Source of the DNA: an uncultured Nitriliruptoraceae bacterium
GTDB lineage: Bacteria; Actinomycetota; Nitriliruptoria; Nitriliruptorales; Nitriliruptoraceae
DNA length: 51,202 nucleotides
NCBI GenBank assembly: GCA_913060655.1
Contig: CAJXTG010000008.1
Location: 1 to 51,202 of the forward strand
Direction: 5' to 3'
The notes beneath the pieces were generated by a model, which had not been told where the DNA came from, searched no databases, and worked only from the letters and a program-made list of their open reading frames with translations. The translations under genes and the position numbers were made by a program. The stretch's first letter is position 1, and every line of letters starts with the position of its first letter. Positions 1 to 51,202 of this stretch are shown here, in pieces.

Positions 1-75
1 TCGCCGACCCGACGCACGGTGCCGCAGGGTCCTCCGGTCCGTCGCGACGGGCCGTTCGGATGTCCGCACCGGTGC

Positions 76-360
76 TCAGCGCGGCGTGATGACCCTGCAG
101 GTCGGACCCCGAGCCGAGACGAGCCGTGCGTCGAGCGTCACGAGGGGGAGGCCGGACGACCCGGCGACCGCGACGTACCAGGCGTCGGAGGGCCTGACGG
201 AGGGGCGGAGCTCCCTGACGCGTGACGCGACGGCCTCGGAGGGCATCAGCGTGCGGTCGAGCCGGACCGGACGGCCGATCCGTCTCACAGCTGCGGACGA
301 CGCCCGCGCGGCGTCGCGACCCTGGACGCGCCGCTCGTCGTGGTCGCCTGCGACGTCGGT
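76..360 (-). pseudogene. 3' remnant of a VapC-type PIN-domain toxin gene
   Basis: The last ~85-90 codons of this minus-strand frame read like the C-terminal half of a VapC toxin. They contain the SDAWYVAVA motif, which holds the third acidic residue of PIN domains, then LPLVTLDARL with the fourth acidic residue, and end in a GPTCRVITPR tail before TGA. The helix SEAVASRVRELRPSVRPSDA matches the usual region before that motif. The N-terminal half, with the first conserved Asp and Glu and a start codon, is not recognisable further right, where the sequence changes character and the plus-strand gene at 505 begins. No antitoxin gene is visible. I read it as a truncated, inactive toxin gene, from motif recall only. 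The first 75 bases of the window hold nothing I can name. Confidence 0.6.
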
Positions 361-504
361 CAGGCCACCTTCTGAATCCGCTGTCTCCCTCCCCCGCTCT
401 GGCCTCAACCGTGACCGGGGGCTAGCCCAACGCCAGCCCGGTGAAGTCAGGCGTCTCACCGGCACCGCTGGTACCAAACGCTCACCTTGGTCCCAAGGAA
501 TTCG

Positions 505-1416
505 ATGGTGACCCTGTTCAGGAGTCCGACCCGTGCAGGTGCGGCGCCGAAGATGGCCGTCCTGCGGGTGTCGAAGTGGACAGTGCGCCGCCTCGGTCGT
601 GGCGTCCCGTCGCTCGCGCTGCTGCTGGCCGCTCTGGGTACGTCGATGCCCGATGCCGAGGCATCGGCGACGATCTCGCAGGTCGGTTCGGATATCGATG
701 GTGAGGCGGGCGGCGACCGGTCGGGTACCAGCGTGTCGTTGAGTTCGGATGGGTCGCGGGTCGCCGTCGGTGCCCCCCAGGGGGGTGCTGCGGGGCATGT
801 GCGGGTGTACGACTGGGATGGGTCGGCGTGGGTGCAGGTCGGTTCGGATATCGATGGTGAGGCGGGCGGCGACCGGTCGGGTACCAGCGTGTCGTTGAGT
901 TCGGACGGGTCGAGGGTCGCCATCGGCGCCTCCCAGAACGACGGGACGGGGAGTGCTGCGGGGCACGTGCGGGTCTATGCCATCGCCTCGGACGTCGGTT
1001 CGGACGTGGAGTCGAGTGTCGTGCCGAACGTGGTCTCCCGCCTCGCGGTCTCGTGCGCTCCGGCAGTGCCGTCGGCTGGCGTCTCGGTCGCGTGTGCGGT
1101 CACCGGTGGGGATCCGCACATCGACATCCTCTGGCGTGCGGCGTACAACCCGGTCTTCGCCGAGGCGGGCGTCACGCTCGACGACACAGGATCGGGGGAG
1201 TTCTCGTTCGTCGTTCCCGCGGAGGCCGTCGGTCAGGAGCTCACGGTGGAACTGGTGGAGTGGCTCGCTCCGGTGTCGCTCGGCGTCGTCGGCGGTCCGG
1301 TACCGAATTCGGTCCCATCGGGTGGTGGTCCGATGCCGGTCTGGTGGCTCGTGATGCTCCTGGTCGCTGGTGGGCTGCTGGTGCGTCGTGTCGCGACCGT
1401 GGGTGCGCGCGGCTGA
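505..1416 (+). CDS. secreted/anchored protein with two FG-GAP-type repeats
   Basis: A 303-residue protein with an N-terminal basic region and hydrophobic stretch (about residues 34-48) ending near an AEASA site, consistent with a signal peptide. Two repeats of about 52 residues follow, each with GSDIDGEAGGDRSG, a SLSSDGSRVA strand and AAGHVRVY. This is the style of FG-GAP/beta-propeller repeats in surface proteins. An Ig-like segment with two cysteines comes next, then a C-terminal transmembrane helix (about residues 276-292) followed by arginines, like a sorting or anchor tail. The ATG at 505 is chosen because AAGGA lies 5 bases upstream; a TTG at 487 and ATG at 553 are alternatives. Two repeats are too few for a closed propeller. 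Codon use is less GC-biased than in the neighbours, which suggests acquisition. Function is unknown; a surface or adhesion role is a guess. Confidence 0.65.
   Translation: MVTLFRSPTRAGAAPKMAVLRVSKWTVRRLGRGVPSLALLLAALGTSMPDAEASATISQVGSDIDGEAGGDRSGTSVSLSSDGSRVAVGAPQGGAAGHVRVYDWDGSAWVQVGSDIDGEAGGDRSGTSVSLSSDGSRVAIGASQNDGTGSAAGHVRVYAIASDVGSDVESSVVPNVVSRLAVSCAPAVPSAGVSVACAVTGGDPHIDILWRAAYNPVFAEAGVTLDDTGSGEFSFVVPAEAVGQELTVELVEWLAPVSLGVVGGPVPNSVPSGGGPMPVWWLVMLLVAGGLLVRRVATVGARG
679..983 (+). repeat. 156-bp tandem repeat inside the FG-GAP gene
   Basis: Two direct copies lie 156 bp (52 codons) apart, starting at 679 and 835. The first 71 bases of each copy (679-749 and 835-905) are identical, including synonymous positions. 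Divergence rises after that. Identity at the nucleotide level points to recent duplication or gene conversion. Confidence 0.9.
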
Positions 1417-1470
1417 TCGTCACGGTTCTCCACAGGTGTCCGCCCGAGTCTTCCTGGCGGGCACCGGTGC

Positions 1471-2325
1471 GTGCAGGCTCTCGGGATGCCTGCGCTGCTC
1501 GTCGTCCTCGTCCTGCTGGCCTCCGGGTGCGCCCCGGGCGGCTCGCGCAGCGACGGGATCCCGACCGCGGACGCACCGTTCACGCTGACCGCTTTTGACG
1601 TCGGTCAGGGCGACGCGTTCCTGCTCCGCGCCGATGGCGCGACCGTGCTCGTCGACACGGGGGAACCCGACGCGGACGTCGTCCGGCTGCTGCGTTCGGA
1701 GGGGGTCGAGCGGCTCGACGCCCTCATCATCACCCACGCCCATCTCGACCACGTCGGCGGAGCACCCGACGTCCTCGCGAGCCTGCCCGTCGGGGTCGTC
1801 TGGATGCATCCGGTGCCTGCCGTCGACGACGTGGTCCCCGAGTACGCGCGCACGCTCGAGGAGGCGCGGCGGCGCGGTGTGCCGGTGCGTGGGCCGCCCG
1901 CCGGGGCGCGCGTCGCGATCGGTGCGCTCCACCTCGACGTCCTCGGGCCACCCCCGGGTCGGCCGTACGCGTGGACGGGGAGCGAGCGCAACAACACGTC
2001 GATCGTCGTGCGGGCCTCCGTCGACGGTGCGGGCAGCGTCCTGCTCGCCGGCGAGGTCGAGCGGGAGGCGCAGGCGGACCTGCTCGCCAGCCGCGCCGAT
2101 GCGCTGCGCGTCGACGTGCTCGTCGTGCCCCACCACGGGTCCCGCACGTCCGACCCCGCCTTCCTCGCGGCGACGCGCGCCCGCACGGCGGTGCTCAGCG
2201 TCGGCGCGGGCAACCGGCACGGTCACCCCCATGCGGAGACGCTCACGGCCCTGGAGCGGGCCGGGATGCGCCTGCACCGCACCGACCGCGACGGGACCGT
2301 CCGCATCGCCGTGCGCCACGGTTAG
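1471..2325 (+). CDS. ComEC-like metallo-beta-lactamase-fold lipoprotein
   Basis: 284 residues. The N-terminus is a lipoprotein signal with a lipobox ending at Cys20 (LLASGC). The rest matches the extracytoplasmic metallo-beta-lactamase domain of ComEC: FDVGQGDAFL, the metal motif THAHLDH (about residues 88-94), VVPHHGSRTS, and the end-of-domain pattern GNRHGHPH...RTDRDG. The membrane channel and OB parts of full ComEC are absent, so it is a stand-alone domain, probably membrane-tethered outside the cell. It may act as a nuclease or phosphodiesterase on DNA or nucleotides, by family analogy. It sits just before holA, where actinobacteria often carry comEC. The start is GTG 1471; ATG 1486 would shorten it by five residues and still keep the lipobox. 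Its TAG stop overlaps the putative -10 of holA. Confidence 0.8.
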   Translation: MQALGMPALLVVLVLLASGCAPGGSRSDGIPTADAPFTLTAFDVGQGDAFLLRADGATVLVDTGEPDADVVRLLRSEGVERLDALIITHAHLDHVGGAPDVLASLPVGVVWMHPVPAVDDVVPEYARTLEEARRRGVPVRGPPAGARVAIGALHLDVLGPPPGRPYAWTGSERNNTSIVVRASVDGAGSVLLAGEVEREAQADLLASRADALRVDVLVVPHHGSRTSDPAFLAATRARTAVLSVGAGNRHGHPHAETLTALERAGMRLHRTDRDGTVRIAVRHG

Positions 2326-2328
2326 CCT
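2323..2328 (+). promoter_or_regulatory. -10 box TAGCCT for holA
   Basis: A TANNNT hexamer 39 bases upstream of the holA start, overlapping the TAG stop of the preceding gene. No convincing -35 box is visible. It matches the TAGCNT-type boxes seen before many other genes in the window. Confidence 0.4.
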
Positions 2329-2367
2329 GCCCGCACGCGCCGCCGGCGCGCCGTCGGAGGAGGGACC

Positions 2368-3345
2368 GTGCCGCAGGTGCTCCTCGTCGTCGGTCCCGAC
2401 CCGCTGCTGTGCGAGCGCGAGGTGGAACGGCGGCTCGCCGCCGTCGCCGAGGACGGCGTCCCCACCCACGTGCAGCGGCATGACGCGGCCGAGCTCGACG
2501 CGCTGCCCGAGCTGCGCACCGCGTCACTGCTCGAGGAGCGCACCTGCGTCGTCATCCGCGGCGTCGAGGCGCTCTCCGGCGAGGCGAACCGGCCGCTGCG
2601 CGAGCAGCTCGAGCAGTACGCGGCGTCGCCCGACCCGACGAACCTGCTCGTGCTCGTCGCCCGCAGCGTCGGGCGCATCCCCACCCTCGCCAAGGCCGTC
2701 GCGGCGGCGGGGGAGAAGGTCGACGTCGCCGTCCCCGCCGATCACGACCGGCGTGGCTGGGAACGGCACATCAGCGACGAGTTCGCCCGCGCCGGACGGC
2801 AGGCCGACCCTGCCGCGGTCAGCGCGGTGCTCGGGCACGCCGGCAACGATGCGGGCGTCATCGCCTCCCAGGTCGCGACGATCGTCCACGCCACCGACGC
2901 GGGACGCACCATCACCGTCGACGACGTCGAGGCGGTCACCGCGGGGCAGGGCCGCACCTCCGCGTTCGCCGTCGCCGACGCGATCGAGCGCCGCGACCCG
3001 GGCGCGGCGCTCCTGGCGCTGCGCGGCGCGATGGGTGCGGGGGAGGCCCCGCTGCGCATCGTCGGCGCGCTGACCTTCCGGTTCCGCCAGCTGCTGCAGG
3101 CCCGTGCCGGTGCCGACGCCCGCGACATCGGCATCCCACCGGGCCGGCTCACGCACCTGCGGCGCAGCGCCCAGGCGTTCCTGCCCGGTGAGCTCGCCTG
3201 GTGCCACGACCGCCTCGGCCGGCTCGACGTCGAGCTGAAGGGCAGCGACCTGCCCGACGACGTGCTCATGGACGTCGCCGTCGTCGAGCTGGCGACGTCA
3301 CGGGCACCCGGGGCACCGTTCGATCCGACCGCACCACGGCCCTGA
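2368..3345 (+). CDS. holA: DNA polymerase III subunit delta
   Basis: 325 residues, usual for the delta subunit, the wrench of the clamp loader that opens the beta sliding clamp during replication. The N-terminal domain begins VLLVVGPDPLLCEREVERRL, followed by the acidic-rich middle and RTSAFAVADAIERRDPGAAL, typical of the AAA+-like domain III. The C-terminal helical collar contains TFRFRQLLQARAG. The GTG start has a strong GGAGGAGGG ribosome site a few bases upstream. It is convergent with rpsT, as in many actinobacteria, with a terminator hairpin between. Confidence is high from sequence pattern and context. Confidence 0.93.
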   Translation: MPQVLLVVGPDPLLCEREVERRLAAVAEDGVPTHVQRHDAAELDALPELRTASLLEERTCVVIRGVEALSGEANRPLREQLEQYAASPDPTNLLVLVARSVGRIPTLAKAVAAAGEKVDVAVPADHDRRGWERHISDEFARAGRQADPAAVSAVLGHAGNDAGVIASQVATIVHATDAGRTITVDDVEAVTAGQGRTSAFAVADAIERRDPGAALLALRGAMGAGEAPLRIVGALTFRFRQLLQARAGADARDIGIPPGRLTHLRRSAQAFLPGELAWCHDRLGRLDVELKGSDLPDDVLMDVAVVELATSRAPGAPFDPTAPRP

Positions 3346-3352
3346 GACGAGC

Positions 3353-3376
3353 ACGACCCCGCCGGAGCGGGGTCGT
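3353..3376. terminator. bidirectional hairpin between holA and rpsT
   Basis: A 9-bp perfect stem, ACGACCCCG with CGGGGTCGT, and a 6-base loop lie between the convergent stops at 3345 and 3396. There is no T-run, as is common at high G+C. Confidence 0.7.
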
Positions 3377-3395
3377 CGTCGGTGCGGGGGGGCGG

Positions 3396-3662
3396 TCAGT
3401 CTCGCAGTGCCTTCAGCGCCGCCGCCATGCCGGACTTGCGGTTGGCCGCCTGGTTGCGGTGGATCACGCCCTTCTGGGCGGCCTTGTCGAGCTCACGGGC
3501 GGCCTCGGCGTACGCCGTCTCGGCCGCGCCCGCGTCGCCCGAGCCGAGCGCCGTGCGGAAGCGCCGCACGGCGGTGCGGGTGCGCGAGCGCACGATGACG
3601 TTGCGCTGCCGGGCGGTCTCGTTCTGCCGGTTGCGCTTGACCTGGGACGCGATGTTCGCCAT
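3396..3662 (-). CDS. rpsT: 30S ribosomal protein S20
   Basis: 88 residues beginning [21 protein letters not shown], with the central helical [11 protein letters not shown] and the [20 protein letters not shown] end that define S20, a primary 16S rRNA binder of the small subunit. Length and basic composition are normal. GAGG lies 7 bases before the ATG. A -10 box (3716-3721) and a 5' hairpin (3689-3708) lie upstream. It is convergent with holA and in front of the cold-shock gene's terminator. Confidence 0.96.
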
Positions 3663-3688
3663 CGGGTGACCTCTGCTCTCACACGGAA

Positions 3689-3708
3689 GCGCCGCCCGCA
3701 GGCGGCGC
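3689..3708 (-). promoter_or_regulatory. 5'-end stem-loop of the rpsT leader
   Basis: A perfect 8-bp stem (GCGCCGCC/GGCGGCGC) with a 4-base loop. If transcription starts about 7 bases after the TATCCT box at 3716-3721, this hairpin sits at the extreme 5' end of the rpsT mRNA. It could stabilise the message or be part of S20 control; both are inference. Confidence 0.5.
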
Positions 3709-3715
3709 GGAGGGG

Positions 3716-3721
3716 AGGATA
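3716..3721 (-). promoter_or_regulatory. -10 box TATCCT for rpsT
   Basis: TATCCT on the minus strand, giving a leader of roughly 47 bases before the rpsT ATG. No clear -35 element is seen. Confidence 0.45.
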
Positions 3722-3750
3722 GCGGGCCGGGGGCCGGGCGGCGACCCCGC

Positions 3751-3794
3751 CACGGCGGGCTCGGGCCCTCGGCACGGCGGGCTCGGGCCCTCGG
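3751..3794. repeat. 22-bp tandem duplication
   Basis: Two perfect adjacent 22-base copies (3751-3772 and 3773-3794) in the gap between the rpsT promoter and the cold-shock gene terminator. Each contains the palindrome GGGCCC. No function is evident. Confidence 0.85.
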
Positions 3795-3822
3795 GGGGGC
3801 CGGAGGACCCCGAGAAATGCAG

Positions 3823-3844
3823 GAGCCCCGCCGCAGCGGGGCTC
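3823..3844 (-). terminator. terminator of the cold-shock gene
   Basis: A perfect 9-bp stem GAGCCCCGC/GCGGGGCTC with a CGCA loop, about 60 bases downstream of the cold-shock stop on the minus strand. Confidence 0.65.
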
Positions 3845-3904
3845 ATGCCGACCGGCAGCCGTACGACCACAGATGGAACGAGGGACGCCGGTCCCGGGCG
3901 AGGA

Positions 3905-4108
3905 TCAGGCCTGGCGGACGTCCGCCGCCTGGAGGCCCTTCTGGCCGTTGACGACCTCGAAGACGACCTTCTGACCCTCGTCGAGGGACTTGTAGCCATC
4001 CATCTGGATCGCGGAGAAGTGGACGAACACGTCGTCCCCACCGTCGTCGGGCTGGATGAAGCCGAAGCCCTTGTCGGCGTTGAACCACTTTACGGTGCCT
4101 GAAGGCAT
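3905..4108 (-). CDS. cold-shock protein (CspA family)
   Basis: 67 residues forming a single cold-shock OB fold, an RNA chaperone and single-stranded nucleic-acid binder. It carries RNP1 (KGFGFIQ) and RNP2 (VFVHFSAI) with the flanking [11 protein letters not shown] and EGQKVVFEV segments. Start choice: an AGGGA ribosome site is immediately adjacent to the ATG at 4117 but 9 bases before the ATG at 4108. The latter gives the standard MPSGTVKWF start and family length. A long 5' leader of unknown structure, usual for csp genes, separates it from the divergent lepA. Confidence 0.95.
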
Positions 4109-4258
4109 TGTTCTCATTCCCTACGTGACCACGTCCGTCGGAGGGTTTCCGCTTTTCGGAGACGCGACACCCCGACCGGGTGTGGAGGCCGGAACGGTAC
4201 CGGACCCCCGGACGCGGCGCCACCGTCGGTCCCGTGCCCTGTGGACCGCTGCGGGCCG

Positions 4259-4264
4259 TAATCT
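4259..4264 (+). promoter_or_regulatory. -10 box TAATCT for lepA
   Basis: TAATCT, one of the more AT-rich hexamers in this intergenic region, 57 bases upstream of the lepA start. No strong -35 is visible. Confidence 0.4.
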
Positions 4265-4321
4265 GCCGTCCTCACACGCCAGCCCGCGTGCCGCCCCGCC
4301 GGGACCGCCGGCCACCGGAGG

Positions 4322-6170
<1,849 letters not shown>

Positions 6171-6178
<8 letters not shown>

Positions 6179-6812
6179 ACCCGACCCGTCCCCGCGCGAG
6201 CCGGACCCGACCGTGCCCCCGCCGGCCCCCGACGCGCCACCGCCGCACCCGCCGGTGCCGGCGCCCGGCGGCGCGGAGGACGTCGACCCGCGCGCCGGCA
6301 TCCCCGACGGCTCGGACAGCGACCTGTGGGTGTTCTCGTTCGACGGGCTGCTGCGGGCGCAGGAGGCGATGCTCGCCGTGTCCCGGCTGGCGTCCCGACG
6401 TCACCTCGACCTCGAGGACGCGGTGATCGTGACGCTGCGCCGCGGCCGGGTCCGCCTGCTGCAGACCCGCGACATGAACCCGGCGCAGGGGGCGGTCGGT
6501 GGGGCGTGGTTCGGCACGATCGCCGGCCTGTTCGCCGGCCTGCCGCTCGTCGGTGCGGCGCTGGGCGCGGCGGCCGGCGGCGTGTACGCGCGGCTGCGGG
6601 ACTTCGGCATCGCCGACGCGGAGATGAAGGCGTTCGGCCGCTCGCTCGAGGGCGACCGGGCGGCCCTGTTCCTGCTGGTGCGGGACTGCCACCGGATGCG
6701 GGCGCTGCACGAGGTGTCGCGCTTCCCCGCCCGGCTCGAACGCTCCAGCGCCGACGAGGACCTCGTCGAGCTGGTCCGTCAGCGGCTCGCGGTCGACCCG
6801 TGGGACGGCTGA
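6171..6812 (+). CDS. DUF1269-family membrane-associated protein
   Basis: 213 residues. Residues 1-45 are proline- and aspartate-rich and look disordered. The rest follows the DUF1269 pattern: [28 protein letters not shown], then a glycine-rich hydrophobic hairpin (about residues 107-138, [18 protein letters not shown]), then [22 protein letters not shown]. The glycine-zipper hairpin suggests membrane insertion. Function is unknown; related proteins are annotated only as DUF1269. It lies between lepA and hemW with overlapping ends on both sides, so it belongs to the lepA operon. Confidence 0.75.
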
Positions 6813-8059
6813 CCGCACCGGACACGGCCGACGCGGGCACGCCGGCGCGCGGCTGGCTCGACGCGCCCCTCGAGTCGGGGTCGGCCGCCGGGTTCGGCGT
6901 CTACCTGCACGTCCCGTTCTGCCACCACCGCTGCGGCTACTGCGACTTCGCGACCGAGGCGGTCGGTGGGCTCGCCGACGACGACCGTGACGCGCTGCTG
7001 CGCCGCTACGTCGCCGCGTTGGAGCGTGACCTCGCGACGCAGGCGGCGACGGTGGGGGAGCGTGCGGTCACGTCCGTGTTCGTCGGCGGCGGCACGCCGA
7101 CGCTGCTGCCGCCGGACCTGCTCGCGCGGGTCGTCGGGCTGGTCGGCCGCGAGCTCGACGTCGCCGCCGACGTCGAGCTGACCGTCGAGTGCAACCCGGA
7201 GACCGCGGACGTGGACCGCTTCGCGGTCCTCGCCGACGCCGGCGTCGACCGGGTGTCGATGGGGGCGCAGTCGTTCGACGCGGGCGTGCTCGCCGTGCTG
7301 GAGCGGCGGCACCGCCCGCGGCGGACCGCCGAGGCGGTCGCGCTCGCCCGCGCCGCCGGCATCCCGCGCGTCAGCCTCGACCTGATCTACGGCACGCCGG
7401 GGGAGGACGCGGCCGCGTGGCGCGACAGCCTCGCGGCGGTGCTCGCCCTCGGTGTCGACCACGTGTCCGCCTACGCGCTCGGGGTCCACGCGAACACGCC
7501 GCTCGGGCGGGCGGTCGCCGCCGGCACGGTCCCCGCGCCCGACGACGACGTGCAGCGCGAGCGGTTCGACGACCTGCGCCAGCTGCTGCGGGGCGCCGGG
7601 TTCGTCCACTACGAGCTCGCCAACCTCGCACGCACCGACGCGCTGCGGTCCCGCCACAACGTCCTGTACTGGCGTCATGGGGACTACCTCGGTGTCGGCG
7701 TCGGGGCGCACGGGCATCACGACGGACGCCGCTGGTGGACGACCCGCTCGACCGCCCGCTACCTGGCCGCGCTCGAGCAGGACGTGGCCGACGGCGGCGT
7801 GGCGCGTGACGCGTCGGGTCGGGTGCGCGACGTCACCGAGGAGGAGCGGCTCGACGACGAGGCGCGGGCGCTCGAACGGCTCCTGCTGGGCCTCCGGCTC
7901 GCCGAGGGCCTCCATCCGCGTGACGTCCCGCCGATCGCCCGTGAGGCGCTCGAGTCGGCGGTCGCCGACGGGCTGGTCACCACCGCGTGCGGTCGGCTGC
8001 AGGCGACGGCGGACGGCTGGTTCCTGCTCGACGAGGCCGTCCGACGCCTGACGGCATGA
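6800..8059 (+). CDS. hemW: radical SAM heme chaperone HemW
   Basis: About 419 residues. The N-terminal radical-SAM motif CHHRCGYCDF (near residue 40) has the C-x3-C-x2-C spacing and following Asp-Phe of HemW. FVGGGTPTLLPPDLL, ECNPETAD, DRVSMGAQSFD and SLDLIYGTPGED follow as in the family. HemW binds heme and is related to oxygen-independent coproporphyrinogen oxidase. No ATG is available; the GTG at 6800 overlaps the previous gene by 13 bases and places the motif at the usual distance, so coupled initiation is likely. Neighbouring lepA matches conserved order, but hrcA, the usual next gene, is 6 kb away. Confidence 0.92.
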   Translation: MGRLTAPDTADAGTPARGWLDAPLESGSAAGFGVYLHVPFCHHRCGYCDFATEAVGGLADDDRDALLRRYVAALERDLATQAATVGERAVTSVFVGGGTPTLLPPDLLARVVGLVGRELDVAADVELTVECNPETADVDRFAVLADAGVDRVSMGAQSFDAGVLAVLERRHRPRRTAEAVALARAAGIPRVSLDLIYGTPGEDAAAWRDSLAAVLALGVDHVSAYALGVHANTPLGRAVAAGTVPAPDDDVQRERFDDLRQLLRGAGFVHYELANLARTDALRSRHNVLYWRHGDYLGVGVGAHGHHDGRRWWTTRSTARYLAALEQDVADGGVARDASGRVRDVTEEERLDDEARALERLLLGLRLAEGLHPRDVPPIAREALESAVADGLVTTACGRLQATADGWFLLDEAVRRLTA

Positions 8060-8099
8060 TGCGCGACGGACGGACCGCGCCGGGGTGACGGCCCAGCGT

Positions 8100-8642
8100 T
8101 CAGGGTGCGGCGGTGCCGCAGTGGGCGAGCGCGCGCCGCACCAGCCGGTCGTGTCCGGCGGACAGCTCCGAGACGACGCCGTGCCCGAGCGCCTCGGCGG
8201 GGGTCAGCCAGGAGAACTCGAGCGCGTCCTGCGACGGCGCGCAGGTGCCGTCGACGGGGACGACGAAGCACAGCGCGACCGCGTGCTGGCGCGGGTCGTG
8301 GAAGCCGGTGCGCTCGGGGTCGGGGAAGTACTCGACGACGGTGAACGGGGCGACGCCCGTCGGCAGCTGCGGCTCCGCGTCCGGTCCGAGGTCCTTCGTC
8401 AGGTGCCGCCACAGCGCCTCGCGGACGGTCTCGCCGAGGAGCACGCGTCCCGACACGATCGCGCGGGAGATGGTGCCGTCCGGCTGGGGGCGCAGCAGCA
8501 GCCCGATCCGCTCGATGCGACCGAGGTGGTCCACCCTGACGGGGACCGCCTCGACGTACACCATCGGGACCCGGTCGCGGGCGTCATCGAGCTGGTCCGG
8601 CTCCAACCAGCCCGGGCGGGCCTCCGTCGTCCCCGTCGTCAT
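8100..8642 (-). CDS. DUF4916 Nudix-fold protein with degenerate Nudix box
   Basis: 180 residues beginning MTTGTTEARPGWLEPDQLDD, with ARDRVPMVYVEAVPVRVD, DGTISRAIVSGRVLLGETVR and FHDPRQHAVALCFVVPV. This matches the actinobacterial DUF4916/Nudix-related family. The Nudix box is recognisable by spacing (Gly65, Glu71, Arg79, Gly86), but the metal-binding glutamates are replaced: His80, Lys83 and Asp84 stand where RE and EE are expected. Pyrophosphohydrolase activity is therefore doubtful. ATG 8642 has GGGGAG three bases upstream. The frame stays open upstream for 148 codons, but that stretch is arginine-rich and not protein-like. Convergent with hemW, 40 bases apart. Confidence 0.75.
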   Translation of the reverse strand: MTTGTTEARPGWLEPDQLDDARDRVPMVYVEAVPVRVDHLGRIERIGLLLRPQPDGTISRAIVSGRVLLGETVREALWRHLTKDLGPDAEPQLPTGVAPFTVVEYFPDPERTGFHDPRQHAVALCFVVPVDGTCAPSQDALEFSWLTPAEALGHGVVSELSAGHDRLVRRALAHCGTAAP

Positions 8643-8751
8643 CGGCTCCCCGTCCTCGTCGCGTCCGTCCCCGACGGCTCCGTCCCGGTCGTGTCCGTCC
8701 CCGGACACACGAACGCCCCGGGCGCCCTTGCGGGCCCACCGGGGCGTCGCG

Positions 8752-8784
8752 GATGGGCGCGCGCCTCTGGAGAGCGCGCCCATC
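8752..8784. other. 11-bp perfect inverted repeat
   Basis: GATGGGCGCGC pairs perfectly with GCGCGCCCATC across an 11-base loop. Together with the 9-bp stem at 8713-8747 it forms a double hairpin 70-140 bases upstream of the DUF4916 gene on the minus strand. It could be a leader attenuator or a terminator of transcription entering from the right. Confidence 0.55.
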
Positions 8785-9281
8785 TCCCGGGTCGTGACCC
8801 CGAAGGGTCCTCGCCGGGCCGGGCCTTCGCCTTCCGCGTCCGAGCGCGGCCGGTCGTCGACCCTTCGGCGTGCGTCCCGGACCTCCCCGAGGGGACCTCC
8901 GGTCCGGCGAGCTCCCCGTCGCACCACCCGGAGGTGGGCGCCGCAGGTCCTCGCCCGGTCGGCCTCACGGCCGTCCGTCCGCCTGCACGGTCCCGCTGCG
9001 TCGGGCCGCGCGATCCTTCGGGCGGTGACAGGCGCCCTGGATCCGGTCGTCCGCCTCTCGACGGTCCGACCCGGTGTCGCCTCCACCCCCGAAGGGGCTT
9101 CGGACGGTCATCCTCGCTCCGAGGCCTCGGAGCCGGTGACGGCCGCGGTCCTCTCGGACCCTCCACCTCCGCCGCCGGGGCCTGTCCGCCCCTCCGGCGA
9201 CCCGTCAGGGTGTCGCAGTTCCGTTCCCGACAGGACTGAGGACCGTACGGACGGCGCGGCGATCTGTCCAGAGGAATCGGG

Positions 9282-9325
9282 GAAGTCACAGGAAAGCCAC
9301 AGGCTGTCCGCAGGTCATCCGCAGC
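9282..9325. repeat. four 11-bp iterated direct repeats
   Basis: Four contiguous imperfect 11-mers: GAAGTCACAGG, AAAGCCACAGG, CTGTCCGCAGG and TCATCCGCAGC. The shared core is YCRCAG at identical phase, one per DNA turn. Units three and four match 7 of 9 positions of DnaA-box-like TTGTCCACA or TTATCCACA. It lies about 90 bases downstream of the small winged-helix gene's stop codon. A cooperative protein-binding array is plausible; which protein binds is unknown. Confidence 0.55.
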
Positions 9326-9411
9326 GGATGGTCGCTCGCTGCGCGGCCCATGCGGAGGTCGCACCGCGTGTCGCGCTCGATCGGCGTCCGCGCTGCACCG
9401 CGGACGCGGGC

Positions 9412-9636
9412 TCAGCGGACGCGGTAGAGGTGTGCGGGACGGCCGCGCATCGGGCGTCCGGAGGCGTCGACGTACTGCTGGACCTCGCGGGTGCGGACGA
9501 CGAGGCCGTCGGCCACGTACCGGGCGATGCGGCCGCGGGCGGCCTCCACGGACAGCCCGGTCCGCTCCGCGAGCTCGCGGACCGTGAACTCGCTGCGCCC
9601 GACCTCGTCGAGCACCTGCTGGCGATCCTTGGTCAT
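9412..9636 (-). CDS. small winged-helix DNA-binding protein
   Basis: 74 residues, essentially one winged helix-turn-helix. It has RQQVLDEVGRSEFTVRELAE, a recognition-helix segment TGLSVEAARGRIARYV, then a wing with DGLVVRTREVQQYVD and GRPMRGRPAHLYRVR, as in DeoR/ArsR-like regulators. No ligand or dimerisation domain is attached. Two adjacent ATGs compete; AGGGAGG is 5 bases from ATG 9639 and 8 from ATG 9636, which favours 9636. It lies beside the 11-bp repeat array (9282-9325), a natural candidate operator, though nothing proves the link. Target genes are unknown. Confidence 0.7.
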   Translation of the reverse strand: MTKDRQQVLDEVGRSEFTVRELAERTGLSVEAARGRIARYVADGLVVRTREVQQYVDASGRPMRGRPAHLYRVR

Positions 9637-9813
9637 CATCGGGGCCTCCCTGCCGCGGTCGTACGGACCGCCGCGTCGTCACGTCCGGCGCATGCCCCAC
9701 CCGGTCGCCGGTGCCGCCCGGAGGCGGTGGCCGACGTCCGTCACCCGTGGCGTCGGGCCACCGGTGCAACCGTCACTTTGGACATTCTACCGAGGGGGTC
9801 GGGGGCATCTCTG

Positions 9814-9819
9814 TAGCCT
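9814..9819 (+). promoter_or_regulatory. -10 box TAGCCT upstream of the DUF3293 gene
   Basis: TAGCCT in the same form as the boxes at holA, proS and uppS. It is 137 bases before the chosen start at 9957. Confidence 0.35.
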
Positions 9820-9845
9820 GCACAGTTCACCCCCGGACCCTCACG

Positions 9846-9872
9846 GGGCCCTCACGGGGCCCGTGAGGGCCC
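9846..9872. other. 27-bp GC palindrome
   Basis: GGGCCCTCACGGG is followed, after one base, by its exact reverse complement. The half-site GGGCCCTCACGG recurs in the terminator-like hairpin at 37706. It may be a terminator, cruciform or binding site. Confidence 0.5.
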
Positions 9873-9956
9873 CTCCGGCCCCGAACAGCCCGGGCGGCCC
9901 GAGCGGCCCCGGCGGCCCTGGCGGCCGTGGCGGTCCGGGCGCCCGAGGAGGACGTC

Positions 9957-10481
9957 GTGCCGGCCCCACCCCCCACCCCGACCCCGGACCCGACCCCGGA
10001 CCCGACCCGCGAGCCGTGGGCGGCGTACGCCACGGCGGTCGTCGAGGTCACCGTGGGCGACGAGCGGTTCGTGCTGACCCCGACGGCCGTGGCGTCCGGC
10101 ACGCCGCCCGGCCCGGACACGGGCCTGCCCGACGCGCTGCGCCCGCTGTGGGTCGTCACCGCCGCGGACCCCTACCCGCAGCGGCTCACGCCCGCGCAGA
10201 ACGCGGCGCGCAACGCGCGGCTCCGCGCCGAGCTCGAAGGCGGCGGGCTGCGCGTCCTCGACGCCCTCGGACGTGCCCCCGACGGCTCCACCGCCGAGGT
10301 GTCGCTGGCCGTCACCGGGACGGACCGCGCGACGGTGCTGGCGCATGCCGCCGACCACGACCAGCTCGCCGTCTACGAGATCGACGACCGCATCCGGTGC
10401 GTCAGCGTCGACGGCGCCCACGAGGTCACCGCGCGCCCCTACACCACCAGCATCGTCAGGCGGGCGCGCCGCCCGCGGTGA
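9957..10481 (+). CDS. DUF3293 domain protein
   Basis: 174 residues. After a low-complexity Pro-Asp-Thr N-terminus, the body follows the DUF3293 pattern: LWVVTAADPYPQRLTPAQN, AARNARLRAELEGGGLRVL, DALGRAPDGS and HDQLAVYEIDDRIRCVS. The family has no assigned biochemical role; it is a small alpha/beta domain found sporadically in bacteria. GTG 9957 is chosen because GAGGAG lies 6 bases upstream. An in-frame GTG at 9927 has no such site. Its last 26 bases overlap the 3' end of the opposing gene, so the two mRNAs would be antisense at their ends. Confidence 0.7.
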   Translation: MPAPPPTPTPDPTPDPTREPWAAYATAVVEVTVGDERFVLTPTAVASGTPPGPDTGLPDALRPLWVVTAADPYPQRLTPAQNAARNARLRAELEGGGLRVLDALGRAPDGSTAEVSLAVTGTDRATVLAHAADHDQLAVYEIDDRIRCVSVDGAHEVTARPYTTSIVRRARRPR

Positions 10482-11037
10482 GCAGGGCGCACGACAGCCC
10501 CCAGCCGAGCGCCGCGTCGGCACCCAGGTCCTCCAGATGGCCGGTCACCGTCGCCCCCAGCACCGTCGGTCCCGTCGCGTCGTCGGTGAGGCGCAGCCGT
10601 GCCCGCACGAGGCGACCGTCGGCGGTCGCCGCGACCGCCGTGCGCTCCACCGTCGCACGTCCCGGCGTGTCGGCGAACGCGAGCAGCGCCAGGTGCCAGG
10701 GCCGCACCGGCACGGCCGTCGTCGCACCGACGAGCTCGTCGCCGTCGGCCACGGTCAGCAGCGCCCAGCCGCTCACCTCCGGCGGGTCGGCCGGAGCTGT
10801 CGCGGGAGCGTCGGCCACCCCCAGCAGCTCGACCGCGGCGCGGGTGCGCTCCGCGAGCGCGTCGATCCCTGCGGTGCGGGGAGCCTGTGGCTCGACGGCG
10901 AGCAGCGTGTGGGAGAGCACGACGTCGAGCAGCCGCGGTCCGGGGATGCGGGCGACCGCGTCCCGCGCGCGGCGCGCGTCGTGCTCCGCCGCCCGTGCGA
11001 GCAGCGCGTCGGGGGAGACCGCCAGGTCGTCGAGCAC
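10456..11037 (-). CDS. hypothetical protein
   Basis: 193 residues that I do not recognise. The composition is Ala/Val/Leu/Asp-rich with normal coding bias: an N-terminal helical half (DALLARAAEHDARRARDAVA) and a C-terminal half of predicted beta strands (SGWALLTVADGDELVGATT, ATVERTAVAATADGRLVRA). No signal peptide or membrane segment is evident. GTG 11037 is supported by GGAGGG 5 bases upstream. It is convergent and overlapping with DUF3293, and downstream of a 12-bp tandem repeat array and the J-domain gene on the same strand. A two-gene unit with the latter is possible. Confidence 0.55.
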   Translation of the reverse strand: MLDDLAVSPDALLARAAEHDARRARDAVARIPGPRLLDVVLSHTLLAVEPQAPRTAGIDALAERTRAAVELLGVADAPATAPADPPEVSGWALLTVADGDELVGATTAVPVRPWHLALLAFADTPGRATVERTAVAATADGRLVRARLRLTDDATGPTVLGATVTGHLEDLGADAALGWGLSCALLTAGGAPA

Positions 11038-11125
11038 CGTCGCCCTCCGGCACCCGGCCGGGTCGGGTGCCGTCGCAGCATGCCCGACCGCCCCCTCCGG
11101 ACCGTGGAGGTGTGACCGTCGGGCC

Positions 11126-11173
11126 GGATCGCACGCCGGGCCGCACGCCGGGCCGCACGCCGGATCGCACGCC
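11126..11173. repeat. four 12-bp tandem repeats
   Basis: Four contiguous units of GGRYCGCACGCC type (GGATCGCACGCC, twice GGGCCGCACGCC, GGATCGCACGCC) in the gap between the two minus-strand genes. A minisatellite-like array; no function is apparent. Confidence 0.85.
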
Positions 11174-11175
11174 GC

Positions 11176-11862
11176 TCAGCCCTCCGGGTGCCACCCCTCG
11201 AGGGGCCAGCCGAGGGCGTCGAGCAGTGCGGCGGCCGCCGTGACCGCCCGGCGGGCCACCACCGCGGGCGCCTCGTCGGCGTCCGTGGCCGTCACCGTCG
11301 CGGTCAACGCCGTGCGCGCATCACCACGGTGGCGCGACCACGTCGCACCGGGGACGCCGGTGGGGTCGACGGCGGCGAGCGCACGGCGTGCGCGGCGTCC
11401 CCGGCCGTCGAGGGTGAGCCGCACCGCGGCGGGTGCGCCCGGTCCCGCCGGCACGACGCGCAGCACCAGGCGTCCGGTCGCGGCCGCCGTGAGCGACGCG
11501 GCGAACCGGTTCAGCCGTGAGCCCGGTGCGCAGGAGACGACCGCGCACGTGCCGCGGTCGGTCAGCCGGGTCACCAGCTCCTCCGCCCGCGCCGACAGCG
11601 TCCCCGCGCGGCTCGTGGCCGCCATGGTCACGGGCACGCGTGAGGGCCGTCCGCGGGCGACGCGCGGCGGCGCCGCGCGCGGTGACCCGGCGAGCTCCGC
11701 CTGCAGCAGCGCCGACGCGTCCTGCAGGCGCCGGAACGCCGCCGCGTCCCCACCGTGGTCCGGATGGTGCGTGCGAGCGAGCTCGCGGAAGCGCGCGCGC
11801 AGGACGGCCGGGTCGAGCGGGTCGTCGAGACCGAGCAGGGCGAGCGCGGTCCGACGGTCCAT
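11176..11862 (-). CDS. J-domain protein with unknown C-terminal domain
   Basis: 228 residues. Residues 1-62 form a J domain: TALALLGLDDPLDPAVLRAR, then the HPD tripeptide at residues 33-35 (HHPDHGGD), then FRRLQDASALL. The HPD motif stimulates DnaK-type ATPase activity. There is no Gly/Phe region or zinc finger as in DnaJ. The remaining ~165 residues are a basic Ala/Thr/Arg-rich domain with SRAGTLSARAEELVTRL and CAVVSCAPGSRLNRFAASL that I cannot assign. It is probably a specialised co-chaperone. A TAGCCT box lies 47 bases upstream, in a divergent promoter region shared with the SCO6745-like gene. Confidence 0.75.
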   Translation of the reverse strand: MDRRTALALLGLDDPLDPAVLRARFRELARTHHPDHGGDAAAFRRLQDASALLQAELAGSPRAAPPRVARGRPSRVPVTMAATSRAGTLSARAEELVTRLTDRGTCAVVSCAPGSRLNRFAASLTAAATGRLVLRVVPAGPGAPAAVRLTLDGRGRRARRALAAVDPTGVPGATWSRHRGDARTALTATVTATDADEAPAVVARRAVTAAAALLDALGWPLEGWHPEG

Positions 11863-11909
11863 CGCCCCTGCCCCCGCGTCCGGAGGGTCCGTCCGGCCCG
11901 CGGCCGCGC

Positions 11910-11915
11910 AGGCTA
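11910..11915 (-). promoter_or_regulatory. -10 box TAGCCT for the J-domain gene
   Basis: Minus-strand TAGCCT, paired with the plus-strand TAGCGT at 11927-11932 facing the other way, which suggests a compact divergent promoter. Confidence 0.4.
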
Positions 11916-11926
11916 GGGCCGTCGCC

Positions 11927-11932
11927 TAGCGT
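11927..11932 (+). promoter_or_regulatory. -10 box TAGCGT for the SCO6745-family gene
   Basis: Plus-strand TAGCGT about 85 bases before the chosen start at 12017. It is the rightward half of the divergent region. Confidence 0.4.
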
Positions 11933-12016
11933 GCCCGCGACGTCGGTGCCACCCGACCGGCGCGAGTGCGAGCACGGGTGCGGGCGCGGCTGCGGGCGCG
12001 CGGACGAGGGGGAGTC

Positions 12017-12928
12017 GTGGACGTCGACGTCGAGGCGCTCGTCGCCGGACTCGTGCAGGACCGGCCCGACCCCGCCGACCCCGTCGCCGTCGCCGCGTGG
12101 ATGCACCGCACCCTCGAGGTGCTCCATACGCCCGTCTACCGGTCGCGCGAGCTGCGGGCCGCGCTCGCCGAGGACGGCATCACCGACCGCATGGGCGCCT
12201 ACCTCGCGCAGCGGTCCGCGCCGCTGGGGCCGGTCGGTGCCGGCGTCGTCACGGCGACGTTCTACGGGTTCGCCCCGACGGTCGTCGCCGCCCACCTGCC
12301 CGGCGTGTGGGACGTCGTCACGCCCGAGCGCGTGCTCGCGCGCACGCTCGACGCGATGGACACCCTCCTCGGTCGTCTGCTCGCCGACCGGGCCGACGCC
12401 GTGGCGGAGCTGCTCGAGCTGCTCCGGCCCGTCGCCGCCGCGCACCCGACGGTCGGCCGTCCCCTCGCGGCCGCCTGGTCCGCGGTGGGACCGACCGGAC
12501 GGCCGCTCGTCGACCTGTGGCTGACCACCTGCACGATCCGCGAGTCCCGCGGTGACGGGCACGTCGCGCTGCTCGTCGGCGAGGGGATCGGCCCGCTCGC
12601 CTCCCACCTGCTCGTCACGGGTGACCGGCCCGAGCTGCGGGCGGCGCTCGAGGCGACGCGCGGCTGGAGCGGCGAGGAGCTCGACGCGACGGTCGCGACG
12701 CTCACCGCCGACGGGCTGCTCGACACGGACGGGCGCCGGACCGACCGCGCCCGGACGCTGCGACGTGACCTCGAGCGGCGCACCGACGCGCTCGCGGCCC
12801 CACCCTGGGAGCACGCCGCCGGCACGATCGACCGGATCGCGGGCAGGATCGTCGAGCTGCTGCCACCGGTGCTCGCGTCGGGGGCCGTGCCGCCACCCGT
12901 CCTCCGGCTGCTGCGACCCCGTCACTGA
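12017..12928 (+). CDS. SCO6745-family protein
   Basis: 303 residues resembling the actinobacterial SCO6745 family: HRTLEVLHTPVYRSRELRAA, the aromatic block TATFYGFAPTVVAAHLPGVW, the RESRGDGHVALL segment, RGWSGEELDATVATLTADG, and a C-terminal winged-helix-like end (GLLDTDGRRTDRAR...RDLERRTDALA). Members are helical proteins of unknown function with an apparent HTH. GTG 12017 has GAGGGGGAG just upstream. The frame opens earlier at 11966, but that segment is pure Arg/Ala and probably untranslated. Confidence 0.7.
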   Translation: MDVDVEALVAGLVQDRPDPADPVAVAAWMHRTLEVLHTPVYRSRELRAALAEDGITDRMGAYLAQRSAPLGPVGAGVVTATFYGFAPTVVAAHLPGVWDVVTPERVLARTLDAMDTLLGRLLADRADAVAELLELLRPVAAAHPTVGRPLAAAWSAVGPTGRPLVDLWLTTCTIRESRGDGHVALLVGEGIGPLASHLLVTGDRPELRAALEATRGWSGEELDATVATLTADGLLDTDGRRTDRARTLRRDLERRTDALAAPPWEHAAGTIDRIAGRIVELLPPVLASGAVPPPVLRLLRPRH

Positions 12929-12960
12929 CGGACGGCATCCGGACGCGGGCGGCGGGACCG

Positions 12961-13509
12961 TCAGGCCGGTCCGGCCTCGCGCTCCGGCAGCCACAGGTCG
13001 TCGGGGTCCACCGGCGCGGACCGCCGCCGCTGCAGCAGGGCCGCACCGGCGGCCGCCGCGCCGAGCGTCACCGCCGTGCCGAGCAGCCCGGCGCCGCGAC
13101 CGGACCGCCCCGACGTCCGCGGGGCGTCCGTGGCCTGCTGGCGGGCGAGCGCGGCGGCCAGCGCGCGGGCCTGCCGCTGCACGTCCCGGCGGCCACGGCC
13201 CCGCCGCAGGCCGCTGCGGGCGAGGAGCCCCGCGCCGACCACCGCGGCGAGCGCACCCGCGCCCGCCACCGTCGCCGTCGTGGCGGTGCGCCGGGCGGCC
13301 GGATCCATCCCGGTGAGCCGGTCGCGCAGCAGCCGCAGGTCCCCCGCGACGGCGTCGCGCAGCGCACCCAGCTGTGCCTCCGCCTGCGGCACGTCCTTCG
13401 CCGGGCCGCCCCCGACCGCGGCACGTGAGCGAGCGAGCGCGTCACGGGCCGCCTGCGCCTCGGCGCGGGCGCGCTCCGTCGCACGCGTCAGGTCGTCGCG
13501 GGCGCTCAT
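12961..13509 (-). CDS. small membrane-anchored coiled protein
   Basis: 182 residues with an N-terminal charged helix (ATERARAEAQAARDALARSR), a second helix QLGALRDAVAGDLRLLRDRL, and a short hydrophobic segment near residues 78-97 (TVAGAGALAAVVGAGLLARS). A second hydrophobic stretch lies near residues 143-160. The layout recalls the DUF3618/DUF883-type envelope proteins that accompany holin-like DUF1469 genes, but no signature is clear enough to assign. Its ATG overlaps the stop of the upstream gene by 4 bases (ATGA), so the two are co-translated. Confidence 0.6.
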   Translation of the reverse strand: MSARDDLTRATERARAEAQAARDALARSRAAVGGGPAKDVPQAEAQLGALRDAVAGDLRLLRDRLTGMDPAARRTATTATVAGAGALAAVVGAGLLARSGLRRGRGRRDVQRQARALAAALARQQATDAPRTSGRSGRGAGLLGTAVTLGAAAAGAALLQRRRSAPVDPDDLWLPEREAGPA

Positions 13510-13928
13510 CGTCCCGCCTCCGCATCGCTCCCGCGGCCGCCGGACAGCTCGTCCCCGAGGTCACGCAGCCACGTGCCGGTCGCGTCGGCGGCCCGACGCG
13601 ACGCGTCGAGCGACAGGCGAGCTGACAGGCGGCGTCCGGCGACGGCGACGAGGACCAGTCCGAGCACGGCGCTGGCGGCGGTCACCACCCCCCACGCCAT
13701 CCACGGCTCGTCGAACGACGACTCGAGGGCGAGCGCCGCGGTGACGGCCGCCAGCAGCAGCACCCCCGCGAGCGCCAGCGCCCCGAGCAGGAGGACGACG
13801 ACCGCGGCGACCTTCCGTGCGACCTGGCGCCGCACCTCGAGCCCGACGAGCTCCAGCTCCTTGGCGACCAGCGCCTGCACGTTGACCACGAGCGAGGCGA
13901 GGACCTCGCCGGTCGAGCGGGTGTCCAT
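13506..13928 (-). CDS. phage holin-like (DUF1469) membrane protein
   Basis: 140 residues starting MDTRSTGEVLASLVVNVQAL, then VAKELELVGLEVRRQVARKV, then two hydrophobic helices (about residues 41-63 and 75-97), and a charged tail. This is the putative actinobacteriophage holin III / DUF1469 arrangement found as a chromosomal envelope protein in many actinobacteria, usually next to a small partner as here. It is not evidence of a prophage; no other phage gene is nearby. AGGGGGG is 6 bases before ATG 13928. The true cellular role is unknown. Confidence 0.75.
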   Translation of the reverse strand: MDTRSTGEVLASLVVNVQALVAKELELVGLEVRRQVARKVAAVVVLLLGALALAGVLLLAAVTAALALESSFDEPWMAWGVVTAASAVLGLVLVAVAGRRLSARLSLDASRRAADATGTWLRDLGDELSGGRGSDAEAGR

Positions 13929-14036
13929 CGTGAACCCCCCTGGTCGTGACGCCTGGTCGTGAAGCTGCTCGTCGACGGCCCGACACGGTACGCGCTCCGG
14001 ACCGGGCTGTCGCCCCGTCGCCCGGGACCCCGCCGG

Positions 14037-14042
14037 TAGCAT
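14037..14042 (+). promoter_or_regulatory. -10 box TAGCAT for the hrcA operon
   Basis: TAGCAT 45 bases upstream of the hrcA start. No CIRCE inverted repeat (TTAGCACTC-N9-GAGTGCTAA) is present nearby, so HrcA autoregulation through CIRCE is not supported here. Confidence 0.4.
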
Positions 14043-14087
14043 CCGCCACCGCCCCGACCCGCCCGAACCGCCCGACGAGGTGCACCC

Positions 14088-15221
14088 GTGAACGTCGACG
14101 GCACCGGAGCGACCGCCGAGCGGACGGTCGTCGTCGACGTGCCGCTGCAGGGCCCCGACCCCGCGCGGCCCGCCGAGGTCGACGTCCCGATCCTCGACGA
14201 CCGCAAGCGGGCGGTGCTGCGCGCCGTCATCACCGAGTACGTCGCGTCCGGACAGCCCGTCGGCTCCGCCCACGTCGTCGCCGCCGCGGGGCTGGACGTG
14301 TCCGCCGCGACGGTGCGCAGCGACATGGGGGCGCTGGAGGAGCTCGGGCTGATCGCCCAGCCGCACACGTCCGCCGGTCGGGTCCCGACCGACCGCGGCT
14401 ACCGCTGGTTCGTCGACGACCTGCGCAACGCGCCCGCGCTCGACGGCCGGCAGCAGGAGGCCATCCAGGAGCTGCTCGGCTCCGCCCGCGACGTCGAGGA
14501 CCTGCTGGCGCGGACCACGACCGTCCTCAGCCAGCTGACCCGGCTCGTGTCGCTCGTCATCTCCCCGGCGATCGCGACGTCACGGCTGCGGCTCGTCGAG
14601 CTCGTGCCGCTCGCGCCGCTCAGCGCGCTGCTGCTGCTCGTCGCCGACACCGGACGCGTCGAGAAGCATCCGGTCGAGCTGCCCGTCGGCGGCGACGACC
14701 GGGACCTCGACCGGGTCCGCACGATGCTCGCGGACCGGCTGGTCGGCCGCCGCTTCGCCGACGTCACGACGGTGCTCGGCGGCCTCGCCGACGACGCCCC
14801 GTCCGACCTGCGCGGCATCGTCCGCGCCGTCGCCGACGCCGCGTCCGACGTGCGCGAGGACCGGGTCCACCAGGTGTTCGTCGGCGGGCAGTCGTCGCTC
14901 GTCGACGACGTGTCCCTCCAGCGGGAGGAGCTCGCCCGGCTGCTGCAGCTGCTGGAGGAGCGCGAGACGCTCGCACGGATGCTCGAGGAGGCCGCCGACG
15001 GGCCGGAGGCGGGGGCGCCGACCGTCCGCATCGGGGAGGAGAACCCGCTCGCGGACCTGCGGACGACGTCGCTGGTCGCGCAGCGCTACCGCCTCGTCTC
15101 CTCCGGATCGCTCGGCGTGCTCGGCCCGACCCGCATGGACTACGGCAGCGCCCTCGCGACGGTGCGGGCCGTGTCCGACGAGCTGCAGCGGACCCTCGAC
15201 GCGCTGGCCGAACATGGCTGA
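14088..15221 (+). CDS. hrcA: heat-inducible transcription repressor HrcA
   Basis: 377 residues. Represses groE/dnaK heat-shock genes through CIRCE operators. The N-terminal winged helix has LDDRKRAVLRAVITEYVASG, then QPVGSAHVVAAAGLDVSAAT and TVRSDMGALEELGLIAQPHT, and SAGRVPTDRGYRWFVDDL follows. The GAF-like core and FVGGQSS region and the C-terminal LGPTRMDYGSALATV complete the family pattern. About 35 extra residues precede the HTH. It starts with GTG and overlaps dnaJ by 8 bases (ATGGCTGA). It heads an operon running through the corC-like gene. Confidence 0.94.
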   Translation: MNVDGTGATAERTVVVDVPLQGPDPARPAEVDVPILDDRKRAVLRAVITEYVASGQPVGSAHVVAAAGLDVSAATVRSDMGALEELGLIAQPHTSAGRVPTDRGYRWFVDDLRNAPALDGRQQEAIQELLGSARDVEDLLARTTTVLSQLTRLVSLVISPAIATSRLRLVELVPLAPLSALLLLVADTGRVEKHPVELPVGGDDRDLDRVRTMLADRLVGRRFADVTTVLGGLADDAPSDLRGIVRAVADAASDVREDRVHQVFVGGQSSLVDDVSLQREELARLLQLLEERETLARMLEEAADGPEAGAPTVRIGEENPLADLRTTSLVAQRYRLVSSGSLGVLGPTRMDYGSALATVRAVSDELQRTLDALAEHG

Positions 15222-16323
15222 CCTGTACGGGGTCCTCGGGCTGGGCGCCGACGCCGCCGCCGACGACATCAAGCGCGCCTACCGGCGCAAGGCCCGCGAG
15301 CACCATCCGGACGCGGGTGGTGACCCCGAGCGGTTCAAGGAGGTCACCCACGCCTACGAGGTGCTGTCGGACCCCGAGCGGCGGGCCCGCTACGACCGGT
15401 TCGGGGACGACGGCTCGACGCGGGCGCGCGGCGGGGGCGGCGGGCAGGACCCGTTCGGGTTCGGCGGCGGCATCGGCGACGTCATCGACGCGTTCTTCGG
15501 GGCCGGGTTCGGTGGCGGGGGCGGCTTCGGCGGGGCACCCCAGCGTGAACGGTCCGGCCGCGACGTGCTCGTCGGGGTCGACCTGACCCTCGAGGAGGTC
15601 CTGACCGGGGTCACCCGACGGGTCGAGGTCGAGGTCGCCGCGACCTGCGAGCCGTGCGGGGGGTCCGGGTCGGCCGACGGGTCGGCGCCGACCCGGTGCG
15701 CGACCTGCAGCGGGTCGGGCCGTGTCCAGCGGATGGTCCGCACGCCGCTCGGTTCGATGGCGACCGCGACCGCCTGCAGCGCCTGCTCGGGCACCGGCCG
15801 CAGCGTCGAGCACGCCTGCACCGCGTGCCGCGGCGAGGGCCGGCGCGTCCAGCGGCGCGAGCTCGACGTGGACCTGCCCGCCGGGCTCGAGGACGGCGAC
15901 CGCATCCCGCAGCGCGGGCAGGGCGAGGCCGGCCGCCAGGGGGCGAAGGCCGGCGACCTCTACGTCCAGGTGCAGGTCGTCCCGCACGCCCACCTCGTCC
16001 GCGAGGGCCGTGCGCTGCACACCCGCATCCGGATCCCGCTGACGACCGCGCTGCTCGGTGGGACGGTGCGCGTCCCCGCCCTCGCGGGCGAGGAGCACGA
16101 GGTCGCCGTGCCCGCCGGGGTCCAGCCCGGCGAGGTCCTGCTCGTCACCCGTGCCGGCCTGCCCGTCCGTGGCGGTGGCCGTCGCGGCGACCTCCACCTG
16201 CACGTCGACGTGGACGTGCCCCGCAGGCTCGGCCGGAAGGAGCGGGAGGTCGTGCGCGGCTGGGCGGCGCAGCGTGGGGAGGACCCCGACGCGCCCCGGA
16301 CCGTCGAGGTCCGACGCCCGTGA
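15214..16323 (+). CDS. dnaJ: molecular chaperone DnaJ
   Basis: 369 residues with the full type-I DnaJ architecture. The J domain includes KARE and HHPD (HPD at about residues 31-33). A Gly/Phe-rich linker is followed by four CxxCxGxG zinc-finger repeats between about residues 145 and 210 (CEPCGGSG, CATCSGSG, CSACSGTG, CTACRGEG) and C-terminal substrate-binding domains (HLVREGRALHTRIRIPLTTA). A co-chaperone of DnaK in the cytoplasm. It overlaps hrcA and, by GTGA, rsmE. Confidence 0.96.
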   Translation: MADLYGVLGLGADAAADDIKRAYRRKAREHHPDAGGDPERFKEVTHAYEVLSDPERRARYDRFGDDGSTRARGGGGGQDPFGFGGGIGDVIDAFFGAGFGGGGGFGGAPQRERSGRDVLVGVDLTLEEVLTGVTRRVEVEVAATCEPCGGSGSADGSAPTRCATCSGSGRVQRMVRTPLGSMATATACSACSGTGRSVEHACTACRGEGRRVQRRELDVDLPAGLEDGDRIPQRGQGEAGRQGAKAGDLYVQVQVVPHAHLVREGRALHTRIRIPLTTALLGGTVRVPALAGEEHEVAVPAGVQPGEVLLVTRAGLPVRGGGRRGDLHLHVDVDVPRRLGRKEREVVRGWAAQRGEDPDAPRTVEVRRP

Positions 16324-17150
16324 GCCAGGTCCCGCACGTGCTCGTCGCCGCACCGCTCGCGGACGACGGGCCGGACGCCCCGCCCGTGCCGCTCCCCGCC
16401 ACGACGTCGCACCATCTGCGCCGGGTGCTGCGCCTGACCGACGGCGCGCCGCTGCACCTCACCGACGGGGCCGGCGCATCCGCCGACGGTCGGCTCGACG
16501 GCGACGCGGCCCGCCGCACCGGGCCCGTGACGTCCGCACCGCGCCCCCGGCCGCGGCTCGTCCTCGCCCAGGCGCTCGCGAAGGGCCGCCGCGTCGACGA
16601 CGCCGTGCGGGCCGCCTGCGAGCTCGGGGTGGACGCGGTCGTCCCCGTCGTCGCCGACCGCACGCAGGGGCGCCCCGACGCACGGGCCGCGGACGCCGTC
16701 CGGGCCCGCTGGCACGCCCTCGCCGTCGCCGCCCTCGAGCAGTCGCGCGGCGTCCACCTCACCGACGTCGCCGCCGCCGTGCCCAGCGCCGTGCTCGCCG
16801 CTGACGGGCCGGGCCTCGACGGGCCGGGCCTCGACAGGGGGGAGGAGGCCCCGGTGCTGCGGCTGGTCGCCGTGCCCGGTGCGCCCCCGCTGCCGGAGCT
16901 GCTGGGCGACGCCGCGGCCGTCGCCACGGTCGTCGTCGCCGTCGGCCCCGAGGGCGGCTGGAGCGACGACGAGGTGGCCGCGTTCACCGCCGCCGGCTGG
17001 CTGCCGGCCGGCCTCGGCCCGACGGTGCTGCGCACCGAACATGCGGGGCCGGCGGCCGTCGCCGTCGCCGCCGGGCTGGCGGGCCGCTGGTCGGCCGCCC
17101 CCGGCGCTACTCTCCGCGCACGCCCGTCGAGGAGCCCCGGCACCCTGTGA
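16320..17150 (+). CDS. rsmE: 16S rRNA m3U1498 methyltransferase RsmE
   Basis: 276 residues. Methylates N3 of U1498 in 16S rRNA using SAM; a SPOUT-class knotted methyltransferase. Family marks: HHLRRVLRLTDGAPLHLTDG, LAQALAKGRRVDDAVRAACE, the SAM-binding knot VAVGPEGGWSDDEV, and the end LGPTVLRTEHAGPAAVAVAA (an EHA where most members have ETA). GTG 16320 overlaps the dnaJ stop by 4 bases. A Gly-Pro-Asp repeat segment near residue 165 is an insertion. The dnaJ-rsmE order is widely conserved. Confidence 0.92.
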   Translation: MSQVPHVLVAAPLADDGPDAPPVPLPATTSHHLRRVLRLTDGAPLHLTDGAGASADGRLDGDAARRTGPVTSAPRPRPRLVLAQALAKGRRVDDAVRAACELGVDAVVPVVADRTQGRPDARAADAVRARWHALAVAALEQSRGVHLTDVAAAVPSAVLAADGPGLDGPGLDRGEEAPVLRLVAVPGAPPLPELLGDAAAVATVVVAVGPEGGWSDDEVAAFTAAGWLPAGLGPTVLRTEHAGPAAVAVAAGLAGRWSAAPGATLRARPSRSPGTL

Positions 17151-18178
17151 GCATCACCTCGCCGTCCGCGCCCACGTCCGGCGCGACGAGCATCCGGCGG
17201 GAGGACGGCGTCCTCACGGTGCGCGTCACCGACCCCGCCACGATGCCCTCCCTGCTCGGACCCTCCGACGAGTACCTGCGCATCGTCGAGGGCGCGTTCG
17301 CCGCCCGCATCCACGCCCGTGGTGACACGGTGACGCTGTCGGACGTGCCCGGGGCGGACTCCGAGGTCGACCAGGTCGCCCGCGTCATCGACGAGCTCGC
17401 GGAGCTCGTCGCCCGCGGCCAGGTCCTCGACCGGCGGCTCGTCGAGCAGACCATCCGCATCGTCCGCGAGGGGACGCCCGCGCGGGCCGCCGACGTGCTC
17501 GGGGAGCATCTCGTCACCCACCGCGGGCGCACCATCCGGCCCAAGACCGTCGGCCAGCGCCGCTACCTCGACGCGATCGCGGCCAGCACCGTCACCTTCG
17601 GCATCGGCCCGGCCGGCACCGGCAAGACCTACCTGGCGATGGGTGCGGCGGTGCGAGCGCTGCGCTCCCGCGAGGTCAACCGGCTGATCCTCACCCGGCC
17701 CGCGGTGGAGGCGGGGGAGCGGCTCGGCTTCCTCCCCGGGACGCTGCACGAGAAGATCGACCCGTACCTCAAGCCGCTGTGGGACGCCCTGCAGGACATG
17801 ATGGACGCCACCGAGCTCGTCGACCAGGTCGAGCGCGGCGTCATCGAGGTCGCGCCGCTCGCGTACATGCGGGGGCGCACGCTCAACGACGCGTTCGTCG
17901 TGCTCGACGAGGCGCAGAACACGACGCCCGAGCAGATGAAGATGTTCCTCACCCGCATCGGGTTCAACGCCCGCGCCGTCGTCACCGGCGACGTCAGCCA
18001 GACCGACCTGCCGTCGGGCAAGCGGTCCGGGCTGCTCGTCGCCCGCGAGATCCTCGACGGCATCGACGGGGTCGCGTTCGCCCACCTCGACGCCGCCGAC
18101 GTGGTCCGCCACCCGATCGTCCAGCGCATCGTCGAGGCCTACGACCGTCACGCGGCGGCCGCCGACGGGGAGGCCTGA
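17147..18178 (+). CDS. phoH: PhoH-family ATPase
   Basis: 343 residues. A cytoplasmic PhoH-like P-loop ATPase: Walker A GPAGTGKT (about residues 155-162), then RLILTRPAVEAGERLGFLPG, the EKIDPYLKPLWDAL block, Walker B AFVVLDEAQNTTPEQMKMF, and the sensor segment VVTGDVSQTDLPSGKRSGL. PhoH proteins adjoining ybeY are thought to act in RNA or ribosome metabolism; the exact substrate is not established. It starts with GTG overlapping the rsmE stop and ends one base before ybeY. Confidence 0.94.
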   Translation: MSITSPSAPTSGATSIRREDGVLTVRVTDPATMPSLLGPSDEYLRIVEGAFAARIHARGDTVTLSDVPGADSEVDQVARVIDELAELVARGQVLDRRLVEQTIRIVREGTPARAADVLGEHLVTHRGRTIRPKTVGQRRYLDAIAASTVTFGIGPAGTGKTYLAMGAAVRALRSREVNRLILTRPAVEAGERLGFLPGTLHEKIDPYLKPLWDALQDMMDATELVDQVERGVIEVAPLAYMRGRTLNDAFVVLDEAQNTTPEQMKMFLTRIGFNARAVVTGDVSQTDLPSGKRSGLLVAREILDGIDGVAFAHLDAADVVRHPIVQRIVEAYDRHAAAADGEA

Positions 18179-18179
18179 C

Positions 18180-18626
18180 GTGCCGGTGCTCCTCGCGGAC
18201 GAGCAGGACGTCGACGTCGACGCCGACGATCTCGTGGCGCTCGCCCAGCACGTGCTGGCCGAGCGCCGGGTCCCCGACGACATGGAGGTCGCGCTCCTGC
18301 TCGTCGACGAGGGCGCGATCGCGGCCCTCAACAGCCGTCACCTCGGGCACGAGGGGCCGACCGACGTGCTCGCGTTCCCCATCGACGAGCCGGGCGAGTC
18401 GCCGCCCGCCGGCCCGGCGATCCTCGGCGACGTCGTCCTCTGCCCGGCCGTCGCCCACCGTCAGGCCGCCGACCGGGGGCTCGCCCCCCACGCGGAGCTG
18501 CAGCTGCTGACCGTCCACGGGCTGCTCCACCTCCTCGGCATGGACCACGCCGAGCCGGAGGAGGAGCGGGCCATGTTCGCGCTGACCGACCGGCTGCTCG
18601 CCGCCTACCGGGACGGCCGGCCATGA
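18180..18626 (+). CDS. ybeY: endoribonuclease YbeY
   Basis: 148 residues, usual size. A zinc-dependent endoribonuclease for 16S rRNA 3' maturation and ribosome quality control. The metal site HGLLHLLGMDH fits H-x3-H-x5-H, preceded by NSRHLGHEGPTDVLAFP. GTG start one base after the phoH stop. Its stop overlaps the next ATG (ATGA). Confidence 0.95.
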   Translation: MPVLLADEQDVDVDADDLVALAQHVLAERRVPDDMEVALLLVDEGAIAALNSRHLGHEGPTDVLAFPIDEPGESPPAGPAILGDVVLCPAVAHRQAADRGLAPHAELQLLTVHGLLHLLGMDHAEPEEERAMFALTDRLLAAYRDGRP

Positions 18627-19930
18627 GCGGCGTCGAGCTCGTCGCCGCGGCGGTCGCGGTCGCCGTCGCCGTCCTCGCCGCCGCCGTCACCGCCGTGGTG
18701 CGGGCCGTCGACGCGGTGCGTGCGCTGCGCCTCGCCGAGGACGGGGTCCGCGGCGCCGACGCGCTGCTGTGGCTGGCCGAGCGGCCGCTCGCGACCCACC
18801 GGGTCTCGGCGGTCGTGAGCATCCTCGCCGCCGTCGTCGTCGGCATCTCCGTCCCGCTGGGTGACGCCGGCGCGGCCGCCGTCGCCCTGCTCGCCACCGT
18901 CGTCGTCGCCCCGCTGCTCGCCGGCCTCGTCGTCGGACGGCGGGCGGAGCGCACCGGACTCGTCCTCGCCCGACCGGCCCGCACGGTCGTGCAGGGTCTG
19001 GCCCGCCCGCTCGACCTGCTCGACCGCGGGGAGCCCGCCGCGGACGAGGAGCCCGGCGAGCCCGACGGGGAGGACGAGCGCGCCAACGGCACGGAGGAGG
19101 ACACCGTCCTCGACGTCGGCGAGCGGCGCATGATCCTCTCCATCCTCGAGCTGGACGACACGACCGCCCGGGAGATCATGGTCCCGCGGCCCGACGTCAT
19201 CGCCGTCCCCGCGGACGCGCCGTTCGCCCACGTCGTCGACACCGCCCTGGACCGCGGGCGCTCCCGCCTGCCGGTGCACGCCCCCGACGACCCCGACGCG
19301 CTCACCGGCGTCGTCCACGCCCGCGACCTGCTCAAGCGCATGCGCCAGGACCCCGGGGTGCTCGACCGGGACGCGACGGCGTGGCGGGACCTGGTGCGGG
19401 CGCCGTACCACGTGCCCGAGTCCCGTCGTGCCGACGACCTGCTCAGGGACCTGCAGGCCGCCGCGGTGCACCTCGCCCTCGTCGTCGACGAGTACGGCGA
19501 GATCGTCGGCATCGTCACCATCGAGGACGTGCTCGAGGAGATCGTCGGGGAGATCGTCGACGAGCACGACGACGAGCGGCCGCAGATCGAGCCGCTGCCG
19601 ACCGGCGGCTGGCGGGTCGACGGCGGCACGAACGTGTCCGACCTCGGCGACGCGCTGGACGTCGAACTGCCCGACGAGGCGTGGGACACCGTCGGTGGGC
19701 TCGTCGTCGCGACGCTCGGACGCCTGCCGCGCATCGGGGACCGTGTCGAGGTCGACGGGCTCGCGCTGACGGTGACCCTGCGGCGGGCACGTCGGGTCGT
19801 CGAGGTGCGGGCGGAGCGCCTCGCGCCCGCCGCGGACGCCGACGGGCCGGACACGTCGGGGGAGGCCGACGGGCACCGCTCGGGGGTCGCAGGTCACACG
19901 GATGGGGGACCTGCGGCCGCGCTGGGCTGA
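18623..19930 (+). CDS. CNNM/CorC-type transporter-associated CBS protein
   Basis: 435 residues. An N-terminal membrane part with about three hydrophobic stretches (residues 4-28, 57-76, 80-103) is followed by an acidic linker. A CBS pair starts at RRMILSILELDDTTAREIMV (PRPDVIAVP, GRSRLPVHA, LVVDEYGEIVGIVTIEDVLE), and a C-terminal CorC_HlyC domain (WRVDGGTNVSDLGDAL, DTVGGLVVATLGRLP) ends it. Homologues are linked to Mg2+/Co2+ efflux. The DUF21 membrane domain is shorter and less conserved than usual. Last gene of the hrcA operon; era, which often follows, is 5 kb on. Confidence 0.88.
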   Translation: MSGVELVAAAVAVAVAVLAAAVTAVVRAVDAVRALRLAEDGVRGADALLWLAERPLATHRVSAVVSILAAVVVGISVPLGDAGAAAVALLATVVVAPLLAGLVVGRRAERTGLVLARPARTVVQGLARPLDLLDRGEPAADEEPGEPDGEDERANGTEEDTVLDVGERRMILSILELDDTTAREIMVPRPDVIAVPADAPFAHVVDTALDRGRSRLPVHAPDDPDALTGVVHARDLLKRMRQDPGVLDRDATAWRDLVRAPYHVPESRRADDLLRDLQAAAVHLALVVDEYGEIVGIVTIEDVLEEIVGEIVDEHDDERPQIEPLPTGGWRVDGGTNVSDLGDALDVELPDEAWDTVGGLVVATLGRLPRIGDRVEVDGLALTVTLRRARRVVEVRAERLAPAADADGPDTSGEADGHRSGVAGHTDGGPAAALG

Positions 19931-19943
19931 CCGGCGACCTCCG

Positions 19944-19949
19944 TAGCGT
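19944..19949 (+). promoter_or_regulatory. -10 box TAGCGT for nifJ
   Basis: TAGCGT 45 bases before the nifJ GTG, just past the stop of the preceding gene. A GAGGAG ribosome site follows at 19981-19986. Confidence 0.4.
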
Positions 19950-19994
19950 GGTCCTGACCGGCGGCGGAGCGTCGCCCGGTGAGGAGCCCGCCCC

Positions 19995-22900
19995 GTGTCC
20001 GCGACCACCACCGCCCCCGACGCCCCCGACGTCGCCCCTGCCGTCGACGGCGCGGACCCGACGCCGATCGTCTGCATCGACGGCAACGAGGCGGCGGCCC
20101 ACGCCGCCTACGCGCTCAGCGAGACCGTGGCGCTGTACCCGATCACGCCGGCGTCGCCGATGGGGGAGCACGCCGACGCGTGGGCGCAGCAGGGCCGGGA
20201 GAACGTGTGGGGGGTCGTCCCCAGCGTCTCCCAGCTGCAGTCGGAGGCCGGGGCGGCCGCGGCGCTGCACGGTGCGATCCAGGCCGGCTCCCTCGGCGTG
20301 ACGTTCACGGCCTCGCAGGGCCTGCTGCTGATGATCCCCGAGATGTTCAAGATCGCGGGCGAGCTGACCCCGACGGTCATCCACGTCGCCGCACGGACCG
20401 TCGCCACGCATGCGCTGTCGATCTTCGGGGACCACTCCGACGTGATGGCGGTGCGGCCGACGGGCTGGGTCATGCTGTCGTCGTCGACGCCGCAGGAGGC
20501 GCACGACCTCGCCGCGGTCGCCCACGCGGCGACCCTCGAGGCGCGCCTGCCGGTGCTGCACTTCATGGACGGCTTCCGGACCTCCCACGAGCTCAACAGC
20601 GTGCGGCTGCTCGACGCCGACCGGCTCCGCGGCCTCATCGACCCCGCCGCGCTGCTCGCGCACCGGACGCGGGGTCTGGACCCCGACCGTCCGGTCCTGC
20701 GCGGGTCCGCCCAGAACCCCGACGTGTTCTTCCAGGCCCGGGAGGCGTCCAACCCCTACCACGCCGCCGCACCCGGCATCGTCCGCGACGTGATGCGCCG
20801 CTTCGCCGCCGCCACCGGCCGCCACTACGACCTCGTCGAGTACCACGGCGCGCCGGACGCGACACGGGTCGTCGTCGTGATGGGCTCGGCGATCGGGCCG
20901 GTGCGGGAGACGGTCGACCTGCTCAACGCGGCGGGTGACGCCGGCGGACCCGTCGGGGTCGTCCACGTCCGACTGTTCCGACCCTTCCCCGCCGACGCGC
21001 TGCGCGACGTGCTGCCGGCGACCGCCGAGCGGGTGCTCGTGCTCGACCGCACCAAGGAGCCGGGGGCCGCCGGGGAGCCGCTCCTGGAGGACGTCGTGAC
21101 CGTCCTCGCCGAGGACGTCATGCACGGGGGTCGCGACCGGCTGCCGGCGGTCCACGGGGCCCGGTACGGGCTCTCCTCGAAGGAGTTCACCCCGGCGATG
21201 GTGGCCGGGCTGCTCGACGAGCTCGCGTCGGCGTCGCCGCGGACGCGGATGACCGCGGGGATCATCGATGACGTCACCCACCTGTCGGTCCCACCGCGCG
21301 AGGGGTTCGTCGTCCCCTCCGGGCCCCGCGACCGCAGCGCCGTGTTCTTCGGACTCGGCTCGGACGGGACCGTCGGTGCGAACAAGAACACCACGAAGAT
21401 CGTCGGGGACCTGACCGACCTGCACGCGCAGGGCTACTTCGTGTACGACTCGAAGAAGTCCGGCGCGACGACGGTCTCCCACCTGCGCTTCTCGCCCGAC
21501 CCGATCCACGCCACCTACCTGATCGAGCGGGCGGACCTGGTCGCCTGCCACCAGTTCGGCCTCCTCGAGAAGCTCGACGTGACCGGCCGGCTCAAGGACG
21601 GTGGGGTGCTGCTGCTCAACGCCCCGTTCCCGCCCGAGCAGGTGTTCGCCATGCTGCCCGCCGCCGTCCGTCACGACGTCGTCACCCGCAGCATCGAGGT
21701 CCACGCGATCGACGCGTACGCCATCGCCCGTGAGGTCGGGCTCGGCGGGCGGATCAACACGGTCATGCAGACCGCCTACTTCGCGCTGGCCGGGCTCGTC
21801 GACCCCGACGACGCCGTCGCCGCCATCGGCGACGCGATCCGGAAGTCCTACGGCGCGCGCGGACAGGGCGTCGTCGACCGCAACCTCGCCGCCGTCGAGC
21901 GGGCGCGGGCGGCGCTGGTGCGCGTGGACGTGCCGGCCGAGGCGGGACCGGCGGCCGAGCCGGTCGATCCGATCGAGCGAGCGCGTGCGCTGATGGCGCC
22001 CGACGGGGAGGTCGACGACTTCGTGCGCCGGGTCACCGGCCGCATCCTCGCCGGGGAGGGCGAGCTGCTGCCCGTCTCCGCCCTGCCCGTCGACGGCACG
22101 TTCCCCACCGGCACCGCGAAGTACGAGAAGCGCGGGCTCGCCCCCGAGCTGCCCGTGTGGGACCCGGACCTGTGCATCGACTGCGGCAAGTGCGCGATCG
22201 TGTGCCCCCACACGGCGATCCAGATGAAGGCGTACGAGCCCGACGCGCTCGCCGACGCCCCCGACGTCTTCCAGTCCAAGGAGTTCAAGGACCGCTCGCT
22301 GGCCGGCCACCTGCTGACCGTCCAGGTGGCGCCCGACGACTGCACCGGCTGCGGGGTGTGCGTCGAGACGTGCCCGGCGGTCAGCCGCTCCGACGCGGGA
22401 CGGCGGGCCATCCGCATGGAGCCGGCGGACGAGCACCGTGAGGTCGAACGGGAGCGGTACCGCTACTTCGACGGCATCGAGCACGTCGACCGCACCAGCG
22501 TGCGCACCGACACCGTCAAGCATTCGCAGCTGCTGCAGCCGCTGTTCGAGTCGTCCGGCGCCTGCGCCGGCTGCGGGGAGACGCCCTACCTGAAGCTGCT
22601 CAGCCAGCTGTACGGCGACCGGTCCGTCATCGCGAACGCGACCGGCTGCTCGTCGATCTACGGCGGCAACCTCCCCACGACCCCGTGGAGCGTGAACGAG
22701 GACGGTCGCGGTCCGGCCTGGGTCAACTCCCTGTTCGAGGACAACGCCGAGTTCGGCCTCGGCATCCGGCTCGGGCTCGACCAGCAGCGCGCCGTCGCCG
22801 TGTCGCTGCTCGGCGAGCTCGCGCCGGTCGTGGGCGACCGGCTGGTCGACGAGCTCCTCGACGCCGACCAGCACGGTGAGGAGGCCGTCGCCGCGCAGCG

Positions 22901-23699
22901 CGCCCGGGTCGCGACGCTGCGCGCGCGGCTCGCCGACGTCGACGGCGATCGGGCGGCCGCCGCCCGCGCCCTCGACGACCTGGCCGGCGCGCTCGTGCGC
23001 CGCGAGGTGTGGATCGTCGGCGGGGACGGCTGGGCGTACGACATCGGCTACGGCGGGCTCGACCACGTGCTCGCGTCCGGCGCCGACGTCAACATCCTCG
23101 TGCTCGACACCGAGGTCTACTCCAACACCGGTGGGCAGGCGTCGAAGGCGACGACGAAGGGCGCGGTCGCGAAGTTCGCGACGGGCGGCAAGGCCGTGAC
23201 GAAGAAGGACCTCGGCCTGATCGCCATGCAGTACGGCACCGTCTACGTCGCGCAGATCGCGATGGGGGCGAACGAGATGCAGACCGTGAAGGCGTTCCAC
23301 GAGGCGGCGGCCTGGCCCGGACCGTCGCTCCTGCTCGCCTACTCCACGTGCATCGCGCACGGCGTCGACATGCGGGACTCGATGCACCGCATGGACCTCG
23401 CCGTACGGACCGGCTACTGGCCCCTGTTCCGCTACCACCCGGCGGAGGCGGCGGGCACGACGCCGTTCCGGCTCGACTCGAAGCCGCCGAGCGTCGACCT
23501 CCGCGACATGCTGTCCACCGAGGGCCGCTTCGCGATGCTCGAGCGCAGCGACCCGGAGCGGGCCGCCGAGCTGCGGGACGGGCTGCAGCGCGACATCACC
23601 GAGCGCTGGCACTACTACGAGCAGCTGGCCGGCGTCGAGCGCCGCATGGTCGTCCCCGACGGTGCCGCCGACGGGGCGGCCGAGGAGGAGCAGGCATGA
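19995..23699 (+). CDS. nifJ: pyruvate:ferredoxin (flavodoxin) oxidoreductase
   Basis: 1234 residues, full single-chain PFOR. Converts pyruvate, CoA and oxidised ferredoxin to acetyl-CoA, CO2 and reduced ferredoxin. The N-terminal domain has the Pyr-binding ALYPITPASPMGEHAD and FTASQGLLLMIPEMFKIAGE. The ferredoxin-like insert carries two 4Fe-4S motifs (CIDCGKCAIVCP near residue 727 and CTGCGVCVETCP near 783). The proximal cluster motif GACAGCGE is near 856, with the TPP-binding ANATGCSSIYGGNLPTTPW and DTEVYSNTGGQASK. All expected cysteines are visible. PFOR in an actinobacterium suggests low-oxygen metabolism or a ferredoxin-driven pathway. It overlaps the next gene by ATGA. Confidence 0.96.
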   Translation: MSATTTAPDAPDVAPAVDGADPTPIVCIDGNEAAAHAAYALSETVALYPITPASPMGEHADAWAQQGRENVWGVVPSVSQLQSEAGAAAALHGAIQAGSLGVTFTASQGLLLMIPEMFKIAGELTPTVIHVAARTVATHALSIFGDHSDVMAVRPTGWVMLSSSTPQEAHDLAAVAHAATLEARLPVLHFMDGFRTSHELNSVRLLDADRLRGLIDPAALLAHRTRGLDPDRPVLRGSAQNPDVFFQAREASNPYHAAAPGIVRDVMRRFAAATGRHYDLVEYHGAPDATRVVVVMGSAIGPVRETVDLLNAAGDAGGPVGVVHVRLFRPFPADALRDVLPATAERVLVLDRTKEPGAAGEPLLEDVVTVLAEDVMHGGRDRLPAVHGARYGLSSKEFTPAMVAGLLDELASASPRTRMTAGIIDDVTHLSVPPREGFVVPSGPRDRSAVFFGLGSDGTVGANKNTTKIVGDLTDLHAQGYFVYDSKKSGATTVSHLRFSPDPIHATYLIERADLVACHQFGLLEKLDVTGRLKDGGVLLLNAPFPPEQVFAMLPAAVRHDVVTRSIEVHAIDAYAIAREVGLGGRINTVMQTAYFALAGLVDPDDAVAAIGDAIRKSYGARGQGVVDRNLAAVERARAALVRVDVPAEAGPAAEPVDPIERARALMAPDGEVDDFVRRVTGRILAGEGELLPVSALPVDGTFPTGTAKYEKRGLAPELPVWDPDLCIDCGKCAIVCPHTAIQMKAYEPDALADAPDVFQSKEFKDRSLAGHLLTVQVAPDDCTGCGVCVETCPAVSRSDAGRRAIRMEPADEHREVERERYRYFDGIEHVDRTSVRTDTVKHSQLLQPLFESSGACAGCGETPYLKLLSQLYGDRSVIANATGCSSIYGGNLPTTPWSVNEDGRGPAWVNSLFEDNAEFGLGIRLGLDQQRAVAVSLLGELAPVVGDRLVDELLDADQHGEEAVAAQRARVATLRARLADVDGDRAAAARALDDLAGALVRREVWIVGGDGWAYDIGYGGLDHVLASGADVNILVLDTEVYSNTGGQASKATTKGAVAKFATGGKAVTKKDLGLIAMQYGTVYVAQIAMGANEMQTVKAFHEAAAWPGPSLLLAYSTCIAHGVDMRDSMHRMDLAVRTGYWPLFRYHPAEAAGTTPFRLDSKPPSVDLRDMLSTEGRFAMLERSDPERAAELRDGLQRDITERWHYYEQLAGVERRMVVPDGAADGAAEEEQA

Positions 23700-24811
23700 G
23701 CGGGAGCCGACTCCCCGGGTTCCTCCCCGACGACCCCGAGGAGGAGGCGCTCGCCGGCCCCGGGCTCGTCGTGCCGTCCGGGCCGGCCGCCGAGGGGCCG
23801 CTCGAGCTCTCCACCTCGTACCTCGGGCTCGACCTGCGCGCCCCCGTCGTCGCGTCGTCGAGCCCGCTGACCGGCCACCTCGAGGGGCTGCTGGCCCTCG
23901 ACGCCGCCGGCGTCGGGGCCGTCGTGCTCCCGTCGCTGTTCGAGGAGCAGATCGTCCACGAGGCGGAGGTCGCCACCGAGCTGACCCACCGGGAGGCGGA
24001 GGCCCACCCGGAGGCGACCGGCGGGTACACGCCGGCGCTGGACGACTACAACGCGGGGCCGCACCGGTACCTGCGGCTCGTCCGCGAGGCACGTGACCAG
24101 CTGGACGTGCCCGTCATCGCCAGTCTCAACGGGGTGACGCGGGGCGGCTGGACCCGGTACGCGAGCATGCTCGCCGACGCCGGCGCGTCCGCGGTCGAGC
24201 TCAACGTCTACCGCGTCGCCGCCGACCTCGACGTCACCGGTCGCCAGATCGAGCAGGAGACCCTCGAGCTCGTCGAGGCGGTCCGCGCCGCGAGCCCCGT
24301 GCCGATCGCCGTCAAGGTCGGCCCCCAGTGGTCGGCGTTCGGGGACATGGCCCGCCGCCTGGCGGACGCCGGCGCCGACGGCATCGTCCTGTTCAACCGC
24401 TTCTACCAGCCGGACATCGACGTGGACCGCATGGCCGTCGAGCCGCACCTGGTCCTGTCCGACGCCGACGAGCTGCGGCTGCCGCTGCGCTGGTGCGCGA
24501 TCCTGCACGGTCGCATCGACGCCTCGCTCGCCCTCACCACCGGGGTGCACGCGGGCACCGACGTCGTCAAGGGCCTGCTCGCCGGCGCGGACGTCGTCAT
24601 GACGACCTCGGCGCTGCTCAAGCACGGGCCGAGCCACGCGGGCGTGCTGCTGGAGCACCTGCGGGCGTGGCTGGAGGTGCGCGGCTACGCGTCGGTGCGG
24701 GAGATGATCGGGGCGGTCAGCCAGCGCACGGTCCGCGACCCGGCCGCGTTCGAGCGGGCCAACTACCTGGCCACCCTGACGCGCTACGCGAACGAGCGCA
24801 AGGGCTGGTGA
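23696..24811 (+). CDS. dihydroorotate dehydrogenase-like flavoprotein beside PFOR
   Basis: 371 residues with a PyrD-like TIM barrel: LSTSYLGLDLRAPVVASSSP, PVIASLNGVTRGGWTRYA, PIAVKVGPQWSAFGDMARRL, GADGIVLFNRFYQPDID, and a phosphate-binding end TTGVHAGTDVVKGLLAGADV. Where true dihydroorotate dehydrogenases have an NxSCPN-like motif, this has ELNVYRVAADLDVTG, so it probably does not make pyrimidines. Such PyrD-like genes commonly sit next to nifJ in bacteria, and the ATGA overlap here implies co-translation. A redox or accessory role with PFOR is inference. An N-terminal ~40-residue acidic extension is present. Confidence 0.85.
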   Translation: MSGSRLPGFLPDDPEEEALAGPGLVVPSGPAAEGPLELSTSYLGLDLRAPVVASSSPLTGHLEGLLALDAAGVGAVVLPSLFEEQIVHEAEVATELTHREAEAHPEATGGYTPALDDYNAGPHRYLRLVREARDQLDVPVIASLNGVTRGGWTRYASMLADAGASAVELNVYRVAADLDVTGRQIEQETLELVEAVRAASPVPIAVKVGPQWSAFGDMARRLADAGADGIVLFNRFYQPDIDVDRMAVEPHLVLSDADELRLPLRWCAILHGRIDASLALTTGVHAGTDVVKGLLAGADVVMTTSALLKHGPSHAGVLLEHLRAWLEVRGYASVREMIGAVSQRTVRDPAAFERANYLATLTRYANERKGW

Positions 24812-24864
24812 CCCGCCGCCCATCCGGCGGGTCGGCGTGCCGGTCGGCGGACGCCGCCCACGCG

Positions 24865-24870
24865 TATGCT
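24865..24870 (+). promoter_or_regulatory. -10 box TATGCT for cdd-era
   Basis: TATGCT 26 bases before the cdd ATG, with AGGAGG at 24886-24891 between them. Confidence 0.45.
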
Positions 24871-24896
24871 CCGGCCCGACGAGGCAGGAGGGCCGC

Positions 24897-25334
24897 ATGC
24901 GTCCGGACACGACGGGTCGCACCACGCCCTACGACGAGGCGGACCTGCTGCGGCGTGCGCGGGCGGTGCGTGCCCGTGCCCACGTGCCCTACTCGCACTT
25001 CCACGTCGGCGCCGTCGTCGTCACCCCGACGGGCACCTACGAGGGCGTCAACGTCGAGAACGCCTCCTACCGGATGACGACCTGCGCGGAGCAGACGGCG
25101 ATCGCCCGCATGGTCGCCGAGGGGGACCGCGGTCCGGTGCTCGCCGTCGCCGTCGTCGGGGACGGCACCGACCCGTGCACGCCCTGCGGCGCGTGCCGCC
25201 AGACGATCCTCGAGTTCGGGCCCGACGCCGTCGTCTACGCCTCCGGCGACGGTGGCCATCCGCTCATCGCCCGCATCGGCGAGCTGCTGCCGCACGGCTT
25301 CGGCCCGCACCGGCTCGCGCAGGGCCAGCGCTGA
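24897..25334 (+). CDS. cdd: cytidine deaminase
   Basis: 145 residues. Zinc-dependent hydrolytic deamination of cytidine and deoxycytidine in pyrimidine salvage. Motifs: VPYSHFHVGAVVVT, the substrate loop GVNVENASYRMTTCAEQTAI (Cys-Ala-Glu with catalytic Glu) and PCGACRQTILEFG (the two further zinc cysteines). Homotetrameric small type by length. The ATG has an AGGAGG site 5 bases upstream. Its TGA stop overlaps the probable CTG start of era. Confidence 0.95.
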   Translation: MRPDTTGRTTPYDEADLLRRARAVRARAHVPYSHFHVGAVVVTPTGTYEGVNVENASYRMTTCAEQTAIARMVAEGDRGPVLAVAVVGDGTDPCTPCGACRQTILEFGPDAVVYASGDGGHPLIARIGELLPHGFGPHRLAQGQR

Positions 25335-26296
25335 GCGCCGGCGAGGGGCGCGAGCTCGACGTCGCCGCCGTCCTCGGCGGGCTGGACGACGCGACGCCGG
25401 AGGGCCACCGGTGCGGCCTCGTCGCCCTCGTCGGCCGACCCAACGTCGGCAAGTCGACGCTCGTCAACCGGCTCGTCGGTGAGAAGGTGACGATCGTCAC
25501 CCCCGTCCCGGGCACGACGCGGACCGCCGTCCGGGCCGTCGTCACCCGTGACGACGCGCAGGTGGTGCTGCTGGACACGCCGGGGCTCGGACGTCCGCGC
25601 ACGCCGATGGCGAGCCGGATGAACCAGCTCGTGCGCGACACGTGGGCGAGCGTCGACGCCGTCGCGCTGCTCGTCGACGCCGAGGCCGGTGTCGGCTCCG
25701 GCGACGAGTACCTCGTCCGCGAGCTCGCCGGGGTCGGCACGCCCGTCGTGACGGTCGTCAACAAGACGGACGCGCTGCCGTCGGAGCGGCTGCTCCCCGT
25801 CCTCGAGCGGGTCGCGGCGCTGACCGACGCCGCGCCGTTCGCCGACGTCGTCCCGGTGTCCGCCCTCGCCGGGGACAACGTCGACCGGCTGCTCGACGTC
25901 CTCGTCACGCACCTGCCGGAGGCGCCCCGGCTGTTCGCCGCCGGCCGCGTCAGCGACCAGCCGGAGGCGCAGCTCGCCGCCGAGGTCGTGCGCGAGAAGG
26001 TCATCGCCGACCTGCGCGACGAGCTGCCCCACTCCGTCGCGGTCACCGTCGACGCGGTGGAGCCGGACGCGTCACGCGACGACCTCGTCCACATCGACGC
26101 CGTCATCCACGTCGAACGGGCGTCGCAGAAGGGCATCATCATCGGCCGGGGCGGGGAGCGGCTGAAGGCCGCCGCGAGCGCCGCCCGCGTCGAGCTCGAG
26201 GGGCTGCTCGGGGCCCGCGTCCACCTCACCACCCACGTCCGGCTGGCGAAGGACTGGCAGCGCGACCCCAAGCAGCTCGGACGCCTCGGCCTGTGA
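25331..26296 (+). CDS. era: GTPase Era
   Basis: About 321 residues. A 16S rRNA-binding GTPase needed for 30S maturation. G1 GRPNVGKST, G3 DTPGLGRP, G4 NKTD, G5 VSALAGDN, and a C-terminal KH domain with ERASQKGIIIGRGGERLKA. Between the last plausible upstream codon and the G1 motif the frame has no ATG, GTG or TTG. The only usual-position candidate is CTG 25331, overlapping the cdd stop (CTGA). The next upstream ATG (24866) would read through all of cdd. I therefore place the start at CTG, presumably driven by translational coupling. Convergent with the photolyase gene, 9 bases apart. Confidence 0.9.
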   Translation: MSAGEGRELDVAAVLGGLDDATPEGHRCGLVALVGRPNVGKSTLVNRLVGEKVTIVTPVPGTTRTAVRAVVTRDDAQVVLLDTPGLGRPRTPMASRMNQLVRDTWASVDAVALLVDAEAGVGSGDEYLVRELAGVGTPVVTVVNKTDALPSERLLPVLERVAALTDAAPFADVVPVSALAGDNVDRLLDVLVTHLPEAPRLFAAGRVSDQPEAQLAAEVVREKVIADLRDELPHSVAVTVDAVEPDASRDDLVHIDAVIHVERASQKGIIIGRGGERLKAAASAARVELEGLLGARVHLTTHVRLAKDWQRDPKQLGRLGL

Positions 26297-26305
26297 GCCG
26301 TCCGT

Positions 26306-27829
26306 TCAGAGCGTGCCGTCGGCGAGCATCGCGCGCACCTCGCGGGCCCGGGCACGCACCTCGTCGAGGTCGGTGAGGCGGTCGAGCGTCGCGTAGGCGC
26401 GGCCGATGCGGTGGTTCGACGCGAGCGCCGCACGGTTGCGGTCGAGGAAGTCCCAGTACAGCGTCGTGAACGGGCACGCGTCGGCGCCGGTCCGCTTGGT
26501 GCGGTCGTAGTGGCAGGGCCGGCACGCGTCCAGCGACATGCGGTCGATGTAGGCGCCGCCGGACACGTACGGCTTCGTCGCGACCTCGCCGCCGTCGGCG
26601 AACGTGCCCATCCCGATCACGTTGGGCACCATCACCCAGTCGTAGGCGTCGATGAACGTGCCGTGCATCCAGTCGGTCAGCGCATCGGGGCGCACCCCGG
26701 CGAGCGTCGCCAGGTTCGCGAGGACCATCAGCCGCTGGATGTGATGCGCGTAGGCGTGCTCGTGCACGCTCCGCAGCGTGTCCTCCACGCAGCGCATCCG
26801 GGTGCCCGACGTGCCCGCGAACGCCGGCGGGAGGGGGGCGTCGGCCGCCAGCGCGTTGCGCTGCGGGTAGCCGGCGTCGGCGGTGCGGGCGACGCCCCAC
26901 AGGAACTCCCGCCAACCGAGGACCTGGCGGACGAACCCCTCCACGGCGTTGAGCGGCGCCCGGCCGGCGGTGTACACGTCGATGACGGCCTCGATGACCT
27001 CCCGCGGATGCAGCAGCCCGAGGTTGAGCGCGTGCGACAGCAGCGAGTGGTTGAGATGCCACGCGCCGGTGACCATCGCGTCCTGATGGTCGCCGAACCG
27101 TGGCAGCACGCGGGTGGTGAACCGCTCGAGGCGGGCGAGCGCCCCGGCACGCGAGGTCGCCCACGTGCCGTCGGGCGGGGCGCCCCGCAGGTCGACGTCG
27201 TCGGGCAGCCAGTCGCCCAGCGACGCGTCGAGCGCGTCGGGCGCGTCGACCACCGGCGGGTCGGCCGCCGCGGTGGGGGCCAGGTCGGCGTCGGGCGGAC
27301 GCCGGTTGTCGGCGTCGAGGTTGAAGCGCCCGCCGACCGGCGCGCCGTCCTCCATCAGCCAGCCGGTGGTCTCGCGCCGCCAGCGGTAGAAGTCCTCCAT
27401 CGTGGTGCGGCGCCGTCCGGCCCGGAACGCGGCGAACTCGCGCCAGTGGCACAGGAAGTGGTCGTTGTCGACGAGGGTGACGCCGAGCCGTTCGAGCTCG
27501 CGCGTGCCCGGCAGGCTCGCCGGCTCCATCGCGACGACCTCCGAGGGGTCGTGGGCGTCGACGTGGGCGGCGAGACCGGCACGCATCGACGGGGCGCGGC
27601 GCAGGTCGACGGCGAAGCCCTCCGCCGCCAGGTCCGCGGCGAAGCGTCGCATCGCCGTGATGACGAGGTGGGCCTTCTGCCGGTGCCACGGGCGCTCGGT
27701 CAGCTTCCGGTCGCTGACCACCATCAGCACGCGCGTGCTCGCCGGGTCACGGTCGCGCAGGTGGGCGAGCCGCCGGTCGAGCTGGTCGCCCCACACCCAG
27801 ACGGTCGGCAGTCCGCGCTCGTCATCCAT
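26306..27829 (-). CDS. Fe-S-containing (6-4) photolyase / PhrB-type cryptochrome
   Basis: About 507 residues of the FeS-BCP branch of the photolyase/cryptochrome family. It binds FAD, a lumazine-like antenna and a 4Fe-4S cluster; characterised members repair (6-4) photoproducts. N-terminal Rossmann part: TVWVWGDQL, VLMVVSDRKLTERPWHRQKA. Catalytic part: MTGAWHLNHSLL-like helix (AMVTGAWHLNHS), VRQVLGWREFLWG, NVIGMGTFADGG. The four cluster cysteines are all present at about residues 346, 434, 437 and 450 (RMRCVEDT, CRPCHYD, DACPFTTLYW). ATG 27829 is preferred: TACGGT lies 7 bases upstream and no ribosome site is present, so the message looks leaderless. A GTG at 27853 is an alternative. Confidence 0.93.
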   Translation of the reverse strand: MDDERGLPTVWVWGDQLDRRLAHLRDRDPASTRVLMVVSDRKLTERPWHRQKAHLVITAMRRFAADLAAEGFAVDLRRAPSMRAGLAAHVDAHDPSEVVAMEPASLPGTRELERLGVTLVDNDHFLCHWREFAAFRAGRRRTTMEDFYRWRRETTGWLMEDGAPVGGRFNLDADNRRPPDADLAPTAAADPPVVDAPDALDASLGDWLPDDVDLRGAPPDGTWATSRAGALARLERFTTRVLPRFGDHQDAMVTGAWHLNHSLLSHALNLGLLHPREVIEAVIDVYTAGRAPLNAVEGFVRQVLGWREFLWGVARTADAGYPQRNALAADAPLPPAFAGTSGTRMRCVEDTLRSVHEHAYAHHIQRLMVLANLATLAGVRPDALTDWMHGTFIDAYDWVMVPNVIGMGTFADGGEVATKPYVSGGAYIDRMSLDACRPCHYDRTKRTGADACPFTTLYWDFLDRNRAALASNHRIGRAYATLDRLTDLDEVRARAREVRAMLADGTL

Positions 27830-27836
27830 GCGCCGC

Positions 27837-27842
27837 ACCGTA
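27837..27842 (-). promoter_or_regulatory. leaderless -10 TACGGT for the photolyase gene
   Basis: TACGGT followed by 7 bases and then the ATG at 27829. Transcription would begin at or next to the start codon. No Shine-Dalgarno is present. Confidence 0.5.
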
Positions 27843-27899
27843 CGCGCTCGCACGCCGCGCGGACCGGACCGCCGTCGGAGGGCCCGAGGGCCCGCCGGC

Positions 27900-29390
<1,491 letters not shown>

Positions 29391-29398
29391 GCGCTGAC

Positions 29399-30016
29399 GT
29401 GCCGGCCACCACCCTCGTGCTCCTGCGGCACGCGACCACCCCGGCGACCGGACGGCGGCTCGGCGGTCGCACCCCCGGCGTCCACCTCGACGCGGCCGGT
29501 CGGGCCCAGGCCGAGGCGGCCGCCCGGCGGCTCGCCCCGCTCGCCGTGGAGGCGGTCTACGCCTCGCCGCTGGAGCGCACGCGGGAGACGGCGGCGCCCG
29601 TCGCCCGCGCCCACGGGCTGCGGGTGCGCACCGAGCGCGGGCTCCTCGAGGTCGACTACGGCGACTGGACCGACCGTCCGCTCGCCCGGCTGCGACGCCT
29701 CGCCCTGTGGCGCACCGTGCAGCAGGCGCCGTCGCGGGTGACGTTCCCCGGTGGCGAGTCGATCCGCGCCGCACAGCAGCGGGCGGTGGAGGCGAGCGAG
29801 CGGCTCGCCGCCGCCCACCCCGGCGGCACCATCGTGCTCGTCAGCCACGCCGACGTGATCAAGGCGCTGCTCGCCCACCATCTGGGCATGGGCCTCGACC
29901 TGTTCCAGCGGCTCGTCATCGCGCCGGCGTCGTCGAGCACGCTCGTCCTGCCCGACGGCGGTGCCCCGGCGGTGCTCGCCGTCAACGACACGTCCGACCC
30001 GGCCGGCAGGCCCTGA
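29399..30016 (+). CDS. histidine phosphatase (MSMEG_4193-like phosphomutase family)
   Basis: 205 residues of the phosphoglycerate-mutase-like superfamily. LVLLRHATT carries the Arg-His of the catalytic motif (alanine replaces glycine), AVYASPLERTRETAAPVA the second Arg, LLEVDYGDWTDRPL the acid site, and TIVLVSHADVIKALLAHHL the second His. In actinobacteria this subfamily neighbours DUF3090 and SCO1664-like genes, exactly as here. Substrate is unknown. GTG start 9 bases after proS; weak ribosome site. Confidence 0.85.
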   Translation: MPATTLVLLRHATTPATGRRLGGRTPGVHLDAAGRAQAEAAARRLAPLAVEAVYASPLERTRETAAPVARAHGLRVRTERGLLEVDYGDWTDRPLARLRRLALWRTVQQAPSRVTFPGGESIRAAQQRAVEASERLAAAHPGGTIVLVSHADVIKALLAHHLGMGLDLFQRLVIAPASSSTLVLPDGGAPAVLAVNDTSDPAGRP

Positions 30017-30025
30017 GGAGCGCCC

Positions 30026-30532
30026 GTGGACCTCGAGTTCGACGACCCGAAACGTGTCACCGTCGGCTACCTCGGCGTGCCCGGGGACCGCACCTTCCTC
30101 CTCGAGGTCGAGGACGACGTCCACCGGGTGCAGTTCCACCTCGAGAAGGTCCAGGTCGGTGGGCTCGGTGACCTGCTCGCCCAGCTGCTCGCCCGCCTCG
30201 ACGACCGTCCGGCGTCCGACTGGGACCGGGACGCGATGGCGCTGGAGCCGCCGTTCCAGCCGATCTGGCGGGTCGGCGGCGTCGCCGTCGGCGTCGACCG
30301 CGACACCGTCCGCTTCCACGTCGAGCTGAGCGAGCTCGTCCCCGACGACGACGTCGAGGGTCGCACCGCGCGCATCAGCATGGACCGCGACCAGGCGCGG
30401 CGCCTCGCCGCCCACGCCGCCGCCATCGTCGCCGAGGGGCGCGAACGGTGCCGGCTGTGCAGCCGACCGGTGGAGGCCGGCGGAGCCCACGTCTGCCCGG
30501 CGACCAACGGCCACGGTCCGTTGACGACCTGA
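30026..30532 (+). CDS. DUF3090 protein
   Basis: 168 residues, matching the actinobacterial DUF3090 family: FDDPKRVTVGYLGVPGDRTF, FLLEVEDDVHRVQFHLEKVQ, PPFQPIWRVGGVAVGVDRDT, and a C-terminal zinc-ribbon-like CRLCSRP...HVCPATNGH. Function is undetermined. Conserved neighbour of the phosphomutase-like and SCO1664-like genes. The GTG has GAGGAG 5 bases upstream. Confidence 0.88.
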   Translation: MDLEFDDPKRVTVGYLGVPGDRTFLLEVEDDVHRVQFHLEKVQVGGLGDLLAQLLARLDDRPASDWDRDAMALEPPFQPIWRVGGVAVGVDRDTVRFHVELSELVPDDDVEGRTARISMDRDQARRLAAHAAAIVAEGRERCRLCSRPVEAGGAHVCPATNGHGPLTT

Positions 30533-30542
30533 CGGGGCGGCC

Positions 30543-31352
30543 GTGTCCGACGTGACCGAGCAGCGGCTGGCGACGGCCCCGCTGGAGGTCGTGGGCCGGT
30601 TCACCGACGCGTCCAACGCGACGCTGCTGGCGCGGCTCACCGACCGGGACGACCGTCCGCTCGCCGCGCTCGCCGACGCGCTCGGTCGCGCGCCCGGCAT
30701 CGACGACCTGCCGGCCGCCGACCTCGTCGTCTACAAACCGCGGGACGGCGAGCGGCCCCTGTGGGACTTCCCGGCGGGGACGCTGCACCGGCGGGAGGTC
30801 GCCGCCGCCGCGGTCGACGCGGCGATGGGGGCGCGGCTCGTGCCGGCGACGCTGCTGCGTGACGACGCCCCGTTCGGACCCGGCAGCGTGCAGCGCTTCG
30901 TCCCCCACGACCCCGAGCAGCACTACTTCACCCTGCGCGACGCCGCGCTCGACGGCTCCGACACGGCGCTGCGCGACCGCCTCGCCCTGCTCGCCGCGTT
31001 CGACGTGGTCGTCGACAACGCCGACCGCAAGGGCGGGCACGTGCTCGTCGAGACCGGTGCCGGCAGCGTCGCGGACGGGCTGCGGGCCGTCGACCACGGG
31101 GTCACCTTCAACGTCGAGCCGAAGCTGCGCACCGTCGTGTGGGACCTCGCGAACCGCCCGCTCGACGCCGACGTCGTCGCCGCCCTCGACCGGCTGCTCG
31201 TCGCCCTCGAGGGGACCCTCGGAGCGCGGCTCCGGACCCTGCTGAGCGACGCGGAGGCCGCCGTCACCCTCGAGCGGGCCCGTGCCCTGCGCACCGGCGG
31301 GGTCCTGCCCGAGCCGGTCGGCCCCCACCCGTTCCCCTGGCCGCTGCTGTGA
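30543..31352 (+). CDS. SCO1664-family (PI3/4-kinase-like fold) protein
   Basis: 269 residues. GRFTDASNATLLARL, DLVVYKPRDGERPLWDFPAG (likely phosphate/ATP-binding lysine), REVAAAAVDAAMGARLVPAT, the catalytic-like FDVVVDNADRKGGHVLVE and RAVDHGVTFNVEPKLRTVVW (Asp-His of the metal site). This is the SCO1664/phosphatidylinositol 3/4-kinase-related fold. In mycolates and streptomycetes the set sits near mycothiol gene mshC; none is visible here. A small-molecule or protein kinase role is inference. Its stop overlaps the recO GTG. Confidence 0.85.
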   Translation: MSDVTEQRLATAPLEVVGRFTDASNATLLARLTDRDDRPLAALADALGRAPGIDDLPAADLVVYKPRDGERPLWDFPAGTLHRREVAAAAVDAAMGARLVPATLLRDDAPFGPGSVQRFVPHDPEQHYFTLRDAALDGSDTALRDRLALLAAFDVVVDNADRKGGHVLVETGAGSVADGLRAVDHGVTFNVEPKLRTVVWDLANRPLDADVVAALDRLLVALEGTLGARLRTLLSDAEAAVTLERARALRTGGVLPEPVGPHPFPWPLL

Positions 31353-32098
31353 GCCGCAGCTACCGCGACCGCGGCGTCGTCCTGCGCACCCACCGGCTGG
31401 GGGAGACCGACCGCATCGTCAGCCTGCTGCTCGAGGGGCGGGGGAAGGTCCGGGCCGTCGCCAAGGGGGTGCGCCGGCCCGGCAGCCGGATCGGCGCCCG
31501 GCTGGAGCCGTTCGCCCACGTCGACGTCGCACTGCACGAGGGACGGACCCTCGACGTCGTCCAGCAGGTCGAGACGGTCGAGACCAACGCGCCGCTGCGG
31601 GCCGACGACCGGCTGCATGCGGCCGCGTCGGTCATGGTCGAGCTCGTCGACGGCGTCGCCGTGGAGGGGCAGCGCGACCTGCCGCTGCTCCGCACGCTCC
31701 GTGCCGGGCTCGCCGCGCTCGTCGCCGACCCGACCAGCGCCGGCGTGTTCGTCGACGCGTTCCTGCTGCGCGCCGCGTCCGTCGTCGGGTTCCCCGTCCT
31801 CACCGCGGCGTGCGCCCGGTGCCGCGCACCCGGCCCGCACCGGCGCCTCAGCGTCGTCGGCGGCGGCACGCTGTGCGACGACTGCGCCGGCGACGGCACC
31901 CGGCTCGTCGACGCGGACGTCGTCGACGCGGTCCGGCTGCTCGGCGACGCCGAGCAGTGGCAGGCGCTGCCGACGCTCGCCCGCGAACGGCCCGACGCCC
32001 GCGCGACCGCCGGCTCCTACGCCCGCGCGTACGTCGAGCACCATCTGGACCGGCGGCTGCGCAGCTACGACGCGCTCAGCGGCACCCCCGGCGGCTGA
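31349..32098 (+). CDS. recO: DNA repair protein RecO
   Basis: 249 residues. Loads RecA on SSB-coated DNA in the RecFOR pathway. N-terminal OB fold: YRDRGVVLRTHRLGETDRIV, GKVRAVAKGVRRPGSRIGAR, LEPFAHVDVALHEGRTLDVV. A zinc-ribbon CARC...CDDC (with a 26-residue gap) and a helical C-terminus follow, as in actinobacterial RecO. GTG 31349 overlaps the previous stop by 4 bases. The recO-uppS order is widely conserved in actinobacteria, though era, normally just before recO, lies 5 kb upstream. Confidence 0.92.
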   Translation: MSRSYRDRGVVLRTHRLGETDRIVSLLLEGRGKVRAVAKGVRRPGSRIGARLEPFAHVDVALHEGRTLDVVQQVETVETNAPLRADDRLHAAASVMVELVDGVAVEGQRDLPLLRTLRAGLAALVADPTSAGVFVDAFLLRAASVVGFPVLTAACARCRAPGPHRRLSVVGGGTLCDDCAGDGTRLVDADVVDAVRLLGDAEQWQALPTLARERPDARATAGSYARAYVEHHLDRRLRSYDALSGTPGG

Positions 32099-32109
32099 GC
32101 GGCCCGAGG

Positions 32110-32115
32110 TAGCCT
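32110..32115 (+). promoter_or_regulatory. -10 box TAGCCT for uppS
   Basis: TAGCCT 29 bases before the uppS ATG, with GGAGGA between them, in a 46-base gap after recO. It gives uppS its own promoter. Confidence 0.45.
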
Positions 32116-32144
32116 CCCCGCGCCCGGGACCGACGGAGGACCAC

Positions 32145-32903
32145 ATGCCCAGGTCGGCGCCCCCCGCCCGCGTCCCCACCCACGTCGCCGTCATCATGGA
32201 CGGCAACGGACGCTGGGCGAACGCGCGCGGCCTGCGACGCAACGCCGGGCACGAGGCGGGGGAGGAGGCGCTGTTCCGCACCGTCGAGGGCGCCCTCGCC
32301 CTCGGCATCGGCCACCTCACCGTGTACGCGTTCTCCACGGAGAACTGGCGCCGTTCCCCCGAGGAGGTCCGCTTCCTCCTCGACTTCAACCGGTCGCTGC
32401 TGCTGCGCCGCGTCGACGAGCTCATCGACCGCGACGTCCGGGTGCGGTTCATCGGGCGGCGGGGCCGGCCCGTCCCGCGCCGGCTCGTCGACCTGATCGA
32501 ACGCACCGAGGCGCGCACCGCCCACTGCTCCCGGATGACGCTGCGCATCGCCTTCAACTACGGCGCCCGGGCCGAGCTGGTCGACGCCGCACGGCGCGCC
32601 GCCGAGGACGTCGCCGCCGGCACCCTGCGACGCGTCGACGCCCGCTCGCTGGCCGCACGCCTCGACGACCCGGCGATGCCCGACGTCGACCTGCTGATCC
32701 GCACCTCCGGCGAGCAGCGGGTGTCCAACTTCCTGCTGTGGCAGGCGGCCTACGCGGAGCTGGTGTTCACCGACGTGCTGTGGCCGGACTTCGACGAGGA
32801 CGAGCTCGCCCGGTGCGTCGCCGAGTACGCCGCCCGGGACCGGCGCTTCGGCGGCGCCGAGGACCGTCCCTCCGATGCCGACGACGGTGGGGGCGAGGGG
32901 TGA
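32145..32903 (+). CDS. uppS: cis-prenyl (undecaprenyl) diphosphate synthase
   Basis: 252 residues. Condenses isopentenyl diphosphate to make the C55 (or similar) lipid carrier for cell-wall synthesis. HVAVIMDGNGRWANARGLRR contains the catalytic Asp, YAFSTENWRRSPEEV the second conserved block, and LLIRTSGEQRVSNFLLWQAA with YAELVFTDVLWPDFDEDEL the last blocks. ATG with GGAGGA 4 bases upstream. The stop overlaps the MOSC gene start (GTGA). Chain length made cannot be read from sequence. Confidence 0.95.
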   Translation: MPRSAPPARVPTHVAVIMDGNGRWANARGLRRNAGHEAGEEALFRTVEGALALGIGHLTVYAFSTENWRRSPEEVRFLLDFNRSLLLRRVDELIDRDVRVRFIGRRGRPVPRRLVDLIERTEARTAHCSRMTLRIAFNYGARAELVDAARRAAEDVAAGTLRRVDARSLAARLDDPAMPDVDLLIRTSGEQRVSNFLLWQAAYAELVFTDVLWPDFDEDELARCVAEYAARDRRFGGAEDRPSDADDGGGEG

Positions 32904-33556
32904 GCGTCGCCACGGGGCGGGTCGCCGCCGTCTGCGTCGGTGCCGCCCGGCAGCAGCGGTACGCCGACGGGCGCGAGGAGCGCACCGCGATCGACAAGCG
33001 GCCGGCGACGGGCCCCGTCGCCGTCGGCACGCTCGGGCTGACCGGCGACACCCAGGTCGACCGTCGCCACCACGGCGGGGTCGACCGGGCCGTCTACGCC
33101 TACGCGCAGGCGGACGCGGACCACTGGGCGTCCACGCTCGACCGTGCGGTGCCCCCCGGGCTCCTGGGGGAGAACCTGAGGACCGTCGACGTCGACGTGT
33201 CCGCAGCGCGCATCGGCGAGCGGTGGGTCACCGGCCGCGGGGTCGTGCTCGAGGTCACCGCGCCGCGCATGCCGTGCCGGACGCTGCAGGGGTTCCTCGA
33301 CGTGCCCGACATCATCGCCCGCTTCACCGCCGCGGGACGCCCCGGCGCGTACCTGCGGGTCGTCGTGCCCGGCGAGCTGGCCGCCGACGACGTCGTGCAC
33401 GTCGAGCGCCCCGACGACACCGCCCCGAGCGTCGCCGACGTCATGGCGTGGCGCAGCGGCGCCGCCACCGACGACGCGCTGCGGCGGCTGGCGGACCTGC
33501 CGGCGCTCGCGACCGACCTGCGCCGCTGGGCGGCGACGGCCCGCGAGCGGGCCTGA
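32900..33556 (+). CDS. MOSC-domain protein
   Basis: 218 residues. A MOSC (molybdenum cofactor sulfurase C-terminal) domain of the YiiM-like kind: TGDTQVDRRHHGGVDRAVYA, LGENLRTVDVDVSAARIGER, and the conserved cysteine in VTAPRMPCRTLQGFLDVPD. Such proteins handle Moco or reductive detoxification of N-hydroxylated bases. Starts with GTG inside the uppS stop. Ends one base before the opposing DUF2071 gene. Confidence 0.88.
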   Translation: MSVATGRVAAVCVGAARQQRYADGREERTAIDKRPATGPVAVGTLGLTGDTQVDRRHHGGVDRAVYAYAQADADHWASTLDRAVPPGLLGENLRTVDVDVSAARIGERWVTGRGVVLEVTAPRMPCRTLQGFLDVPDIIARFTAAGRPGAYLRVVVPGELAADDVVHVERPDDTAPSVADVMAWRSGAATDDALRRLADLPALATDLRRWAATARERA

Positions 33557-33557
33557 G

Positions 33558-34343
33558 TCAGCCGGGGAGCACCCGGCGGGGGGCACCCACGACCACGTCG
33601 ACCGGGTCGGCGCTGCGCACCAGCGTCGGTGGCCGTGCGGCGAGGTCGTACCCGGCCGCGGCCGTGAGGGCGTCGTCGACGTGCACCGCCCGCGTGTCGC
33701 GCAGCGTCCACGCCGCATGGTGGACGTCGACGCGCAGCAGCCCGCCCGTCGGGTCCGGCGTGTACAGCGCCCACTGCGCCGACAGGGCCACGTCGAGGGC
33801 GGTGAGCCGGTCCCCGGCGAGCGGGGCGCCCGGCTCGACGATGACCCGGCTGCGGGTCGGACGCTGTGGGCGCGGCCAGCGGCGCCGCGCCGCGTACGCG
33901 ATGCGCCCGTCCCGCTCGGCGATGCGCATCGTCGCCGTGCAGTAGGGCAGCCGGAACCCGAGCCGGGCGACGGCGGTCGGTGCGGCGAAGGGCACGTCGA
34001 GCGAGTGGAAGTACACGCCGCGGCCCCCGTCGGGCCCGCGCACGTAGGTGCGCACGTTCGTCTCGGGGAACGTCGACCACGGCAGGGGGACGCTGCGGCC
34101 GCCCGCCGCGGCCAGGCGGATCCCCGCCATCCGGAACGGGATGAGCCCCACCCAGGCGCGACCCTCGACGACGTCCGGCGTGAGCCCGCGAGGCAGCCGC
34201 GCGGCGACGACGTCCGGGTCGACGTCCCAGTGCAGGGCGGTGAGCGCCTCCCACCGCATCCGCAGCAGCGGCCGCGGCGCGACGTCGGGCGGCGCCGCTG
34301 ACGCCGCCGCGGCCGAGCCGTCGGGGCCGCCGGGGCCGCTCAT
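33558..34343 (-). CDS. DUF2071 (YqjF-like) protein
   Basis: 261 residues. MRWEALTALHWDVDPDVVAA, LTPDVVEGRAWVGLIPFRMA, PWSTFPETNVRTYVRGPDG, GVYFHSLDVPFAAPTAVARL and GFRLPYCTATMRI follow the DUF2071/YqjF family. The fold resembles acetoacetate-decarboxylase-like proteins; activity is unknown. Its ATG overlaps the truncated aldehyde dehydrogenase stop (ATGA), so it is the last gene of the deoC operon. Confidence 0.85.
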   Translation of the reverse strand: MSGPGGPDGSAAAASAAPPDVAPRPLLRMRWEALTALHWDVDPDVVAARLPRGLTPDVVEGRAWVGLIPFRMAGIRLAAAGGRSVPLPWSTFPETNVRTYVRGPDGGRGVYFHSLDVPFAAPTAVARLGFRLPYCTATMRIAERDGRIAYAARRRWPRPQRPTRSRVIVEPGAPLAGDRLTALDVALSAQWALYTPDPTGGLLRVDVHHAAWTLRDTRAVHVDDALTAAAGYDLAARPPTLVRSADPVDVVVGAPRRVLPG

Positions 34344-35215
34344 GGGCCCTTCGGGTGCCACACCGTCTTCAGGTCGCAGAACGCCATGATCCGGTCGACG
34401 CCGCGGGGCGTGCGGTGGAAGTCCGGCTCCTCCGCCGGCGGGGGCAGCACCCGGGTGACGTCCTCGGCGGCCGCCGTCTCGAGCGCGACCCGGTCGACAC
34501 CGTCGACGCCCGCGAGGCCGGTGAGGTCGAGGCCGTCGACGTCGAGATGGCCGGCGAGGACCGGGGCGAGCTCGGCGACGGACCCGGTGAGCACGTCGAC
34601 CGTGCCGGGCGGGACGTCGGAGGTCGCGAGGATCTCGGTCAGGGTGACGGCGGGCAGTGGCCGGGCCTCGCTCGCGACGACGACGACCGTGTTCCCCCCG
34701 ACGAGGGCCGGCGCGACGACGGACACGAGGCCGAGCAGCGCCGAGCGCTGCGGCGCGATCACGCCGACGACCCCCACCGGTTCGGGCACCGTCAGGTTGA
34801 AGAACGGGCCGGCCACCGGGTTGACGCCACCGGCGACCTGCGTCAGCTTGTCCGTCCAGCCCGCGTACCACACGAGCCGGTCGACGGCCCCGTCGACCTC
34901 GGCCCGCGCCGCGTCCGGCTCCACGCCGGTGGCGACGAGCTCGTCGACGAGCTGCGCGTGGCGCCCCTCGAGCAGCTCCGCGACCCGGTGGAGGACCTGG
35001 CCGCGGTTGAGGGCCGTCGCCGCCGCCCAGCCGGGCTGCGCGGCCCGTGCGGCGACGACCGCGTCGCGGACGTCCTTGCGGGACGCGAGGGCGACGTTCG
35101 CGAGCACCGTCCCATCCGCCCCACGGGCCTCGAACGTCCGCCCGGACTCGGAGCGGGGGAAGGCCCCGCCGATGAACAGCTTCGCGGTGCGCAGCACCCG
35201 GACCCGCTCAGCCAT
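34340..35215 (-). CDS. truncated aldehyde-dehydrogenase-like protein lacking the catalytic Cys
   Basis: 291 residues covering only the NAD-binding part of an aldehyde dehydrogenase: KLFIGGAFPRSESGRTFEAR, RKDVRDAVVAARAAQPGWAA, VPEPVGVVGVIAPQRSALLG, PALVGGNTVVVVASEARPLP, TSDVPPGTVDVLTGSVAELA. It stops where the ELGGK and FFNQGHVCC segments of a full enzyme would come and ends with a distinct tail CDLKTVWHPKGP. No catalytic Cys region, so no enzyme activity alone. A tandem partner of this kind next to deoC and a full ALDH occurs in other actinobacteria, so it is more likely a conserved subunit than a broken gene. It overlaps its partner by ATGGCTGA. Confidence 0.85.
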   Translation of the reverse strand: MAERVRVLRTAKLFIGGAFPRSESGRTFEARGADGTVLANVALASRKDVRDAVVAARAAQPGWAAATALNRGQVLHRVAELLEGRHAQLVDELVATGVEPDAARAEVDGAVDRLVWYAGWTDKLTQVAGGVNPVAGPFFNLTVPEPVGVVGVIAPQRSALLGLVSVVAPALVGGNTVVVVASEARPLPAVTLTEILATSDVPPGTVDVLTGSVAELAPVLAGHLDVDGLDLTGLAGVDGVDRVALETAAAEDVTRVLPPPAEEPDFHRTPRGVDRIMAFCDLKTVWHPKGP

Positions 35216-36701
35216 CGATGCCCCCCCGGTCGGCCGACGGCTCGAGGTAGGCGTGCAGGCCCTGCCGGCCGCCCTCGCGGCCGAAGCCGGACTCCTTCAC
35301 GCCGCCGAACGGGCTCGCCGGGTCGAAGCGGTTGAACGTGTTCGCCCACACGACGCCGGCCCGGAGCCGGTCGGCCATCCACAGGATGCGCGCGCCCTTC
35401 TCCGTCCAGATGCCGGCGGAGAGCCCGTAGGGGGTGTTGTTCGCCTTCGTGACGGCCTCGTCGGGGGTGCGGAAGGTGAGCACCGACAGGACCGGGCCGA
35501 AGATCTCCTCCTGGGCGATGCGTGACGACTGCGACACGCCGGTGAACACCGTCGGGGGGAACCAGTTCCCGCGCTCCGGCAGCGGGCAGTCCGCCGTCCA
35601 GCGCTGCGCCCCCTCCGCCTCGCCGACGTCGGCGAGCTCGCGGATGCGGGCGAGCTGGGCGGGCGAGTTGATCGCGCCGACGTCGGTGTTCTTGTCGAGC
35701 GGGTCACCCAGCCGGAGCGTGCCGATGCGGCGGGTGAGCCGCTCGACGACGAGGTCGTGGACGGGCTCCTCGACGAGCAGGCGTGACCCAGCACAGCACA
35801 CGTGCCCCTGGTTGAAGAAGATGCCGTCGACGATGCCCTCGATCGTCTCGTCGATGGGCGCGTCGGCGAACACGATGTTCGCCGCCTTCCCACCGAGCTC
35901 GAGGGTCAGGCGACGGTCGGTGCCGGCGAGCGTGCGCTGGATGTCCTTGCCCACCGCCGTCGAGCCGGTGAACGCGATCTTGTCGACGCCCGGGTGACGC
36001 ACCAGCGCCGCACCGGTCGCCCCGGCACCGGTGACGACGTTGAGGACGCCGGGCGGCAGGTCGGCCTGCTCGCACAGCTCCGCGAACCGCAGCGCGGTCA
36101 GCGGCGTCGTCTCGGCCGGCTTGAGCACGACGGTGCTGCCGGACGCGAGCGCCGGCGCGACCTTCCACGCGAGCATCAGCAGCGGGAAGTTCCACGGGAC
36201 GATCGCCCCGACGACCCCGACGGGACGGGGGGCCGGCCCGAGCCCGGCGTGGTCGAGCTTGTCGGCCCAGCCGGCGTGGTGGAACAGGTGGGCGGCGGCG
36301 GTGGGCACGTCGAAGTCGCGCGTCTCACGGATCGGCTTGCCGTTGTCGAGCACCTCGAGCACGGCGAACTCGCGCGCCCGCTCCTGCAGCATGCGGGCGA
36401 GGCGGAACAGCAGCTTCGCCCGTTCCGCCCCGGGGAGCCCCGACCAGGCGGGCAGCGCCGCACGTGCCGCGGCGACCGCACGGTCCACGTCGGTCCCGCC
36501 GGCGAGGGCGACGTCCGCGAGGTGCTCGTCGGTCGCGGGGGAGTGCGTGGGGAACGTGGCGCCGTCGGCCGCGTCCTGCCACGTCCCGCCGATGAACAGG
36601 CGGCCCTGCGCGCCGGCGTCGAGGCGCGCGACGGTGCGGGCCTCCGGTGCCGGGGCGTACTCCCAGCCGGGGCTGCCGAGGTCGAGCGGGAAGCGGGACA
36701 C
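35208..36701 (-). CDS. aldehyde dehydrogenase (NAD(P)-dependent)
   Basis: About 497 residues, full ALDH. RLFIGGTWQDAADGATFPTH, PVGVVGAIVPWNFPLLMLAW, STVVLKPAETTPLTALRFAE, VDKIAFTGSTAVGKDIQRTL, catalytic LELGGKAANIVFADA (Glu) and FFNQGHVCCAGSRLLVEEPV (Cys), EEIFGPVLSVLTFRTPDEA. Located directly after deoC, it probably oxidises the acetaldehyde or a related aldehyde from deoxynucleoside breakdown. Start: GTG 36701 has GGAGG 4 bases upstream; GTG 36734 would overlap deoC by 17 bases with no such site. Confidence 0.94.
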   Translation of the reverse strand: MSRFPLDLGSPGWEYAPAPEARTVARLDAGAQGRLFIGGTWQDAADGATFPTHSPATDEHLADVALAGGTDVDRAVAAARAALPAWSGLPGAERAKLLFRLARMLQERAREFAVLEVLDNGKPIRETRDFDVPTAAAHLFHHAGWADKLDHAGLGPAPRPVGVVGAIVPWNFPLLMLAWKVAPALASGSTVVLKPAETTPLTALRFAELCEQADLPPGVLNVVTGAGATGAALVRHPGVDKIAFTGSTAVGKDIQRTLAGTDRRLTLELGGKAANIVFADAPIDETIEGIVDGIFFNQGHVCCAGSRLLVEEPVHDLVVERLTRRIGTLRLGDPLDKNTDVGAINSPAQLARIRELADVGEAEGAQRWTADCPLPERGNWFPPTVFTGVSQSSRIAQEEIFGPVLSVLTFRTPDEAVTKANNTPYGLSAGIWTEKGARILWMADRLRAGVVWANTFNRFDPASPFGGVKESGFGREGGRQGLHAYLEPSADRGGIDG

Positions 36702-36717
36702 GTGGCCTCCGGACGGC

Positions 36718-37680
36718 TCAGTCGAGGGTGACACGGTCGGCGCTGCCGTACACGCCGGTGCGCAGCTTCTGCCGCTGCAGCAGCAGGTCGGTGAGCAGCC
36801 CCGACGCGCCGATGCGGTAGCGGTCGGGGGTGAGCCAGTCGGCGCCGACGGTCTCGTTGACGAGGACGAGGTGGCGCAGCGCGTCCTTCGTCGTGCGGAT
36901 GCCGCCGGCGACCTTCACCCCGCGCGGCTCGCCCGTCATCAGGTGGAAGTCGCGCACCGCCTGCAGCATCACCAGGGCCACCGGGTGGGTCGCGGCGGGG
37001 GAGACCTTGCCCGTCGACGTCTTGATCGTGTCGGCCCCGGCGATCAGCGCGAGCCACGACGCCCGCCGGACGTTGTCGTACGTCGCGAGCTCGCCGGTCT
37101 CGAGGATGACCTTCAGGTGCGCGTCGCCGCACACCTCCTTCACCGCGCGGATCTCGTCGGCGACGGCTCCGTAGCGGCCCGACAGGAACGCGCCACGGTC
37201 GATGACCATGTCGATCTCGTCGGCACCGGCGGCGACCGCCTCGCGCGTGTCGGTCAGCTTGACCGTGCGGGACGCGCGCCCCGACGGGAACGCGGTGGCC
37301 ACGGCGGCGACCCGCACGGAGCTCCCGGCGACCGCCTCGGCGGCGGTCGCGACGAGGTCGGGGTAGACGCACACCGCGGCGACGGGCGGGACCTCGGCGT
37401 CGGCGGGGTCGGGCCGCAGGGCGCGGGCGCACAACGACCGCACCCGCGCCGGCGTGTCCGCCCCCTCGAGCGTCGTCAGGTCGACCGTGCGGATGGCGAG
37501 GTCGATCAGCGCCCGCTTCGTGTCCTGCTTCAGCGAGCGGGTCGCGAGCTGCGCGGCCCGCCGCTCGTTGCCGACGCGGTCGACGCCGGGCAGCCCGCGC
37601 AGGAAGGCGGTCAGGGCCGCTTCACCGTCGCCGAGGGTGCGCGGGTCGACGTCCAGGTCGGGCAGCACGAGGGCGGCCAC
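36718..37680 (-). CDS. deoC: deoxyribose-phosphate aldolase
   Basis: 320 residues. Splits 2-deoxyribose-5-phosphate into glyceraldehyde-3-phosphate and acetaldehyde by a Schiff base. VAAVATAFPSGRASRTVKLT, AGADEIDMVIDRGAFLSG (Asp), HLKVILETGEL, DTIKTSTGKVSPAATHPVAL (KTSTGK with the Schiff-base Lys context) and GVKVAGGIRTTKDALRHLV are all present. Longer than E. coli DeoC because of an N-terminal helical extension (DRVGNERRAAQLATRSLKQD). ATG with GGGAG 5 bases upstream. First gene of a four-gene minus-strand operon. Confidence 0.95.
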   Translation of the reverse strand: MAALVLPDLDVDPRTLGDGEAALTAFLRGLPGVDRVGNERRAAQLATRSLKQDTKRALIDLAIRTVDLTTLEGADTPARVRSLCARALRPDPADAEVPPVAAVCVYPDLVATAAEAVAGSSVRVAAVATAFPSGRASRTVKLTDTREAVAAGADEIDMVIDRGAFLSGRYGAVADEIRAVKEVCGDAHLKVILETGELATYDNVRRASWLALIAGADTIKTSTGKVSPAATHPVALVMLQAVRDFHLMTGEPRGVKVAGGIRTTKDALRHLVLVNETVGADWLTPDRYRIGASGLLTDLLLQRQKLRTGVYGSADRVTLD

Positions 37681-37705
37681 GGCGACTCCCGGTCCGGTGA
37701 CGTCG

Positions 37706-37739
37706 GGGCCCTCACGGCCCCGCGGGGCCCGGAGGGCCC
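37706..37739 (-). terminator. GC-rich hairpin after the thioesterase gene
   Basis: An outer 8-bp stem (GGGCCCTC/GAGGGCCC) and inner 6-bp stem (GGCCCC/GGGGCC) starting 12 bases past the thioesterase stop, in the 70-base gap before deoC. Likely terminator or attenuator. Confidence 0.55.
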
Positions 37740-37750
37740 TGCGGCGCAGG

Positions 37751-38599
37751 CTACCCGCGGGTCGTCGGGCGCCGGCCGACGAGGGCGAGCTGCCGGCTGA
37801 GTGCGACGAGCCGCCCGTCGGCGTCCCACAGGTCGCCGTCCTCCTCGAAGAACCCGTCGGTCAGCGCACGCGTCGTGAACCGGGTCGCCAGCCAGCCGGG
37901 CGCCGGACGGCCCCGCACCTGGACGGTCAGCTCGATCGTCGGCGCCCAGGCCAGGTCGCCGACGTCGAGGTCGTAGACGACCGGCGGGTAGGCGTCGGCG
38001 ACGCACAGCAGCGCCAGCGTGTCGAACGCGTGACCGTCGGACCACCGGCACCAGCCGCCGTGGACGCCCGCACCGGAGGGTGCGCCGCGCGTCCAGCCCG
38101 ACGTCTCGGCGGGCATGCGGTGGTCGAGCCGGTCGAGGAACTCCGGCAGCGTCCCGCGGGGCGCCGCCCGCAGCGGCTCGTCGAGCGTGTCGACCGCCGG
38201 CCACGGCGGGGGCTCCCGCAGCACCCGTGTGGGCCCCTCGGCCCGCGACAGGTCGCCGAACGTGCCGAGCAGCCGCACGCACTCGCGGCCGTCCTGCACG
38301 ATGCGGGCGGCGACGGTGGCATGACGCCGCCCGTCCCGCACCAGCTCGGTGACGACCTCCACCGGGCCGAGCGCCGGTGGGGCGAGGAAGTGTGCGGTGA
38401 CGGTGACCGGGTCGGGGCGGTCGGCACGCTCGGCCATCGCACGCGCGCCCAGCGCCATCAGGTAGCCACCGTTCGGGGCGGCGTCACCGATGACGCGCCA
38501 GCCCGCACGGCACTCGGCGCCGAAGCGGTCGACGTCCAGCCGCTGCACCGCCGTGTCGTGCGCGAAGCGGCTCACGGCCGTCGCGTCGCGCTCGGTCAC
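37751..38599 (-). CDS. acyl-CoA thioesterase-like (TesB-type double hotdog) protein
   Basis: 282 residues. [20 protein letters not shown] and [20 protein letters not shown] form the first hotdog. [40 protein letters not shown], and [20 protein letters not shown] form the second, as in TesB-like thioesterase families of actinobacteria. Cleaves acyl-CoA by family analogy; substrate unknown. GTG 38599 has GAGGAG 10 bases upstream. Divergent from glyS. Confidence 0.8.
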
Positions 38600-38662
38600 G
38601 GCATCCCCGCTCCTCGGTGTCGTCCGCTGCGGTCGCGCCCGGGTCGGGCCGGCGGTGACGGC

Positions 38663-38668
38663 TAGCAT
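38663..38668 (+). promoter_or_regulatory. -10 box TAGCAT for glyS
   Basis: TAGCAT in the divergent gap. It would start transcription near 38675, just before GAGG at 38677-38680. Confidence 0.4.
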
Positions 38669-38741
38669 CCTACGCCGAGGTCGTGCCGTGCCCCGCGCCC
38701 GCCGCCCGCCCCTCCCGCCCCTCCGCACGAGCGAGCCCTCC

Positions 38742-40133
38742 GTGACCGACGCGCCCGACCGCGACCTGCCCGAGCCGACCGTCGAGGCGACGCTGCCGAC
38801 GATCGTCGAGCTGTGCAAGCAGCGCGGCATCATCTTCCCGTCCTCCGAGATCTACGGCGGCTTCCGCTCGACGTGGGACTACGGCCCGCTCGGCGTCGAG
38901 CTGAAGGAGAACGTCAAGCGCCAGTGGTGGCGCTCGATGGTGCAGCTGCGTGACGACGTCGTCGGCCTCGACGCGTCGATCCTGATGCATCCGAAGGTGT
39001 GGGAGGCGTCGGGGCACCTCGCCAACTTCTCCGATCCGCTGGTGGAGTGCACGCGCTGCCACAAGCGGTTCCGCGCCGACCACCTGGAGGAGGCGATCGC
39101 CGCGGGTGAGCTCGCCGCGATGGTCTGCCCCGACTGCGGGGGGACGCTGACCGACCCGCGCAACTTCAACCTGATGTTCAAGACGCACGCCGGTCCGGTC
39201 GATGACGAGGGGGCGGTCGTGTGGCTGCGTCCCGAGACCGCGCAGGGCATGTTCGTCGACTTCCTCACGATCCAGCGCACCAGCCGGCGCAAGGTGCCCT
39301 TCGGCATCGCCCAGATGGGGAAGTCGTTCCGCAACGAGATCACCCCGGGCAACTTCGTGTTCCGCACGCGCGAGTTCGAGCAGATGGAGATGGAGTTCTT
39401 CGTCGCGCCCGGCTCCGACGAGGAGTGGCACCAGTACTGGATCGACGAGCGGCGCCGCTGGTACGAGGACCTCGGGCTGCGCGGGGAGAACATCCGCGTC
39501 CGCGAGCACACCGCCGACGAGCTGTCGCACTACGCGAAGCGCACCGTCGACCTCGAGTTCTACTTCCCCGACCCGTCGATGGGCTGGTCGGAGCTCGAGG
39601 GCATCGCGAACCGCACCGACTTCGACCTCAAGGCGCACGAGGCGGTCAGTGGGCAGGACCTGCGCTACTACGACCAGGCCGCCGACGAGCGCTACCACCC
39701 CTACGTCATCGAGCCCGCCGCCGGCGCGACCCGGGCGACGCTCGCGTTCCTCTACGACGCGTACCGGGTCGAGCAGGCCCCCGACGCCGACGGGAAGCTG
39801 CAGGAGCGGGTCGTGCTCAAGCTCGACCCGCGGCTGGCGCCGTACCAGGTCGCCGTGCTGCCGCTGTCGAAGAAGCCGGAGCTGTCGGAGGTGTCGCGGC
39901 GCGTGTTCGACCTGCTGAAGGTCGACCGGATGGTCGAGTACGACGAGACCCAGTCGATCGGCCGGCGCTACCGGCGTCAGGACGAGATCGGCACCCCCGC
40001 CTGCGTCACCGTCGACTTCGACACCCTCGAGGACGATGCCGTCACCGTGCGCGACCGCGACACGATGGCGCAGGAGCGGGTGTCGATCGACCGGCTGCCC
40101 GGCTACCTCGACGAGCGGCTCCCGCGCCGCTGA
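38742..40133 (+). CDS. glyS: glycyl-tRNA synthetase (homodimeric type)
   Basis: About 463 residues of the alpha2 class-II glycyl-tRNA synthetase. [40 protein letters not shown], a zinc-ribbon insertion (CTRCHKRF...CPDCGG), [14 protein letters not shown], motif 2 [40 protein letters not shown], and the anticodon domain [16 protein letters not shown]. Start is ambiguous: GTG 38742 gives the normal N-terminus. GTG 38688 has GAGG 7 bases upstream and would add an 18-residue Arg/Pro-rich extension. The TGA stop abuts the opposing gene's stop. Confidence 0.94.
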
Positions 40134-40140
40134 TCAGCGG
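40127..40140. other. palindrome spanning two abutting stop codons
   Basis: CCGCTGATCAGCGG is a perfect 14-bp palindrome. Its centre TGATCA is simultaneously the TGA of glyS and the TGA of the opposing small gene. It may form a short hairpin in both transcripts. Confidence 0.7.
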
Positions 40141-40409
40141 TCCGCCGGCCCCTCCCGGCGCTCCTCCAGCCGGCCGAGCCGCCGCTCCACGTCGCGCAGC
40201 GCCCGGAGCAGCGTGCTCGTCGCCGCCAGCAGCGCGGCGACCCCGAGGGTCGTGGTGAGCACCAGCACCGCGTCGACGACGTCGCCGGCCCGCAGCGCGA
40301 GGGTCGCCGCCCCCGCGCCGACCAGCGCGACGGCGTAGGCGACGATCAGCGCCGCCCGGCCGGCGACCCGGGTGGGGTCGCCCGGTCCGGGGTCCTCGGG
40401 ACGGTCCAT
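40134..40409 (-). CDS. small two-helix membrane protein
   Basis: 91 residues. Two hydrophobic helices (about residues 18-39 and 46-67) are followed by a charged coiled tail LLRALRDVERRLGRLEERRE. No family recognised. Coding is supported by placement: it fills the gap exactly between glyS and manA and has a leaderless-type promoter (TACGCT, 6 bases, ATG). Function is unknown. Confidence 0.6.
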   Translation of the reverse strand: MDRPEDPGPGDPTRVAGRAALIVAYAVALVGAGAATLALRAGDVVDAVLVLTTTLGVAALLAATSTLLRALRDVERRLGRLEERREGPADR

Positions 40410-40415
40410 CCGGCC

Positions 40416-40425
40416 AGCGTAGGCT
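40416..40425. promoter_or_regulatory. overlapping bidirectional leaderless promoter
   Basis: AGCGTAGGCT carries TACGCT on the minus strand (40416-40421) and TAGGCT on the plus strand (40420-40425), sharing the central TA. Each hexamer is followed by exactly 6 bases and an ATG (40409 on minus, 40432 on plus). The whole divergent gap is 22 bases. Confidence 0.6.
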
Positions 40426-40431
40426 CCCCCC

Positions 40432-41676
40432 ATGTCCAGCCCGTCCGCGCCGCCCCCGCCGACCGTGCGGCCGCTGCGCGGCCGGGTCGCCACCGCCGCA
40501 TGGGGCGCCCCGGCGCTCCTCGCCCCGTTCCTCACCCCCACGTCCGACCCGACGTCGGCCCCTACGTCCGACCGGGGCGAGGGGGAGCTCCCGGCGGCGG
40601 AGGTGTGGTTCGGCGCGCACCCGGCACGACCGTCGTCCGTCGCCGTCGGCCGCACGTCCGACCCCGACGGCCGCTGGGTCCCGGCGGATCGGCTCCCGGA
40701 GGCGGAGCGACCGCACGTGCTCGTCAAGCTCCTCGCCGCGGGCGGCCCGCTGTCCATCCAGGTGCATCCGGACGACGCGACCGCCGCCGCCCGGGCGCCC
40801 GAGGACCCGCTGGGGAAGCCGGAGCTGCTGCGTGCGCTCGGGCCGATGCGCATCCTGTGCGGGCTGCGTCCCGCGGCCGCGTCACGGGCGCTGCTGTCGC
40901 GTCTCGCGCCGGACGCGGTACCGCTGCTCGAGGCCCTCGGGCACGGGGACGACGGGCTCGCCGAGGCCGTCGCGCTCGTGCTGCGCGCGGACCGGACGGC
41001 CCGCGCGGCGCTGCTCGCCGCCGTCCTCGACGGCGCCCGCGCGCTGCTCGCCGAGCCGGAGCCGTCGGCGGCCGCCCCGGCGACGGCGACGGACGTCGCG
41101 ACGCGTCGGGCGGCGCGGCTCGCGCTCGACCTGCACGAACGGTTCCCCGACGACCCGGGCGTCGTCGTCGCCCTGCTGCTCGACGACGTCGACCTCGCCC
41201 CGGGGCAGCGGGTGTTCGTCGCCCCGGGCACGCCCCACGCCTACCTGTCCGGACTCGGCCTGGAGGTCATGGCGCCGTCCGACCAGGTCCTGCGCGGCGG
41301 GCTGACCGTCAAGCCCGTCGACGTCGACGGGTTCCTCGACGTCCTCGACGCCCGCGCGCCCGGCCTCCCCACCACCGCGACGCTGCCACGTCGGCTCGAC
41401 GGCACGGGCTGGCGCCGCCACGTCACCCCGACGGACGCGTTCGTCGTCGACGAGGCGGACGTCGACGGCGGACCGCTCGTCGTCGAACGCACCGGCGCCG
41501 CCGCCGGCCTGCTCGTCTGCGTCGCCGGGACGGTGCACGTGCGCGCCGGTGACGGCAGCGTCGCCGACGTGGAGGCCGGCGAGGGCGCGCTGCTCGCCCC
41601 GGGCGACGACCCCGTCGAGCTCGAGGGGCAGGGCGCCGTCGTCCATGCGGTGGGGCGTCAGCCCGGTGCGGGCTGA
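40432..41676 (+). CDS. manA: mannose-6-phosphate isomerase, class I
   Basis: 414 residues. Zinc-dependent interconversion of mannose-6-phosphate and fructose-6-phosphate. Zinc motif QVHPDD at about residue 110 within LLAAGGPLSIQVHPDD; further metal ligands in FVAPGTPHAYLSGLGLEVMA and the catalytic-site SDQVLRGGLTVKPVDVDGF. The N-terminal third includes a Thr-Ser-Asp-Pro repeat insertion (about residues 37-48) caused by a short DNA repeat. Leaderless start by promoter geometry. Its last 19 bases overlap the opposing M61 gene. Confidence 0.93.
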   Translation: MSSPSAPPPPTVRPLRGRVATAAWGAPALLAPFLTPTSDPTSAPTSDRGEGELPAAEVWFGAHPARPSSVAVGRTSDPDGRWVPADRLPEAERPHVLVKLLAAGGPLSIQVHPDDATAAARAPEDPLGKPELLRALGPMRILCGLRPAAASRALLSRLAPDAVPLLEALGHGDDGLAEAVALVLRADRTARAALLAAVLDGARALLAEPEPSAAAPATATDVATRRAARLALDLHERFPDDPGVVVALLLDDVDLAPGQRVFVAPGTPHAYLSGLGLEVMAPSDQVLRGGLTVKPVDVDGFLDVLDARAPGLPTTATLPRRLDGTGWRRHVTPTDAFVVDEADVDGGPLVVERTGAAAGLLVCVAGTVHVRAGDGSVADVEAGEGALLAPGDDPVELEGQGAVVHAVGRQPGAG

Positions 41677-43412
41677 CCCGACCAGCGGGCGAAGCGCTCC
41701 CGTGCGAAGACGCCGGCGTCGCGGGCGATGCGCAGGCGGGTGCGGGGGCGGGGCGGTGCCAGGCGCACCTCGCGCTCCAGCACCCGGGGGCCGCGTCGCA
41801 GCGTCAGGCGCACGGCGGCGTCGGGGCCGTGACGGCGCAGCACCGTCGGCAGCTCCTCCGCCGTCAGCGTCTCCCCGTCGACGGCGAGCAGCTCGTCCCC
41901 GCCGCTGACGCCGGCCGTCCATGCCGCACCGCCACGCAGCACCGTGCGGATGCGCAGCCGCCCGCCGTCGTTCCCGGCGAGCACGTCCAGGCGGGGCGTC
42001 GGTGGCGACTCGTCGGCGACGAGCTCGAGCGCGAGCACCGCGAGGTCGTCCCGCGGGTCGGGCGCGCCGGCGACGGTGGTGAGCCGCTCGGCGAGCGCGG
42101 CGACCTCGTCCCCCCCGGCACGGGCGAACGCGTCCAGCACGTCCTGCTCGGTGTAGCCGCGCGGACGGCCCGCGGCGTCCGGACCGTGCCGGACCCACAG
42201 GTCACGCAGGACCGCGTCGAGCCCGTCGCCGTCGGGCTCGACGCTGCGCAGGCGCACGTCGAGGGTGAACGCCGCGAGGGCGCCCTGGGCGTAGTAGTCC
42301 GCCCCCGCGTTCGGCGTGTTCTCGTCACGTCGGTAGAACTTCGTCCACGCGGTGCGCGACGCGTCGTGCAGCGTCTGCCGCGTCGCCCCCGGGGTCTCGT
42401 CGACCGCGTGGCGCAGCCGGTCGAGCGCGTCCAGCAGGTCGCCGACGCTCCACAGCCCCGCGCGGGAGGGGAGCAGCCGGTCGTAGTACGACGTCCACCC
42501 CTCGGCGATCCACAGCGACGGGGTCAGGACCGGCCGGTCGAGCGGCGGGGCCAGCAGGTCGACGGGGGTGAGCCGGCGCACGTTCCACAGGTGCAGGTGC
42601 TCGTGGGCGAGGAGCGACTGGAGGCGCCGCCGCCGTTCCGGGTCGGTGCTCGCGTGGGGGGCGAACGCGACGACGCAGCCGTCGCGATGCTCCAGTCCAC
42701 CGCCGTCCCCGTCGATCGCGAGGACGGTGTAGCGCGGCGCCGGCAGGGAGCCGCCCAGCAGGTCCGTCGCCGCGTGGGCGAGGCGGCCGAGGTCGTCGGC
42801 GAGGCCGCGGACGTCGACGCCGTCCCCGTGCCCGGCCCAGACGACCCGATGCTCGACGCCGTGGACGTCGACCGCGGAGGTGCGCAGCGTCCCCACGGCG
42901 ATCGCCGCGTCGACCAGCTGGTCGTGGTCGTCGGCGACGTAGGGGCCCTCGCCCGTCCCCGGCAGCAGCACGGCGACGTCCTCGCCGTGGTCGAGCCCGG
43001 TCAGGTGCACGTGATGCGGCCGGTCGCGCGCCGGCTCGAAGCACGGGAAGGTCGCCGCCCCGACGAGCAGCGCATGATGGTCGTCGACGTGGTTGGTGCG
43101 TACCGACGCGTCGAAGGCGTACCACTCGAGCTCGACGACGAGCTCGCCGGCGACCGGCGGCACCCGCCAGGCGGACACCCCGTCGGGGGTGAGCGGCACG
43201 TGGCGGCCGGCACCGTCACGGGCCGCGACGTGCTGCAGGTGGTGCACGTAGTCCCGGACGACGTAGCTCCCGGGCGTCCACGTCGCGACGGTCAGCCGTC
43301 CGCCGTCCGCCGCGACGTCCTCGGGCACGCGCATGGTGACGGTCGCGAGATGCTGGTGCCGGGCGGACAGGTCGACGAGGTACGCCACGGGGCGAGGGTC
43401 GTGCGTCGCCAC
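41658..43412 (-). CDS. M61-family peptidase with PDZ domain
   Basis: About 584 residues. The N-terminal beta domain has VATWTPGSYVVRDYVHHLQH. The catalytic domain has the zinc motif HEHLH at about residues 268-272 (SLLAHEHLHLWNVRRLTPVD), the third ligand Glu in SLWIAEGWTSYYDRLLP, and YYAQGALAAFTLDVRLR. A PDZ domain (AAWTAGVSGGDELLAVDGET) ends the protein, as in glycyl-aminopeptidase-like M61 enzymes. No signal peptide, so cytoplasmic. GTG 43412 is chosen for GGAGG 5 bases upstream; TAGCCT lies further upstream. Confidence 0.9.
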   Translation of the reverse strand: MATHDPRPVAYLVDLSARHQHLATVTMRVPEDVAADGGRLTVATWTPGSYVVRDYVHHLQHVAARDGAGRHVPLTPDGVSAWRVPPVAGELVVELEWYAFDASVRTNHVDDHHALLVGAATFPCFEPARDRPHHVHLTGLDHGEDVAVLLPGTGEGPYVADDHDQLVDAAIAVGTLRTSAVDVHGVEHRVVWAGHGDGVDVRGLADDLGRLAHAATDLLGGSLPAPRYTVLAIDGDGGGLEHRDGCVVAFAPHASTDPERRRRLQSLLAHEHLHLWNVRRLTPVDLLAPPLDRPVLTPSLWIAEGWTSYYDRLLPSRAGLWSVGDLLDALDRLRHAVDETPGATRQTLHDASRTAWTKFYRRDENTPNAGADYYAQGALAAFTLDVRLRSVEPDGDGLDAVLRDLWVRHGPDAAGRPRGYTEQDVLDAFARAGGDEVAALAERLTTVAGAPDPRDDLAVLALELVADESPPTPRLDVLAGNDGGRLRIRTVLRGGAAWTAGVSGGDELLAVDGETLTAEELPTVLRRHGPDAAVRLTLRRGPRVLEREVRLAPPRPRTRLRIARDAGVFARERFARWSGQPAPG

Positions 43413-43438
43413 CCGGCCCTCCACTCGTCGCTCCGTCG

Positions 43439-43444
43439 AGGCTA
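43439..43444 (-). promoter_or_regulatory. -10 box TAGCCT for the M61 peptidase gene
   Basis: Minus-strand TAGCCT with an implied leader of about 20 bases containing GGAGG. It faces away from TACCTT at 43458-43463. Confidence 0.45.
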
Positions 43445-43457
43445 CCGAGGGGGCGGC

Positions 43458-43463
43458 TACCTT
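43458..43463 (+). promoter_or_regulatory. -10 box TACCTT for the DUF3151 gene
   Basis: Plus-strand TACCTT about 50 bases before the DUF3151 ATG; it forms a divergent promoter with 43439-43444. Confidence 0.4.
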
Positions 43464-43513
43464 CCGCCGGCGAGCGCGGTCGCCCGCGCCCCGCGTCCGA
43501 CCCGGAGGAGCCG

Positions 43514-43948
43514 ATGCCCGGCCTGCCACTCGCCGACCGGCACGAGACCGTGCTGCCCGCCGTCGACCCGTCGCTGCACGACGCGCACCAGGCCGCGCTG
43601 ACCCTCGACCCGGGGCCGCGGAAGGTCGCCCTCGGCGAGCTCGTCGCGGGGGATCCGACGTTCATCGGTGGCTGGGCGGCGCTGTCCACGCTCGGTGCCG
43701 AACCGGTCGAGCGGTACGCGTACGCACGCGTCGGCTACCACCGGGGGCTCGACGCGCTGCGGGCGAACGGCTGGGGTGGCAGCGGCCTGGTGCGCTGGTC
43801 GCAGCCGTCGAACCGGCCGTTCCTCACCTGCCTGGTCCGCCTGCGGGAGGCCGCCCGGGAGATCGGGGAGGTCGCCGAGGTCGAACGCATCGACGTGTTC
43901 CTCCGCGACCTCGACCCGGACTGGACCGACGACAACCTGCCCGTCTGA
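43514..43948 (+). CDS. DUF3151 protein
   Basis: 144 residues of the actinobacterial DUF3151 family: WAALSTLGAEPVERYAYARV, GYHRGLDALRANGWGGSGLV, RWSQPSNRPFLTCLVRLREA, and a tail RIDVFLRDLDPDW. Function is unknown. ATG with GGAGGAG 4 bases upstream. Precedes dnaG by 23 bases on the same strand, so probably co-transcribed. Confidence 0.9.
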   Translation: MPGLPLADRHETVLPAVDPSLHDAHQAALTLDPGPRKVALGELVAGDPTFIGGWAALSTLGAEPVERYAYARVGYHRGLDALRANGWGGSGLVRWSQPSNRPFLTCLVRLREAAREIGEVAEVERIDVFLRDLDPDWTDDNLPV

Positions 43949-43971
43949 CCGGACGGGGACCTGGAGGGCGG

Positions 43972-45855
43972 GTGGCCGGCAGGATCCTCAAGGAGGACAT
44001 CGACGCGCTGCGGCAGCAGGCCGACATCGTCGCGGTCATCGGGGACTACACGACGCTGCGCCGCGCGGGGAAGTCGTTCAAGGGGCTGTGCCCGTTCCAC
44101 ACCGAGCGGACCCCGTCGTTCACCTGCACGCCCGACGGCAACTTCTTCCACTGCTTCGGCTGCGGTGCCAGCGGTGACATCTACGACTTCCTCCAGCGGG
44201 TCGAGGGCATGGACTTCCCCGAGGCGGTGGAGACGCTCGCCCGCCGCAGCGGCTTCCCGCTCCGGTACGAGCAGCTGTCGAACCGGGAGCGTCGTGCGAT
44301 CGGTGAGCGCTCACGGCTCGTCGCCGTCTCCCACCTCGCGCGGGACCACTTCGTGCGTCGGCTGCTGGGGGAGGAGGGCACGGCCGCACGCGAGTACCTC
44401 AAGAGCCGCGGCTTCGGTCGCGCCGAGGCGGACGCCTTCCAGCTCGGGTTCGCGCCCGAGGCCTGGGACGACCTCAGCAGGGCGCTCGTCGCCGACGGCG
44501 TCGAGGCGGAGGACCTGCTCGCGATCGGCGTGAGCGTGCGCAACGACCGTGGCGGGCTGCGCGACCGCTTCCGCGGGCGCGTCATCTTCCCCATCCACGA
44601 CCCCGGCGGGGACGTCATCGGCTTCGGCGGACGCGTGCTCCCCGGCATCGACTTCGGCGACTTCGAACCGCCGAAGTACCTGAACTCGCCGGAGACGCCG
44701 CTGTACCGCAAGTCCCGGGTGCTCTACGGCGTCCCGCAGGCGCGTGCGGAGATCGTCGCCCGCGACCAGGTCCTCATCTGCGAGGGCTACACCGACGTCA
44801 TCGCCCTGCACCAGGCGGGCTTCGCGAACGCGGTCGCGACGTGCGGGACGGCCGTCGGCGTCGAGCACCTGCGGGCGCTGGCGCGGTACACGAAACGGGT
44901 CGTCCTCGCGTTCGACGCCGACCGGGCGGGCACCCAGGCGGCGGAGCGCGCGTGGGAGGCGGTGCGGGAGCTCGCGGGGACGGGGACGACCGCACTCGAC
45001 CTGTCGGTGCTCCCGCTCCCGGAGGGACGTGACCCCGCCGACCTCGTCGGGGACGTCGGTGCGGACGGGCTGCGGGAGGCGGTGGGCACCGCCCGGCCCG
45101 TCGTCCCGTTCCTCATCGCCGCCCGACGTGCGCAGGCGGACCTCACGTCGGAGCAGGGCCGGGTCGCCGCCCTGCGGGAGGCGCTCACGGTCCTCGGGCA
45201 GGAGCCGGATCCGGAGCTGCGGCGCGGCTGGGCCCGCAGCGAGGTCGCACGGCCGCTCGGCGTCGCCTACGACCTCGTCGTCGCGACCGCGGCCCGGCAG
45301 GGCATCCGGCTCGACACCGTCGAGGGCGTCGCCTCCACCCGAGGCCAGCGCGCCCCGCGACCCGCGGCGCAGGCCGCGCCGGCCGACCCTGCGGTCGCCG
45401 ACGCGCGGCTCGAACGTGCCGTGCTGCGCGCCGTCCTCCAGACGCCCGACCTGCTGCCGCCGGCGGCCGGCACGCTGCAGGTCGACAGCTTCCACCACCC
45501 GTCGGCGGCGGCCGTCTGGCGGGCCGTCGCCGCGGCCGGAGGTCCGGGCGCGTCCGGGGACGCGGTGCTCGCCGCGGCGGAGGACGACCTCGTGCGTGAC
45601 GTCGTCCGGGGGCTGCTCCTCGAGCCGGACCCGGCCGACAGCGCCGAGGAGCCGGAGCTGCGCCGGCGCGCGGCGACCGACCTCGTCCACCGCCTCGTCG
45701 CCCGGGGCCTCGTCGCCGAGGAGCAGGCGCTGCGGGAGCGGCTCTCCGCGGTCGACGCGGCCGGCGCGCCCGAGGAGGTGCTCCGCCTGCAGGGCGAGCT
45801 GCAGGAGCTGGCGGCGCGACGGCGGGCGCTGCGGGACGGTGAGGACGCCGGCTGA
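43972..45855 (+). CDS. dnaG: DNA primase
   Basis: 627 residues. Makes RNA primers at the replication fork. N-terminal CHC2 zinc domain: CPFHTERTPSF...FFHCFGCGASGD (Cys-x2-His ... Cys-x2-Cys). The catalytic TOPRIM core has YRKSRVLYGVPQARAEIVA, LICEGYTDVIALHQAGF and VLAFDADRAGTQAAERAW. The C-terminal helicase-binding region is divergent, as is usual. GTG 43972 is supported by GGAGG 4 bases upstream. Confidence 0.95.
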   Translation: MAGRILKEDIDALRQQADIVAVIGDYTTLRRAGKSFKGLCPFHTERTPSFTCTPDGNFFHCFGCGASGDIYDFLQRVEGMDFPEAVETLARRSGFPLRYEQLSNRERRAIGERSRLVAVSHLARDHFVRRLLGEEGTAAREYLKSRGFGRAEADAFQLGFAPEAWDDLSRALVADGVEAEDLLAIGVSVRNDRGGLRDRFRGRVIFPIHDPGGDVIGFGGRVLPGIDFGDFEPPKYLNSPETPLYRKSRVLYGVPQARAEIVARDQVLICEGYTDVIALHQAGFANAVATCGTAVGVEHLRALARYTKRVVLAFDADRAGTQAAERAWEAVRELAGTGTTALDLSVLPLPEGRDPADLVGDVGADGLREAVGTARPVVPFLIAARRAQADLTSEQGRVAALREALTVLGQEPDPELRRGWARSEVARPLGVAYDLVVATAARQGIRLDTVEGVASTRGQRAPRPAAQAAPADPAVADARLERAVLRAVLQTPDLLPPAAGTLQVDSFHHPSAAAVWRAVAAAGGPGASGDAVLAAAEDDLVRDVVRGLLLEPDPADSAEEPELRRRAATDLVHRLVARGLVAEEQALRERLSAVDAAGAPEEVLRLQGELQELAARRRALRDGEDAG

Positions 45856-45874
45856 GCGTGTCACACCCCCGGCG

Positions 45875-45880
45875 TACGGT
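45875..45880 (+). promoter_or_regulatory. leaderless -10 TACGGT
   Basis: TACGGT, then 6 bases, then ATG 45887, with no Shine-Dalgarno. Confidence 0.55.
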
Positions 45881-45886
45881 GCTGCC

Positions 45887-46774
45887 ATGGACACGCCGAC
45901 GCTGCCCCTGCCGCTGCCGCTGCCGTTCGACGACGAGACCGACCGTGCGGTCCCGTTCGTCCTGACCGCCGCCGCGCACCGCGAGGTGCTCGGCCGCACC
46001 CCGCCGCTCACGCCCGTCACCGGCGCACCCACCCCGCACGACGCCCCGGACGATGCCCCGCACGACGCCGCCCGTGCGGCCGCCGGCGAGGCTCCCGACG
46101 TCGCCGAGGCCGTGGCGGCCGGGAACGACCCGGACGACACCCGGCGGCTGCAGGCCCGTGCCCTGCGCCGGTCCGGCATGCCGGCCGCCACCATCGCCGC
46201 GGCGCTCGACGTCGACGCCGCCGTCGTCACGGGCTGGACGGCGGACCTCGACGACGAGCTCGCCCGTCGTCGTCGCCGCCGGTCGCAGCGGACGCGCCGG
46301 CCGGGGACCGGACCGGTCGCCGCACCGGCGGCCGCACCGGCGGGGGACGGCGGCACCGGCGACGTGGACGTCGCCGCGCTGCTGCCGGGCCTCGCCCTCG
46401 CCCTCACCGTCGTCGACGCCGACGGCGTGACGATCGCCCACGACCGGCTCGCACCGGTGGTGATGCTCGTCGACGCGCTGCGGGATGCGGGGGCCGCCGC
46501 GCCGGAGCGCGTCCGCGTCGCCCTCCGCGTCGGGACGGACGAGCCGCTGGACCGGGTGCGCGCCGACGTCGCGCAGCGGCTGGGCGTCGCACCGACGACG
46601 GTGACGGCCGGCCGGGCGTCGGACGGGACACGGACGGGCGTGCGGCTGCGCGTCGACATCCGGGAGGCCGCCGCGGCCGAGCAGGTCCGGGCCTGGGTCG
46701 AGGGTTCGGGGCTCCGGGGGTGGGACTCGAACCCACAAACCTTTCGGTTAACAGCCGACTGCTCTGCCAGTTGA
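45887..46774 (+). CDS. HTH-like putative DNA-binding protein whose 3' end is antisense to tRNA-Asn
   Basis: 295 residues. Starts MDTPTLPLPLPLPFDDETDR, then VPFVLTAAAHREVLG. A helix-turn-helix-like segment follows (ARALRRSGMPAATIAAALDV with DAAVVTGWTADLDDELA) and an Arg-rich linker. The C-terminal domain (VTIAHDRLAPVVMLVDALRD, VRVALRVGTDEPLDRVRADV, VRLRVDIREAAAAEQVRAWV) I cannot name. The frame has no stop before the tRNA gene; the last ~20 residues (WDSNPQTFRLTADCSAS) are the complement of tRNA-Asn. The natural domain seems to end near residue 273. Real gene likely; exact role unknown. Confidence 0.65.
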   Translation: MDTPTLPLPLPLPFDDETDRAVPFVLTAAAHREVLGRTPPLTPVTGAPTPHDAPDDAPHDAARAAAGEAPDVAEAVAAGNDPDDTRRLQARALRRSGMPAATIAAALDVDAAVVTGWTADLDDELARRRRRRSQRTRRPGTGPVAAPAAAPAGDGGTGDVDVAALLPGLALALTVVDADGVTIAHDRLAPVVMLVDALRDAGAAAPERVRVALRVGTDEPLDRVRADVAQRLGVAPTTVTAGRASDGTRTGVRLRVDIREAAAAEQVRAWVEGSGLRGWDSNPQTFRLTADCSAS

Positions 46775-46785
46775 GCTACCCCGGA
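46712..46785 (-). tRNA. tRNA-Asn (GTT)
   Basis: A 74-base cloverleaf: acceptor TCCGGGG/CCCCGGA with discriminator G, D arm GCTC/GAGC, anticodon loop CTGTTAA with anticodon GTT, and T arm GTGGG-TTCGAGT-CCCAC. No CCA is encoded. Two oddities: the outer anticodon-stem pair is G27-A43 (mismatched), and the variable loop appears to be 6 bases (AGGTTT) instead of 5. The gene is convergent with, and overlaps 63 bases of, the CDS ending at 46774. Confidence 0.95.
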
Positions 46786-46818
46786 ATGGGCGAGCGCCCC
46801 GGAGGGCGCGGCCGGCGG

Positions 46819-46824
46819 AGTGTA
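46819..46824 (-). promoter_or_regulatory. -10 box TACACT for tRNA-Asn
   Basis: Minus-strand TACACT, 33 bases before the mature tRNA 5' end, in the short gap to the DsbA-like gene's 3' end. Confidence 0.5.
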
Positions 46825-46870
46825 GCAACGGCCCCTCCGGGGCCCGCCGGCACCACCGGGGCGGGTGCGC

Positions 46871-47470
46871 TCAGCGGGGCAGGTCGACCTGCTTGAACTC
46901 GTGCAGCATCGGCTCGTCGTCGACGAGCCGCACGATCCGCTCGATCCGCTCACGGGAGACGTCCCCGTCGTCGCCGGGCCGGTCGAGCAGCCGGACGAAC
47001 ACGCCCCGCTGCGCACCGAGGAACGTCGGGACGCCCCACACCTCCCGGGCCACCAGGCCCTCATGGGTCGAGCGCAGCGGCTCGAGTCCGTCCTCCGCAG
47101 CGTCGACGAGCACCGTCGGTGCACCCGCACGCGAGAGCGCCGCCGCGACGCGGTCGGGGTCACGCAGGTCCTCCGCCCGGTCGTGCCGCAGCGCGAACAG
47201 CTCCAGGTGCACGTCGAGGAACCGGTCCGGCGCACGTTCACGGACCACCTCGGCGACGGCGAGCGCGAGCACGCCGCTGCGCCGCAGTGCCGCCGGCGCG
47301 TCCCAGCGGACGTCCCCCGCCTCCGCGGCCTTCGCCTGGGTGAGGCTGAACGGTCGCACGTCCACGTCCCACGCCGCACCGGCACGCAGTGCCGCGACCA
47401 CGTGCTCGTTCGCGTTGCGGGCGAACGGGCACAGGTAGTCGTAGGTCAGGCCGAAGCGCAGCGTCGTCAT
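46871..47470 (-). CDS. DsbA-fold (HCCA isomerase-like) oxidoreductase-family protein
   Basis: 199 residues of the DsbA thioredoxin-like superfamily: LRFGLTYDYLCPFARNANEH, DVDVRPFSLTQAKAAEAGDV, VVRERAPDRFLDVHLELFAL, and AREVWGVPTFLGAQRGVFVR with the cis-Pro. The active site reads CPFA rather than CxxC, so it is not a disulfide oxidase; members of this type include isomerases and unknown proteins. No signal peptide. AGGAGG lies 6 bases before the ATG. Confidence 0.85.
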   Translation of the reverse strand: MTTLRFGLTYDYLCPFARNANEHVVAALRAGAAWDVDVRPFSLTQAKAAEAGDVRWDAPAALRRSGVLALAVAEVVRERAPDRFLDVHLELFALRHDRAEDLRDPDRVAAALSRAGAPTVLVDAAEDGLEPLRSTHEGLVAREVWGVPTFLGAQRGVFVRLLDRPGDDGDVSRERIERIVRLVDDEPMLHEFKQVDLPR

Positions 47471-47510
47471 CGACGTCCTCCTGGGTCGTGCCGGCGGGCG
47501 GTCGGCGTCC

Positions 47511-47924
47511 TCATCCGAGCATGCAGGTGGTCAGGTCGCCCAGCGCCGCACCGCACGCGGTCTGCACCGCGCGGAGCGTCAGGCCGAACGCGAAGAACGC
47601 GCCCCACGCGAAGCCGACGTACTCGCGCCGCTCGCGCCGCAGCGCAGCGAGACGACCGCCGACGACGGCGACCAGCGGGAACAGCGACCCGTAGAACGCG
47701 TGCAGCCACGCGTCGGCCGGCCCCACGACCCGCCGGCCGATGACGAGCAGCACGATGCCCAGCACCGTCTGCACGACGAGCAGGTTCTCCGTCCAGTGCT
47801 GCAGCGCCCGCATGCCCGTCGGGGTCGCGTCGCGCCGCAGGACGAGCAGCGCCACCGCCCACACCATCGTCACGACGAACGCGAGGACGATCGCCGAACC
47901 GAGCCAGCGGTGCACCAGCGTCAT
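47511..47924 (-). CDS. four-helix membrane protein
   Basis: 137 residues with four hydrophobic helices (about residues 9-30, 45-63, 70-91, 105-123) and histidines at helix ends (VHRWLGSAIV, LQHWTENLLV, AWLHAFYGSLF), which might bind heme or be structural. Family not recognised. ATG 47924 has GAGGAG 5 bases upstream and overlaps the upstream transporter's stop (ATGA), so the two are co-translated. Confidence 0.75.
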   Translation of the reverse strand: MTLVHRWLGSAIVLAFVVTMVWAVALLVLRRDATPTGMRALQHWTENLLVVQTVLGIVLLVIGRRVVGPADAWLHAFYGSLFPLVAVVGGRLAALRRERREYVGFAWGAFFAFGLTLRAVQTACGAALGDLTTCMLG

Positions 47925-48886
47925 GCGGGCTCCTCGCGTCGCGACGTCAGCCACGCGCCGGCGACGATGAGGAGCGCACCACCCAGCGCCAGCGGATGCA
48001 CCGTCTCACCGAGGAACACGACCCCGAGCGCGATCGCGACGATCGGGACGAGGTAGACGGCGACCGACCCCCGTGGTGCTCCGACCCGGCCGATCAGCGT
48101 CGCGATCGCGACGAACGCCAGGGCGGTGCCGAGCACCCCCAGGGGCACCATCGCGAGCAGCGACGGCCAGCTCGGGCGCGACGACGACAGTCCGACGAGG
48201 GCGAACGGCAGGACGAAGACGATCGCGGCGCGCTGCGCCCGCAGCATCACCGGCAGCGACCCGTACCGCTGCTGCAGCGGCGTGACGAGCGTCGCCGCCA
48301 GGCCGTACAGGGTCGCCGCGGTCAGCGCCATCGCCGCCCCGAGCAGCGTCTCCGTCGTGCCGAGGCTCGCGACGGGGACCTCGGGGAGCGACACCGCGAC
48401 GATGCCGACGAAGCCCACGCCGAGCCCGACCGCCTGCACGCGGGCGGGGAACGTGCGGCCCAGCAGCGCCGTCCACGCCACCGTCATCAGCGGCATCGCC
48501 CCGTTGAGCATCCCCGCGACCGACGAGTCGATCCACTGCTGCGCGAGCGGGAACAGCAGCAGCGGGATACCGAGCCAGACCAGCCCGATCGCCGAGGTGC
48601 GGCGCACGTCCGCCCGCGACATCTCGACGTGGCGGGCGCGCGGGAACAGCGACAGCGTGCCGAAGCCGAGCAGCAGCCGGAGGAGGGTCACCACCGCCGG
48701 CGCGAGGGACGTCAGCCCGATCTCGATGAACAGGAACGACGATCCGAACACGCCGCCGACGAACAGCAGCAGCCCCCAGTCGCGGGCGGTGAAGGCGTCG
48801 CGGGAACGTCCCTGCGCGGTGATCGGGGTGCGCTCGGCGCGGTGCGCGTCGGCGTTCGGACCGCCTCCCATCACCTGCACCGCCAT
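47921..48886 (-). CDS. EamA/DMT-family transporter
   Basis: About 321 residues with some ten hydrophobic helices in two EamA repeats: LLLFVGGVFGSSFLFIEIGL, ALLGRTFPARVQAVGLGVGF, and in the second half YGLAATLVTPLQQRYG, VYLVPIVAIALGVVFLGETV, LGGALLIVAGAWLTSR. A drug/metabolite exporter-type carrier; substrate unknown. Start ATG 48886 or 48871 cannot be decided; neither has a strong ribosome site. Confidence 0.85.
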   Translation of the reverse strand: MAVQVMGGGPNADAHRAERTPITAQGRSRDAFTARDWGLLLFVGGVFGSSFLFIEIGLTSLAPAVVTLLRLLLGFGTLSLFPRARHVEMSRADVRRTSAIGLVWLGIPLLLFPLAQQWIDSSVAGMLNGAMPLMTVAWTALLGRTFPARVQAVGLGVGFVGIVAVSLPEVPVASLGTTETLLGAAMALTAATLYGLAATLVTPLQQRYGSLPVMLRAQRAAIVFVLPFALVGLSSSRPSWPSLLAMVPLGVLGTALAFVAIATLIGRVGAPRGSVAVYLVPIVAIALGVVFLGETVHPLALGGALLIVAGAWLTSRREEPA

Positions 48887-48922
48887 CCCGTCCGGGGCCC
48901 GGGCGTCACCGGGCCGTACCGG

Positions 48923-48935
48923 TAGCGTCAGGCTA
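48923..48935. promoter_or_regulatory. interlocked divergent -10 boxes
   Basis: TAGCGT on the plus strand (48923-48928) and TAGCCT on the minus strand (48930-48935) are one base apart, so each start site falls within or just beyond the other's box. They would drive the acyl-CoA dehydrogenase gene rightward and the EamA gene leftward. Confidence 0.45.
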
Positions 48936-48972
48936 TCCGCCGGGAGGGACCGGCCGGTCGGGGGTCGTCGCC

Positions 48973-50247
48973 ATGGAGCTCGCACCGTCCGCGCACGGGC
49001 GCGAGCTGCTCGGGCGCATGCGGACGTTCGTCGACGAGGACGTCATCCCCGCGGAGGCCGCGCACGCGGCGGAGCTGGAGGCCCTCCGGGCGGCCGGCAC
49101 GCCCCATGCGGAACCGGAGGTGCTGGTCCGGCTGAAGCGGCGGGCGCAGGAGCTCGGCCTGTGGAACCTGTTCCTCCCGGAGCCGGTCCCCGCCCACCTC
49201 GGCGTCGGCGGTGGCGTCTCCGTCCTCGACTACGCCCACCTCGCGGAGGAGACGGGCCGCTCCCCGCTGCTCGCCCCCGAGGCGACCAACGGTGCGGCGC
49301 CCGACACCGGCAACATGGAGCTGCTGCTCGCCCACGGCACGCCCGAGCAGCAGGAGCGCTGGCTCCCGCCGCTGCTCGCCGGCACCGCCCGCTCCGCCTT
49401 CCTCATGACCGAGCCGGACGTCGCCTCGTCCGACCCGCACAACGTGCGCACGCGTCTGCGCCGGGACGGTGACGAGCTCGTCCTCGACGGCCGCAAGTGG
49501 TGGTCGTCGGGCGCCGCCTCACCGCGCTGCGCCCTCACCATCGTCATGGCGCTCAGTGACCCCGACGCGCCCCGCGGCCAGCGGCACTCGATGGTCCTCG
49601 TCCCCGCGGACACCCCCGGGCTCGAGGTCGTCCGTGAGCTGCCCGTGTTCGGCAGGTTCGAGGGGGCCGGTGGCCATCCGGAGCTGCGGCTCACCGACGT
49701 GCGCGTCCCCGCGACCGAGCTGCTCGGCGGAGCGGGGGAGGGCTTCCGGCTGGCGCAGGCCCGGCTGGGTCCGGGCCGGATCCACCACTGCATGCGGCTG
49801 CTGGGGATGGCCGAGCGTGCCCTCGCGCTGACCTGCACCCGCGCGCTGACACGGGAGGCGTTCGGTGGTCCGCTCGCCGACCAGGGGGTGGTCCGACGCG
49901 ACATCGCGCAGGCGCGGGTCCGCATCGACCAGGCACGGCTGCTGACGCTGCGCGCCGCCGCCCGCATCGACGCGGAGGGCGCCCGCGCAGCACGCGACGA
50001 CATCGCCGCGATCAAGATCGTCGCGCCGGCCGCCGCCCTGTGGGTCATCGACCGCGCCATCCAGGTCCACGGCGGTGCCGGCGTCAGCGACGACACGCCG
50101 CTCGCCCTGCTGTGGGCGCACGCGCGCACCCTGCGGCTCGTCGACGGTCCCGACGAGGTGCACGAGATGGTGCTGGCCCGCCGGGAGCTCGCCCGCCACC
50201 GTCCCGACGACGGGGGCACCGGCCACGGGGGCGACGGCGGTGGGTGA
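48973..50247 (+). CDS. acyl-CoA dehydrogenase (ACAD10/11-like)
   Basis: 424 residues. FAD-dependent alpha,beta-dehydrogenation of acyl-CoA. VLDYAHLAEETGRSPLLAPE, NMELLLAHGTPEQQERWLPP, FLMTEPDVASSDPHNVRTRL, GRKWWSSGAASPRCALTIVM, REAFGGPLADQGVVRRDIAQ, and QVHGGAGVSDDTPLALLWAH with DGPDEVHEMVLARREL match the ACAD10/11-type. Substrate chain is not deducible. The ribosome site is weak. It overlaps the next gene by 8 bases. Confidence 0.92.
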   Translation: MELAPSAHGRELLGRMRTFVDEDVIPAEAAHAAELEALRAAGTPHAEPEVLVRLKRRAQELGLWNLFLPEPVPAHLGVGGGVSVLDYAHLAEETGRSPLLAPEATNGAAPDTGNMELLLAHGTPEQQERWLPPLLAGTARSAFLMTEPDVASSDPHNVRTRLRRDGDELVLDGRKWWSSGAASPRCALTIVMALSDPDAPRGQRHSMVLVPADTPGLEVVRELPVFGRFEGAGGHPELRLTDVRVPATELLGGAGEGFRLAQARLGPGRIHHCMRLLGMAERALALTCTRALTREAFGGPLADQGVVRRDIAQARVRIDQARLLTLRAAARIDAEGARAARDDIAAIKIVAPAAALWVIDRAIQVHGGAGVSDDTPLALLWAHARTLRLVDGPDEVHEMVLARRELARHRPDDGGTGHGGDGGG

Positions 50248-50959
50248 GCGGGCCGCACGCGCCCCGCGGATCGTGCTGGGGCTCGACGGCTGCCCGAAGG
50301 GCTGGGTCGCGGTCACCCTCGAGGACGGGTGCGTCAGCGACGTGCGCGTCGTGGGGACCGTCGCTGCGGCGCTCGCGACCTGCACCCCCGCCGCGGTCGG
50401 CATCGACATGCCCGTCGGCCTCGTCGACGGGCCGCGCGACACCGACGCCGCCGCCCGCGCGCTGCTCCCCGGCCGCGGTGCCGTGGTGTTCTCCACCGCC
50501 CCCCGCAGCGTCGTCGAGGGGTACGTCGCCGGCACGGTGACGACCCATGCGGCGGCGACCGCGCGGAGCGTCGCCGCCTGCGGGGTCGGACTCAGCCAGC
50601 AGGCGTGGCGGCTCGTGCCCAAGATGGCAGAGGTCGAGGCGCTCGCCGCCGCCGGCGCGGCGCTCACCGAGGTCCACCCCGAGCTCGCCTTCGCGACGGT
50701 CGCCGGCGCCCCGCTGCCGCGGAAGCGGTCCTGGCCGGGCCTGATGCTCCGACGGCGGCTGCTCGAGGACCTCGGTGTCGCCCTGCCCGACCGGTTCCCG
50801 GGCGACACGGACGCCGCCCCCGACGACGTCGTCGACGCGGCCGTCTGCGCGTGGGTCGCCGACGGCATCGCGTCGGGCGCGCCGCTGCGCCGCGTGCCGG
50901 AGGACACCGCGCAGGTCGCCCACGGCCGGCCGATCGTCATCACCGTCCGCGAGCGCTGA
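50240..50959 (+). CDS. DUF429 protein
   Basis: 239 residues of DUF429: IVLGLDGCPKGWVAVTLEDG, AVGIDMPVGLVDGPRDTDAA, VFSTAPRSVVEGYVAGTVTT, GLSQQAWRLVPKMAEVEALA, EVHPELAFATVAGAPLPRKR, and APDDVVDAAVCAWVADGIAS. The Asp/Glu pattern is RNase H-like and the family is predicted to be nucleases. GTG 50240 overlaps the previous stop. Convergent with the transporter at the window end. Confidence 0.88.
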   Translation: MGERAARAPRIVLGLDGCPKGWVAVTLEDGCVSDVRVVGTVAAALATCTPAAVGIDMPVGLVDGPRDTDAAARALLPGRGAVVFSTAPRSVVEGYVAGTVTTHAAATARSVAACGVGLSQQAWRLVPKMAEVEALAAAGAALTEVHPELAFATVAGAPLPRKRSWPGLMLRRRLLEDLGVALPDRFPGDTDAAPDDVVDAAVCAWVADGIASGAPLRRVPEDTAQVAHGRPIVITVRER

Positions 50960-50977
50960 CCGGCGCTGCCGACGGCC

Positions 50978-51202
50978 TCAGCCGGCGACGAGCAGTGCCA
51001 TCGCGCCGAGCGCACCGACGACGCCGCCGCCCTGCACGGGATGGAGCCGCTCGCGCAGCACCCGGCGGGCGAGGAGCAGGGCGACGACGGGGTACAGCGA
51101 CGACAGGAGCGAGGAGATGCTCAGCAGGCCCCCGCGGGTCGCGAGCAGGAACAGCACGTTCGCGAGCATGTCCGCGACGCCGGCACCGAGGATGAACGGC
51201 GT
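50978..51202 (-). CDS. EamA-family transporter, C-terminal part (cut by window end)
   Basis: The minus-strand frame is open to the last base. The visible 74 residues contain LGAGVADMLANVLFLLATRG, SLLSSLYPVVALLLARRVLR, ERLHPVQGGGVVGALGAMAL. These are the last three helices of an EamA/DMT carrier. The start lies beyond the window. Confidence 0.8.
   Translation of the reverse strand, partial: TPFILGAGVADMLANVLFLLATRGGLLSISSLLSSLYPVVALLLARRVLRERLHPVQGGGVVGALGAMALLVAG

Follow-up and report, generated by a model that had tools for sequence, protein, structure and literature searches.

One shared TA step as a probable bidirectional promoter for two predicted leaderless genes, manA and a small membrane-protein gene

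How can two divergent genes be transcribed when only 22 bp lie between their start codons? The question is raised by a locus in the 51,202-nt stretch of DNA analysed here (the window), part of a 1.67-Mb genome with a GC content of 75% from a reduced-genome genus. An earlier note on the window had read the intergenic DNA as two back-to-back -10 elements serving leaderless starts on both strands. The features of the locus, including those predicted, are as follows.

40134..40409, minus strand: gene for a small predicted membrane protein of 91 aa, conserved across the family
40409, minus strand: predicted small-gene transcription start at the A of the ATG, leaderless, placed from the -10 spacing
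40410..40431, no strand: intergenic region of 22 bp between the two divergent start codons
40416..40425, no strand: putative bidirectional -10 core AGCGTAGGCT, 10 bp, near-palindromic, 9/10 columns invariant in four congeneric genomes
40416..40421 (reads 40421-40416), minus strand: putative small-gene -10 hexamer TACGCT, conserved in congeners and family loci
40420..40425, plus strand: putative manA -10 hexamer TAGGCT, identical in 4/4 congeners and at the spacing to ATG seen across the genome
40432, plus strand: predicted manA transcription start at the A of the ATG, leaderless, placed from the -10 spacing
40432..41676, plus strand: manA, mannose-6-phosphate isomerase class I, 414 aa (TIGR00218 1.2e-33, above cut-off; PF20511 1.2e-9)

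The partner of manA is less readily named. Its 91-aa product has two hydrophobic stretches, as judged by eye, and no match in Pfam or NCBIfam, and relatives are found in 32 of 35 family genomes. Downstream of the small gene lies a convergent glyS, which adjoins it in many family loci.

Positions 40407-40434 read CAT-CCGGCC-AGCGTAGGCT-CCCCCC-ATG (28 bp), and the 22-bp stretch at 40410-40431, CCGGCCAGCGTAGGCTCCCCCC, is exactly as previously described. The TA step at 40420-40421 is common to TACGCT on the minus strand and TAGGCT on the plus strand, and each hexamer is followed by 6 nt and then its own ATG, beginning at 40409 on the minus strand and 40432 on the plus strand; the overlap and both spacings had been read correctly in the earlier note. 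On the manA side, -12T is 40420, -11A is 40421 and -7T is 40425. On both sides a TANNNT hexamer ends about 6-7 nt before a start codon, as in actinobacterial leaderless promoters, and the two predicted starts are 23 bp apart. No Shine-Dalgarno sequence lies at a usable distance from either ATG, the spacers being CCCCCC and GGCCGG; on the minus strand, GGGGGGAG is some 14 nt away from the ATG and upstream of the small gene's predicted start. A scan of 40250-40600 found no -35 consensus match on either side and no promoter-like site besides the core. A sigma-70 consensus promoter with a -35 element is rejected, as no -35 was found in that interval. The missing match is a point against a promoter here, although it is normal for the leaderless TANNNT type.

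The best explanation, and a very probable one on the sequence evidence, is a bidirectional sigma-A promoter to which polymerase binds one way or the other and from which both mRNAs are leaderless; where the RNAs start, that sigma-A is the factor and that the two orientations exclude each other are predictions within it. The polymerase, carrying the housekeeping sigma factor, would recognise either TAGGCT or TACGCT, on opposite strands, and open the DNA at the shared TA. Either orientation would be used, never both at once, since hexamers that share a TA step could not be recognised both ways simultaneously; the -11A flipped out in one orientation would be the pairing partner of the other orientation's -12T. 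Each transcript would begin with the A of its ATG, about 7 nt past the hexamer, and two leaderless mRNAs would be translated, from manA on the plus strand and from the small membrane-protein gene on the minus strand. RNA polymerase also contacts some 20-25 bp further upstream of a promoter core, in the spacer and -35 zone, and at this locus such contacts must fall inside the opposite gene. The 22 bp that had been called the complete regulatory region are accordingly the full intergenic length, but the regulatory DNA is not strictly limited to them.

Could such an arrangement be an accident of GC-rich DNA? The window holds four matches to TANNNT-N6-ATG where 0.30 are expected, a number reached in none of 100 shuffles, and two of the four belong to the manA/small-gene site itself. 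Counts for the whole genome come from pattern searches and from individual loci. The divergent pattern CAT-N6-ANNNTANNNT-N6-ATG is found once in the whole 1.67-Mb genome, where base composition predicts about 0.012. A chance arrangement of two hexamers combined with mis-assigned start codons might appeal on the grounds that a single locus was chosen after inspection and that alternative GTG starts are present within manA. It is nevertheless scarcely credible: with so low an expectation per genome, the layout is still conserved in congeners, and conservation of the core beside variable spacers already contradicts chance.

Elsewhere in the genome the hexamers themselves are spaced as in leaderless promoters. 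TAGGCT with an ATG within 25 nt occurs at 19 genomic sites, nine of them at exactly 6 nt and three at 7 nt, so that 12/19 lie at the 6-7 nt distance of leaderless promoters; most of the remaining sites have a GGAG-type, Shine-Dalgarno-like purine run before the ATG. Across the four genomes of the genus, TACSCT-N6-ATG was counted 54 times against 9 in reversed controls, whereas CACSCT at the same spacing gave 18 against 15. Taken with the TAGGCT peak, these counts mark TA hexamers at leaderless distance as a genuine signal in these genomes. A second copy of AGCGTAGGCT lies at C1:59310-59319 of this genome (L096), between divergent frames, where one side is leaderless (a 238-aa frame) and on the other the start codon is more distant and preceded by a GGAAG run.

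Comparison within the genus covered four genomes, namely the present one (G000) and G001, G002 and G003. Between the same two genes, G000, G001 and G002 all have the exact 6-10-6 layout, and the cores of the latter two, read towards manA, are AGCGTAGGCT and AGCCTAGGCT, AGCCTAGGCT being that of G002. G003 has retained AGCGTAGGCT and the 6-nt spacing towards the small gene, and its manA appears to begin at a downstream GTG behind a Shine-Dalgarno-like GGAG; judged from these bases, the G003 manA message would carry a short leader, and the doubly leaderless state would not be universal. In all, the 6-nt spacing is present on both sides in three of the four genomes and on the small-gene side in all four. 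Loss of either hexamer among relatives had been named beforehand as the result that would speak against the proposal; instead, TAGGCT on the manA side is present in 4/4 congeners and the small-gene side is likewise kept in 4/4, as TACGCT in three and TAGGCT in one. When the four genomes are aligned towards manA, 9/10 core columns are invariant compared with 0/12 in the spacers (Fisher p=2e-5). Of the four-fold degenerate positions of glyS in these genomes, 36% are invariant, giving a neutral probability of 7e-4 for at least 9/10, and all four A/T positions in the core are invariant versus 0/5 A/T four-fold glyS sites of G000. The shared core is very likely real, because relatives keep it while the surrounding bases have changed, and by this comparison both hexamers appear to be under selection. 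Conservation and the genome-wide enrichment of leaderless spacing together lend support to the reading of the site as a bidirectional -10 element with leaderless starts.

A conserved near-palindrome might also be bound by something other than polymerase. If AGCNTANGCT were a transcription-factor operator placed between or over promoters, rather than a pair of -10 elements, the near-perfect 10-bp inverted repeat, which is perfect in G002, would be explained directly. An operator is very unlikely, as the same hexamers stand at leaderless distance upstream of many genes genome-wide, and in the symmetrical layouts elsewhere in the phylum TANNNT and its 6-nt distance are preserved but the NNN letters vary, a pattern that fits a -10 element and not a specific operator.

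Across the family, 28/30 loci have a hexamer with A at -11 (second position) and T at -7 (sixth position), 6-7 nt before the small-gene ATG. The -12 base is T in 4/4 genomes of this genus; in the sister-genus loci with 6-nt spacing it is C in 15/16, the remaining one having G. This T of the small gene pairs with the -11A of the manA promoter. In sister-genus genomes TACSCT was counted 159 times versus 78 in controls and CACSCT 136 versus 130, so TACSCT is used elsewhere in these genomes. A GGCACCCTG-like stretch is conserved 6-7 nt before the small-gene ATG in sister genera (L014-L038), with G at -14 in 16/16 and C at -12 in 15/16 sister-genus loci. This stretch may be another kind of promoter or a regulator site, although CACSCT is not enriched at that distance genome-wide.

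The family data bear on whether the promoter faces one way only, serving the small gene, with manA transcribed from elsewhere, for example from inside the small gene or by read-through, and the symmetry incidental. The small-gene hexamer is indeed kept at 6-7 nt family-wide where manA does not abut, and a TANNNT motif yields pseudo-symmetry easily. One-way transcription would, however, leave several observations without an explanation: the manA-side TAGGCT is identical in four congeners despite variable spacers, three of them have it 6 nt from the manA ATG, the -12T needed by the manA side is specific to the genus even though sister genera use TACSCT elsewhere, and 40250-40600 holds no other promoter-like site. 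A one-way promoter is therefore considered unlikely, although it is the alternative that comes closest to the bidirectional promoter favoured here.

How the bidirectional promoter may have arisen is suggested by gene order. Several sister genera likewise have manA and the small gene in divergent orientation, about 490-1030 bp apart and with another reading frame between; in one (L028) the distance is about 120 bp, without an intervening frame. The intervening frame, of about 150 aa (...LARLEDVL..PFDRAVPDL...), is conserved in L014, L015, L016, L019, L021 and L023 and absent from this genus. The ancestral, family-wide leaderless -10 of the small gene would have had C at -12; loss of the intervening frame would have brought manA next to the small gene, and a C-to-T change at -12 would have made the -10 bidirectional, so that the same element also drives manA. 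We infer this order (frame loss, -12 C-to-T) from related genomes, which are non-independent observations.

The layout is not confined to the family. The same 28-bp arrangement occurs between clear divergent genes in other Actinomycetota families, for example between an adenosine deaminase-like frame and a 131-aa cytidine deaminase-like frame (L054), between two short-chain-dehydrogenase-like frames (L049) and between a UvrD-like helicase and a 237-aa frame (L051), the names having been read by eye from N-terminal residues. In 66 Actinomycetota genomes, mostly of large-genome families (presumed GC-rich) and picked after a first phylum search, the layout was counted 36 times with 6-nt spacers versus 5 with 4-nt, 12 with 9-nt and 8 with 3-nt spacers. 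Coding-like frames flank both sides at 11/27 examined 6-nt loci, 0/5 at 4 nt and 6/12 at 9 nt. In an unselected phylum sample the contrast is weak, 143/396 genomes matching with 6-nt spacers versus 123/396 with 3-nt spacers, and genomes with the top counts are also high in controls.

Near-identical shared-TA layouts with 6-nt spacers were seen in pairs of related genomes (L073/L075, L094/L095 and G154:C13:147521/L066), which suggests further conserved sites. One match to the pattern, L042 (G064:C213:9471-9498), is a perfect 28-bp palindrome with GAACATATGTTC and probably matches for another reason; the palindrome resembles an SOS box.

It is tempting to go further and propose a distinct, recurrent class of Actinomycetota promoter, 22 bp long and divergent, with a TANNNT pair sharing its TA and both mRNAs leaderless, in which one melting step and an either-or orientation of polymerase control two genes and which a single C-to-T change at -12 can create in the course of genome reduction. 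This generalisation is tentative, and somewhat more doubtful than not.

If confirmed, the manA site would be a near-minimal divergent promoter: two start codons and two hexamers around a single TA step fit into 28 bp, with no space for a 5' leader or for an operator of its own. It would offer a clean natural test of whether either-or binding of polymerase couples two genes. It would equally be a natural test of the origin of bidirectional promoters, because the base that differs between genera, C or T at -12, is the one that provides the second promoter with its -11A. The simple sequence rule CAT-N6-ANNNTANNNT-N6-ATG would then serve to spot such pairs and correct start codons in GC-rich genomes.

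Bidirectional promoters have been defined by divergent starts 7-25 bp apart (PMC10268837) and most often have starts 18 bp apart, with 10 or 23 bp also common (PMC12825309); steric exclusion of two polymerases at such promoters is established (PMC12825309; PMC10268837). The manA site resembles those described by Warman, Grainger and colleagues (PMC12825309; PMC10268837) in its near-symmetric shared -10, which in their examples recruits polymerase either way, and its predicted 23-bp start spacing is one of the published common distances (10, 18, 23; PMC12825309). Their examples come from E. coli and Salmonella, with 18 bp the commonest spacing, whereas here the hexamers are GC-rich TANNNT elements and both mRNAs are predicted to be leaderless.

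In these latter respects the site resembles the leaderless TANNNT promoters of Actinobacteria (PMC3898074, PMC3160421), in which the hexamer stands 6-7 nt ahead of the start codon and both a -35 consensus and a Shine-Dalgarno sequence are lacking; in M. tuberculosis TANNNT -10 elements occur without a -35 consensus and a quarter of genes are leaderless (PMC3898074). Such promoters usually serve one gene each, while here one would serve two. The double leaderless pairing had been called unusual in the earlier note, a description now tempered by the recurrence of the layout in Actinomycetota and by a doubly leaderless divergent pair in M. tuberculosis (PMC3898074). That pair is Rv1129c / Rv1130 (prpD), whose starts were mapped to the start codons (PMC3898074, Figure 4D legend); the genes described here are likewise divergent neighbours, both predicted to be leaderless, and the text consulted does not state whether the -10 elements of Rv1129c / Rv1130 overlap in a shared TA. 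The portions of the literature on bidirectional promoters and leaderless mRNAs that were consulted hold no description of double leaderlessness with a single shared TA step, which is no proof of absence. Every ingredient of the site is already known in bacteria; what sets this well-supported variant apart is that a single shared TA step combines them.
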